Positions 1 through 64,000 of a stretch of DNA of 64,000 nucleotides are shown piece after piece. The stretch covers positions 55,196,750-55,260,749 of the forward strand of contig JAKCOZ010000005.1 in NCBI GenBank assembly GCA_022605955.1. The letters are read 5' to 3'. The DNA is from Rallus limicola (Eukaryota > Chordata > Aves > Gruiformes > Rallidae). Under the pieces are notes generated by a model, which was given only the letters and a program-made list of their open reading frames with translations, was not told where the DNA came from and did no database searches. The stretch's first letter is position 1, and every line of letters begins with the position of its first letter. Both the position numbers and the translations under genes were made by a program.

Positions 1-2615
1 TTGAATCCAGCCCTCCTGATACCAGTGCTGGGACACAGAACATTTCACTTGAACTCAAACACTTTACAGACACAATATAAACTTCACAGTGACTTCTCAG
101 GACAGTCAGTCTTGGGGAGGAGTTCTGATTCATACGTACAGAACATTTTCTCTGGCAATCACATAAAGGAATTCTTTAGGAGTTCATAATTTTAGAGCCA
201 GTGACATCTCTTTCTTTTTTCCACTTTTCTTCTTTGCCTAGCACAAGAATCATCAGATTAGCAACACAAAACACCTCAAGAGACCCTCTTAAATCCATGG
301 TAAATTAGTGTCCTGACTTTCAGGACTCCTCAGCTGTCCCTGTTGATCCTGCTTAGTCTAAGGCAAAATTGCTCCATGAAGCTCCTCTTCTCCCCTTTTT
401 AGACACTGACTTAGACTTCAGGACCAGTGGGCCACAGGTCTTTGTTCTTGTCAAAGGGTACATGGTGTGTAGACTAGAGTAGCTGCTGGGACACTGCTGA
501 TCTCAGTATTATGCCCAGTGCTTGTGAGAGTGGGATCCTGGATCATTATCCATCCTTTTTCAGATAATGCCATCTCAAGCCCATGCTTTGGCTGCTGTTT
601 CCCCACCATCTTTTTTTTGCAAATAAGGGTCTCAGGCAGTGATTCTTCTTGATTTTAGTTACCATGCAAACTGTATCCTTCTCCTCCTCCTCCTTAGAAC
701 CGTAACTTCTACCTGTAGCTCCCCATTAGCATTCAGATGTCTGATCACATAAATACAGGCATTTCTTACACCCCTGTTACTTTAACAATTGCTTTACAAG
801 TGACAAGCAATGCCACTTTTCTAGCTGTGTGGGTTTTTTCACCCCAAAGTAGCAGTGCACTAATGTGCCATTACTATAATTAAGAAATACAGGGTGATTC
901 AGTAGCAAAAAAAAGAGAAAAAGAGAGAAAGAAAGAGAAGCCCCCTGCAACATAATTGGTCACTGCTATGAATCTTTACTCAGGGGACAGATAGCACGAC
1001 CAGAGGTAATAGCTTACACACGTATTCTTGAGCTGTGCAATAGATGGAAAAGTGTCCCAGATGGATTGGGCAGGGGCTTAGTTCCGGGATTATGATGAGA
1101 CAGTGGGTAATTATTGAGTGGCATTGCCTCAGCGCTGATTATATCTGCAAGCTTGTTCCTTTCCTTCAGAGGAAAGCATTGATAAAGATAAACCATGCTG
1201 CTCTATGTCCTTCATGTAGCACAAAACAACACATTTCAATCTAACAGGATCAGGTCTCCACTTTGATCACAATCTGTTACCTAGATGTCTTTGCAAATTA
1301 ATCAGCCCTGCTTGTTTAGCTCCAGTCAGTTTGTACTGCTAAATTAATAAATGTACTAGGAGCAACAGAATACATAATTAAATTCTACAGTTTAATCTCC
1401 ACATAATAATTTTGACCTTAGTCTGGGGCCTCTGTTATAGCCAGCAACACATTGAATAGACACAGACCTAGCAATGCAGCTTACACTAACAATCTACCTT
1501 GAATGATTACTCAGGGGCACCATAATCAAGACCTACTAAAATCAGAGAAAACATGATGCACAATTAGGAAAACAAAACTGTAGCCACAGCTCCTGGCTAT
1601 ATAAAATTAAAAAAGGACCTAATGCAGCATTGGCATACATCTAACTCAAAAAATACAGGAAGATACTCTGTCTGGGTTCAGTTAACCAGGAACAGTGGGT
1701 TTGTATTTCCAGTATCTGCATCAAATGCAACCCAAAAGAGCAGAGGACAGTTTATGTTCTTCCCAGGAACACTCGTAAACTTTTAAGAGAAGAATGAGCC
1801 CTGCCAGGAAAGGGGTTTCTGTGCCAGCCTCATCAAAGGAAACATCACTGAATTATTATAGCTATTCAATACACCTGTTTATAGTGGACACCCTTCTCCC
1901 ATATTATATGCAATTTACATTTAAATCTGTTACCTTCCCACTAGAAGATAAACACCTTCCCCTGTGGAAATTCAGTGTCTTGTTGCAGGAACTGTGAAGG
2001 GCTTTGTTCCATATGTTTTACACATCTGCATTGGCTGCAGATTACCCCAAGAAAGATTAAAGCTGTCTATTGTTGCAGTAAAGGGGAGAGAGGGGTAACC
2101 GTGGAACACACTGCTCACAGAGAGGACAATGAGGAAGAGGTAGGGGCACCACATGGAGCTTTTAGCTTTAACTTGGAGTCTGCAAGGGATGTGTCCTAAG
2201 GGACTCAGAGGAACCTCAAAAAAGGGAGCCAGAGGCTACACATCAGTGTTTAGGGCTGTGCACACTGCACACTGCACGCTCATGGGAATCCATAATCACT
2301 GCCTGAGTAGGTAAGCGGAAGACAAAAAAGGAGCCTCCTCTAGAGGTTCCACCCACCTCTGCCTTGCATGTAGACATGGCAGTTCATGGGTATACATGCA
2401 TCCTCACTACTGACAACCACATCTAGTCAGGCATCCTGGATACTCAGTTCATCTGTGAACTCAAGACTTTTCTATGAGGTTTTTGTCTTGCTGATGTAGG
2501 AGGAGATAATTTGGATCAAAAGTTCTGCTCTGTAGCACAAGCACTGCTTTAGATTTCATCTTTAAGCTGTCACACTTTCCTGTGAGTGTTGTTCAGTTGT
2601 AACAGTGTTGGTTTA
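1..2615. other. Non-coding intergenic sequence
   Basis: I see no gene here. Open frames are short (at most about 75 codons), lack family resemblance and are not flanked by convincing splice sites. Base composition is ordinary, with a short purine run near 905-940 and no long tandem repeat. It probably belongs to the intergenic desert inferred from the gene at the right end of the window. Confidence 0.6.
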
Positions 2616-2745
2616 ACTTCAGGCTCTTCAGGGCAGGAACAGAATCTTGCTGCCTTTGCCAAGTCTCTGCCACACAGCTCCTTGGACTCCAGCTAAGGGC
2701 TCCTGTCACCGCTTTAGTAAAACAGCATTAATATATGTATGATGA
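2616..2745 (+). repeat. Possible ancient amniote LINE 3'-end fragment
   Basis: The stretch reads 'ggctcttcagggcaggaacagaatc' and continues to '...agctaagggctcctgtcacc'. This resembles the diverged 3' tail of an old CR1/L3-like family that is common in turtles, crocodilians and birds. The match is from memory of the family's wording and is diverged, so the family name is uncertain. Confidence 0.35.
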
Positions 2746-4049
2746 CATTCCTCTCTAACTCTCTCCCCATATGCTTTGATCCAGAGAACAAGAAACATCT
2801 TGACAGTCACTAAACAGGAGACAGAGCAAGCAAGGCCAACTCCCAAAGTTTACAGGTGATTTCAGTACTTAGCTTGACGCAGCTCCCAGGACAGGAGGTG
2901 AGAGGCAACAGCTTACCATAGGCAGAGTCTCTGAAGCTGTTCCTATACAGGAATGTATCATGGGAACATATAGTTACTGGGTGGCCTGACAACCATGGTC
3001 TTCACTCTCATTTTAGGGATGTCACAGAAAGCTGGATTTTCCTATATCCACAAACCAAACCTAGCTGTTTTTTTTCAGATGAACTACAATGAGTTCCTAC
3101 TTTCTGTACCCATTTTTCTGAGGTTTCTTGGCTAAATAATCAAATGAGTCCCAGACAATGCCTCGATGTGTTGATGGGATCAGGTCAGATACTACTTCAT
3201 TGACTTTTTTATTGTGTGCAATAAGGCTGCAACATGCAGCACAATTACCAAAGAGATATGCACAGAGTACTAGTGAGAGACACTGGGTTAAGCTCTGAGA
3301 TGGGGCCCCAGTCCTCATGCTTTACTTCACCCTTGCTTATCCTGAGGAGCAAGCTCAGGGTCTCCAAGGCAAAGAGGAATTGCTAGCTGTCACACATTCA
3401 GCATGCTATCCTCTGAAATAAAACAGCAGCACTGGAGAACCAGAGAATGATGTAGCTTGGTTCAAAACAAGCTTAATTCATCTGGACCAATTGGTTTTGA
3501 CTGATTGTTTTGGGGCCAGTAGACTGAAGAAACCAGTGATGTGCTACTGCAGCTGAGCCAGGTTCCTCAGTCAATACATAATGGATCTCTAGAATTCGTT
3601 CCTGTTGACCAGAGCTCTGCTGTAAGTAATGCACTAAAATAATCAACACACTTGAAGAAATAAAAGCAGAACAACAATGAAAATATTTGGCAGCAATTGT
3701 ATTTAGACATTCCCTTTAAAACACTTGGATTAAAAAGGAGCTAGCTGCCTTAATGCCTTGTGATTGGAGATAGTACCAGAAGCTTAGAAAACAGTTTGGC
3801 AGCCAATGTTTACAGACCACACGAGCAGTGAAACATACTGAGAGACAGAGCTTGGACTCTTTGTCTAAGACCTTGACTGTGCTGGTCAGCACTAGAATCC
3901 TCTGAAGAACTGAAGGTAAATTGTAGTATCATTTACATCTCTGTAAAGAAATTCAGTGTGATTGGTCCAAGTGAGAGAAATACTCAGAGAAATCAAAATA
4001 ATTTCATGTTGGTGGTCAAACCCTCAAATTATATGCCAGAATGGTACAA
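2746..4049. other. Non-coding intergenic sequence
   Basis: No gene, RNA or clear repeat is visible. The longest frame (minus strand, 3318-3097) is 73 codons with no recognisable domain. Confidence 0.55.
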
Positions 4050-4345
4050 AACAGCATTGAGGGAGGGGAGACCATATCACCCCCTACACTGCCCTGCCAG
4101 GAGGGTGCAGAGAGGTGGGCGCTGGTCTCTTCAGCTAGGGGACAGGAGATGGGACAAGGGGCAATGGGCTCAAGCTGTGCCAGGGCAGGGTCAGCTCAGC
4201 TGGGAGGGCAAAGTTCTTCCCTGGCAGAGTTGTCAGGGCCTGGCCCAGGCTGCCCAGGGAGGGGGCTGAGTCCCTGCTCCTGGGTGTATTTAACAGATGG
4301 GGAGATGAGGTGCTCAGGAATATGGTTTAGCATAAGTAAGTTGGT
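4050..4345 (+). repeat. CR1 LINE fragment, 3'-truncated
   Basis: This is the same CR1 subfamily as 13771-14260 but in the opposite orientation. Shared blocks include 'gctggtctcttcagc', 'gggacaggagatgggacaagg', 'cagggtcagctcagctggga' and 'gagatgaggtgctcagg'. The copy stops about 40 bp short of the CR1 tail. Open frames across it are chance products of the GC-rich repeat. Confidence 0.8.
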
Positions 4346-4500
4346 GAACTGGAAATTTGTTGAGTCAGATAAAGTTGTTTCTAGAAGAAGTTCCCAGCCT
4401 GTCTTGATCTGAGAGGAACAAGGATACATGCAATAGTGAGTGTAGGGTGTAAACTCTTAAAATGAATCACCTACCCCTTGTTCTACCACTACTCTCCCTG

Positions 4501-4966
4501 TTAAAGAGTCCAGAGGAGGTCATGAAGATGCTCAGAGGACTGGAGCATCTCTCCTATAAAGACAGACTGGGGATACCTGGGCTTATTCAGCCTGGAGAAG
4601 AGAAGGCTCTGGGGGCACCCTAGAGCAACTTTAAATACCTGAATGGGCTCCAGAAAAGCTGGAGAAGGACTGGTGACAATGGCAGGGAGGGACAGGGCGA
4701 GGGGGAATGGTCTTAAGCTGAAGGAGGGCAGATTTAAATGAGATATGAGGAAGAAATCTTTCCCTAGGAGGGTGGGGAGGCCCTGACACAGGGTGCCCAG
4801 AGAAGCTGGGGCTGCCCCTGGATCCCTGGCAGAGTTCAAGGCCGGGTTGGATGGGGCTTTGGGCACCCTGAACTAGTAGAGGGTGTCCCTGCCTATGGCG
4901 GGTGGTGGGACTAGATGACCTTTAAGGTCCCATCCAACCCAAACCACTCTATGAACCTATGATTCT
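4501..4966 (+). repeat. CR1 LINE 3' end
   Basis: This is a typical CR1 3' region: 'ggcttattcagcctggagaa', then a block ending in 'gactagatgacctttaaggt' and 'ccatccaacccaaaccactc', then the 'ctatgattct' tail. The tail sets the plus orientation. It differs in sequence from the CR1 piece just upstream (4050-4345), so the two are probably separate insertions of different subfamilies about 155 bp apart. Confidence 0.88.
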
Positions 4967-6850
4967 CTTTCCCACCCCCCTTGCTAGCTGAGGTTAAACC
5001 ACCACAACACTCTGCCTTGCAGCAGCTCTCACAAACCAGTGTCCTCACGTGCTGCACACCAGACAGATAACAGAGGAGAACTCCATGGCTGGAGAGCCAA
5101 ACTGGTCCTCTGCAGATAGAACTATTCACAGCACCATTTTGCAGTGGTTCATTCATTCACCTTGGTCACACATACAAACTTCCACACATCTCCTCCAAGA
5201 CTTCCTCCCTGCACTCAGTGCTTCTCCTACATCCAGTGGTAGGATGTGGGAGTGTGGTATCATACTCAATTAACCTGCTTCACAGCCTTTCATACTACAG
5301 ACAAGCATAGAGCACCTCACCATATCTGAGACTCAGGCTTTTGACAGAGGCTTGTATCATATTCAAGTACAGTACTTCATATAATTGTTATTTTTCATGT
5401 GTGCTCCATGTAAAGCAATACAAACTACCTTCCTCTTTATACTGTGAACATGCAATCATTATTTTATTTATTAAAACATTACACCTTATGGAAGAGCAAC
5501 AAGACAGGTTTTGGTTTAAAAGATTTACAAAACTGATTTTCTTATAACTAATGTATTAATAATTTATTGTATTGGTAATATTAACTATTATTACTAATAA
5601 CAGGTGGAAAGGCACAATCAGTTTTCATATTCATAAAAAAAGGGAGAAGAAATGCAGAAACAGAGTTGGGAAGAAAAATATACCATCCTTAAAGAAGAAT
5701 AAATGGACAGACTTTTTACACTGAAAGGACAATTCAGGCAATCAGCCCTGCTCACCACTTATATCAATTATAAATTTAAAGATCGACTGGAATATGGAAA
5801 TCTCTGGAGGCCAGGGATATTAAAAATATTATGCAGAATTGTCATGCACTGCTCTTAAAAAATAAACTCCAAACCTGTGCGTAACGTTGGAGCTGATAAG
5901 CATTTGCAGTCAGGTTGTTGATCCAAAGAGAGTAATTAAAGAAGGTGAGGTCTAAACTTGTCAAAGTCATTTTGCCCTACTTTCCTATTTATAGGTTTCA
6001 AAATGGAAAAAGCCTTCAAAAGGATTTGCATCCTAGCTTCCCTCTGTAAAATCCTTCTGCAAGAGATTTGAGAATTAGCTGCTGTGCCTGCAGTATATTA
6101 AAATCTTTGACAGCCATCCACTTGGGGAATCCCTGGGAAAAAAAAAAAGGGGAGGGGGAGGGGGGAAAGGAAACAGCAAAAAAAATAACCACCTCACTTT
6201 GCTTCAAAAGGTTCACAGTATCACTTGAAAGTGGAGAATAAATCACCGCTCTTCATAATTGTTCCTAAGGCTTATCCATTCAGTGGGAAGAGATGTGTGG
6301 CCAGGCTGGTGGTGCAGCACGTGTCCCTCCTGTGCCCTGGCTGCTGCTCACCGGCTGCCAGCTGCGGCCTACAGGTATTTGTTTCCCTGCCTGTTGACCA
6401 CAGACCTCAGCTGGGAGGGGAAACGAGGGGGACTTCTTTCTCTTTCAGCATGGTTGGGTTGGTTGAGGAGTAGGTCTGGGTTGTCTTTTCACCTGCAGCG
6501 CAGCAGACAACAAATCTCAGCAGGCACCAGAGAAGTATGAAAGGTGAAGAGGAGCAGCTCTGAACATCTCTCAGAAACTTGCTCAAGGAGACAAGTCAAA
6601 AGAGATTTGTTTTGTTAATTTTTAAGGGAAAAATTTAATATTTTTGGTGAAATTTTATCTACATTTTCCTGTACTGGTATGTCTTAACTTTCTTTAAACC
6701 TGGTAGAAGTATGTTGATAGAAATACAAAGAAAACAAGTATTTAAACTTAAAAGCTGAAAAAATCTCTACTTTTTTTGTTTGCAATATTTTTAACAAGGT
6801 CCAGAAAAATTCACCTTGAAAAGATACAAAACTGCCAACCTGATGGGTGA

Positions 6851-6859
6851 AAAAAAAAT

Positions 6860-6893
<34 letters not shown>

Positions 6894-6898
6894 CTATA
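6851..6898. repeat. (CA)n/(TA)n microsatellite
   Basis: A poly-A run is followed by about 13 CA units and then TATATATCTATATC. It is likely polymorphic in length. Confidence 0.95.
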
Positions 6899-9040
6899 TC
6901 TTCAGTGCAAATTGTTCAACTACTACATCTCAGCTATGAAATTCCTTTGTGTGGACACTTTAAACATCAAGTTTTCCACTTAGCACACAAAAAAAGAAGT
7001 TTTCTTTGAGCAATTCTCCAACAGACCAGACCTATGCTTTTTAAAAATGACAATGCAGCCCTTCTTTGCCTGGTGACAGTGCAGTCACATGCAGTCTCTG
7101 GCCCAGTGTATATTCTTATATCCCATAGGCAAACGAAGAAACATTCAGTGAGCAGCCAGGTAAGTGCTGTCAGAGGCACTACATTATCTGGCAATGAAAC
7201 TTTTCACTTCCACTTATCTTCCCTTCCTTGTGCTAGGCCATGAAAAAGCAGGGACTTATCTAACGCCCCTATCATAGCTGTGTAAGCAGATAAGATAAAA
7301 AGGACAGCTGAAGTGATGAAAATTAAAATATTTTGGGCCAGCCAAGAAAATTGCTGACTCGTTTTCTAAACCATGGGGATGATTTGGAAAAATAAGTCAG
7401 TGAACAGTTTCATTTCTCACTTCCTCCCTCCCCCAAACTTCCAAGCCATCATTAAGAAGTTGAAATGTTTCTCATCACAAGGATTAAAGGTGAGCTGACG
7501 TGAGCATATACCATAAAAGAAATTACTTCTTCTACCTTGGCACTTCAGAATCTGGAGGGATGAGTAATGCATAAGGAAATGTGGTTTTTATGCCCACAAC
7601 GATCTTGCTGAAGGAAACAATGTGAAAAGTGTCATTTAGATAATTAAAAATGACAACTAGTAGAAAGACCATCCAGAGACAATCAAAACTTGCCCAGGGG
7701 CAAGAAGATAGGCAGGATGTCTCCTTTCTGTTACACTGCTTCTGATTTTGTGGACCAGATTTTTAGCTGTGTAACAAGACGCAAGTCTGCCCACACTCAA
7801 GAGTAAGCTGGTTTGCAACAGCTGAATGTTTAGTCTACCAGCTTTATGGCATTTTAAACTCTTTCTCTTAATTCTCCAATTTTTTCACTGCTATCTCCCT
7901 GACAAGTGAGCACCCATCCCACAAGACCTAATCTACAAAGCCACTGTGCAGAGGATATGACCCTGCAGTTACTTGAATGTCCTGGGAGAAAAGGCTGGCT
8001 GCTGTCAGACTGGTTTAGTTGGGTTTTTCTTTTCCTTCCTTAAATCATAACCTAAATTATCTGAGAGGGAAAAATCAATGTTTTAGAAAAGGAAAATCAA
8101 CTTCCCACTAAGCACTGCTATCTCTAAGGGGTGATATCCTCAGGTGATATCTCTCCACCTTCAGTTTGAAGTGAGTCTTTAAATTACATTCTTATTTGCT
8201 GCTTCTACATTGGTCCCACCACCTCCTCCCCTGGTTTGCAGAGATGCAGAGTCCCTGACTTCACAAGCATGCCCCATCCCCTAGATCTGGCCATTAAACA
8301 CAACACTTTTTACCCCAAAATATCGCAGGTATCCTGACTCAGGAGCCAAAGGCTGCAGGACGATAGGGTGACGTACCAGTGGTAATTGTTCTGACAAGGA
8401 CCCTCTGAGCAGTGTCATTGGAGGTGACAGTCACTGGCAGTCTCCAGCTTAGCAGCAAGGTCACTGGGGAAAGGCAGTTTCCACTAATGCTGTCGGGCAG
8501 TGGCCATGCACGGTACACTTGTAGACATACCAGCAGATTCGGAGCGACCACCATCCTAGGGGACAAGAAATGGCAAGAAAAATGACAGATAGAGTGCAAC
8601 ACTAAAAAATGCTTATACATTCCTCTACAAATTGGGGAAAATTTAGTCAAATATTTCTAGGAAATATCTCTGCCAAGAATCTGGCCAATCCATGGGCCTG
8701 GAGAACATCTATCAGAGGAAGCAAGACTGTCAAGGAGACCTCTCTCCGTTTCCATGGCTTGCTCTTGTTCCCCAGGAACAAGGTTCACTGCTCTTGACCC
8801 TCACAAGGATGAATAGGTGAGAAAACGACCCATTCTCTGCTCAGGTGCCTGAGCACAACTCCGTTGCACGTGGCAGAGTCTTCTACTTCTCTGCACACCC
8901 AGGAACATGGTGCCTGCTTCCTACTGCGGCAGCTGTATGGGCGCCAACATGGGAGACACATTCGTTTGGAAAGAGAATACTCTGCAAACTGATATGCAAA
9001 TAAAAGCCATCAGCAAGGAGATGCAGCAGACACAGGTGTG

Positions 9041-9104
9041 GGGGCTCGCACACATTGTGCTCTCAGTAAATGGGGGCTCACACACACATTGTGCTCTCAG
9101 TAAG
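9041..9104. repeat. Short tandem duplication of about 32 bp
   Basis: Two near-identical copies of 'ggggctcRcacacattgtgctctcagtaa' follow one another, starting at 9041 and 9072. The second has two extra bases in its CA run. It has no evident function and is probably a slippage duplication. Confidence 0.85.
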
Positions 9105-9794
9105 TTCAGCATTTTCCTGACCCAGCCTTCCCTGGAGGTACCACTTGCCCAACAGGTGATGTTTGACTTGGTGGTCATGAGGTGACAATGTGCTAGAAAT
9201 AGGAAATTCATATCATTTGTATTCCTTTTCCTCTGCTATTCTAAGGGTTGAAAGGGCCACCATTTTAAATTTAATTTACAGGGTATACCGTCTATCTGCT
9301 GGAAACACGAGGAAGCAGACCTTGTCCTAGTATTTATCAGACACATGCCGCCCATCTGCTTGAGCTGGGTCGAGGAGGATTTGCTGTTAATCCTTCAGAC
9401 CCATCTGCAGGGGGTTCAAAATGCTGACCAGAAAGCTAGACAAGATGAGGTTTATTTAATTAAAAAAACTGCTCCGGAGGTTACTGGAAATCACTCTGAA
9501 GAAGAAATAGCTTTTGATCATGTCACTTCTAGGGAAGGCAGGAGGGGAAGGGGGATGGGGGAGGCAGGCAGAGTTTTGCATCAAAATAAGACTGTGACTA
9601 TGAGTAAATAAATGAAATGATAGAGCTGCACCAAATAAACCTGTTCCGGTGAGGGAACGTTTCTATCTACCTGTTACATCAAACAGAGGAAAATCTAAGC
9701 CCCCTCTCCAGCTTGGAGGGTTTGCCACCACATTGCAGGGCTTGGCCTGTAATCTGGGCCAAGTATGAAAGGCAGAAATTGGGTTACTCGCGCA

Positions 9795-9808
9795 TGCACA
9801 CACTCACA

Positions 9809-9841
<33 letters not shown>
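9795..9841. repeat. (CA)n microsatellite
   Basis: An imperfect start (CACACTCACACT) leads into a pure CA run of about 16 units. Confidence 0.95.
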
Positions 9842-9844
<3 letters not shown>

Positions 9845-10463
9845 TCTGCAGGTTTGTTTGCATGTGTCTGAAAAGGAAGCAGGCACAACCTAGAAAACAA
9901 CTCCAAAACTGCAGCAGGTTAGCACTTTAAACCGTGGCATTTGTGTTGGCCTGCTCTTTGGAGGAAGCGCAAGTTTCTGGGGAAGACAGGGAGCAGGATG
10001 AGCTTTATTACTTTAACATTTAATTGCAGCTTTTCATAATCACAGCTACAGCCACCCAAGATCCATTTACGTGGAAGTGAGAAACAATGAAATCCCATCT
10101 ACTTTTGCTCTGCTGAAAATGGACATCTGTTAGTAACCATATTATTTCTAATGAAATATTATGTACACAACTGGTTTAGTGCAGTGCTGCTGTTTGGGAG
10201 AAGTGGCTTTTTGTGGGAATAATCCTTGCTCTTCCAGCTCCTGATATTTATGGGTCCTGTTATTTTATGGCAATATAACACATGACAATTTTAAAAGTAA
10301 CTCATACAGACAATTTGCCCCTATCTCTCCCAGGGCTCTTTGAAATGCTGTGCCTGTTCCTAATCAGATTCCTGTACTGGGAGCTATGCAATAATTTCCT
10401 TTTTCTTTTCTCTTGCTGGGTTTGTTTATCTGTTTGTTTGTGGGTTCTGTTGGGTTGTTTGGG

Positions 10464-10479
10464 TTTTTTTTTTTTTAAG
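10464..10479. repeat. Poly-T tract
   Basis: A run of about 14 T follows G/T-rich sequence ('gtttgtttgtgggttctgttgggttgtttgg'). Confidence 0.9.
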
Positions 10480-13400
10480 CACAAATATCCTTAGAAAAAG
10501 CAAAAGCAGAGGCAGAACTGAGGACCAGGGAGAAAAACAGGCAGCAAATAGCAATATTCCTGACAATAAACTGAAATACAGGATCTGGCATTGCTGCTCC
10601 TATACCCGGCACACCGGTGAAACACAGCTCCATCTAGGGACAAGGTACATCCATCCTGCAGAAAAGATGGATTTTGGAAGCCATGACCAGGAACAATGGG
10701 GAGATCTTATTCTCCTGCAGAGTGGCAAGTAAAGATTCATGCTGCTTGGGATCAGATAGCAAGCCTTCTGCTTTGTGGCTGAAGATAACCTCTGAGCAAA
10801 GTAACTTTATCTGCAGCAAATTATTCCTTAGCTTCCCATTGCAGGATTTGCTTTACCTTAGTCTGAAGCAAGTGGTGCTGGCTACTATCAGATAGAGGGC
10901 TAGAGGGATGTCTGCTTTGATTTAATAGAGAAGTTCCCATGGAAAGTGCTGGGGCAAAGTAAGAAAATCTCATCCAAAGATTGTGGAGAGAGAAATTCAC
11001 TGAACTTCTTTTATGAAGACTTGGTTAACCAACTATGCAGAGATTTGACCATTTAGATATAAGGTCTCTGATGCTTAGCAGGCTACTAAAGTAGATGTTC
11101 TCTCTTCTGGGTGTACAGCTTCCAGCTTCCAGTTATCTGTGAGTCTTTTGTTCCCCTGAGCCTCCCAATCCACATTCTTTTTTTCACTTTTTACTGAGTA
11201 AACTGGGCATTTCCCGTAGTTGTTGTTTTCTCTCAGTCATGTAAATGTAACATTAACCCTTCCTAACTGTCCATCTAGTGAGGGATTTGACTCCCAGCCC
11301 TGCCTGGCCTTGCTGGAATACATCACTGCTGCCTTAAGTCATCTTAACATTTTTGCTGGGAGTAACTTCACCCATCAAGGCATTGACAAGAAGAAATATG
11401 CACCCCTACTTGCCACAGGCAGGCAAGCTTGGGATTGAAAGTACTGCTGAACTTACATTTCTAAGATGCTGGACTGAGTGGAAGCCACGGAGGGCGACAG
11501 CATGTTTCCTTCTGCCATCTCCATCAGAGGGAGCATCAGTGTAAGCTCTTCAAGCTGCAGCATAGTCCACCAGATCCCCTTGAACGGGTTTCAAATCTCT
11601 GTTAGGCTGGAACATTACAGGACTCACAGGACTTAAAAGGGAATTCTTAACAAAAGTATTTCAAGGTAGCAAAGCCCAATTTCCCAGTACAGTTACTTCA
11701 GAGGCACACAGAACCTGTATTTACACATGCAGAGTGGAATTTGCACATGCAATTAAGTTGATTGACATTTTCTCACTGAGTAGATACTTTCATCAGCAAA
11801 CATTTGTGCAAGCAATCAAGTGAGCTATATTTTTACATGTGTGGTGTCCCCCCCACCCCCAGCATGAAGAAGGAAGCATCCCAGCCATGCAAGGAAACAG
11901 CAAGGAGGCAACTTAGATGAATTCATCTGAGCACTTGTCAACAAAGGTAATGAACAGGAAACCAGAGAAGCAAATGACAAAAGCCATTGGTTCTGGGCAA
12001 AGTGCCTAAGGGATGGTGTTAAAAGTGTCTCAGGAACAAGCAAAGATCACCTGGTATGTCATTTTTGTCATAATTACTTGGCAAAGAAAACAGCAAAGTC
12101 AAAAATCGCAGTGGTGCACCACAGCCCTCCTGTTAACAAAGTGAGGCTATCGATCCCATCACTCATTTATTTAGGAGATAGAATTTTAAACAGGAATGAG
12201 AACATAGTTACCATCAAATCAGCTGTCAGCTGGATGTCACCCTAGGCAATTAGCATGCTCCTAATGTGCTACAAATTTTAAGCCTAAATTACGTCCTCAG
12301 ATGCCTGCGTTCAGCTCACACTGACTTTGCAGAACACACAGTTTAGAGCACAGAAACAACAGAAGATCTGCAGGTAGATATTGCAGAGGCTTTAGACAAA
12401 CAGCCTTGGCTGGGAGAAAAGGAATGGGAGAGGAGATCTACCGTGGACGCTGCTAAGGGAGCAGAAAGTGTGAAAACCCCTTCCTGCCAGACTAAGTAAG
12501 CAAGCCTGCAAATGTGCTGCCTTCTGCCCAAAGCCACACTGGAAATGGACTGTAAATACATCTGTAAGCACTACAGGTAGTTAGCTATTAATATTTCTGG
12601 GTCGGATCCCTGGCAGCTATAAGTCATCCAAATTACACTGATTTCCTTGGTTCATACCAGCTGTGGCTCCATCTCTGTGTTATTATTAAAGACAATAAAA
12701 CTCTTCTTTGGGCCAAATCTAGTCAGAGCTTTGTCACTGTGACTGGAATAGCTCCACTGAAACTAATGGGGGGAAGTCTGAGCTCACGTGTGGGCAATGA
12801 GAACAGAACGTGGCTGCCCCGTTTGTTAGAGCAGAAAAGAAGGAACCTTCTCATACACACAGGCATGTGTGAACACACTTGCTGCATGTTGGATTGATGG
12901 ATCATTTTCCCTTAGAAAAAAGAGGAAAAAAATTACTTTCCTGCCACAAAATGAGATTTTTGCACAAACCAAGATTTTTCTGCAAAGTGAAAGAAAAAAA
13001 AAAAAAGCTTCCTAAAAATGCTCCAGCTGGAAAAATTATGGTTTTGGGTTGTTTTTTTTTTCACCTGCTTGAGCCAGTATGCTGCATGTTGGAAGACTCA
13101 TGATTTCCCCCACCTTACTCAACTGCTGGAAGAAATTAGGGTAGATGTAGCTTAGCCAGTGCTGGGCTTTCCTGGGATCACAGGAAATAAAGAGATACCA
13201 GATCTCTGGTAAGCAAGAGGCTGCTCAGGCTGAAGAAAATGATGACCTGATTCAAGCAAAAATATTTCATTTTAGCTCAAAATGTCAACATGAAACACTC
13301 TGACATTTGCAAATCAATTCTTTTTAGGAACTATGTGTTCCAATTTGAGATGAAAACAAATATGAAAATACCAGAATTACCCATGGGACAGAAGTTCTGT

Positions 13401-13770
13401 TTTTCAATGAAGTAGGAGCTATCTCTATTCCGAGGTCACTTCACTATTACAAAGGCACTGTTTTCTTTCTTTCTGCTACTTAACTAGATAGTCAGGGATC
13501 AAACATCTCAAAGTTACATAGCCAGCTGGATTCCACAGTGCACATGGAGAGCCCACAACTTCCTGTTTCAGTGTTAGCCCCACATGGAGAATTTTTTCTT
13601 AATACCTAAATGGAATTTTCCCTGATGCAATTTGTGGCTGTTACCTCTTGTCCCTTTGCAATGTGCCTCCAAGAAAAGTCTGGCTCTGCGTGCTCTACAG
13701 CCATTCATTTATTGGATCTGCTTGTAGATCCACTGTCAGTTTTCTTTTCCTCTGGCTGAACAAACTGAGT

Positions 13771-14260
13771 CACAGAATCACAAGGTTGGAAAAGACCTTT
13801 AAGATCATCGAGTCCAACTGTCCCTGTCCTGTGCTAAACCAGATCCCTGAGCACCTCATCTCCCCTCTGTTAAACACACCCAGGGCTGGGGACTCAGCCC
13901 CCTCCCTGGGCAGCCTGGGCCAGGCCCTGACAACTCTGCCAGGGAAGAACTTTTCCCTCCCAGCTGAGCTGACCCTGCCCTGGCACAGCTTGAGCCCATT
14001 GCCCCTTGTCCCATCTCCTGTCCCCTGGCTGAAGAGACCAGCGCCCACCTCTCTGCACCCTCCTGGCAGGGCAGTGGAGGTGGGGAGAAGGTCTCCCCTC
14101 AGCCTCCTCTTCTCCAGGCTGAACACCCCCAGCTGCCTCACCTCGGGCTCTCAGTCACTCTGTGCACACAACATGCACTGCAGGGTCCTGATCACTTTGG
14201 TGGCCTCCACTATCACTCAGTGTCTTGTACCAAGGAGTCCCAAACCGTACACAGCTCTGC
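13771..14260 (-). repeat. CR1 LINE 3' end
   Basis: Read on the plus strand it begins 'agtcacagaatcacaaggtt', 'ggaaaagacctttaagatca', which is the reverse complement of a CR1 tail. It continues through 'gggcagcctgggccaggccc' to 'ttctccaggctgaacacccc'. It is the best-preserved CR1 copy in the window. The 206-codon frame on the plus strand over 13648-14268 is antisense CR1 and not a gene. Confidence 0.9.
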
Positions 14261-17200
14261 ATATTTAATGAATGAGTGCCACAGGTGACACAGGGTCTGA
14301 TGTTTGAACTTGCTCCTTGCATTTCCTTTCCTAAGCACCGCAGTCTCCCTGATGATTTTAATGACATTTGCTAACTCTTAGCAGAAAGCAGCAACACTCC
14401 TGGCTACTGTAAAGCAGCTCATCTCTGTGGACTTCAAAATGGAGCCAGGCAGATTTGTACCTGGTCTGGGTGAGTCTGGCTGACCCCTGGACAGCTTCGT
14501 TACCATTCCCGTTTAAACAGATGAAGCTGTGATTGCAAATCGCCTTCCTGCCTAGTTACAAATAGCTAAATATCCAGTGGCACAATGAATGCTCCTGGGG
14601 AGAACAACCCAGTTATGGAATTCATAAATGGACAATAGTGTGGGGAGCTGTAGATTGTGTGTGGTTGGGGCGGGGGAGAAGGAGGGGGCAGCAGATCCCA
14701 GCATATGAGCAGAGAGAAATGGAAAAGTAAACATTCAAGAAGAGCAATATGTAATTCTTTGCACCAAAGCACACGGTAATCATGCTACAAAGCTGACTGC
14801 AAGGAAAAAGCTAAATGTATTTTCAAGCAGCTTTTCATCATCTTTTAATGCAAAGTAAGAACTGGAAACAAAAGAGGGAAGCCAGCTCTCTGCACACCTC
14901 CAGCCAGTTCTCTGTGGAGAAACAGTGACATCAGGAAAAACAATCTCAAGCCACAGGCCACCAGAAAGTGCCCCGCACACCCAGTGCAAATCACCACCAC
15001 ACACATGCCTGCCTTCTCTCGACATCCTGATCAAGAGTCTGGGCACCAACTGCTTTTCCCCATCACACAAACCATCCCTCCCAAAACAGATACCCTGCAT
15101 GAGGATATCTGTCATTAACAGTGGGTTTCCGTGAGATGCTCCCCCTTTCTTAGCAGAGGATGATCTCCCCAGTATCTTTGGTAGTTCCCTGTTTACTGTG
15201 CCTTGTTACCGGGGGGTACATCTGACCAAGGGAGGGCTTTGCACCCCAGATACCTGGGGAAAGGCTTTCCCCAACCTAGCTTTGGAAGAGACCCTAAAAT
15301 TACAAAAACACCAAGCTCTTTCCTAGTTATTCATCCTGTAGTCTCATCTTCTGTTCTCTCATCTGTTCCAAAACTTCCAAAATATTTAGTCTTTATATTT
15401 CAGCCATGCAAGCAAGACACTGTTGACTAAACCCACACTTCCACATTACCACAGCAATTACACATCTCCTGTCTCCAACTTCTTTAAATAGAGATGATTA
15501 ATATTTGGACTTTGCAATCCCTTGATTAGACAAGACACCCATGAGGAAGACACTCCTAGAGACCAATTGCCAACCTGGAAACCCCCTGTCAAAAATTATA
15601 AAAAGAAAAAGGAAATAAACCCCCAGCTCTTTCATCTGCTTCCTAGGAAGTCTCAGCTGTGTCTGTGTCACCGTGCAGAAGGCAATAAGAGACGATGTCG
15701 ACAGATGGGGAGCTGAGGACACAATTCACCCAGCCTTCAAGAAAGCTTACAGTCCCTGTACTATACATTAATCCACAAGGTCAGTAATGGGGAGGGGAAG
15801 GGGGGAGACACTAACCATGTAAGAAGATAAAGAATTAAGATGGAGGTAGCAGACAAAGCAGGCATGTCTGCAGTATTTAGCGTGGAATCTGGTGGAATGT
15901 CACAGGGGGCATCTCAGCTACAGGGCCATTTGCCAAAGGCATGACCAAAGGGGAGGAAAAGAGAGAAAAAAGAACAGAAGGAAAGAAAAGGTGCAGGAGA
16001 CACTCATCCAAGTGACAGTCAGTGCTGAACAGGGAGTAAATTAATCCAGGATGACACTGACAGACTAGGATTAAGTAGCTCACCCGTGTCATTAGGTTGC
16101 ATGCACATATAGATGAGCTAACGAAGGTAGGGACAATGCTTACCCCAAATAATTGAGGACACGAAGAAAAAAGGGTCAGGGGAAGGTTATAAAAATAGTA
16201 GATTAGGAAGCTTCCAGAGAAGCTCTCAAGTCAGCCCTTTTCTCACTTGTTCCTTTGCTAAATTATCTATTTCTGTTCTGATCACCTCTCCTGTCACCTG
16301 ACTTCCCTTTCTAGTTCCTCTCAGCCTCCAGCCTGTCCAAACTACCAATTCCTTTCCTTGATTTACCACACATGTCATCTTGCTCTGCAAGTACCACATT
16401 ATCTCACAGCCCTCCATGAAAGCCTATCAAGCTCCATTTCTTTGATAGAAGTCATCACTATGCTTCTGCTGATGAGGAATAACTTGCTAAGAAATGCCAA
16501 GTCAATCATCTGCCATCACTGGTCCAGAGCAGATACAACCAATGCACATCACCTTTTAAAACAGGCTTTTAGGATAGGCCCTGAGCTGAGACTGCTGAGA
16601 GTGGGCTCTGCTTCCCTCCTGCCTGCACCACTGTGTGTGTGATCAGATGCATCACCCCAATTCCATAGCTTCATTCCTTCAGCCTTTTTGCCAAGCCTCC
16701 TAACTACTTTACCTGATTTTTTTCCCCCCAGGGATCTCCTCTTGCTTTGGTGGTGTGAAGCGCATGCAGGGCAGCCTCAGAGGAATGGTGTCAGGACTGG
16801 TTGAAGTCAGTCTACAGTAGCATGGCTGCCATTGAAGGTCAGGACCACATTTTTCCTCTTCCTCCTTCAAACTGGTCAATGTGTTCAAATTTTAACTAGT
16901 CCCAGGGTTGAGATACAATTCACTGCAGAGCTGCAAGAACTCAGGAGCGGGCACAGTGGAGGAGGTGGATGTGTGTTTGGAGATGGAGGGAGTAGGTGAC
17001 TTCAGACTCTACCTCTGAGCTTTCCTGGAGTACAAATAGTACTGAGAATAAGAGAACAGGACCTTGCATGTTATGCTGCTTGGTCCATAGGCTTGCCTGA
17101 CACTGTACTTAGAGTTTCTTACAGCACTTGCCTGTTCCAGGTCCTCAGTGCATTCTGCCAGCCAACCTTCACTCTCCCACACAGGAATAATGAAAGCTGA

Positions 17201-18379
17201 AGATTGGTAATATTCACATCGTGCAAAAGTGGCTTAAATCTGATTTAACCTTTGGTAAATTAAAAAAATGATCAATCTCCCTCCAAACAGACAAAGAGAT
17301 AAGACTTAACTACATATCGCCCAAGTGGGAAAACAGGCCTCTGTTAAAGGCAGCTCTGTCCAGAGCAGGGACATTCATCAAAGACATGTGGCTATCCCTT
17401 TGTTTCAGTTTTCCTTCCTCAAGACTGCTGCAATTAGCATTTCTTAATGCAGCTCAGCTGAAACTGCCACTAATATAATCCGAAGTTGCTAACTACAATG
17501 TCATTGTGCACCGTAACGAATGTTTGCTTAAAGATCAATAGGTGAGGCCAGTGTTAATTGTTAAATTAAACATAAACATTGTCAAAACACATCCATCGTT
17601 ATTCTTCCACCTGATGACATGAACCTGGAGATCCCTTGGTGACCTTATATTCAGGCTCTGTGACCTTCAGGTGGTTTGCATCAGATTATCTTTACCTTAT
17701 GCAAACCGAGTGTTTTAACTGATCATTTGAGAATACAGCAGATTGCAGATCTCAGGCAGCCTCGGGAGGGTTTTCTTTGAGAAGCACTCTCTGAGGGGGG
17801 TAAAAACATCTAAAGGGTCTTTGGGAACATTTGTTGGGTACAGGGAAGCTTGGAGTAAAATATGTCACAGTTTAGCTGCAGCCATTCTTGATAACACCCG
17901 TTTCTGATCTGCCAATTCCCAGATGCTTTGCTGATGGGTGGCATTCAGTTCCTACTATCTAGTCACAGGAAGGCTCATGGTTCAGAGGATGGGCACCGTG
18001 GGTGATGCAGGAAGATTGGTGACCATAAGAAATACTGGGCTCCAGCTTGGCACAAGCACCTTTGCTCTCCCTGACTGTAGTGACACTGTTTGTAGCGGTG
18101 AACAGGAACTGATTCCTGCCCTGCTCCACCCCCCTACTTTGCTGTTATTGCCAGGTAATTAGAGCTTGCCAGAGGCTGCAGAGAGCCTGAAATAATTACT
18201 CCAACATGCAATATCTGTCATGCATCTTCAGATACTGAATTCACTGTAAAATTTGAAGACATTGAGTCTGTTTCTTTACACCACAGGGGCAAAACTGCAC
18301 AGGTTTCATTGGTTTATCAAACACCACCTCGAAACTTTTGAATGTTTGTGTCTGGATCATGCTGGTGGGGTCTGTTGCA
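14261..18379. other. Non-coding intergenic sequence
   Basis: I see no gene. A minus-strand frame of 111 codons (15115-14780) has no recognisable family. No RNA gene or long repeat was seen. Confidence 0.55.
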
Positions 18380-18650
18380 GAGCCCCTTTCCTCTGTCAGT
18401 TAAAAGCTTCACTCGAACTTCCAGCCTTGATTTATTCTGAGCCAGTTCCTGCCTATTTGTTCTTGTGCCAGCATTTCAGCTTATATAGCTCTTATCCCTC
18501 CCTAGTGTTTACCCCCCCGATGCATTTCTGGAGAGCAGGCCTATCTCTTCCCAGCCTTCATGTTATTAGGCTGAACAAGCCCTGCACTTTCAGCCTTCTT
18601 TTATAAAATAGGTTCTCCATTTCCCCAGTCACCCCAGTAACCCAGCCAAT
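18380..18650 (-). repeat. Probable old, diverged CR1 fragment
   Basis: Phrases such as 'ttaggctgaacaagccctgc' and 'ataggttctccatttcccc' match the reverse complement of the CR1 3' region in a diverged form. No intact tail is seen, and edges are approximate. Confidence 0.4.
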
Positions 18651-21079
18651 CTGAATCTTAAACATGGGCAACCACAACTGTCCCACTCAGGTTTTCCTTC
18701 GTGTCTTCTGCAACAATATTAACATTACCACAGTTCTGTAATAAAATGGATATATTCTAGGATTGTGGTTGTTCTGTACACAGACAGGTTGCATAGTGGC
18801 CCATCTCTATCCCCTAAGTATTTAACACAGTCTTTGGGTATATCTGTCTTTCAAGCTGAAGAGTCCATGGTTTAAGGCAGCAACTTCTGTTATTGGTCCC
18901 AATGTGCATTGACTTTGTGCTTCACAATACCCAAATTCTGTTAAGTTGATCTGAATCAACAGTGCTACCAGGTTTTTTATCAGCAGTGTGTTTCATTAGC
19001 TCCAGCAACTCCATAAACATTTTCTAGTTCCTCATTTCTTCTTCCCAAGTCACCTTCCATCCTTGCCCTTTTGACCACTCTTTGTCCCATGACAGAACAC
19101 TGGTTTTAATCCTCATCTTCCCCATCATCACCACAAACTCCCTGTACAGCACAATATATTCAATTCTTCAGAGAAACCTAGCTAGACTGGGGCATTACAC
19201 TGTTCTTGACTTCTGCTCAGTGAAAGCTCTCCATGGAGCCCAGCACAATCTCTCTCTCACAAACTCATCTTTCATTTATCCCATTTTTTCATGTGCCTTC
19301 ACGTAGTCAGTTATTTAAAAAGCTGCTCGAAAGCACTGCATAGTATTGAGGTACAGCCAGGAGTTTCCCTAATCACTTTTCAACAGCTGCTCCATCCTTT
19401 ATTACAGGTACAGTGTTTGCTACTTCCCAGTCAAATGCTCCAGGCAGAGTACTCAGGCTTTGAACAGTTTATTGAGAATCTTTGCTACGGGGATGGTGAT
19501 TTCATGTGTCAGTTCCTTCTCTCTCCTGAGGCTGATCTGATCCTTACAGTCTTGAACAGGCGAAGCACTTGGAGTTCTGCATGCTGCACATGACCCTCTC
19601 TGGTTCTGTTCACTCATTCCCATTAGCCATCTTCATCCCTAAGGAAAGCTGAGGTAGTGCCCCTTCAGTGTTTGGATGGCATGTACTAATCCCCAACCCA
19701 TGCTTCTTGTGTGGTGGACCCATTCATTCTTTTTCACTTATATGCCTAATGAGCCTTCTATTGTTTCTTTTCCTTACTGTACAAGATCCTCTCAGTTTCA
19801 TATCCCCATTTTAGACCATCATCTCCTAACTTTCAAGACATGGCTTCTCTACCTGATCTACCCCTTCTTCTATTGCTCACACCATTTCACACCATATACC
19901 CTTTTCAATGGTATTATTTATCTGCTCAGGTCTAAATCCCTTCCTGACAGGTTTTTCTCACTAGTAAACAACACAACTTCCAGATAACTTCTACACTTCT
20001 GTTAAAGAAATCCCCAGCATTTTACATCTCTAAAACCACCCTAGTAGTAGTTGTAATACCCTACTTCATTCACCTGCTTTAGACACCAGCATGAGTTACT
20101 GCTTGCCAGGAATATGTACAGTTTGGGGACTCTCTCTTTGCATTTCTTACAGGATGACTGAAGCCACTTGTTAACTAGCTACTCAGTTAAGGGCAAGATG
20201 CATCCTGAATGGTTGTACACATGAGCTGTCTTCTCAGCTCCAGGCAGCTTTGCAGTAACAGGGAATGTGTGAAGCTTTGTCTGTCTGGGCTCTGTAATAC
20301 AGCCTGTGGCTTTTTATAGTCCCTAGCTGATGCCTAGACAAGATGCCAAGCACCAGTTGAGACTTTGAACCCAGGTTAACAGGTAACAGCTCTTCTGCAC
20401 CGTGATCATCCCATAGATCAAATTTTCTGCCTGCATGATTGAGGCTACACATGTCTCTTCAAGTCTGCGCTGGCACGACTGAACTGTTATCGGTGTTACA
20501 CAGAAATGAGTTGCCTTCTGATGGGATTCTCGAGTGGAGCACTGCGTAAACCCTGCAGTTTTAATTTGCTGGAAGGAAGAATACCACTTTGATATTCACC
20601 CTCACTTCTGTCAAACAAGATACGTGCTCTGATCTGCCATGACTGCAATTTCATAACTTCAGAAATACACAGTCACACAGCAGCGAGGACGTGTTTTTGC
20701 TAAAGTCAACAAACCCAACGTGACACTGTTTTAGGCTTCCTGTTATTTCTCCCTGTGTTGTTAAAGCTGTTGGGTCCTCTCCTAATAAAGGTATTTATTC
20801 ATGTTACACCGATTTCACAACTGCATAAAAGCACGGGAGCCTCAACCGTAGCAACTGAAATAATAAACACTGACATTTCATCAAGATAAGAAAGACACAG
20901 AGAGCTAGAATTAGGAGGGCTGCTAAAAACCCACTCAAACAGCCTCCTCACTTCCCCCCCCTTTTTTTTTTTTCCTGAAAAACCTGGGGAAAAAAACTCA
21001 ACAAAGCGAGAGATGGAAAGAGATAGAAATCTCCAGATTTCAACTTCTCCACACCATTAATTATGGCAGTTAGAGGAAT
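18651..21079. other. Non-coding intergenic sequence
   Basis: No supported gene. The pyrimidine-rich plus strand at 18,900-20,050 gives frames of about 100 codons with no domain. It could be an ancient, degenerate repeat, but I cannot name one. Confidence 0.5.
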
Positions 21080-21240
21080 CAAGCGCTTTGCACAGATTTT
21101 GCCTGGATTCAGGAAAGCGCTTTAGCATGGGTTTAAGTTTACCCTCTGTTTGGAAAGTACTTAAGTATAGGCTTAACTTCAAGCAGACGTTTAAGTCCCC
21201 TTGACTTTAACATGTGCTCAAGTACTACCTACAAAGGAAG
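21080..21240. repeat. Possible ancient amniote repeat rich in TTAAG motifs
   Basis: This block repeats the motifs 'gtttaag', 'acttaagt', 'gcttaac' and 'gtttaagtccccttgacttt'. It resembles an old repeat shared by reptiles and birds ('...cttaagtcccattgacttca'). The family is not certain. Confidence 0.3.
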
Positions 21241-21254
21241 CATTTTCCTGAAGC

Positions 21255-21425
21255 AGAAGACCATCTTGGCTTAGGCACTGGATTAGCTGTCAAGAGACGG
21301 GGATTTGCTCCTGGCTCTACCCCTGGCCATTGACAGGGTGAGCCCAGGCAAAATGACATCCCTACTCCGCGCTTTGGTTTCACCACCTATAAGATGGGGC
21401 TAGATGCACTGCCCTTTGCAAAGTG
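21255..21425 (+). repeat. MIR-like CORE-SINE fragment
   Basis: The order of phrases matches the MIR consensus: 'ggcactggattagctgtcaa', 'gctcctggctctacccctgg', 'ggtttcaccacctataagat' and 'ggggctagatgcactgccc'. These correspond to the MIR 'gttctagtcctggctctgcc' and 'tttcctcatctgtaaaatgg' blocks. It is diverged, as expected of an ancient amniote SINE. Confidence 0.55.
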
Positions 21426-22374
21426 CTCCAATGTGGACACGTTAAAGCAACTAAATTTAAAAAGGACACATTCATGCCATTATCAGGCTTCTCTTGCTTC
21501 TTCTTCCTTTCAGACAATGGGTGTTGGTAACTGCTGGACAACGAAGGATCTCAACCACACATCCTCCTTATCCTTCCCTCATAACTCTAAATAAGGGCCA
21601 ATTTCTGCTTTTTATACATGTCTTGAAAACTCTTTTTTTTTAAAAAAAAACATTAAAAATTCCATTGAAGTTAATGGGTTATTAAGTTGTTGGATGCATT
21701 TTACACCTTCATATGTGAAGTGAGTTTGGATTTTCATTAGTTAGAGCTAACACCAATTTTCAATAAAATATTAACCAAACACACAGAGAAATAGTTCATG
21801 TGGATCTATCCACTACTTCAATAAAATTAATAGACTTAGATATTTACTCTTGCCCCAGCAGTAATATTTTCCCACATTACATTTCAAACAGTGAAATGAC
21901 ACTAAATTCATTTAAAACAAATTTATATTATTGTTATTTTAAACAATACTTAATTCAATTTCAGTGTTTGGCATGCAAAGTTTGAAAATATCAATATTAT
22001 TGTTTAATGTAAAAAAAATAATAATAATTCAGCTACAAATTATTAGCATATGCAAGCTTCCTAAATTACTTCCAGGGCTGATATTTACATTAAACAGAAA
22101 ATGAGCAAAACCAGCCAGATGTAACTGTGCCATACAGGGAATGGGGCTGCTAAGACTTAAAACAAAAAAGGGCATTCAGCCCTAGTTTCAGTCCTCTCAT
22201 CTGCACTTGGTGGTAGCTCGACTAGGGGACCATCACCTTGGGTTTGCTGTAGGTCAGCTGAAAACAGAGCGACATGAAGATGACATGAGAAGGGGAGACA
22301 ACCCACACACTGCTCACTGTGGAGATTTTTGGGCTATATTTTTCATGAGCAAACTTCTAAATACATGACAAATA

Positions 22375-22415
22375 GCATCACTTCCCTCACAGATGGGGAA
22401 ACTGAGGCACCACAG
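22375..22415 (+). repeat. MIR-like fragment (short)
   Basis: 'ctcacagatggggaaactga' followed by 'ggcacca' is close to the MIR core phrase 'acagatgaggaaactgaggc'. It is short, so the family call is tentative. Confidence 0.45.
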
Positions 22416-24204
22416 CTCTTCTTACCATAGAGGATACTGGATATATGGCCATGAGGGTAGGGGACATGAGCCCCTGCCATTGCAGCCCATCCTCCCAGCC
22501 ACAGCTCAGCCCTCACCTCCTTGTCTCCTTAACAACCAGCATGGCTCCTCACATAGCAGAGCAAGGTCTGTCTCTGGAGAGGAAAAGCCAAAGCTGACAG
22601 CCCATCCTCTACCATGTAGCTGTGGCAACAACTCCCCTCAGGGCTAGGGAGTGGCAAACATATTGTGTGCAGGCTTCCTGTCATGGCAGGCCCTCAAAGG
22701 ACCGCACCTGGAGAGCAGCGGTTTTATTGCCTACTAATAGCATACATTTTATACTATAATATAATATAATAGCCTATGTTGTTATACTTCTAATATATTA
22801 GTCTAACATCTAGATTAATACATGTGCTGCAGGGAGATTATATGTCAGCTTCCGGGTCAGCACGGAGTGGTGCTGGTGGAGCTCAGGCCGTCGTGGGCCA
22901 ATGCTTCAGAGGGATGGCTAAACCCAGCTGTTTCCTTGAAAGGAATCAGATGCCTTGTACTATTTTGGCCTCCCCTTCTTGGGAAAAGGCTGGTTTAATC
23001 TTTTGGGCCAGATATTTCAGCAAATGAAGGGGATTGTAATTAACAGGAAGCTAAAATAAGACCTGGGTTTGTTTGAGCTGCCTGGAGGCACCTGGGAGGA
23101 TGCTGGCATTTGCAGAAATGTTTTCTAGTGCTTTCACCCCATGTATGACCAGTTGGGTTAGCTGGCCAACATCACCCCTTAACCTCAGTGTTGCTGGGCC
23201 ACGTGCTTGTTGCCCTGTGGCCAGAGCAATCTGGGATCAAACCCCTTCTGCACTTGGGATTTAAGATCAACTCATGGGGAAGGAGTGTCAGCACAGTGCA
23301 GATGAATCCCACTTTGGGCAAATGACATTTAAAACAACAAACAGTTCAAAGCTTGTAAACCAGGTGGAGAGTCAAGGTAAATAACATGCTCGCATGTCCC
23401 TGAATGCTCCATCAACAGGAAGGAGATGCTCTATCACTTGGAAACAAGCTGCTCCCTAAAAATTGCCAGGATGGCTCTTGCCAAGCTTTCCTGCTAACAG
23501 CAACACATCATCAGAACCTAGGAATGCTCGCAGAAAACCAGTGAGTCAAGGCAACCTTTGAGGAAATCACTAAGTATATTTAGATTTGATCTTTACCTGC
23601 TAATGTGGTCCTTAAAAACCCTTTTAACAAAGAAGCAGTTGCTATTTGAGGATGCCTTCCCCACATTCAGCACTCAGAGGAGCTCTGGTTCAGAATAAAA
23701 CAAGTGGCTAGAAGAGTGTGTGGGTATTTAGCTAATTATATGTTTGGTAAAATTGTGTTTTAAAACAATGCTGCTTGTCTCCTCCCTTTGCAGAGTGCCA
23801 GTTCACTGGAGTGTTTCCCATGGATTCACAATTAGATGTAATTAGGTCTTGTGATTTCCACATTTGTCTTCATGTCACAAAGTTTACTACTAAAAATGCT
23901 CATTTCGATGGTAGGCGTTTTCTAATTGCTTACAGCCTGCAGCAGTAATAGAAACCATTGGCAGCTGCAGCACCTGAGTTTGCTGTTGGATCAAGGCATT
24001 ACTCCCCGCTCAAATTTTTAGGAGGATGTTGCAGCTCCAGAAGTCTCAGCCAGCACTTTGTCTGGGTCAGCTGCACTGATGTCAAGGACAGGGGACTTAC
24101 ACCTGCCTGCTGGCTGACCTGGCAAACCCACTAGTAATTTGGGAGGTGAATTAGAGCCAAAGTTTAATAGGTACTAAAAATTTAGACAGGAGGAATTGAG
24201 CTTT

Positions 24205-24249
24205 TCTCCTTTTCCTTTTCCTTTTCCTTTTTCTTTTTTTTTTTTCCCC
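24205..24249. repeat. (TTTTCC)n pyrimidine tract
   Basis: Repeated TTTTCC units run into about 12 T and then CCCCC. It is a polypyrimidine/polypurine simple repeat. Confidence 0.9.
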
Positions 24250-26470
24250 CAGAAAAACCATGTCAGTATTAACATACTCATTTACAAACCTTTTAGAATT
24301 CAGGTCTGTGACTGATGTTACTTTAGTGCTATGCAAGGCATTTCTGCAGTGTGTAGAAGGGACCTGTCTGCTGTGCGTTGCCAAGGTGGACAGGACAAGA
24401 AGCGACAGGACAAAAACAACAGGACTGAGATGCAAAAGAAAAACACAAATTGGGCAATAGGAAAAAGGCTGCAGAGTGAGGACTGTGAATGGTGAACTAG
24501 GCTGGTGGTGATACAGTTTCTTCTAAATTGAAGGTCTTTAAGATCTTTAAGAACAGCCAGGGAAATAGCTAGCAGTAGTGATTTTGGTTTTGTTGGATAC
24601 CAAACATGGGAGATGGACTAAATGGTTTCCTTTTGAACCTTATTTTTTGGGTTTATGAGTAGCACAAGTCTTTCTTTAGTCGACCATTGTACATACTGTC
24701 TCGCTATGTGTGTATTTGTCACGTAAGTCATATGGGCACCAGTCCCCTCTCCTGGCTGGATCTCCTAAGCTCTTAAATGCATTCCCCTGAAGAGTGCATA
24801 GCAGAAGGGCGTATTTGACAAGCACAATTGGAGATAAGCAGCCCTGAGGAATTTTAGGACATTGAAGAAAGAAAATAATCTTCTGGTTTCTTCTTTGCAC
24901 AAAAAAAAAGATTTAAAATAACTCCATCCCCTCTGGACTGCCGAAAGAGACACTCTAAACCAGATAATCTCCAGCTCTTAGACAGAACATTTTCTCTGTT
25001 GATCTCAAAGATCTTCGCTAAGGAGGTCAGCAGTGCGATCCTGTTTTGCTGATGCACACAGGTGTGCAGACCTGAGTCGTGGCCATGTTGCCAGGTAAGC
25101 AGAGGTGGGATCTGCTTTTTCTGCTTGGAGACAGATCCAGGCTGTTCTCACTCTTTCTTGCAGATGGAGAGCACAGCACCTCCAGCCTGTGCATCTGTGT
25201 GGGCAGACCAGCTGGGCCCCGGCAGAGCTAAGCTTTCTATGTCTAAGTCCATCAGCAGACACCATAAGACCAGCTCGTTCTTAGCACGCTGCAGATGCTG
25301 TGTGCCTCACCCACTGCTTGGCAACATGGACGATAGGCGTGCATGGGTCACAAAATACAGTGATTGCTCTCATTTCCTCTTCCTCACCATGCTGGGTAGG
25401 CATATTACCAGCTACTGGTTTATGTTCACCCCACAGGTCATAGGATGGAGTAGAAGTAGAGCTAATGGTGTCATCCAGTTGTCCAGGCGCCTGTCTTTGC
25501 CTGGAGCAAGCACGCTTACGGATGATGCATGTGGTTTTGCCTATTCCACCTGCAGAGACTGCAGCTCTTTGTCTAGTAAATGCTGCTGTGACAAAAGCTG
25601 TTCCCTATCACTCCCTTTTATTAAATATTTGAAACAACACTGGCTTGGTGCTTTTCCTCAAGCTCCACAATTGTGGATTTAGGATTGACAATAGAGAAGC
25701 AGCACAGAAATGGTATATGTGTGCACAGGGATAACACCTAAACATTAAAGGCCTGGTGATCCTGACATCACATAAGACTTTATTTGCTTCTTCAGTCAAG
25801 GTTTAAGAAAAGAGCCCACCAAAACCCAACAACAAACCTAAAAACTATCATCTAGTTTATTTTTGTCTGGAACTGCAGGGCAGATGAGTTTTCCAGAAGG
25901 GATAGAAGGCTGCCATCGATTTTATTATTGAGTCAGTTTTAATGAGTCACAGTATTTTTGGAAGGCTTTTAAGATTACTGTAAAGTGCTTAGTTACAGTG
26001 GCTACAGGTGCCAAGGCAGGAAAGGAAATAACAAAGAAATGCACAGCAGCTGTATTGCCACGCTTCCCCTCAGAACTGGGATCAGCAGAACAACACACGT
26101 GGAAAATGCAAAAGAAAATAGGAGAAGATGTAAGAGATGACAGAAGTCAGCATGGTCAGCTGCTACACTAAAGCAAAATGCATTTTATTTAAGGTACTGC
26201 CCAGTGCTCCTATGCTGCAAGTCGGAGAGGGCCACTGACAGACTCTGGATTGCCAGACATTCGGTGAATCGCATGTCCTTCAAGCTGTCCTTCGATTGTA
26301 AGTCACTTGCTCCCATAGCTGCCAAGCTCTACCACTGCCATCCTGTGTTGAATGAAACTGTGGAAACATCTCATTTAGCAGATGAGAGGAGGGGAGGCAG
26401 GAGAGGGGGGAAAGAGGTGGTATGAAGAGGAAAAAACTAATTTTTAATTTGTGACTTGAACAGCCTTGCC

Positions 26471-26488
26471 TTTTTTTTTTTTTTTTTT
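26471..26488. repeat. Poly-T(18) tract
   Basis: A run of 18 T. No target-site duplication or retroposon body was recognised beside it. Confidence 0.9.
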
Positions 26489-26779
26489 CACCTCTACTAC
26501 TCTGAAATACACAGGGCACAACTTTCAGAGACCTTACAGAGATGTTCTGCATTGTAGGGTAAAAAAAACAGTCAGTGTTTTCTACTAAAAAGAATATGCT
26601 AAAAAAGTGCATTTGAAATATCTGGGGATGGAAAACAAACAGCCCCAAAAAATCCTAGAGCAATTTAGAGAAAAATTTCTCTAGAAATAGGTCTAGAGAA
26701 AAAAGCTTCCCATTCCTATATGATGTGCAGGCTGGATTTTCAGATCCTTCCCGTGAAGACAGGACTCAGAGCTAGGTGG

Positions 26780-27700
26780 GTGCAGGAACTGTGATTTCAG
26801 CGAGCGAGCTGTGAGCAGGACCCGTTAAGCACGCTCACGCCTGCCTTAGCCTGGGCATAGCGAGCGACTGAACGCACAGCTGGATACTTGCATATGCAAA
26901 TGCTGGTTTGTACGTGCAGAGAGCCCCACGCAGCCCAGAAAGCTGGTCTGACTTCAGAGACCCGTTTTTCACTCTCCTCCCGCCACCCCCACCCCGCTTC
27001 TCCAGACAGGGGACGTGGGGAATTCTCTCCAGCTCTGCAGCAGCATCGCGAAGGGTCACCGCCGACTTGACAGCGCCTTCCCGCATCCTCAGCGCAGACA
27101 TTTCTCGCCCTGGTGATGCCACATAGCAACCTGGGCACCAGAGCCGCCCCGCGTTTGCACGCAAGCAGGAGAGAGGCTAAAGGAAGCTACTTATTGTCTG
27201 CGGTGGAGCGGAGTCGCAGCGGATCCAGTCTTGTGTCTGCTCTTCATGCGTGACTGGCATGAGTCCCACCGCTAAGTCCTTGGCTGCCGGCCAAGCGCGG
27301 AGTGGCAGGCACCTGTCCCTGCTGGGAGACCTGGCGACCCCGACTTGCCCTAACGGTTAGTTCTTTTCTAACATCACGTCTACTCGAATTTACCTCAGGA
27401 TTTCCCCCCTCCGGGTGCCAGGGAACTAGGCTGATGCCAACTGCTTCACCATGGATAAAGCAAGGAGCGTTCCCAAGCTGCACCCCGGCACCCTCGAAGC
27501 ATTCAGCTGTACTCTCCTCGCTGGAACAGATGGGGCCCATCAAGGTGTTAGCGTCCTCCACCACATCAGCAAAATACCCCAGCACTGGGACAAAGTCAAG
27601 AGAGAAAAACAAACCCCAGCGGGGCTCCCTCTCAACTGTCCTTAAAATGCAGTTTGAGACATGTGCCAAGGAGCAGGCCTGGCTCTGTGCTCCAGGGTGG
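26780..27700. promoter_or_regulatory. CpG-rich block, possible promoter or enhancer
   Basis: CpG dinucleotides are much denser here than in the flanks, for example 'cagcgagcgag', 'catagcgagcgactgaacgc', 'catcgcgaagggtcaccgcc' and 'ggtggagcggagtcgcagcg'. A palindrome TTGCATATGCAA (26888-26899) overlaps a perfect octamer ATGCAAAT (26894-26901), the site type bound by POU factors. No associated coding exon was found, so this could be a non-coding RNA promoter, an orphan CpG island or an enhancer. The call rests on composition and motifs only. Confidence 0.4.
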
Positions 27701-30269
27701 CAGTGGGCCTAAGATGACACCCCCCCCCCCATCCTTCCTTCACACAAGGACGAGGTCTCTGGGCCTAGGGAGTCACAACTACCAGGGTTCTGGGCTGCAT
27801 TTTGGTTCCCACTTCTTTAGGAAGTGCTTTTTCATGTCTGCAGCAGCATCTGTCACAAGTGGTTCTGCTGAAAGGAGGACAAAGAATATAATTTCACAGG
27901 AGGGGAAACAGAAACCAGCCAGGAAGGGTTTTTTGCAGGAAGTTTGGGACAGAGGGAGGACTAGGACATATATGTCCTCATTCTGCAGCCTGATTCTTAT
28001 ATAAAACCCTACTTTCTTCAGCATTAGAAATGCAAGTGGAAATGTTTCCAAAGTGTAGAGAATTTTTGAGTCATCTTCCATTATTTCAGTTTCATTATAG
28101 TCTCATCCCACTATTGGCATGTTTCCCTTCTCCTTCTGAAGAGAAAGAATAGAATATTTTGGTTTCTGCATTGGAAATTGGTAAGTTCTGTGTATCTCCT
28201 CCTCAACTTCAATGGCATGAAGTTCATCAGATAGAATAAATGACAGATTGGCTTGGAGAGACCTGATTGTGTATGGTTGACCCTTGCTAGGAAAAATGGA
28301 GTTGTGTTGTGTGTGTGATGAGGAAGAGAGTGTGGCTGAAGGCAGAGCATCCCAGCTCTACTGCTTCGTGCCAAGCACTCAGTGTCTCAGCAGCTGCCTC
28401 TCTCCTCAAGAAACCACAGCCCATAGGTTCTCCTGCCTGTCCTGTCTCCAGACATTCATGGCCCAAGCTCTCATCTGCAGGGAGTACGTGCAGGCTGGAA
28501 GCTTTATCTCTGCAGGCTCCACTGCAAAAGGAATAGCATGAAGAAAACTAAAGATCCAAATCCTCTCTCTTAGAAGTCAATGCTCATTTTGTATTTGGGT
28601 TCAAAGAGGTGCAGAAGCCAGCATAACCAAGGCTGGAAAATAGAAAGGACTGAGCAAAAAGTGCTTTGTGTTAGAATCACAGACCAAGACTGAAGTCAGA
28701 AATACTGTCAGGCCTGCTCATCTGTAAAAACAAGCTAAAAACAGCCTCACAGCAGCCAGATGAAGAAAAAGACATCATTTAGGGCAGTGGCAACTCGTTA
28801 ACCCAAATGACCTGCATCTCTGGTGAGTGCTGACCCAAGGACTTGCAAATTTACCTCCACTGCCCAATAAACTGTCGCTGCCCAGCTTCTCTAATTAAAA
28901 TAGTCCTGGATTTGCAGGACCTACCCAGAGAATAAACTGGAATTTATCAGATTAGCTAAGCCAGATCATACGTACAGCATACAGGCTGGCCAACAGCCTA
29001 CTTTGGACCAGATTAACCAGCTAAAATAATTGGGGATTTTTGCAAAGTCTGCCCCTAAAGACTGGCATTAAGGAGATGCACCAAAGACCGACCGTATATT
29101 GCAGCTCATTTCTTTTTACCCTATTTAGTTCTTAGCTTGATGTTCTTTGGAAATTGCTGGGAATCAGCTTTTTATCTTTCACTAACCAGTGAAAAAAAAT
29201 TATCTCTCTCCAGCTCCTTCAGGTGAGCTGTGTCAGTGGCAACTGGTGGATCTCTGAATGGGTTGGGAGGCTGTATTTAATGTAGTCCTACATCAGGAGA
29301 GTCTGTGGACTGATGTCTGTACAAGAGCAGAGTTGCATCTTGTCCTGATCAAGTCATAGGTCCTTGCTGGAAGATAATGAGAAGGGAAGAAAGTCTTGCA
29401 ATCTGAAAGGGATAGAACTCAGATGACTGCAGAATGCCCTGGGGCCTATGTGTAATCCAGGGACCTCTCTCCTGGTCTCCTCAAGGGAAACATGGTGCAT
29501 CCGTCCACCTGCTCTCACTGAGTTATGAGCATGGGATACAGCAGCAACATTCTGGCAGATGTTTCTTTTCAGCAATATGGGCTTCATCATGCTCAGGCAA
29601 AACTGGTTTTGCTACCAGAGCCAAAGGACTGCAGGCATGGGGAGGAGCAGGAGGAGGAGCAGAGCCAGGAGGCACCTGAGAGCTGGATTTCCTGCTCCTA
29701 TTCTCTGTTCACACCCTCCTTCAGCAGCCTCTGCCCAAGTTGAACAGACAGCAGAGCCATGGACATCTTGTTCCCCTCTGTGGGTGCAACCACCCACTTG
29801 GCTTGTGCCGGGAACAGACCTTGGGCATTTGCAGCACTGCTTTAAACCTCCTATTGCAGCCATTTCAGAGGGGAAATCAAACCTGAAGTCTTTTGGGACA
29901 TTTCTATGAAACTCTGCTTTTCAGCATCACCAGTTTCAGCCCTTCCCTTTCCCTTTCCTTTCAACATTTATCAGTGTTTGACTTCACAGAAGGCAGGTTG
30001 AACAAAATAGGTAAAACATCCTAAAGCCAGGAATGTTGTGTTCTGCTGACCTCAGCTGTGAGATATACCAGCATTCACTCACCTCCTTTCTCCTTATCAA
30101 GGATCTGTCTGAAAGCAGCCAACAGGGAACCTAAAATAACAGATGACAAGTGAGGATAAGATGCTGCTGTCCTGAGTCTGTGCTAGTCTGGAGTCCATGT
30201 CCCTGGAACAGTGATGCAATAGAAAGAAGGAGAAGTCATTAAAGGACAGAAAAAAAAAACCAAACCATG
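27701..30269. other. Non-coding intergenic sequence
   Basis: No supported gene. It contains a short poly-C run (27719-27731) and ordinary unique sequence. Frames of 80-116 codons show no family resemblance. Confidence 0.5.
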
Positions 30270-30293
30270 CCCCCCCCCCCCCCCCCCCCCCCC
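30270..30293. repeat. Poly-C(24) homopolymer
   Basis: A run of 24 C lies about 260 bp left of the retrovirus and is preceded by an A-rich run. Poly-C/poly-G of this length can form i-motif or G-quadruplex structures and is prone to sequencing and length error. Confidence 0.95.
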
Positions 30294-30550
30294 TCCAATC
30301 TTGGCTTTGTCAAGAATACCAGGAGGAGCATCATTTGGGACTGTAGTGTTTGGATCTCCACAGAAGAACACAGAAAAGCTCACACCTCTGACCAGCACAT
30401 TTCATTTCCCAAGAGCATCCATCCATCTGAGCTCAAAGCAGCAGGCTTATTTCAGCCATGGCATCTGTGAAACCCACCCCTGCATGCACAAAAAAACCCC
30501 CAGCCCTCTTCTGCAGCCATAATACCCACCCACCAACAATTCTGTGCTTC

Positions 30551-30555
30551 CAGGC
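30551..30555. repeat. Target-site duplication, left copy (CAGGC)
   Basis: The five bases immediately left of the LTR are identical to those immediately right of the distal LTR (37506-37510). Integrase makes such short direct repeats at insertion. Five bases is within the usual retroviral range of 4-6. Confidence 0.9.
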
Positions 30556-31144
30556 TGTCGTGGTTTCACCCCGGCTTGGGCCGAGATCCACGCAGCTGCC
30601 TGCTCCTTAAAGTAAAAGAGCAGGAGAAAAGGGAAAAAGGGGAGGGGGGAAACAAGGGAAGGGAAAAGGAAGGGGCAAGTAACTCCAAAACCAAGAAACT
30701 AAGAGGCCCGTGGGTTGGGATAAGGATAGTTTACTAAGATAACAGAAAAAATAAAATATATACAATGCTAACAGGACTATAGAGCAAAAGAATATGAAAA
30801 TATTGATACACAATGCAGTTTCTCACCGAACCACACAACTCAGGCCGTACCACCCAGAGCCGTCCCGGAACCCGACCGTCCCCCAAGACCCTCGCGTCCC
30901 GGCCGCTCGCGTCCCGGAACCGCCCCTTCCTCCTCCCATCAGCCCCCCTTTATCCTGGGCAGGACGTAATTGGCATGGAATACTCTCTTTGGCCCATCTG
31001 GGTCACCTGTCCTGGCATTGACTGTCTGACTGCAACTAAAAACATCAGGGTGTTATCAGCACTGTTTTCATTTTAACTCCCAAACACAGCATTCCATCCG
31101 CTGCTACAAATGAAATTAACTCTATCCTGACTGAAACCAGGACA
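30556..31144 (-). repeat. 3' LTR of the endogenous retrovirus
   Basis: In element orientation it begins TGTCCTGGTTTCA and ends CCACGACA (TG...CA ends). It aligns with the other LTR at a constant offset of 6,361 bases, with no difference that I could see. It contains the same CpG-rich block, TATA-like sequence and pyrimidine tract as its partner. Confidence 0.95.
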
Positions 31145-31160
31145 TTATCCACCCCTTATT
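31145..31160 (-). promoter_or_regulatory. Candidate polypurine tract for plus-strand DNA priming
   Basis: Directly upstream of the 3' LTR the element strand reads AATAAGGGGTGGATAA. The AAGGGGTGG core is purine-rich with one T. It is short and imperfect compared with most retroviral tracts, but it is in the required place. Confidence 0.55.
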
Positions 31161-31641
31161 CCATACCATTTACGTCATGACCAGATCCAACCATTTCTTT
31201 TGGGTACAACCAATGTTTCAGACACACATATCTGTATTATTCCCTTAGTCTATGGACCATTCTTCTGAGTTTTGTTGAGTAAATGATTTAGTCCATGACT
31301 TTCAGGCTTCATTCGTTGTAACAGTCTCTCATGGTGTCAGTATGCACCATTGGATCATTGCATGCTGCATCTCGGGCTCTCGACCAATGCATCTGACATG
31401 GTCCATGGTCATGGTCTGTGAATCAAAAGTGTTCATTTTCAAAGGGGAAGAGGAAAAAGTTCTTGTGATGGTAGGTCTTGATCCCATCATCGTGGCAGTC
31501 TTCCTTCATTGACGTGTATGTTTCCGGCTGTAACTCCATTGGCACAACACACAACAACAATTATATATACAGAAATTAAAGTAATAATGTATATACTGTA
31601 ATGGGTTATTTAGCACTTATTATAATACAATTTCTACCTTA
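31161..31641 (-). other. Retroviral 3' non-coding region, no env
   Basis: Roughly 480 bases separate the pol stop from the polypurine tract. This is too short for an envelope gene, and I found no open frame of 60 codons or more on the element strand. It is AT-rich, especially at 31555-31640. Presumably it is a 3' untranslated region that may hold export or packaging signals, but I recognise none. Confidence 0.8.
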
Positions 31642-34600
31642 CTAATTACATTGGCTATTCTCACCTAAAATCAAATCCCTTTGAGGTACACATCGAGTTT
31701 CTCCATCCTTCTGCATTACCCACCAAGTAGAACCAGGTCCTTGAGCAAAAACAATTCCCGACATAGGTTTACCTTTACCTGAAGCAGGGATGACCCAAAC
31801 TGTCTTCCCTAATATACTTTTCATGTGCACCACTGGGACTCTGTCTCCTTCTACAGTACATGGAAATTTTGACTGGGCAGGGCCAGCCCGATTGGTAGAA
31901 CCCCTAGAGTTAACTAACCACGTGGCTTTTGCCAAATTTGTATCCCAATGTTTGAATGTTCCACCACCCATTGCTTTCAGGGTAGTCTTTAAGAGTCCAT
32001 TATATCGTTCAATTTTCCCAGAGGCTGGTGCATGATAAGGAATGTGGTACACCCATTCAATGCCATGCTCTTTGGCCCAGGTGTCTATGAGAGCATTTCG
32101 GAAATGAGTCCCGTTGTCTGACTCGATTCTTTCTGGGGTGCCGTGTCGCCATAGGACTTGCCTTTCAAGGCCCAGGATTGTATTCCGGGCAGTAGCATGG
32201 GGTACCGGATATGTTTCTAGCCAGCCAGTGGTAGCCTCCACCATTGTAAGCACATAGCGTTTGCCATGGCGGGTTTGTGGGAGGGTGATGTAATCAATCT
32301 GCCAGGCCTCCCCATATTTATATTTCATCCACCGTCCCCCATACCAAAGCGGCTTCAACCGCTTCGCCTGCTTAATTGCGGCACACGTCTCACATTCATG
32401 GATAACTTGTGCAATAGCATCCATGGTTAAGTCCACCCCTCGATCTCGAGCCCATCTATATGTTGCATCTCTCCCTTGATGACCTGAGGAATCATGAGCC
32501 CATCGAGCTATGAATAATTCACCTTTATGTTGCCAGTCTAGATCTACCTGAGCCACTTCAATCCTAGCAGCCTTATCTACCTGATGGTTGTTTTGATGTT
32601 CCTCCATGGCTCGACTCTTAGGTACATGGGCATCAACATGACGTACCTTTACAACAAGCCTCTCTAATCGGGTAGCAATGTCTTGCCATAAGTCAGCAGC
32701 CCATATGGGTTTGCCTCTACGCTGCCAGTTGTTCTTTTTCCACTGTTGCAACCAACCCCACAGGGCATTAGCTACCATCCATGAGTCAGTATAAAGATAG
32801 AGCATTGGCCACTTTTCTCTCTCAGCAATGTCCAAGGCCAACTGGATGGCCTTCACCTCAGCAAATTGGCTTGATTCACCTTTTCCTTCAGTGGCTTCTG
32901 CTACTTGTCTGGTAGGACTCCATACAGCAGCTTTCCATCTTCGCTGCCTTCCCACAAGGCGACAGGAGCCATCGGTGAACAGGGCATATCGCTTCTCATT
33001 CTCTGGCAGTTTGTTGTAAGGTGGGGCTTCTTCAGCACGTGTCACCTCCTCGTCCTCTGGTGACATCCCAAAATCTTTGCCTTCTGGCCAGTCTGTGATC
33101 ACTTCCACGATTCCTGGGCGATTAGGGTTTCCTATTCGAGCCCGCTGAGTAATTAGTGCAACCCACTTGCTCCACGTAGCATCAGTGGCATGGTGTGTAG
33201 AAGGGACCTTCCCTTTGAACATCCAGCCCAGCACCGGCAGTCGGGGTGCCAGGAGGAGTTGAGCTTCAGTTCCAATCACTTCTGAAGCGGCTCGAACCCC
33301 TTCATAGGCGGCCAGTATTTCCTTTTCTGTTGGAGTATAATTGGCCTCAGATCCTTTGTAGGCCCGACTCCAAAACCCCAGTGGTCGACCTCTAGTCTCC
33401 CCTTGTGCTTTCTGCCAGAGACTCCAGGTAGGGCCATTCTCCCCGGCTGCAGTGTAAAGCACATTTTTAACATCTGTCCCTGTCCGGACAGGCCCAAGGG
33501 CTACTGCATGGACTATCTCGCGTTTGATCTGTTCAAAGGCTTGCTGCTGCTCAGGGCCCCATTGGAAATCATTCTTCTTCCGAGTTACGTGGTAGAGTGG
33601 GCTCACAATGAGACTGTAGTTTGGGACATGCATTCGCCAAAAACCTATAACACCTAAGAAAGCTTGTGTTTCCTTTTTGTTGCTTGGTGGAGACATAGCT
33701 GCTATTTTATTGATAATGTCCATTGGGATCTGACGACGCCCATCCTGCCATTTTATTCCTAAAAACTGGATTTCTCGGGTAGGCCCCTTGACTTTACTTT
33801 GCTTTATAGCAAAACCAGCTTCCAAAAGGATTTGAATTATCCTTTTTCCTTTCTCAAATACTTCCTCTGCTGTATTGCCCCATACAATGATGTCATCAAT
33901 ATACTGCAGGTGCTCTGGGGCTTTACCCTTTTCCAGTGTGGTCTGAATTAGTCCATGGCAAATGGTGGGGCTGTGTTTCCACCCCTGGGGCAGACGATTC
34001 CACGTGTATTGGATGCCCCTCCAAGTGAAAGCAAATTGTGGCCTGCACTCTGGCGCCAGTGGTATTGAGAAGAAAGCATTTGCAATGTCAATTGTGGCAT
34101 ACCACTTGGCTGCCTTTGACTCCAATTCATACTGCAGTTCCAGCATGTCTGGTACAGCAGCACTCATACCTGGAGTGACTTCGTTTAGGCCACGATAATC
34201 CACTGTCAGCCTCCACTCTCCATCAGACTTCCGCACTGGCCATATGGGACTGTTAAAGGGTGAGCGGGTTCGGCTGATCACCCCTTGACTCTCTAGTTGA
34301 CGAATCAGCTTATGGATGGGGATCAGGGAATCCCTGTTAGTACGGTATTGTCTCCTGTGCACCGTCGTTGTAGCAATTGGCACCTGCTGTTCTTCAACCT
34401 TCAATAACCCCACAACAGAAGGATCATCAGAGAGTCCAGGCAAGGCACGCAATTGCTCAGTGCCTTCTGTCTCCAAAGCAGCTATTCCAAAAGCCCACCG
34501 GTACCCTTTTGGGTCCTTAAAATAACCTCTACGGAGGTAATCTATACCTAAAATGCATGGAGCTTCTGGGCCAGTCACAATTGGGTGTTTCTCCCAGTCC

Positions 34601-34836
34601 TTCCCAGTTAAGCTCACTTCAGCCTCTAACACAGTCAATTGTTGGGATCCACCTGTCACTCCAGAAATGCTGACAGGTTTTGTCCCTACATGATTCGATG
34701 GCATTATCGTACACTGGGCACCAGTATCCACCAGAGCCTTGTACTCTTGTGGGTCTGACATGCCAGGCCATCTGATCCACACAGTCCAATAAACACGGTT
34801 ATCCCTCTCCTCCACCTGGCTGGAGGCAGGGCCCCT
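31642..34836 (-). CDS. pol: ERVL-like Pol (protease, reverse transcriptase, RNase H, integrase), expressed by stop readthrough
   Basis: An open frame of 1,064 codons directly follows the gag UAG in the same frame. No ATG precedes the protease core closely; the first is the Met just before DPQEYKALVDTG. Numbering below starts at the GTG at 34815. The protease has the active site LVDTGA (D30) and ILGIDY (88-93). The reverse transcriptase has D243 in TIDIANAFF, LPQGW (275-279) and YIDD (305-308). RNase H has D615 in FTDGS, E653, D677 and D747. The integrase zinc finger has H774, H779, C808 and C811; its catalytic triad is D841, D900 and E936, the last two separated by exactly 35 residues. No frameshift, internal stop or missing catalytic residue was seen. 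It would copy the RNA genome to DNA and insert it. Expression as a Gag-Pol fusion is inferred from the frame and stop context. Confidence 0.95.
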   Translation of the reverse strand, partial: RGPASSQVEERDNRVYWTVWIRWPGMSDPQEYKALVDTGAQCTIMPSNHVGTKPVSISGVTGGSQQLTVLEAEVSLTGKDWEKHPIVTGPEAPCILGIDYLRRGYFKDPKGYRWAFGIAALETEGTEQLRALPGLSDDPSVVGLLKVEEQQVPIATTTVHRRQYRTNRDSLIPIHKLIRQLESQGVISRTRSPFNSPIWPVRKSDGEWRLTVDYRGLNEVTPGMSAAVPDMLELQYELESKAAKWYATIDIANAFFSIPLAPECRPQFAFTWRGIQYTWNRLPQGWKHSPTICHGLIQTTLEKGKAPEHLQYIDDIIVWGNTAEEVFEKGKRIIQILLEAGFAIKQSKVKGPTREIQFLGIKWQDGRRQIPMDIINKIAAMSPPSNKKETQAFLGVIGFWRMHVPNYSLIVSPLYHVTRKKNDFQWGPEQQQAFEQIKREIVHAVALGPVRTGTDVKNVLYTAAGENGPTWSLWQKAQGETRGRPLGFWSRAYKGSEANYTPTEKEILAAYEGVRAASEVIGTEAQLLLAPRLPVLGWMFKGKVPSTHHATDATWSKWVALITQRARIGNPNRPGIVEVITDWPEGKDFGMSPEDEEVTRAEEAPPYNKLPENEKRYALFTDGSCRLVGRQRRWKAAVWSPTRQVAEATEGKGESSQFAEVKAIQLALDIAEREKWPMLYLYTDSWMVANALWGWLQQWKKNNWQRRGKPIWAADLWQDIATRLERLVVKVRHVDAHVPKSRAMEEHQNNHQVDKAARIEVAQVDLDWQHKGELFIARWAHDSSGHQGRDATYRWARDRGVDLTMDAIAQVIHECETCAAIKQAKRLKPLWYGGRWMKYKYGEAWQIDYITLPQTRHGKRYVLTMVEATTGWLETYPVPHATARNTILGLERQVLWRHGTPERIESDNGTHFRNALIDTWAKEHGIEWVYHIPYHAPASGKIERYNGLLKTTLKAMGGGTFKHWDTNLAKATWLVNSRGSTNRAGPAQSKFPCTVEGDRVPVVHMKSILGKTVWVIPASGKGKPMSGIVFAQGPGSTWWVMQKDGETRCVPQRDLILGENSQCN

Positions 34837-34839
34837 CTA
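34803..34839 (-). promoter_or_regulatory. Candidate gag-pol readthrough signal: UAG plus hairpin
   Basis: The gag stop UAG (34839-34837) is followed by a five-base purine spacer AGGGG. A potential hairpin then forms: CCCT and CCTCCA (34831-34821, one bulged G) pair with TGGAGG and AGGG (34814-34803) around the loop GCCAGG, giving 10 base pairs. A stop, short purine spacer and structure in one frame is the known layout of gammaretroviral gag-pol readthrough. Function here is inference. Confidence 0.6.
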
Positions 34840-36795
34840 TTGTTGCTGATCGTATTGGCTGCTCACTGGTGCAGCCTTCTTCCTGACAACATCGCGTTGT
34901 GCGATTCTTTTACCTCGAAGCTCATCTACTCGTGCCTGGAGGGCTGAGGTGGGCTGCATATGCCACTTCCTCATGTCCTCACCATGGTCACGCAGGTAAG
35001 ACCACAGCTGCCCTCGCACCGTGTCTCGTGGTGTGTACCTTCTGTATCCTCCCTTCTGGGATGATGGACGCTTTCTCCTAGTAGCTGCAACATTGCCCCA
35101 ATGTTGGTCAAATCGTTTGACCAGTTTCTCTACCGCTGCGATCATAGAGTGGGAAACATTGTCCTCATATTTCCGGAGTCGCCAGGACACTTGTTCTACA
35201 GTTGGTGGATATGCATCCTCCCAGTCTATTGATGCTAGTGAATTGGTGTGCCCTGCTGGTGCACTTCGTACAACCTTACGCCACATATCTGGGGTGCATA
35301 TAACTTCATCAGGATCAGAGGGATTCTGTGTATTGTCCAGATCATAATAAATGATCTCCCGTACAGCTAATTCTCTCAGGTACTGGATAACTGCCTCTAT
35401 GCTATTACACTTGGGTGAGTGACATGTAATATATTCCTTTATGGGATACCTTTCCTCCACACTTGACAGTAGTCGCCTCCAGAGGCTGAGGATTTCTGGC
35501 TTTTTCCCAATTTCCTTGTCAATGCCTCCTTCTCTAGCTAGGGATCCCAACTGCTTGGCCTCCCTGCCATCTAATTCCAGACTACTGGCCCCTAGATCCC
35601 AGCATCGGAGCAACCAGGTGATGATGTGCTCACCTGGGCGGCGGCTGAAATCTTTTCGAACCTCACGCAGCTCACTCAGGGTCAGGGATCGTGTGACAAT
35701 CTCTGGCCCTGCTCCATCCTGAGATGCCTGAGATGGCCCTGCTCCATCCTGACATGCTCCAGATGGCCCTGCTTCATCATCATCATCCTTCACTACACGA
35801 ACTGATTTCTTTGTGTGTTTCCTCTTTTGTACGGGAGCAACAGACACTGGCGGGGGTTGGTTTTTTGTTTTATCAGCAGTATCTGCTGTAGGGGTGGCAG
35901 TAGCTGCAGCATTGGTTGGACTAGTGGCAGTAGCCACAGTGCTAGTCACAGAAGTTACAGTGGCTGCAGTGCCAGTCATAGGGGTTGCAGCAGCTGCAGC
36001 ATTGGTTGGACTAGTTGCAGTAGCCACAGTACTAGTCACAGAAGTTACAGTAGCTGCAGTGCCAGTCATAGGGGTTGCAGCAGCTGCAGTCTTTGCTGGT
36101 TTGTTTTCATTCCTTTCCCTCTGACAGTGCTGACAGTACTGCCTGTTATCAAGCAGTGTTTTGTAAATAGTGGCCAGGGCCCAGCACAGTGCAGTAAGGT
36201 GTGCTTCTCTGGTAAACTTACAGCAATTCCTTTTCAGATATGCAGTAACTTTACCAGGGTCCTGTAACTGCTCAGGAGTGAAACTCCAAGCCATTGGAAG
36301 TGAGAAAGTACCTAGGTACCTGCCCATGCTCTGCCACATGCCCTGCCACTCATGTTTATCTGGCCTCGCAGAAAACTCTGGAGTGGTATTCATAAACCTC
36401 TGCTTAATATTTGACAACAACTGAACCATCTGCACCAAAGCTAAAAACAACAAAATGCTAGTTTGAATATCCCAGGGATATTGGAAGTTTTTAAAAACTG
36501 CTAGCAGAGTTGTTGTATCTAGCCCAAAGGAAAAGAAAGCAGTACTCCCACCATACCAGCTGCCGTTTTTAAACCCTCCCTGTCCAAAGAATGGACAGGG
36601 CAGCAAGATCTCATATAAGTACCAGAAAAAGTTCACGATCCTCGATATTACTGAATCATAGACTGTTATCATAATAAACAAGAACAGGAGACGCAGCTTC
36701 GACATGGTAGAAAATCCTATCAGGACTGCATACAGCATACGGTAGTTTTGCTGCCACAGCAGTGACCACAGCCATGTGAATAAATACCACAGCAT
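34837..36795 (-). CDS. gag: ERVL-like Gag structural polyprotein
   Basis: Translation from the first ATG (36795, A at -3) gives 652 residues ending at UAG; an in-frame TAA lies about 10 codons upstream. The N-terminus is strikingly hydrophobic (about residues 1-67, with stretches such as LRLLFLFIMITVY and IVNFFWYLYEILL), and a further segment SILLFLALVQMV lies near 113-124. A low-complexity Thr/Ala/Val section (about 236-306) is built from 30-residue tandem repeats. Then come a Lys-rich patch, an acidic DDDDEAGPS patch and two short CQDGAGPS-like repeats. The capsid-like part (about 364-567) includes WLLRCWDLGA, typical of ERVL Gag and of genes derived from it such as Fv1. The C-terminus is basic (RRKRPSSQKGGYRR). 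No CX2CX4HX4C zinc knuckle is present, as in spuma-like viruses. It would form the particle core. Confidence 0.9.
   Translation of the reverse strand: MLWYLFTWLWSLLWQQNYRMLYAVLIGFSTMSKLRLLFLFIMITVYDSVISRIVNFFWYLYEILLPCPFFGQGGFKNGSWYGGSTAFFSFGLDTTTLLAVFKNFQYPWDIQTSILLFLALVQMVQLLSNIKQRFMNTTPEFSARPDKHEWQGMWQSMGRYLGTFSLPMAWSFTPEQLQDPGKVTAYLKRNCCKFTREAHLTALCWALATIYKTLLDNRQYCQHCQRERNENKPAKTAAAATPMTGTAATVTSVTSTVATATSPTNAAAAATPMTGTAATVTSVTSTVATATSPTNAAATATPTADTADKTKNQPPPVSVAPVQKRKHTKKSVRVVKDDDDEAGPSGACQDGAGPSQASQDGAGPEIVTRSLTLSELREVRKDFSRRPGEHIITWLLRCWDLGASSLELDGREAKQLGSLAREGGIDKEIGKKPEILSLWRRLLSSVEERYPIKEYITCHSPKCNSIEAVIQYLRELAVREIIYYDLDNTQNPSDPDEVICTPDMWRKVVRSAPAGHTNSLASIDWEDAYPPTVEQVSWRLRKYEDNVSHSMIAAVEKLVKRFDQHWGNVAATRRKRPSSQKGGYRRYTPRDTVRGQLWSYLRDHGEDMRKWHMQPTSALQARVDELRGKRIAQRDVVRKKAAPVSSQYDQQQ
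35718..35775 (-). repeat. Short 30-bp-period repeat inside gag
   Basis: The plus strand shows 'atggccctgctccatcctga' twice and a partial third copy, encoding repeated QDGAGPS-type peptides just after the acidic patch. The frame is kept. Confidence 0.75.
35911..36090 (-). repeat. 90-bp tandem repeat inside gag (two full units)
   Basis: Units 35911-36000 and 36001-36090 differ at only about four bases. Ninety is a multiple of three, so each unit adds exactly 30 residues (Thr/Ala/Val/Ser-rich) and keeps the frame open. A partial, more diverged unit is suggested on either side. Confidence 0.92.
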
Positions 36796-36891
36796 CGTGA
36801 TCGGAGACTGCTTAAACAACAGTTCTTATCACAACTTTGTCTTAATTGCAATCGCGTCAGGGTCAGATCTACCGTTATCCCAACCTTTCGG
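36796..36891 (-). other. Retroviral 5' leader
   Basis: About 96 bases lie between the primer binding site and the gag ATG. This is short for a retroviral leader. It contains an in-frame TAA shortly upstream of gag and a TTG/CTG that could be read as alternative starts, but the ATG at 36795 is favoured by its context. Confidence 0.7.
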
Positions 36892-36909
36892 GCCCCACGT
36901 TGGGCGCCA
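36892..36909 (-). promoter_or_regulatory. Primer binding site, tRNA-Lys(1,2) type
   Basis: The element strand reads TGGCGCCCAACGTGGGGC, the complement of the 3' end of tRNA-Lys1,2. This primer is used by foamy viruses and Mason-Pfizer monkey virus. It starts 7 bases after the LTR end, a wider gap than the usual 0-3. Confidence 0.9.
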
Positions 36910-36916
36910 AAAAGAC

Positions 36917-37505
36917 TGTCGTGGTTTCACCCCGGCTTGGGCCGAGATCCACGCAGCTGCCTGCTCCTTAAAGTAAAAGAGCAGGAGAAAAGGGAAAAAG
37001 GGGAGGGGGGAAACAAGGGAAGGGAAAAGGAAGGGGCAAGTAACTCCAAAACCAAGAAACTAAGAGGCCCGTGGGTTGGGATAAGGATAGTTTACTAAGA
37101 TAACAGAAAAAATAAAATATATACAATGCTAACAGGACTATAGAGCAAAAGAATATGAAAATATTGATACACAATGCAGTTTCTCACCGAACCACACAAC
37201 TCAGGCCGTACCACCCAGAGCCGTCCCGGAACCCGACCGTCCCCCAAGACCCTCGCGTCCCGGCCGCTCGCGTCCCGGAACCGCCCCTTCCTCCTCCCAT
37301 CAGCCCCCCTTTATCCTGGGCAGGACGTAATTGGCATGGAATACTCTCTTTGGCCCATCTGGGTCACCTGTCCTGGCATTGACTGTCTGACTGCAACTAA
37401 AAACATCAGGGTGTTATCAGCACTGTTTTCATTTTAACTCCCAAACACAGCATTCCATCCGCTGCTACAAATGAAATTAACTCTATCCTGACTGAAACCA
37501 GGACA
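36917..37505 (-). repeat. 5' LTR of the endogenous retrovirus
   Basis: This is the promoter-bearing copy, 589 bp with TG...CA ends. In element orientation a CpG-rich section (about 37280-37200), including two copies of CCGGGACGCGAG 15 bp apart (37278-37252), precedes the TATA-like TATATATTTTATT. A long pyrimidine tract follows near the U5 end. I found no AATAAA; AGTAAA at 37096-37091 is the nearest polyadenylation-like hexamer. Confidence 0.95.
37111..37124 (-). promoter_or_regulatory. Candidate TATA box of the 5' LTR
   Basis: The element strand reads TATATATTTTATT, just downstream of the CpG-rich block. The identical sequence lies at 30750-30763 in the 3' LTR. The start site cannot be placed from sequence alone. 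Confidence 0.5.
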
Positions 37506-37510
37506 CAGGC
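37506..37510. repeat. Target-site duplication, right copy (CAGGC)
   Basis: Matches 30551-30555 exactly. Removing the element and one copy gives an uninterrupted empty site reading '...cttccaggccaaggcc'. Confidence 0.9.
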
Positions 37511-40500
37511 CAAGGCCAAAGTAAGGGAATCTGTTGCTTGCTGCTGGTTGGAGGATATGACCCCAGGATTACCATGAGGCAAGGAAACCAAGTGTTAACT
37601 GGCCTGCAAATGAAGCTTTACATATCTCAAACCAGGGCGCGCATCTGCTTTTTGGGCAGAGGGACAGCTGCCGCAGCAGGGGAGAGCAGCTCAGGCCCAG
37701 CATTCAGTCTTGGCTGCAGCGACCCCGGGGCCTGAATTTCCACGTGTGAAATTTCTACTGATGTGAAGGAGGGAGCTCCATGTACCCAACAACAGCGAAG
37801 CACAACGCAAATCCCAGCAGTGAGGGGTTTCTCCTGGGTGCCTGGGGAGCCTGGGCCAGCTTTAGCTACGCTCTTCCCCAGGAGTCAGCAAGCAGGGAGC
37901 TTGCTGCAGGATCCAAAGCTGACGCCTGAATTTTTCACCGGTCCAGAAGCTGACCTAAGACACCCGCACAGGGGAATATTATGTAACAATGGAGATTGTG
38001 TGTGTAGTTTATGTAAAAACATTTAATCTCACAGCTGCTTCCCTCCCCTACACCCTTGGCAAAAAATTTTCCTTCCATCTCCCATTTAAATACCTGGTAT
38101 TTGATCATTTCACGGGGTTGGCAAAACAAGCACAATGGAGGCGATGTTTGCTCAGATCTATTTTTGTGTGTGTGTGAAATTTTGGCAGAATCAGTGTTTG
38201 CAAGGAGTAGATAAAACTTTTTCTGTTGGAGAACCACTGACAGCCAGGAATTGCTGCCTGCCAGCAAATCTCTGCTTACCAAGGGAGATCATGTCATTGT
38301 TAGCCAGGTAGAGGGGCTGGAGACGGAGATCTAGAGAGCTTCCTTGTTTGGCTATAAATGAAATAGTTGTTTAGCAATTACTCTAAGACAGAAAATCTCT
38401 GTGTGTGAACCCACTTCAAGATAAAATCCAAACTTGGTTTGCTCTGCTTATACAGCACAGATGCATATGCATCCTGGAAGCTACATAACCCAGTAATATT
38501 TTATTCACATCACATTCTAAGGAGCTCACTGACTGGAATTCAATAGAAACTGTTCTCTGTGTGAAAGTAATTTCAGAAAGTAATCTAGTTTATGGAAATG
38601 AAAGGCATCAAAACACAAAAAACACTGTTTCTGTACAAGTGCTTTGCTTCAAATATTTGACATGGAAATTTATATAATCCCTCTGGGGCACATGGGTTTC
38701 ACGAGTGTTAACATCTTTTGAAATGAATTTCACAAATGTTTATTTGGAATACCAGGCATACAAATAATTTAGAATATCAAGGCATCTTGTTGAATCAGTC
38801 TTAATGATACGTATCTCAGATGGCTGCGAAGGTTAAAAGGTATGAATTTTAATTGGGTGGATGGAAGATGTCATTTTCAATCACTGCGCTGCACTGCCAA
38901 AGCTATCACTTTCCAATTCTAAGCTTCCTGCTACCTCCTCCTCGACTCCCTCTGTTACTTAAAGACCAAAAATGAAACATTTTTCACATTTTATTTGTGT
39001 GCTGGGCATGTATTAAACACGGAGTTTTGCTGCCTATCTTGGTTTATACAGGAGCCCATCACCGTTGTGTCGCAACGCTTCTCAAGCAATAAAGAGGTTG
39101 ACTTTTTCCAGACAGTGGTATATTGTCATTCCAGTTTTATAAAAAGCTAAATGATGAAAGGAAAACAATGTTGAGGCCCTCTACAGCACAAATGGTTGCT
39201 CAGACTCTGGTCAAAGTCAGATTTTAGGGCTGCTGTCTTTCTTCCCTGCTCCCATGGTGGGCCCTCCATTCAATATGGTATAAATCAGAAGTGGAATTGT
39301 TTTGCCATTTCAAATCTATCTTTTAATGAGTAGATCCATATTTAGTTCTGGCTGTGGATAATGTGGTGGTTAAGTATGAAAAGAAAAACTAACCAGGTAC
39401 CTGTTAAAAGATCTTTGTCCATCCTGTGTGGCAAAGGAACAAGGATCCTCTGGGAAAAGATATCGTGTGATGGGGTAATTAAAAATTATCATAAGCCATA
39501 GGCAGTAGGAAGGCAAATTAAGCCTGCAAAGGCAGCATGAGTTCTGAGAGCTCCTCAGCTACTGAGCATCCAACATTGCAACTTGAACACTCGTTTAAGT
39601 TTGCTTGTAACCTAGATTTTTAATCAGCCAGATTTTATCCAAGATACTGTGTTTTCGGCATATTTAATAATAATAATAATAATAAAAAAGAAAAAAAAAC
39701 CTTGGGAGGGAGAACTGAAGAGCAGTTTGTTCATACAGAGCAAAGTCCTTGAGCCCTTCCATGGCTCACTTGCTGGCTAACCTTAGATGTGTTCAGTCAA
39801 AGCAAGGGAGTTAAGGAAAGCGTGTCCTGGGGAGGGAAGGAAAAGCCCCTCTCTTATTCAACAGCTCGATCAGGTGCTGTACAGCCAGATTTCAACAAAC
39901 CTCTAAAGAACATGCACACTCTACTGATAACTTGGCCAGACCTGGGTGGATTACAATAAGGGTGTAAAAAGCACTTTGTTCACAGGCAGCATACGGCCAA
40001 TTTCCTCTCTACTCCCAAGTGTGATGCTGAAAGCTCAGCAAATGGCTCTAAGATTTTTTTTTTTATCTTTACAAGCAAATTTTATTCCCAGAAATCATCA
40101 TTGTTTTTTTTGAAATGTCTATTGTCAGCAGCAGAAACAAAATGAGTGTGACACAACCACGTAAGTCTGAACCTCTGGCAGAAAAAGACCCACGTTGGTC
40201 TTCTAGTAGGACACATTAAAGACTCTCTGCTGTAGATTGAACTGTTGGGTCTGCCTACACTCAGAGTGATTCTGATTTCAAACACATTTTTATTTGCTAG
40301 GATTGATGACCTTAACTATTTAATAGCAACCATTCTGGGTCAACTGATGATCTGGTCAACATCAACTTGGCCACTATTTAGAACAAGAGGAGAATAAATA
40401 TGTAATTGTGCTTCCTGAGAATAAGCCTCCAGCCTCTGGCAATCTGTGCCTTGGGGATTTATGGGTGTACTGGCCATAAAAAAGTGGGATTGAAGGGGAC

Positions 40501-43500
40501 TGACCCCCTGTGAGGCACAAATATCTCCAGAGCATCCCTGGGGGATGCTCCGCAGAACCTCCCATGAAAGGCTGGCTCAGGGTTTCAAGACCTTCACAAG
40601 CAGAAATCATTTCCCAATACCATCTTTAGGAAGCTCCCATTTTAGAGGATGCAGACTGGCCACAAAATTCCTGTTTTGTTTTTATCCTTCAGTTTCCCAG
40701 CTGTCCCCACCCCGGCTGGTAGCTGGGCCCTGGTGCTGCAGCCCGGTGATACGGGTCTCCTCTCCATGGTGTGTGAGCACACACTCCCCACTGCCAGCCC
40801 CGAAACTCCCCCCTTGTTAGGGCGGGCCAGGAGGAACACAAAGCCCTGTTTTGCTTGAGTCTCTCCTGTGAATAGGCGGAACAAATGATAAGCACAGAAA
40901 GCAAGAAGAAAAGGGCATCAGTTTCCTTCAAGGGAAAGGCTTCCCAAACCCTCCCCTTCTCCTCTGCCCTGCTGGGATGGGAACGAGCCTTCTGCTGGGT
41001 GCCCTGGACATCAGCTCCCTCCATCTCTCCACTGCCTTTCCCCCTTCCATCACACATATCTCCTCTCTTGCTGCCTTGCCACACATGTGGGCTGTGTCAG
41101 GCCATGAGCAATGACAAGGTGGTCAAGCTGGCTTTCAAAACTCCTCCATTATAGCAGAGCAGAGGCAGAAGTGTCCCTTGGAAGAAAAGCACCAGTAGGA
41201 AGACCTCAGATTCTTTTCTGAGAAAGGCTTGTGAGTTGTGATGTCTTCCCTGCGTTACAGACCACCTTTTCAAAACAGCAGAGCGGGGAAGAAAAGGAGG
41301 GCAGTATCTGCCACGAAGCTGCTGGCTGTGCAGGAGAACACGTTCCAGTTGCATGTTGGAGGGAGTAAAAGACTTGTTTTGCTGGAACGAGCGGCACTAT
41401 GGATCCTCTGCAATGAAATGACTTTGCTGACCTCCCTTAGGGACGTGAACCACCTGGTGCTGCTGCTGGTTTGCTGACAGTTGGCTGAATTTGCTGTCAG
41501 TAACACAGAGAAGATTGGTCCTGAGGACCCTCAAAGCTTCGGGGTGCAAAGGGTTCCCTGATTCTAGATGCAACATGCAGCAGAGGCTGTCTGATCCTGC
41601 AGTTGCTGCCAATCACGCATCCCTTAGCTGAGCTGTGCGCTTGGGCCATCCTTTGTGTTCCCAAAATCACACTTATTTGTTAATATGCAGGGGAAGAATA
41701 CCTTTGCCCAGGTTCTCAGAGGGGCTTTCACCATTTCAGAGATGCATTCAACCCTGAGTTTTGATTGCACACAGACAGCACCATTTCAAAGGTCGGTTCA
41801 TGTCTTCAGCGTGCTGCAACTTGAGCACCTGCTGGTTTTACAGGTCTGCTGAGAACTGCTCAAACCAAATCCATGGGCATGGAGGAGTTCCTTTTGAGTC
41901 CTCCTCTCTGACTAACCTATTAACAACCAAGCAGCATCTGGAAACTGAATGCTTACACAGTGCTCACTGGTCCAGAAGATTTGATCGGGTAGTAGTAGTA
42001 TAACGTGTGATTTAAGTGCCTGGCATTGACTGATGCATTATTTCTTCTAATGATGGCTCTGTGCACAACACACTGATTTACAGACAGCTAAAGAACAGGG
42101 AAACCAGTTCAGAAAGAAATCTTTCAGGCTCGAGTTACATATGTCTGTATATAGTGCACTGTGGGATGTAAGCCTCTGGGAAAACCCAGAGCCTTTTGGA
42201 AGCAAAAGATCTGCAAGATCTTTCAAGTGAGGAGCTTAGGAGGAGTTAAGCAGCTGACAGTCATAGGGAAAAGGAACAAGTACCTTCCTACTAGCCTGCA
42301 GCATCAGGTAGGAGGGATCTTCTGAGTTACCAAATCTAAATTCCTGTTTGCAGTCATGTCATATGGTCCCAGACAGAACATTTGATTACACCCAAACCAC
42401 AGCCCTTCATCTCACCATGCCTCCAGGGCATGCACTTCAACCAGACACAGACACTTCATTCCTGTTTGCCAGAATATGCCATCAGCCTAAAAGGCACTGT
42501 AAATCACCATGGTCATCAACACATGACAGCAGCTCCAGGACTTTCTGGGAAGCACCTCCAGAACCAAAGAGGAAACTGAAACATCCTAAAGCCCATTTGA
42601 GGACAAGAAGGAACCCCTTTAATCACCAAGTCCTTCCCATCACATTCCCCGGCAACCAAGTCATACAATCTCATTTCACAGGCTGAACAAGCATCAGCTT
42701 CAAATGAGCTGGAGCATTTGCCCCAAGGCCATTCCCAAATCTCTGTTGTCTGAGTGTCTCAAACTCTCTTCTGATATCCAGCCTGAATATATTCTTCACT
42801 AGCTCCTGTCTCTCTGTATTTGCAGCAGCATGGCCAGTTAAAGCTGGGCATCCTCACCCCTCTCACAACCAGTCTACACACAACCAGCAGCCATATCAGC
42901 GTGCACCAAGCCAGGACGAATCATCTTCTCTGTGCCCATCTCCTCTCTTCATTCCTGCCCTAAGTTGAAAAAACACCTCCTTTTTCTGTTCCCTTCTCAT
43001 GTCCTCAGTCTTAAACCCAGACAACGCACCAAGAGAGCATCCACCTCAAACAGCAAAGCGTGCTGAGAAACAGGAGATTGTGTCTTTCACTGCAGAGATG
43101 AAGTTGGGATGGACAGGTGTCTGCAAAGCCCCCAGATGTTGGAATAGTTATACCAGCTGAATGCAACCTTTAAGATGTTCATCCTTTGCAGAATGGTTCT
43201 GCTCCACACAGTGCTGGTAATTTGGGGAAGCTCCCTTAAGCTGGGCCAGGTGATTGCTGCACTCATTGCAGATGTTTTGGAAATGAGTTTCACAGGCAGT
43301 CTGGATCTGGGTTGCTCACCTGGTTATTTGGGCTCACATTTTTCCCTGCTTGGTACAAAGCCCCAAATAGGTCAGCTGGGCAGGTCAGCAGGAATTCATC
43401 CTCTCCTTTCGTTGTAGCATTGGAGGCCCTGGTTAAAAATAACAATGTAAAACCATTTCTGGAAGTGAATGTCCCTCACTCAGCGCTTCCAGGCAAGCCT

Positions 43501-44099
43501 CTAGCATGCTTAATCTGAAAATGTTCACCAAGGTGGTCAGCCTGCCTGCCTGGGCCAGCCTGAGTCACCATTCAGCATTGGGTGTAGCTAGGGTGGCACG
43601 CAGGCAGGCAGAGCAGTGCTGTGCACGCACCCCTCGTTGTCTTAGGAGCACCCCTGGGACAGGAGACTCAAGGTGGGAACTGCCATCATGACCTGTGTCT
43701 CTCCCACCCAGCTATCCCATTCCTTGACGTCCTCTGACCAATGGCAGTCATAGGATAGTTAGTCTCATTAGGCAGAACACTCTGAGCCCCCCCAGATGAG
43801 TTCCCAACATTGAAGAGGAATTTAGGATAGAGTATAGAAATCAAGATGGGCTTCCCATGACCTAGAAGTCCACGCTAAGCCCCTTCCACCTCTGTGGCAG
43901 ACGGACCCATGGTCAATTAGCCAAACTACCCAGTGGGATGGAGCTGGCCCTCAGAACTTCATCCTTGGGACAATTCACACTGGAGAAAAATGGAAGCCCT
44001 AAAAATGCAGGGCTTCAGCTTAAGAGTGTGATCAAAATTCACCAAACTCCTTCCCATTTTTGCAGTTTTATTTCACTGCTGCTCTAAGTACCTTTTGGA
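37511..44099. other. Non-coding intergenic sequence
   Basis: I see no supported gene. It includes a TAA microsatellite (listed separately) and unique sequence. Frames of 112-131 codons at 40.7-41.1 kb and 42.35-42.69 kb have no recognisable domain. Confidence 0.5.
39664..39686. repeat. (TAA)n microsatellite
   Basis: About seven TAA/AAT units run into an A-rich tract. Confidence 0.92.
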
Positions 44100-44124
44100 G
44101 GAATTTCAAACCCATTTCCCCATC

Positions 44125-44166
44125 CGTGTAGATTCGATCCCACAATCGATATATAATCGATATCAC
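44125..44166. promoter_or_regulatory. Cluster of ATCGAT motifs (ONECUT/CUX-like sites)
   Basis: 'attcgatcc', 'caatcgatata' and 'taatcgatatc' fall within 42 bases. ATCGATA is the core bound by ONECUT (HNF6) and CUX factors. The surrounding 500 bp is AT-rich and repeat-poor. Enhancer function is only inferred. Confidence 0.35.
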
Positions 44167-44199
44167 ACAATCACTACTCACTTGGATTTGAAGAGGGAT

Positions 44200-46484
44200 T
44201 GTTGGGAATGGTGGTAAGGAAAGATCACATCTACAGGTTGGCCTCTTGCTCACAGAAAAAAAAACAAGTTTAAAAAAATAACAATCAGCATCAAGTGGAT
44301 TGCTTGGGAAATAATTTTCGTTCCAAAATGTAATCATCTATATTGGATACGATGCTTATTTGTTGAAAAGAAAATAAAAATGGAGTTTTGGAGCTCTCAT
44401 GTCTATAAAAAGACTACTTTTCCTGGCATTTATAAATATTAATATGGAACGCTTGCGAAGAACAATACATAACAATAATGAGAATCACCAAATCCCATCA
44501 TTTTTGACATTGTCATATCAACAGCTTAAGGATTAGCAGGTGAACTTTAAACATATTGCTTCCAAATAATAATAATAACAGTAATGATAATAACATCAGA
44601 ATGAAGGAGGGAAAAAAAAAACCCAACCCTTACTGCATTATATATTCCTGATGGCTTTCTTCTTTTAATAGCGTTTACAGGATCATTGCTTTGAATGTTT
44701 GGATGGCATGCTTAAAAAATTAACCTGAAGAAGGGGGAGGTCTTCTTATCTCTTTCCATTCTTGCAAAGCTTTGCTTAGCCTTGGCTTTGTTTCCCACTA
44801 ACCCCTGACATTGACGGAGTCAAAGGCCTATCAACTAATACCCTAATTTCAGGAGGATTTTATGTATACATATATCTATGCACTCCTGCAGATGTTTTGT
44901 GCACATATGTACGTATATGCATAAAACAGAGCTGTGTTTTGAAAGATAAAGTTGCACCAGGTGTCAATTTTCACACCTCTTACTCAATACATACGGTTAA
45001 CCCCCTCTCTCCCTCCCCCTCAAAAAATGATGCCACAATTTCATTGAAAATCCAAGCTATTGAGATCTAATCGCTGCTTAAGCTGTGGCTTTATTCAAAT
45101 CTGGATCACCAATAGGGCTTGGGATGTAAATGAAGTGCAAAGAGAAATAAAGCAAAGGGAAAAAAAAAATAGAAGAAAGAAAAAAAGAAAAAAAAAATCT
45201 GTGATAGCCCTTTCCTTCAGCCATTTGATTCCCAAGTCCTTATCAGTCAATTAATGCATACTAAAACTTTAGTGGCAGCCTCAGTTTAACAGACCTAATA
45301 GCTAGAGCAAGTCCCAAGCATTAACCAAACAAAACACACTTTCAGCAGCCTTAATATGAGACTGAAAAAAGGTCAAAATAGACAGGCTTTACAGAATAAA
45401 TCCTGAAGATCCATTCTAATTTCCACTCAAGGATCTTTTAAGCAGTTCTTGGATGCTCTTTATGGTACTTTGATCCAAGCATAGTTTCATTAAAACTTTG
45501 TGGCTTGGTATTTTTAAACCTGATAGCTTCACTAAACTAGTTCTCAAAATGTTAGCTAAGCCGCTATGCATAAAACTACTTTACTGTCATGGTGTCTTCT
45601 AATATCACCTAAGTACAGGCTGTTGCAATTTTGAAAATGAACCTTTTCTACATTCACTAGATCTCAGCTTGGGAATTTCTGCTTTTGCTCTTGAAGGCTG
45701 CCTTGGCAGCATAAAGGGAAGGTGCTGCCTTACCCCCTTCCTCTCCCCCTCCTTGAAACCTAAAACTAAAATTAGCTGCTGTACCTTATTTGTTCTGGAA
45801 GCAAGTTACACAGTACTTTTATCCACCGTGGTTTCCAATTGCAGGATTAACACTGGATGCTAAAAAAAAAACCCAAAACCCAACAAAAAACACAAGCCCC
45901 CCCACCCTTAGAAAAATAACAAAACATTAAATGGTGGTTTAAAATCCAGTTTAATGATGGCAGGATAAATTCCCTAAAGACCAAAGAAAACAAATGTTAC
46001 TTCCCACCTTCATAACATGGCATGTTAATAAATCTGATTTAACTGCCACAGATAAAAAACCTTCGTGTCTCCAGAGATTGTCCTTTGCTCCCCTGAAAAT
46101 GAGGATAGCTGAAAGGTTAGGGACAATTTTCTTCCTTTCTCCTGGAATTCACAAAAGCTTTGGTCTCTCCAGGAGCTTTTGTGGGGAGTTTGCATTACAG
46201 TAGTTAGGAGAATTATAGGAAGATAGCTTCAGAAGAGGCTGGGCTGAGTTTATTTTGAGAAAAAAAAATGGAAACAAAAGGATTATTTATAAAAAAAAAA
46301 TAAAACTGAGGAGATGAGATTCTCACAGGGACCTTGTCCAGCCCTACTCCAATCTAAGCTAAGGGCCAAACTCACACTAACTTTCCCCAGGAGCAATTTG
46401 GACAGTGCTGGGGAAAAAGGCCCAACAAGACTTGCAAGATAGACAAGAACAAACTTCTCTGGGTTTTCAGATGGGGTACTACTT
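44200..46484. other. Non-coding, AT-rich intergenic sequence
   Basis: No gene seen. It holds imperfect AAT repeats (44567-44595), an A-rich low-complexity run (45160-45200) and otherwise unique AT-rich sequence. Confidence 0.55.
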
Positions 46485-46580
46485 CACTGAGATGGCAGGG
46501 GTTGGAAGGGACCTCCAGAGATCATCGAGCCCAACCCCCCTGCTGAAGCAGGGTCTCTAGAACTCCCATGCGTGGTGGAT
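46485..46580 (-). repeat. CR1 LINE 3' tail fragment
   Basis: 'ggggttggaagggacctcca', 'gagatcatcgagcccaaccc' and 'ccctgctgaagcagg' are the reverse complement of a CR1 3' end. The terminal microsatellite is lost and the rest is truncated. Confidence 0.8.
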
Positions 46581-49500
46581 GTTCCAGGCCAAGGTGGCAT
46601 TTAATGCTGAAACAGGAGCTTGTTTGCATTACCATACGTTGAAGTGCAACTCGGTGCTCTCTGCATTGTCACTCCCAGTCCTGCATGGGCACCAAACATC
46701 ACCCTGAAGTGGTCCCAAAGAGGGTTCTAACCACAACCCAGTGGCTCTCTAGGGCTAACCCACCTGGGGTCCCACCCTCCAACCTCACCTCTGGCCCCAA
46801 GACCACCACCAAAAGAGGCAGAAGTGAGCGTGAAACCCTTTGGCAGCCAAAATCTCATGACATATTCCTGGTTTTGGGGAAAAAAAAACTTCTCATGCAA
46901 GGGTTGCTTTTGACTGTTTAATGAGACAGGCTACCACATCTTTGCCCTTTAATCCCTCAGATGCTCTCTCAAAACCCCATGAATCACCACCCATTTTGCC
47001 AGCAGTTGCTACCTGGTGGGTTGGGATGAGACTTGTCCCTCTCCTGAGCCTGGGTCCCCATCACCTGGCATAAACGGCTTGGTTGTTTTCACTGCTTCAC
47101 ACACCTCTGATGGGTCAGCAGAAAAATCCTGCCAACAGAACGTCTGACAAAAGCATCCTGATGTCAGGTATAAAGAATGCCACCTACAGCTTAATGTCTG
47201 TAAAAAAAACCACCAAACCCTCTGACTTTGGGCAAACAATGAACGTTTTTGTCTTCTTAATGCCCAGTATGCAATCGAGTGGAAATGCTACTTCCATCCT
47301 TAATCTACAAATGAAATTAAAGTTGTTGAAAGACACATGATAAACCGGGATCCTTTGTTTCTTACAGAAGAGGGGGAAAAAATTGAAACCACTAAATATT
47401 TTAGCAGATTTACTAAATTTCCAATTAAATCTGGAATTATGGCAGAGCCTGTATCTCCCTCTCACTCCACCACACACATTTTCTATTTAAATAAAGTAGG
47501 TTAGACGCAGCGCTCCCTCCACCCACCCACCCGAGCAGGAATATTAATGAAGCAGATCCGTGGCGGCGCCTTGGGCCAGTGGGGATGCTCGGGCATCCCT
47601 GGGCCCGGGTGTGTGGGAAGGGCTGGTTTAGAGGGGAACAGCCCCGGCTATCCGGAGGGAGCGGGATATGCTAGGCAAGAGCACCCTCTGCCCGCTGGCA
47701 GGAGGGTCTGGCTTTATTAACATGCCCCCCATCCCTCCCCCTTCTTCCCTTTGCTGAGGAAAGGTCACGGGAAGCAGCTTACACAAGCCAGATGAGGTGG
47801 AGACCAAATCAGGACCAAGATTATATGTCAGGTATTTAAAGGCAGGAGCAGAAGGACAGCGTGCAGTGCTGGTGCATGCTTGCTGCCTGCTTCCAGCCCT
47901 TCCCCTCGTCCTGCAAAGCATCAGGCATGCCAATGTGAGGCATCCCTTCACTCCAAAGTTTCCAGTACACCTAGCCAAGTTAGCTGGGACTTGGTCAAAA
48001 AGGTTTGAGAGACATGGATGTGCTTACAGCTCTTCTAGTCTGGTCCAGGCCTGTTTGAATTTGGGAAAAGGGATGTGGTGGCTGGCCCTCAGGGGAGAAC
48101 AAACCTCACTGTCCCCTCATCTGCCTGTGGGAAAAGTGAGGATTTTTCCCCAGCCAAACAGCAAGGGACAGGCAGACTGGCAGGGAATCACTGACCCCGA
48201 AGCCTAGGTAACATCATCTATAAGAACAGTGTCAGGTCTATACTGGGTTGGGTCAGGGGTCCAGCTACTGTGTTGTCCCACCTCCAACACCATCCACACT
48301 TGAGAAATGAGGTGAGCAAAGAAGCACAGAGCAATATTCCCCAGCCACATGCCCCAGCTTCCAGCAATTAGTGCTTTAGAGATGCCTTGAGCTGGGCTTT
48401 TGCACATAAGACCATCCCCTCTACGTTTTGGTTCCATGTTCCTCTCTGAACATCTCTGGGGATGTCAACTCAGAGATGTACAAACACCAAAGAGGACAGG
48501 GAAACTCTCACCATGAGCACTGCCTGCAGTGAGTGGGACCAGCCACAGAAGCGTGCTTTACGGGCTGCCTGAGCAAGGATGCCCACGTGCACAAAGTCAA
48601 AGACAGACATCCCAGTGTGACTCTTGGTGAGGCTTATCCCAGCACACCTTTTGCCACCCATGGGTGACACCCACTGCATGGGTACCACTCACAAGCACAA
48701 GGCTCTGCTCCACACCAGCATCTTTGGACATCCCTTTGCATCTGCAGGGATAGCTGATGAATTTCCTCTAGGCTAATGCCACGGCAACATGCCTCAAGGG
48801 AAAGCAACATGCAGTTTTGGAAAACATTTCCTATTACCTGGTGAAAGCTGAGCTCTGGAGGAGACCAGAGGAGCATTTACACCTTGAGAGCTGGCTTGTG
48901 CTGCTGCTGCTCAGCACACCCCTTCGCTATAACACTGGACAGCTCTCAGCACACCAAACCTTCCTCAGAGGGACTGGGTGGCAGGGGTGTGGAACAGGAG
49001 GGACCCACAAAAATTGCCTTTACCTCATCACTGACTTTTCATCTACCTTTCTTATGCACTAGCTAAGACTTTCCCTCCCCAGGCTGCCAGTGCATGGTGC
49101 CCACTCAGCCTATGGCCGCTCGTGGCAGCGCTCAGTGCTCCTTCTACTCTTGGGCAACATCTTGCACAGGAGAAAGGAGTTTCTTTGCACCACTAAAACC
49201 AAATCACAGAGAAGAAGTTTCTTTTGGTTTTTGCCTTACATAGCAGCTAAGTCCCTGCAAGGTTAGTACAAGGCTTTGCCATGGAACAGAGCAGTGGAGA
49301 ATAAGGCCAAAGAAATCAGCAATTTTGCTTATTTTCTCCTCTTAAAACCAGCTCAATTGGCCCATTGCAACTTACTCCTGCTGTCTCTATTCATATCTTT
49401 TCTTTTAGGCAGCTGCCAATTGATGCTGCACATTTGCTTTGAGTGGAATATAGCAGCAGGCCTGAGCTCTAAAATGATGTTTCAGGCGTATTTCAATATT

Positions 49501-50021
49501 TAGCTTATACACACGTCTGTGTAAGGCCTGGGTGTTTCACTGCCTCATGCTCCAAAAGAGCTAAACAGTGTTGGTCAGAAAATGCAAATAGCAGTCACAG
49601 AAGGGTTTGCCACCTTGTGTGGGATTTCCTACACTGCAGATGCCCATCCCCGTGCTGGCAACCCAAGGCTCCCTTCAGTGCTGACAGAGAGAAGGGGCCC
49701 CCAGAACAGGCGATCCCCTCCCTGACACCCCCAACCTTCCTGGGATCATGGCCTTGGGATGTGATGAATCTCCCCCTGTGCTGTGTGGGCTGGGATGCAG
49801 CCTGGTCGCCTTCCAGGAGAGGTTTCCTTGGGCTGCTGGGAAGAAAGAAGGCTGAGTTGCAAAGGGGATGCTGCGAGGGGGGGATTTAGAGCAGTGCCTT
49901 CACTGCCCCACTGTTCCCACCAGTCAGGAGGCAGGTCAGGATACGTCCTGTTTTGCATGAGATATCAGTAAAGCTGAGGAAACAGAGGTGACCACATGAA
50001 ATGCCAATGAAGCCTGAGGAG
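46581..50021. other. Non-coding intergenic sequence
   Basis: No supported gene. A GC-rich, CpG-containing patch at about 47500-47620 ('gatccgtggcggcgccttgg') follows an ATATTAAT run and may be regulatory. Frames of 116-136 codons at 47.6-48.2 kb have no recognisable family. Confidence 0.5.
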
Positions 50022-50240
50022 ATCAGAGAATCATAGAATGGTTTTGGTTGGAAAAGACCTTCAAGATCATCAAGTCCAATCATCAATCCATCCCTACTAG
50101 GTCCAACACTAGACAATGTCACCAAGGACAACATCTACTCTTCTTTTAAACACCTCCAGGGATGGTGATTCAGCCACCTCCCTGGGCAGTTGTTCAGTGA
50201 CAACTGCAGGGATGTGCTGATCTTCCAGAGTCACCTTCCA
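50022..50240 (-). repeat. CR1 LINE 3' end
   Basis: It begins 'agagaatcatagaatggttt', 'tggttggaaaagaccttcaa' and runs through 'cacctccagggatggtgatt', 'cagccacctccctgggcag'. This is the reverse complement of a CR1 tail and 3' region. Confidence 0.88.
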
Positions 50241-51156
50241 GCCTGAGCTGGACATGGCTGAAAACCATGGAAGGGTTTCCATCCTGTACTTCAGGGTTGG
50301 GGCAGGAGGGGGAGAGCAATGACATGGGGGGTCCCAGCAGACAGGAGCACTAAGGAAATCTGTGGGACTGTGGGCCAGCAATGGCAGATCAGAGACAGGC
50401 TGTGTTAGCTAAACCCTCATCCTCTCCACCATCGCCCAACATGATGCTCGTGATCCTGGAGAAGACCACGAGGCAAATAAACTAATTTTTATTCTTCCTA
50501 TGTTTTTGTAGTTTTCTTCTCTAATAATAAAGGACTGGAAAATCTATCTAGGTGCCCCAGTGAGGACCTCAAGTCTTGTTTGCAGTGGTAGGTAAAGGTC
50601 CACAGACCGTTGTGAACTGCTCACTAGCTAAATGAAAAATGGTCCTAAGAAACAAAAACTGCTGCTGTATCCAGGTTGATTTCAGGACATTTCAGCCACA
50701 AGAAATACATCAGAAATGTACCCAAAAAAAGCACAAGCCAGCATGTAATTACTATAATCTTATATCTTCAGAATTTAGGTCTGAAAATTCAGAGTTGGTT
50801 TTGGTTTTTTTTTAACAGAAATATATGACTTTTCATTTCAAACGTGGACAGTTGACATTTTAAATAGCACCTGTAGGGGAGAAGGTGTGAAACCAAGTGA
50901 AACTCAAATAATCCTCTGACTGATGCAAACCATTTCACTGGAACATCACAGGGAAACGTTTCAACAACAAAACCCATGACCTAATCTAATCTAAACTAAC
51001 TGTCCTCCAAAACCAATAATTTGAAGAATTCCCAGTGGGAATTCCTCCTTGTCATTGCCATGGGAGTGGTAAAAATGCCCGCTACCAACAGCTTGACCTG
51101 GATACATCGGTGGGAGGTGGACAACCCCAGATACCAGGACATCTTCCTTGGCTAGT
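50241..51156. other. Non-coding intergenic sequence
   Basis: No gene or clear repeat is visible between the two CR1 fragments. Confidence 0.55.
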
Positions 51157-51260
51157 AACAGAATCACAGAATGTCAGGAGTTGGAAGGTACCTCAAAAGA
51201 TCACCTAGTCCAACCCCCCTGCCAAAGCAGGATCATCCAGACTAAATCACACAGTGATGG
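51157..51260 (-). repeat. CR1 LINE 3' tail fragment
   Basis: 'taacagaatcacagaatgtc', 'aggagttggaaggtacctca' and 'cctagtccaacccccctgcc' match a CR1 tail in reverse. It resembles the copy at 62876-63085, so the two probably belong to the same subfamily. The left edge may reach about 51330. Confidence 0.85.
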
Positions 51261-53069
51261 AGATGCTGGAGAAGGAGCTGCAAAGGGAAAGTCTCCAATG
51301 GAGGATGGAGACCACTTTGCCAGAGCCAGGGCCCCTGTGTCATAAGACCAAACAGCCTCTTCTTATCCAGAGAAGGCCACAAAACCTCCTTGCAATGGGT
51401 TCAGTCAATCTCCATGGCTTTCACTCCTCCTAAGGGGAAAAAGGAATTACCTGCCAGCCAGCTTGTGGGGAAGGCACAGCTGCAAGTTGCAGCCTATGGG
51501 ATGAAGCTCCACCAAAGGGAAGGGCCAAAAGAGCCTCCTCAGACCTTGCATCTCCATTCTAGGTGGGTTCTTGGGTTGTTCAGAAAAGAATAGCAGCTCT
51601 TACTGCTTTCCTGCCTCACTAGAGCTGGCTGTGGGTTTCCACTTCTCGCTGGTCTCAAGCTTGGTAGAAGGCGTGGGAAGCATTTGGAGTCCAACCCAAT
51701 AACGAGTGCACAGTGGTTTGGGTTCTCAGGGGGTGTTAACTGCTTTCTCCTTGTAGAGATCTCCAAGTAGCTCTCAGACCCAAGCCTGGATCAGGGAACT
51801 TGATGATCTCTATCCCTAAAAGCAGAACCTGCAGAGGTCCAGGAAAACTTGTTCCTGCAGGTCTACTAGGTCGTGTAGGCACTGCCATGGGTTATGTGAT
51901 TAAACAGCATCACTGAGTTTGCAAAGCTGTCAATCCCATACCTTTCATCAGCACTTAATTCACAACAACAACAACAAAAAAAGCGCTATACCAGCCCTTA
52001 AAAGCTTTGGAGCTGCATTTCTCCTGGCTGCAGTAATACTTACTTACAATATGGACTCTAGCTGCTTTTTATGTAACTGCTGCTCTTAATCAGCTCAGTA
52101 TTAGCAGCTCTAACCTGCTCTTGCTTGATTTATTTTATTTTATTTCTAAAACAAACATAGATTTACAATCTCTCTGATTTCCCAGCTTTTATGCCACTCC
52201 GCTGAGGCGCTTTAAACATCTCATTTATCTCCCATACGCTGGGAAATTACAACCCCCTCCTCCCCAAAACAAACAAGCAAGCAAAAAAAAACCCCAACCC
52301 CTCCAGCTAAAATCTACACAGTTGGAAAGTGTTGATTTAGACAATAACCCTAAAATGGGTTAGGGAGAGACTAGAACACAAAAACAGACTTTTTTCCTCT
52401 CTTTTTTTGGTCTTTTTTTTCCTTGCAAAGACTGAGCTCTGGCTTGTGCTGACTTGTTCCAAGCCTGCTTCTATCGACACGTTGTGGAACGGGAAGGAAG
52501 CAGCATGAAGAGATATTTATTTCAGTCATTTGAGAAATTCCCTCAGCTTCCTTCCCTGCCCACTTCATCTCTACTTGTGCAAAGGGGGTTGGAAGCACTG
52601 GGAATAATTGGAGGTATCAGGCTTTCCGAACAAGGTTTGGATGGGAAGTGGGTAACATTTCTTTTCTGGTCTATATCACTTATGAAAAAAATTCTGCTCT
52701 AATCAGACTGACAATTTAAGGGTGATGCTTGTTCCCAGTTGATACGTTTGCTGATACAAAGAGCTGTACTTAGGAAAAGTATCAGTGCATTTTGCACTAG
52801 TGAGAGAACTCCTGTGCTCCCACATCCCAGTCCATTTTGATAATTGCATCATTCACTGAATATAATGCATATAATAGCAGGGTTGGGGTTTTTTTCTTAA
52901 TTGTTTTTGGTTTGGACTTCTCTCACATCTTCTCCCCCTCTCTCTCCTGCCTGATGCAACCACAAACTCTTTACGCTGTTGTATGTCAAACTAACAGGAA
53001 ACTTTCTCTTCCCTACTGTGTTTGATGTAAATAAGCAACTCAAAATCTTCCATAAATAAAAGGGACAAC
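51261..53069. other. Non-coding intergenic sequence
   Basis: No supported gene; ordinary unique sequence with short A/C-rich runs at 51960-51990 and 52260-52300. Confidence 0.5.
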
Positions 53070-53135
53070 ATTCATAGAATCACAGAGCCATAGAATAATT
53101 ATTATTATTTATAATAATGATTCCTTATAATTGTT
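53070..53135. repeat. Possible CR1 tail remnant running into an ATT repeat
   Basis: 'cattcatagaatcacagagc' and 'catagaata' recall the CR1 terminal octamer repeat, followed by ATTATTATTTATAATAATG. No CR1 body is visible. Confidence 0.4.
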
Positions 53136-53514
53136 TTCAACCTTTTTTTTGGTTTGTTTTATTCCCCCCCACACACACACTCCATAACATTTTTATTTAC
53201 CCACGTAAAAAATAACTGCAGGATGAATCTGATACCACAACACACATCACCTCCCTGTTAGCAGTCAAGGCTGGAATTTTTAATCCAAGATATCACCCAA
53301 ACACTGAACTATCTCTCCATCCTTTAACGAGCAAGACCCAGCGACTTCCCAAAACCAGAAAGCGTGCAAAACCACAAAAGTCTCCTCTGTATTGATGGGG
53401 ATGGGTGGGATAGTTCTAAACCTAAACCCTCCATTCCGGACCACATCCCCAAATGTAAATAAGCACACAAGCATGTTGCTACATATTTTTACAGAGATAA
53501 TTACCAACGGCCTT

Positions 53515-53680
53515 ATCAGCGGTGAGGAATTCTGCGGCGCTCACATCATTTATCCGTTGTGCCCTCTGCTGGATAGAGCACACAAGGCAAGCAAGATTAT
53601 TCCCAATTAATTTTTGGCATCATCACTTGGCATCTGCTCGAGGAATGCAAAGCGTGAAATTTGTAGTAGCAGGTTTAATA
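53515..53680. promoter_or_regulatory. Candidate conserved element with a CTCF-like core
   Basis: GCCCTCTGCTGG at 53561-53572 is a perfect match to the reverse complement of the CTCF core CCASYAGRKGGC. Nearby are 'ccaattaatttttggc' (a homeodomain-type TAATTA-like site) and 'aggtttaatatttgatcc'. The stretch is repeat-free. Whether it is bound cannot be told from sequence. Confidence 0.4.
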
Positions 53681-56639
53681 TTTGATCCAGCCAAAAATAT
53701 TTTTGCTACAAGGACTTACCTTTGGTGGTGCTTTCCTCCCTCCTCACATCCCCTCCTCCTCCTCTGCTCCGTGTTGTTTCGTTGCCACCGAGCCTTGTTT
53801 ACGGTCCAAATGGAAAAAAAAAAATCTGCCACCAAACACCATACGTGGCAGGAATAATTTCATGCTGTGCAAAATTTGTTTCATTTCACATCCTGTAAGA
53901 ATAATTACTTAGCATAATGCCACTTAAGCTGTATTTCTAGCTGCAAACATTAAGGAAATGGTAAAAAGCTAGATCCTGGTTGGGAGGGGGGGTGGAGGGG
54001 GGAAAGGGTATTTAGGGGTCACTGGGGTTTCTTAAAACTAGTTGCTTTTAACACCAGGGATAACAAGAAGAATTAAAACATTATGAGTGATGTCATTGAA
54101 TTAAAAACCACAAAACCCCCTCAATATTTTCAATGATATTTGAGGTCACCTGATAGGACACTGCCTTCAGAAGGAGAGGATAAAACACCCGGCCCATATT
54201 CCCCATGTTTCTCATGTTTTTTGTAATTAATTTTATTTCAAGGTGACAGTTACCCAAACCCTCCTAAATAAAACACCATGGGAAGAAGCTGGATCCCCCT
54301 CATGTCATGTTAGCAACTCAAATTCTTACATGATGGAAAATAGGACTGAGTAGGTTTGGAGGAGAGTCAATGAGATGGATGAGAGGCGTGTTTTGACCCA
54401 ATATCAGCACAAGTTGTGCAAATAATACTGTAGTGCTTTGGGGCAGTGTGATGCACTGTGCCAAAGGGGTCCCTGACCTCCCTCCTGGGAGCCCACAAGA
54501 GGGAAAGATCCTCTTTCACATCCAGTCAGCATTATTCGTGGTTCAGTCTTACCTTCCAGCAAAAGCAAAGTGCAGTCTTCAATCACATGCAGGACTGGCA
54601 TGGTCGGTCCAATTGAATTAGTTCAATTGAGTTTAAAGATTGAAAAAATGACTATGGATTTTTTTTTTATTTAAATAAATATGGTTTTCTTGATGTCAAA
54701 CCACAACTTGGAACCAAGTAAATTCTTACTTTTGCATTCCCAAACATGAAACAATCTCCTACAGAGGACTTCTCTTGAGAAGTACCTTACCCCCCTCATT
54801 TTTTTAACCAGCAGGGACAACGCTCATGTACACCAAGGATTCCAGGCTGACCTTCATCTTCCCTGAGGCCACTGTGCCTCTTCCTCTCTCATTAGCAAAA
54901 ACCCACTCTTGCCATAGCGTGACCAACAAAGCTTTACTGATAAAACTCGCTGATAATCAGTATGTTTGTGTTGGGTTTGTTCAACCCAAACAAAGGGCAA
55001 AGTCTCAAGGTTTGTTAGAGGCAGGGTGTGAAGGATCACTGGGTGGATGGAGGCTGTCAGTCACACCACTCCATCTCCAATCAGCTCTCCACCGGCACAA
55101 ATTCCCCTGGCTCCACTCATCTGAATAAAGTTATTCCAATTTATACTCATTTCTTGTTTTCACTCTGTTTCAAAAAAAGCCTTTATTGAAACGTAAAGTT
55201 TGAATCTAGCAGGAGTGTCAAGAGGCAGTAAGGGAGAAATAAATTTTAAGGAAAAAATGGCAACGATTCAGGCATGCAAGTCATTCTTCTGGCCTGAAAT
55301 ACACAGCAGATCCTCTCTGGGGAGGCTTTATGAGTAGCAGTGTCCTTCAGATGCCATTTTTTAAAAGTGGCTTTACTGCTAAATCAAAGGATATGACAAA
55401 AAAGTCCCCCCAAACCCTCCAAAGCCATTAGTCTTACATGGTTTTCATCCAAAGTTCAGCAAGCTGCTGCTGTACCTGACCAGCAACAATGCATTACAAC
55501 TCTAAAATACCCAAGAGCACTCAAACTCACACATAGAAGGGACAGCATTTGGAGGACATGGTGTCACCAGCACTCACCATCCTCATTGCATGGCCTTTCA
55601 TGGTCATGGAACCAGGCAGCATCTCGCAGCCATCTGACAGGGGCAACAACACAAGCACTCGCTCTGGCTCCATCGGGAGACCCAAACCAAACAGCTTTTT
55701 GGAGGGTACTGACTATGATGTCTTCATTCCCAACCATGAGTGGTGTGGGAACTTTAGCCACCTGTTTGCTCATGTAGCACCACAGTCTACATGTAGAACT
55801 GGTATGTAGCTCTCATGTAGCTCCTGGTCCTGGAACTCCCTGGAAAGATGGTGAGGGGTCCAGCATGGGTAGAATTTGTCAGGGTATATGCACTGCCATC
55901 ATAGTGGGAGGTGCCATCCTTAATGTGGGCACCTTATTTCTAAAGTCCTTCACATGCAGAGGCTAGGGGACATCAATAGGATTTTGTGCTCTAAAATCTC
56001 CAGCTTGATATCTTCCAGGCTATTTCTGTGTATAAGATGCTTTCATGACCTGGCTAAAGTTTTATTCTTATTTAAAATATGCAATGGGGGACACAGGGGA
56101 AGAAGGGGATAAGTATGTTCAAATTAATGCAGCACCTACCAAAATCAACATTAAAAATCAATTCACATGAGAACATCCAAGTGCCTCCATGCTGAAATAT
56201 TTCCTGTCTATAAATCCCATCACCAAACTCAGGGATGACTCAAAGGCATCCAGAATTGTCCCCTGGGTACATGAAAATCTCAACTCTGCTCTGCTTGACC
56301 TTCGGGCAGTTGTAAACTGTCAAGAACAAAGGTGTCACCTCACAGATCTTCTCCCAGGCTGCTTTTGGGCAGGTTTTGGTAACGTACATGTACACATGTA
56401 AGACACGTGGATTTCAACAGCAGTTCAGGATGGATCACCCTGTGCCACGTCTGTCTCCATGGCAAATATAAGCTGCCAACATCTTCATGATGGACAAGCC
56501 CAACAATTTAGCAGTTGCCTCTTTTTTTTTTTTTTCTTCTTCTTTTTCCCCTTAATTTTTTTTAAACACCACATTGAATCCCAACGGGATTTGGGGGTTT
56601 TGTTTTAATGGCAAGGCAAGAATTTGCTGATCCTCCCCG
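53681..56639. other. Non-coding intergenic sequence
   Basis: No supported gene. It includes G-rich 'gggaggggggg' runs near 53980-54005 and a poly-T/pyrimidine tract at 56519-56550. Frames of up to 100 codons show no domain. Confidence 0.5.
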
Positions 56640-57000
56640 TGGCGAAGTTACTTTCAAGTCAGTGAAAGTTCTTGGCCCGTGATGAAAAGTCTTTGCCAAT
56701 TAGCGCTCAACAACTTCAATTCATCCCTCCTGGTTCAAGATGAGTAGGAACCTAATAAGGCTGCGATAAAAGGGCAAAAGGCACCGAGTACCCAAAGGGG
56801 ATTAATGGGCTCTTCCATTTATTTTTCTTCCTAACAGCTGAACTGTTACAAGTATTGACGGTCTTCAAACGCCCGGGCGCCGGGGGTCTCCAATGGCCAT
56901 CTCCAGCTTCCCGGCCCTGAGGGGCGAGGGCTTCCCCCTGGGCGATGCCAAAACCAACAAAGCCCCGGGGATCAGGTAATGAAACTTCAGCTTTAACCCC
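56640..57000. promoter_or_regulatory. Candidate conserved non-coding element with homeodomain sites
   Basis: A repeat-free stretch holds 'gccaattagcgctc' and 'ggggattaatggg'. GGATTA (56799-56804) is the reverse complement of TAATCC, the site preferred by OTX/bicoid-type homeodomains. It ends in a CpG-rich patch near 56870-56945. Regulatory function is inferred from motifs, texture and position 3' of the inferred TMEM260 gene. Confidence 0.35.
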
Positions 57001-57279
57001 CCCCCCTCCTCCCTTCCCCTCCTTCTCTTTGAGATTTATTTACTGGCAGCTGACAAGGGGCAAATTCAGCTGGAATTGTGTAGTCAAGGCCCTGTCAAGC
57101 CTTCAGAGGCACCCTTATGTCGAATCACCTTCCTGACTGGCATGTCGCTGAAAAGCCCTCGGCGCTGGTCCTTAACAGCTCCCGACAGCACAAAGGACAC
57201 TCCAGACAGATGCCTACATGGCATCCTGCAGCATTTTAAAAGAGAATTAGTGGTTTTAATTATGGTCGTCCTATGAAAG

Positions 57280-58210
57280 GAAACCATGCAAGCTCGGCAG
57301 GAGACCTTTGATCAAACCCTTTTGCTAGCACAATGCCGCGGAACTGTGACTATTCCTAGCAAGGGGCCTTTTCTCGCTGAATGACTCACCAGTGATCTTT
57401 GAATGCAGACAAGTTCCTCGCCCTCCCTCTTCATTAGCGAGCATTTCTATACAGGCCCTATATAGTGCGCGGAGTCTCGGAGCTATACAATGCGGGGGGA
57501 AAAAAGAATCCCTACAGATTCTGGCCTCTACTTAGGAAGTGCTGAAGGACTCTGAGTGACTTTATTCATTAAAACAGGTTGCTATTAATTAACTGTCATA
57601 ATAAAATAAAGAACTATTATTTGCATTTCTTAGCGCGCTCCCCTTTAGTAATATGTATAAAAGATGCTTGTAACAAAAATGAATTTATAAGGGAGAAAAA
57701 CCCCTCAGAAGTCTTTTTTAACCCCCCTTTCTCCCTTTATTTTATTATTTTTTTTAAGGTCTAGGCAGCAGGAGCCCGACTAATTATTGGGACCGGTTTC
57801 GCCAAGAGAACAAATAGAGGTAAAACACAAATATGAAAGTAATTAGGAAAATGCAAAATCCTGTTTACTTGGCAACCGATTCATGCAACTGAGACTAACG
57901 AAGAGCAAATCAGCTTTGCTTGTTTGATAAACTTAAAGGGTGCCACCTAAGAGGAGGCTGATAAAAATTAAACTTCCGCCGGCGTCCCTCAGCACCGCCT
58001 TTTAGGGAGCGGGCTCAGAAGCATCTCGTCTGCGAGCACCAGCAAATCTCATTTGAACAGATTCAGGAGGGAGGGATTCTGTAACTTCCATCGCTCTTAA
58101 ATGCCTCCCCCTTCACGGTCGGTCAGCGGGGAGACCTTCAAGCTGAAGGCCCAGCACGGACACCCCTTATCAGACGGGCACGGCACATGTGAACAGCGCA
58201 GTTGAAACGA
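57280..58210. promoter_or_regulatory. Candidate conserved non-coding element with TCF/LEF and AP-1 sites
   Basis: CCTTTGATCAAA (57305-57316) is an ideal TCF/LEF site. TGACTCA (57382-57388) matches AP-1, and 'gatctttgaatg' (about 57393-57404) is a TCF-like variant. The block is repeat-free and mixes CpG-bearing sequence with AT-rich, homeodomain-type segments ('taattattggg', 'ctattaattaactg'). This texture is typical of deeply conserved enhancers, but conservation was not tested. Confidence 0.4.
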
Positions 58211-60283
58211 GTTGAGCTTTGCTCCCTAAAAAATACCCCACCCCAGCATCATGTTTCCACTGCTCTTCACACCTGGGAAGGCTCTTGCTGGTGGGAAAGT
58301 TCTCCTTGTAGCTCGCATCGCTGCTCACTGTGATATATATGAAGATACGTTACTCGACGCAGGCCACAGGCTGGGATACCTTTGTCCAGCCCCTCTTTTC
58401 CCCCAAGTAGATAGTGGAATCCACAAAAGCTTCCAATTATTTCAAGACTATGCAGCTAAGGAGAGGCATCTAATCAAGATAAAGAAAACCCTCAGCTCAG
58501 TATATTTGCTTGAATGGATTTTCAATAATGCAGGTAACAAAAGCATTGAAAAATTGGATTCCTGATGCTTTTCTGCTAGGCTGAAGGACTGATTTTGAGA
58601 AGGGAGAAGAAAGCCAGCCCTGAGAAAGCTGCATGGAGGAATGTATGATATTCCCCCTGCTCTGTACAAACACTTCTGTGGTGATTGAGAGAAAGGAAGA
58701 GATTTAAGTGAGGCACGGTCAACCTGAAATGTAGTCAATTACAACACAAAGAGTTAAAATGACACCCCTGAACCGCTCCTCTTCCTTCTCCCCCTCTGCT
58801 TTGTGGCTTTGCAACCCAGAAGCCATAGTTTTTTTCTTTCTTTTTAATTGCCTATTTCTCATCTGTGGTTTGGGCAGAAATCCTTTCTAGGGGGGAATCC
58901 TTTCTGGGGGGAATTGCTGTGGGAATCATACTATGAAAATAAATCAGAATGAGAGGGAGAAAAATAAAGGATGCTTTTTTTTTGTAGCCCAGAGTTGAGA
59001 GATTCCTAGATGGCAGCTTGATTTCTATGCAGGCAGCATTCAATAAAAGTCGATCTGGGAAAATTCAGCACTCTCTGAGAACAGCAAAAAAGTAGCCTAT
59101 CCTTTTCAAGGGATCTCTTAGGATTTATAGTCACACAAGCCTAAATCTGCACTTACGTACATGCACAGCAGAGATCACATGTGGTACCCAAACCAGACCA
59201 CCAAGAGCATCCACAGGCAACACTCCTGGTTCCTGCATGCATCCTGCTCTAGATGGGAAGCTTCCAGAGGTGCTGCTGTGTAATGCGATCTTTGGAGACA
59301 CACTTTCCTCTCTGAAAGTTTTACTAGTCAGGACAAATTCCTGCACAGCAATTTCTCACCTGTTAAACACTGGGCTGAGATCTCACAGAAACAGTGAAGT
59401 ATGAAAATTTAGATGAACACAATTTTCCAGTAGCAATACCACACTTCTGGGTCTGCTTAAAGCATCTTCAGGACTTACCAATCAACATGATGAAAACCAG
59501 GGTGTTTTATATCTTTTTTTTTTTTGAAAACAAGTAGCTGAGCTCTTGTTAACAGAGTCAGCTGGGCTTTGCAGTGGTCTGAAAAGCAGGATGGAGTCAC
59601 ACTCTGTTCATCTCTAGAACTGCAGTTCTGGTACCTGCGAGGATGTGGCAGAGAAGAGCATTAACGGGCTGGAATGGAAAGGGGCTGCAGAGCAGGTGCC
59701 AAGAGCCACAGGGAGAGGGGTGTCCCAGGGGAGCTGCTCTCGTGTCCCCAGGCAGGATCTCAGCACCACAATCCCTCTACCCTGATGCAGATGCAGCGCA
59801 GGAGATGCCATGGTGCCACCCACATTCATGGTGCTCTGCAAAGGAAAATACAACTTGCTCGCTCGACCTTGGAAAACTAGCAGTGATAAAGCCCACCTCA
59901 GCACAAAATCCCAGGGTAATGAAGGTAACTATCCCCCCAAAGCAAGGGCGGGGAGGGGGGCCCAGCATCCCACACCAGGGCACGGTATCTGCAGCTCCCC
60001 AGGGCACCCTAACCACCCTGTCCCAGGACCACAAGAACACACAGACACAGCACAGCTAAACACAGATAGCTGCAGAAAATACCTTGGCTCAGTAACAGGG
60101 GAAAGATTTCAAGGCTAAATATAAATATATATTTTTGTAAATATATATATATATTTATATATATATATTTGCACCTATAAATGAGGCTGAGTTCATTAAA
60201 AAAAATTAAAATCTTCAGAGCACAACAGATTCACAGGTTTCTTGAGAGCTTTTCTGAAAGCTCTCATTTTTGAAATCCAGCGT
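58211..60283. other. Non-coding sequence downstream of TMEM260
   Basis: No supported gene. A plus-strand frame of 138 codons (59643-60059) lies in GC-richer sequence and has no domain. An AT dinucleotide tract lies at 60118-60172. Confidence 0.5.
60118..60172. repeat. (TA)n microsatellite, self-complementary
   Basis: Several runs of ATATAT are broken by TTTTTGTAA and TTT. It can form hairpins or cruciforms. It sits about 110 bp beyond the candidate polyadenylation signal of TMEM260. Confidence 0.93.
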
Positions 60284-60532
60284 TTTATTTAGGGATGAGC
60301 TTTTTTTTTTTTTTCCCCCCTTCCCCACACACAAAAACAATACAAACAGCTCATTTGGCAACAGTGATCAAAGACCAAACAACAGCACGTTCCCGCAGAG
60401 GCAATCACGCTTCATTTCTTCTCTGCTGCCATTTCTGTCACCTTTTAAACCCATTCTTGCGTTGGCAAGGACTAATTCCAATTCTAAGTCAACCTTTTTC
60501 AGCACTTCAGCAGGTGGGTGGAGGAGCGGGCG
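60284..60532 (-). other. TMEM260: TMEM260 3' untranslated region with AATAAA
   Basis: Downstream of the stop codon the first canonical AATAAA on the minus strand is at 60289-60284, giving a short 3' UTR of roughly 250-270 bases if used. A poly-A run (minus strand) lies just before it at 60314-60301. Longer alternative ends are possible. Confidence 0.5.
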
Positions 60533-60805
60533 CTACCCAGCTCCCCCCCTCGCATCTTTTTTCATCTTCCTCAGCCCCTGCAGCTCTTTTTTCAGGTGCT
60601 TCACAGCCTGCAGAATATCCTGGCGCTGGGGATCGTCTTCTGCTTTCTCTGTGTACAGAAGGAAATGCCTCACTGTTTCGGAGAGCAGCGCTTCGGGATC
60701 GTGGTCCAACCGATGGAGACGCAACATCCTCTCGCAGGCGATGGCGTAGTTTTTGTGCCAGTTCACTGGGTGATTGGGATGAGAGTTGACAATTTCTTTG
60801 TAGGA
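60533..60805 (-). CDS. TMEM260: TMEM260 last coding exon (C-terminal 90 residues)
   Basis: The acceptor cccttcaacag precedes [20 protein letters not shown]; the frame ends with GGAG and TAG at 60535-60533. The product looks helical and charged (for example [30 protein letters not shown]), consistent with the C-terminal luminal helical/TPR region of TMEM260. TMEM260 is an ER multi-pass GT-C glycosyltransferase (DUF2723) that adds O-mannose to IPT domains of plexins and MET-family receptors. The exon starts in phase 0, matching the end of the preceding exon at 61911. Gene identity comes from recognising the protein sequence; the exon structure is read directly. Confidence 0.8.
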
Positions 60806-61910
60806 CTGTTGAAGGGACAATAAATAATGAGGAGGAAAAAAAAAACCAAAAAAAAAAACAAAAAAGGGAGAAATTAATTGAACGAAGGGGACCAACAGCT
60901 CTTAACAAGTGCTTCAAAACTGCCTGCAAAGAGGAACAGATGCTATTTAGATGTCCAAGTCTAGAGTTGGAGCATTTCTGTATCTCTATGTTTGCTGTGT
61001 GATGTACAATAGCGTGGATCAGATAGCCAAGGGGGGCTGGAAACGTTTCTTTTCCTACAGCAGCTGTTTGCTTAGAAACGTTACAGAGGAGCGTGGTAAC
61101 CCCAACACACACCGCGTGACACCAGGCTGGGGGAGTAAAAAACCAGAAGAGATTTTAAACCAGAAAAACCTGGAAAGACTCTGACTCAGTATTTCAGGAG
61201 ATCAGGACATATGTCTTCCACAGGACTTGAGCAGTCTGCTGACCTGAGTGGGAATATTCAAAAGCTCAACAGCGGGCACGTGCCTGAGAACTCTGCAGAA
61301 CAGCAAAAACCAGGGCAAAGCGGGCAAGAGTTGAAAGGAAACTGTGTGTTGAGTCTTTGTAGGGGTATGAAACACTCCTCCTCTCTGTGGACACGCACTG
61401 ATCTGTGCATCTGTTGGCATCTTGGGCAGTTGAGTGTTTCCAGAGATACCTACACCAGCTTCTGGGTGTTATTCTTTGGGGTGAAATGCCACAGAATTAA
61501 TTTGCAGCCGTAAGACTGTTGGATTTTACTTGCTGGCTCGGATGTGTGACTGTGTAATGACAGAGAGGACGAGCGCAAAGAGGGGACTTAAGGACAAGCT
61601 CTTGGCATGGGTTTGGAACCCAGCACAGACAACATAATTAGAGCAAAATCAGGGTGTTGACTGGCTAGCTTTTGGCATCCTCTGTGACCGAGGGGGCAAG
61701 TAGGAATGGATAAAATCCCCAAACAAATCTCTTTGGATCTGTTGTGTGCGTGGTTTGGATGAACAAGGGAGAATGGGAATTACAGGACTGCTGACCTATA
61801 TGGAAACACCACACTTTGGTTAAAAAAGGGGGGAAAAAAATCCAAACCCAAAAAAAGCAAAAAGAGATGGAAACCGTGGGGATCGTCCCTAACCGAAATA
61901 CGCGACTTAC

Positions 61911-62001
61911 AGTGTAAGCAAAGCTGTAAAGTTGTGATTTCACTTCCGCAGTCACACGGGCAGTTTCTGCCAGCTCAAATATAAAGAAAGCTGTTTTCAT
62001 C
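61911..62001 (-). CDS. TMEM260: TMEM260 penultimate coding exon
   Basis: A 91-base exon lies between acceptor ttctcctag and donor gtaagt. It completes an Arg codon and encodes MKTAFFIFELAETARVTAEV and ten further residues ending in YT. It ends on a codon boundary (phase 0). The amphipathic helical character continues the C-terminal domain. Phases fit both neighbours. Confidence 0.82.
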
Positions 62002-62408
62002 CTAGGAGAACAGGAAAAACTTCCATGTAACACCTGCCTCACGTAACCAGCCCACGTCACGTGGCTATACACATCTTCAACACGTCCACGCAGCTCCTAC
62101 AGTAAACTGTCAGCAATACAACTTTCCCTCCATTGTGTATTTTCTCACCCAACACCCAAATTAACCCTCTGCTCCTCTGAGATACTTTGAGCAGAACCTT
62201 CTGGTGAACAAAGCCACCACTTCCCTGAAGGATGTGCCAGAAGCCACACGCCCTTCTCATCACTCCGCCAACCCTTCCCTTCCAAAGCCTGGCACACAGA
62301 GGTCTGATGAGGCCACGCACCACCCCACTGAGCTGCCCATGTGGGTGTGTATTTCCACACCAGTGAGTCAGCATTGCCCACTGGCTGTTGGAAGCAAAAG
62401 AGCATCAC

Positions 62409-62462
62409 CTGGCTTGCCACATCTCCTCGTTGACGACAGCTTCCCAGGAAGAGGGCTTGAAA
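62409..62462 (-). CDS. TMEM260: TMEM260 54-base micro-exon
   Basis: It lies between acceptor ccttcctgtttag and donor gtgatg. It encodes FKPSSWEAVVNEEMWQA plus split codons at each end: one base joins AG from the exon at 63231, and its final AG joins G of the exon at 62001. It is too short to stand out as an open frame; it was found because the protein family needs a linker here and the phases require one base in and two out. Confidence 0.8.
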
Positions 62463-62875
62463 CTAAACAGGAAGGAGAAGTAAATTCAGCCATCAGATCC
62501 ATGTCACTGTGTTTCACCCACTGTGCAATCAACCCTTCTTCCCCCAAGATGATTCAGACCTCCCAGGCAGAAGAAAACCCATCATGAAGCCTATGCCTCT
62601 GACAGATGAGAGTTCAGCTGATCCTCAGTCATTTGTAAAACTTTGTTCCCCTTTCTCCACAGAAGGAGCATCTGGTATATCAGGTGTTTCACTGATCCTC
62701 AAAGCGAGGGATGCTTTTTACCATCCATCACAGTACAGTCTATGACACTTAAAGCTCTGGATGTCCCAAGTCCTCAATGATTTTTGGCTCTTGATCAAAT
62801 TTCAAGATCAGAACTGGACTTAACATTTGACTAGGAACATACTCTGGTTTTAATATTAATAAAAATATTACATGA

Positions 62876-63085
62876 ATCACTGAATCACAGAATATTAGGA
62901 GTTGGAAGGGATCTCAAAAGATCACCTAGTCCAACCCCCCTCCAAGAGCAGGATCACCCAGACTAAATCACACAGGAACACATCCAGGTGGGTTTGAATG
63001 TCTCCAGAGAAGGAGACTCCACAGCCTCTCTGGGCAGCCTGTCCCAGGGCTCCATCACCCTCACAGTTCTTCCTGACATTCCCAT
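62876..63085 (-). repeat. CR1 LINE 3' end within a TMEM260 intron
   Basis: 'tgaatcacagaatattagga', 'gttggaagggatctcaaaag' and 'atcacctagtccaacccccc' lead to 'ctctctgggcagcctgtccc', 'agggctccatcaccctcaca'. It is in the same strand sense as the host gene and is fairly well preserved. Confidence 0.9.
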
Positions 63086-63230
63086 GGATGAAGATTTATT
63101 ATATATTCCAAACTACAAAATATTATGATTCTGGCTGATGTTTAGTTTCTCTAACAGTGCAATGGATGTGGTTATGCTGCTGGCAGAGGAATAATGAGCA
63201 GGAAGGAGGGTAGTGTCCTCTGCATCGTAC

Positions 63231-63407
63231 CTGCCATAGTCTTCAGTCCAGTTATAGAGATTCCTTGTAAGATGAATCCACTTTTCTGGGTCAAAGACGA
63301 CATCAGAAGGAACCAGCTTTTCACAGGTACCCCATGGCCAGAGTGAATAGCTCCTTCTCCAGGTTGAGTCCCCTTCATGAAGACCTATGCAGGCAAACAC
63401 TTCCTTA
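63231..63407 (-). CDS. TMEM260: TMEM260 internal coding exon (fourth from the end)
   Basis: The acceptor gtttttttggcag and donor gtacga bound 177 bases. The exon encodes [18 protein letters not shown], then [19 protein letters not shown] and [20 protein letters not shown], with one base at the start and two at the end shared with neighbours. W and Y content and a NWT sequon fit a luminal domain. An alternative acceptor four bases further in (taag) is less likely because the pyrimidine tract favours ggcag. Upstream exons lie beyond base 64,000 or were not recognised in 63408-64000. Confidence 0.8.
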
Positions 63408-64000
63408 CTGCCAAAAAAACCCCAGAGAGAGCAACCATAAAGCCATGCCAGAGACCCTCAGGCCACCCCACCCCAGTGCAGCAGACAGGTCTTAAGCAGC
63501 ACAATGTTTTCTAGAGCACAGCTACCTGTCCAGACCATTTCACATCAGAAAGGGCATGTCTCTGGGTCTGGAAAACAGCCCTCTCCCCATCTGGCATTGC
63601 ACATTTGTGTAGCCAACACAGGAGTCTCATCCTTTCCCCTATGTCAGACCCCACAAACGTGCCAGAAGCTGTTGGAGAAGCCCAATTCTTCCTGATGGCA
63701 CCCGGCAACGCTCTTCTGCCTACCCACACTCACAAGGCTCGCCCTGGCTAGTCTGAACACAGATGCTATTCTTATTCATGTGAGTATCTAATCCTTTCTC
63801 CACTCTTACTAAGCTATTTTTATATGATGATTATTCCTGGAATACATTCATTCTATGCTAATCAGTTGGCCACAATGCTCATGAAGGAGAAGCAGCAGCA
63901 ATTTGCTCTCCAGCCATCATCGTTTGGAATACAGAGGAACGTTTGGGTTTGGGTTTTTTTTTTTGGTGATGAATTGTATCAACAGCAGCAAAAAGATACT
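63408..64000 (-). other. TMEM260: TMEM260 intron, upstream part, continuing past the window
   Basis: I found no further exon between 63408 and the window edge. A minus-strand frame at 63729-63511 has no resemblance to the family. A poly-T run lies at 63954-63964. Confidence 0.5.

What the first reader, a model, noticed from the sequence alone, without database searches (positions are those of the whole stretch)
30556..37505. Very young, apparently coding-competent endogenous retrovirus
The two 589-bp LTRs align at a constant 6,361-base offset with no visible difference. The target duplication CAGGC is perfect, and gag and pol have no internal stop or frameshift. LTRs are identical at insertion and diverge with age, so this copy is recent, possibly polymorphic in the species, and could still make proteins and particles. 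Open, full-length ERVL-type copies are uncommon among old genomic insertions.
Basis: partly seen in the sequence, partly recalled or inferred. Interest (0 to 1): 0.9.

Follow-up and report, generated by a model that had tools for sequence, protein, structure and literature searches.

The report
Freshly amplified, intact bird ERVL-like provirus
The window holds a complete, undamaged viral-like jumping element that inserted so recently that its two ends are still identical, and it is one of hundreds of near-identical copies in this probably avian genome, which points to a very recent and perhaps ongoing burst of a known kind of element.

Summary
Confirmed and enlarged. The two 589-bp LTRs are identical with a perfect CAGGC duplication. 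The provirus is on the minus strand: 5' LTR, tRNA-Lys primer site, gag ending in UAG, pol in the same frame; no env, no dUTPase hit. An exact 44-base primer-site/leader occurs 500 times in the assembly, an exact gag-pol junction 814 times. Of 41 LTR pairs scored, window included, 35 are identical and 6 differ (6 substitutions in all). Among 10 copies chosen only by the leader, 7 scorable pairs hold 5 substitutions in 4,113 bp, about 0.3 My at the zebra finch rate. Pol pN/pS among 30 copies is 0.23, and leader-to-junction length differs from the window's by a multiple of three, or not at all, in 40 of 42 copies, so spreading lineages needed working proteins. RT and integrase are class III, near ERV-L and foamy viruses, but the primer is Lys, not Leu, and dUTPase is missing: "ERVL-like" is safer than ERV-L. 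A recently active songbird ERVL2 with two same-frame ORFs is in print (PMC6523648). Polymorphism, expression and host species are untested.

The parts
30551..30555 (.). target-site duplication CAGGC, left copy
30556..31144 (-). 3' LTR (589 bp)
   Evidence: identical to 36917-37505
31149..31160 (-). purine-rich tract AATAAGGGGTGG just before the 3' LTR, probable polypurine tract
   Evidence: read; role inferred
31642..34836 (-). pol ORF, 1,064 codons plus stop: protease, RT, RNase H, integrase
32032..32313 (-). integrase core (rve); zinc motif HX4HX28CX2C and catalytic DX58DX35E intact in pol
32563..32994 (-). RNase H domain
33751..34236 (-). reverse transcriptase domain (RVT_1); DYRGLN, LPQG, YIDD present
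34531..34746 (-). aspartic protease (RVP), DTG motif
34837..34839 (-). UAG between gag and pol, same frame; TAG in the first 100 listed of 814 junction copies and in 30 of 30 gag loci
   Evidence: read-through is inferred
34837..36795 (-). gag from its first ATG (652 codons plus stop)
   Evidence: start codon choice inferred
35104..35448 (-). Gag region (residues 460-574 of the stop-to-stop frame) whose model aligns with capsid C-terminal domains (PEG10, Arc, MLV, HERV-K)
35889..36089 (-). 90-bp tandem repeat (2.2 copies) in the Thr/Ala-rich Gag linker
36406..36795 (-). hydrophobic N-terminal Gag region with two membrane-segment-like stretches
   Evidence: alignment; membrane role inferred
36892..36909 (-). 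primer-binding site, 18/18 complementary to the 3' end of tRNA-Lys(CTT) plus CCA
36917..37505 (-). 5' LTR (589 bp)
37506..37510 (.). target-site duplication CAGGC, right copy

Best explanation
It is one copy of an env-less class III (ERVL-like) avian endogenous retrovirus that has been amplifying by retrotransposition within roughly the last million years and may still be doing so. Shown: complete structure, identical LTRs, open gag and pol, hundreds of near-identical copies, own target duplications in nearly every copy whose flanks were read, constraint on gag and pol during spread. Inferred mechanism: a full-length RNA is made in germ cells; ribosomes make Gag and occasionally read through the UAG to make Gag-Pol; tRNA-Lys primes reverse transcription inside intracellular particles; the integrase inserts the DNA with a 5-bp duplication; without env the cycle stays inside the cell. 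The hydrophobic N-terminus of Gag may hold particles at an internal membrane.
For: LTRs 0/589. LTR pairs elsewhere: 13 of 13 LTR-chosen pairs have 0 differences and a matching 5-bp duplication in the printed flanks; of 20 Gag-chosen pairs, 18 have a matching 5-bp duplication with 0 substitutions and 2 indel events in 10,575 bp, and the other two have 1 and 0 substitutions; of 10 leader-chosen copies 7 could be scored, with 5 substitutions and 1 indel in 4,113 bp. LTR lengths differ between copies (576 to 593) but agree within a copy in all but 3 of the 27 pairs, as reverse transcription predicts. Copy number: 500 exact leaders and 814 exact junctions, reversed controls 0. Gag: all 67 scored (of 3,363 candidates) open over 662 codons. 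Pol: all 67 scored (of 3,924 candidates) 100% identical over 665 aa in a 1,064-codon frame. Constraint: pN/pS 0.23 over 499 pol codons in 30 copies, 0 of 30 with a stop; 9 nonsynonymous to 16 synonymous distinct variants, binomial p 1.1e-5; leader-to-junction length equal to the window's or differing by a multiple of 3 in 40 of 42 copies, and 11 of 13 differing length classes. Class: best PDB matches of the RT piece are entries named Pr125Pol and Peptidase A9/RT/RNase H (126 and 125.5 bits; that these are foamy viruses is recalled), against 105 for the best p80 RT/RNase H entry and 66.6 for the best named HIV entry; best integrase is PFV integrase, 57.8 bits; YIDD, HX4HX28CX2C and DX58DX35E equal the ERV-L column of PMC8278194 Table 2.
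Against: No expression, particle or new-insertion data. The gag and pol lists are best-scoring candidates, so their intactness is biased upward, and the 30 copies of the pN/pS count were chosen by Gag likeness. 3 of 10 leader-chosen copies had no 3' LTR at the expected distance, so the 500 leaders are not all full-length proviruses. Three leader-chosen pairs carry 1, 1 and 3 substitutions, about 0.4 to 1.3 My. Two of 42 lengths are out of frame, and part of the in-frame length change is repeat units. The RNA after the UAG folds no better than shuffles (z 0.11). The hydrophobic segments score only modestly (1.77 and 1.78) and the full Gag model is poor (pLDDT 59.9).
Confidence: 0.85

Rival explanations
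1. The LTR identity is an assembly artefact or gene conversion, and the element is older.
For: LTR identity alone cannot tell recent insertion from conversion; 35 of 41 pairs being fully identical is extreme. Raw reads were not available.
Against: Nearly every copy whose flanks were read has its own 5-bp duplication, LTR length classes differ between copies but mostly agree within a copy, and a pol stretch outside the LTRs also differs from the window copy by only 1 to 7 of 1,497 bases in 29 other copies.
Confidence: 0.04
2. The copies arose by segmental or tandem duplication of one old provirus rather than by retrotransposition.
For: Two C113 copies share the duplication GTCAT and three places look like tandem proviruses by spacing.
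Against: 13 LTR-chosen pairs show 12 different 5-letter duplications (GAGGT twice, on different contigs) and 18 Gag-chosen pairs show 17, the C113 pair being the only repeat, as separate integrations do.
Confidence: 0.04
3. Many copies are passive passengers, mobilised in trans by a few active masters, and the window copy itself is inactive.
For: At least one copy with identical LTRs has a large internal deletion (LTRs 2,873 bp apart on C4), so mobilisation in trans or quick deletion occurs; one change outside the frames could silence this copy.
Against: Constraint on gag and pol across copies suggests that the sampled lineages passed through working proteins.
Confidence: 0.3
4. It still spreads between cells with an env supplied from elsewhere.
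For: Not excluded by sequence; the copy number is high.
Against: About 500 bases lie between pol and the 3' LTR and no minus-strand ORF of 80 codons or more is there. No env search of the genome was made.
Confidence: 0.05

Closest known systems
TguERVL2_I_Ucy and relatives in songbirds (PMC6523648, section 3.4 read whole, other passages)
   Same: About 6.4 kb, two long ORFs in one reading frame, protease, RT, RNase H and integrase, recently active, 5-bp duplication class (ERV3)
   Different: There most copies are solo LTRs and mean divergence to consensus is 1.7%; here 9 of the 40 best LTR hits are solo and LTR pair divergence is near zero.
MuERV-L/MERVL of mouse (PMC3915180, passages; ERV-L column of Table 2 in PMC8278194)
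   Same: Env-less class III of about 6.5 kb with hundreds of full-length copies (over 650 in one passage, 500-600 in another); YIDD, HX4HX28CX2C, DX58DX35E, no Cys-His box
   Different: Leucine primer site and a dUTPase, neither found here
XtERV-S of Xenopus (PMC8278194, section 5 and passages)
   Same: Class III Pol with DYRGLN and YIDD, in-frame stop between gag and pol (TGA there, TAG here), identical LTRs
   Different: Has env and dUTPase, serine primer site
Foamy viruses
   Same: Nearest solved RT and integrase; the Lys primer type is foamy-like (recalled)
   Different: Here no env; YIDD not YVDD; integrase HX4HX28 not HX3HX29; pol in the gag frame (Table 2 and passages of PMC8278194)

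Membership tests
ERV-L (class III, mammalian sense) | leucine tRNA primer site | tested here: not met
   PBS is 18/18 to tRNA-Lys(CTT) of the same genome
ERV-L (class III, mammalian sense) | dUTPase in pol | tested here: not met
   no dUTPase among Pfam hits to E 0.1 on pol
ERV-L (class III, mammalian sense) | no env | tested here: met
   about 500 bases after pol without a minus-strand ORF of 80 codons
ERV-L (class III, mammalian sense) | YIDD, HX4HX28CX2C, DX58DX35E, no Cys-His box | tested here: met
   against Table 2 of PMC8278194; DX58DX35E is shared with foamy virus
ERV-L (class III, mammalian sense) | GQR motif and MHR in Gag | tested here: inconclusive
   no GX0-3QR; only a loosened MHR pattern matches at Gag 477-489, the strict one does not
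Avian ERV3/ERVL superfamily as used for birds | TG...CA LTR ends and 5-bp target duplication | tested here: met
   window; 13 of 13 LTR-chosen pairs; 18 of 20 Gag-chosen pairs; 6 of 7 scored leader-chosen pairs; two of the rest show 4 matching bases; definition in PMC6523648
[quoted passage not shown]
TguERVL2 family | nucleotide similarity to the TguERVL2 consensus | not testable with these tools
   no repeat library is on hand
Retroviral Gag | capsid C-terminal fold | tested here: inconclusive
Spumavirus | pol in a frame other than gag; YVDD; env present | tested here: not met
   same frame, YIDD, no env; features from PMC8278194

The most novel reading that the evidence does not exclude
An avian class III lineage has changed its primer to tRNA-Lys, dropped dUTPase, and uses a Gag with a hydrophobic, membrane-directed N-terminus plus UAG read-through for a fully intracellular life cycle, and it is retrotransposing in the germ line of this species now, with many insertions still segregating between individuals.
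Probability: 0.45. Interest if true: 0.6.

Novelty: new member of a known kind. Interest (0 to 1): 0.45.

Why it matters
Hundreds of near-identical copies, many of them frame-intact, make this species a possible natural system for watching an endogenous retrovirus spread and for asking how its host silences it. They also give a clean set of recent insertions for testing read-through and primer use in env-less class III elements.

Tried and rejected
Flank search for an empty allele: asked 18 times, each time answered busy, so polymorphism is untested. LTR-end pattern counts for a solo-LTR ratio: busy. Special RNA structure after the UAG: unsupported (z 0.11). Full Gag model against PDB: no match with E under 0.001; capsid piece by Foldseek none under 0.001; the second look by VIA-align gave the CA-type rows. 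Gag against Pfam: three weak hits below their cut-offs. Gag against PDB sequences: three weak hits to unrelated proteins, best E 0.035. Ten long ORFs elsewhere in the window: 0 of 10 with a Pfam hit at E 0.01. Rfam on the window: 0 hits at gathering score. tRNA genes in the window: 0. My guess that the host is a New World sparrow: no evidence found; dropped. Gag searched by alignment for non-bird relatives: 306 hits, 120 listed; the named ones listed are birds apart from one contig labelled Klebsiella. Print searches. Passages of PMC10542752 and PMC11009239 concern ERVK in passerines and hold no mention of ERVL.
Full report
Check of the observation. The two LTRs are 589 of 589 identical at offset 6,361 and flanked by CAGGC on both sides. 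The element lies on the minus strand. Its gag frame (34837-36825, 662 codons stop to stop; first ATG at 36795) ends in TAG at 34837-34839 and pol (31642-34836, 1,064 codons) follows in the same frame. Protease, RT, RNase H and integrase domains are found by Pfam and the motifs DTG, DYRGLN, LPQG, YIDD, HX4HX28CX2C and DX58DX35E are present. About 500 bases separate pol from the 3' LTR, without an env-sized ORF.

Family in the genome. The window lies in an assembly of 1,395,466,701 bases in 1,102 contigs. The 40 LTR hits scored, of 1,136 candidates, are 99 to 100% identical; by spacing and flanks they are 28 LTRs of 14 proviruses (window included), 9 solo LTRs and 3 single LTRs of proviruses. 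An exact 44-base primer-site/leader occurs 500 times and an exact junction with open stop codon 814 times, with zero matches to the reversed controls; the first 100 listed of the 814 carry TAG. All 67 scored Gag matches (of 3,363 candidates) are open over 662 codons, and all 67 scored RNase H-integrase matches (of 3,924) are 100% identical within a 1,064-codon frame. These lists are top-scoring, not random, and the leader and junction counts include damaged copies.

Age. 13 of 13 LTR-chosen pairs have no difference. Of 20 Gag-chosen pairs, 18 had matching 5-bp duplications, with 0 substitutions and 2 indel events in 10,575 bp; the other two had 1 and 0 substitutions, one running straight into another primer site (tandem), one with only 4 matching flank bases; two of the 18 share one duplication, so they count as one insertion. 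Of 10 leader-chosen copies, 7 were scorable with 0, 3, 1, 0, 1, 0 and 0 substitutions and one indel, and 3 lacked a 3' LTR at the expected distance. In all 41 pairs, window included: 35 identical, 6 not, 6 substitutions. At 2.0e-9 per site per year (zebra finch, PMC12047795, abstract and passages; that this rate fits this host is assumed) the leader-chosen mean is 0.30 My and the window copy is under 1.27 My at 95%.

Selection. On contig C1, 42 of 43 leader copies have a junction downstream within 3 kb; the leader-to-junction distance falls in 14 classes including the window's (10 copies), and 40 of 42 copies equal the window or differ by a multiple of three (30 of the 32 that differ, p 1e-12; 11 of 13 differing classes, p 2e-4; the copies are related, so the class count is the safer one). 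Part of this may follow from the 90-base repeat in gag. In the first 499 pol codons of 30 Gag-chosen copies none has a stop and pN/pS is 0.23. Those copies were chosen by Gag, not by pol, but they remain a favourable sample.

Class. The best PDB matches of the RT piece are entries named Pr125Pol and Peptidase A9/RT/RNase H (126 and 125.5 bits; recalled as foamy virus), ahead of the p80 RT/RNase H entries (105 and less) and the best named HIV entry (66.6); the best integrase match is PFV integrase. Motif spacings equal the ERV-L column in PMC8278194 Table 2 (section 5 read). The primer site is 18/18 to a tRNA-Lys(CTT) gene found in the same genome, not Leu, and no dUTPase is found. Of 168 Gag relatives at E under 0.001, 120 are listed; wherever an organism is named it is a bird, apart from one contig labelled Klebsiella. 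The best-scoring relative is 51% identical over 98% of the query, no near-identical protein is listed, and the host species stays unknown.

Comparison with print. PMC6523648 (section 3.4 read) describes a recently active songbird ERVL2 with two same-frame ORFs. PMC3915180 (passages) gives over 650, or 500-600, full-length MuERV-L copies in mouse. PMC8310711 (passages) lists 298 or 552 full-length ERVs of all families on zebra finch autosomes, by two programs, so bird genomes with hundreds of full-length ERVs are known. The kind is known; the near-zero LTR divergence over one large family, the Lys primer and the lack of dUTPase are what stand out. I did not find this element named in the searches listed under Tried and rejected.

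Noticed in passing
proteins P0014 (Buteo buteo) and P0024 (Accipiter gentilis): Annotated USP4 isoforms join the N-terminal USP4 domains to a relative of this Gag, entering at Gag residue 141 just after the hydrophobic region; the same join is in both hawks. Either a shared USP4-Gag transcript or an annotation artefact; many crane Gag relatives are also named USP4.
   Followed up: partly
window 36910-36916; L021; L063: Seven bases (GTCTTTT; the T run varies between copies) lie between the 5' LTR and the primer site, more than the 2 usual for retroviruses (recalled); the integrase would have to trim more at the U5 end.
   Followed up: no
G000:C10:29339447/29345807; G000:C1:41714043/41720233; L064 with L093: Places that look like tandem proviruses, one element length apart or with an LTR followed by a second primer site.
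   Followed up: partly
L054 and L055 (C113): Two copies share the same target duplication and lie 11.8 kb apart, perhaps a local duplication including flanks.
   Followed up: no
G000:C1:38656086(-) and 38659213(+): Two gag-pol junctions 3.1 kb apart in opposite orientation, perhaps one copy inserted beside or in another.
   Followed up: no
window 35889-36089: Thr/Ala-rich 90-base repeat in gag; such composition may explain the herpesvirus glycoprotein C match reported inside the gag of TguERVL2_I_Ucy. Not tested.
   Followed up: no
proteins P0075 and P0129: Contigs labelled Klebsiella pneumoniae carry Gag relatives, probably bird contamination.
   Followed up: no
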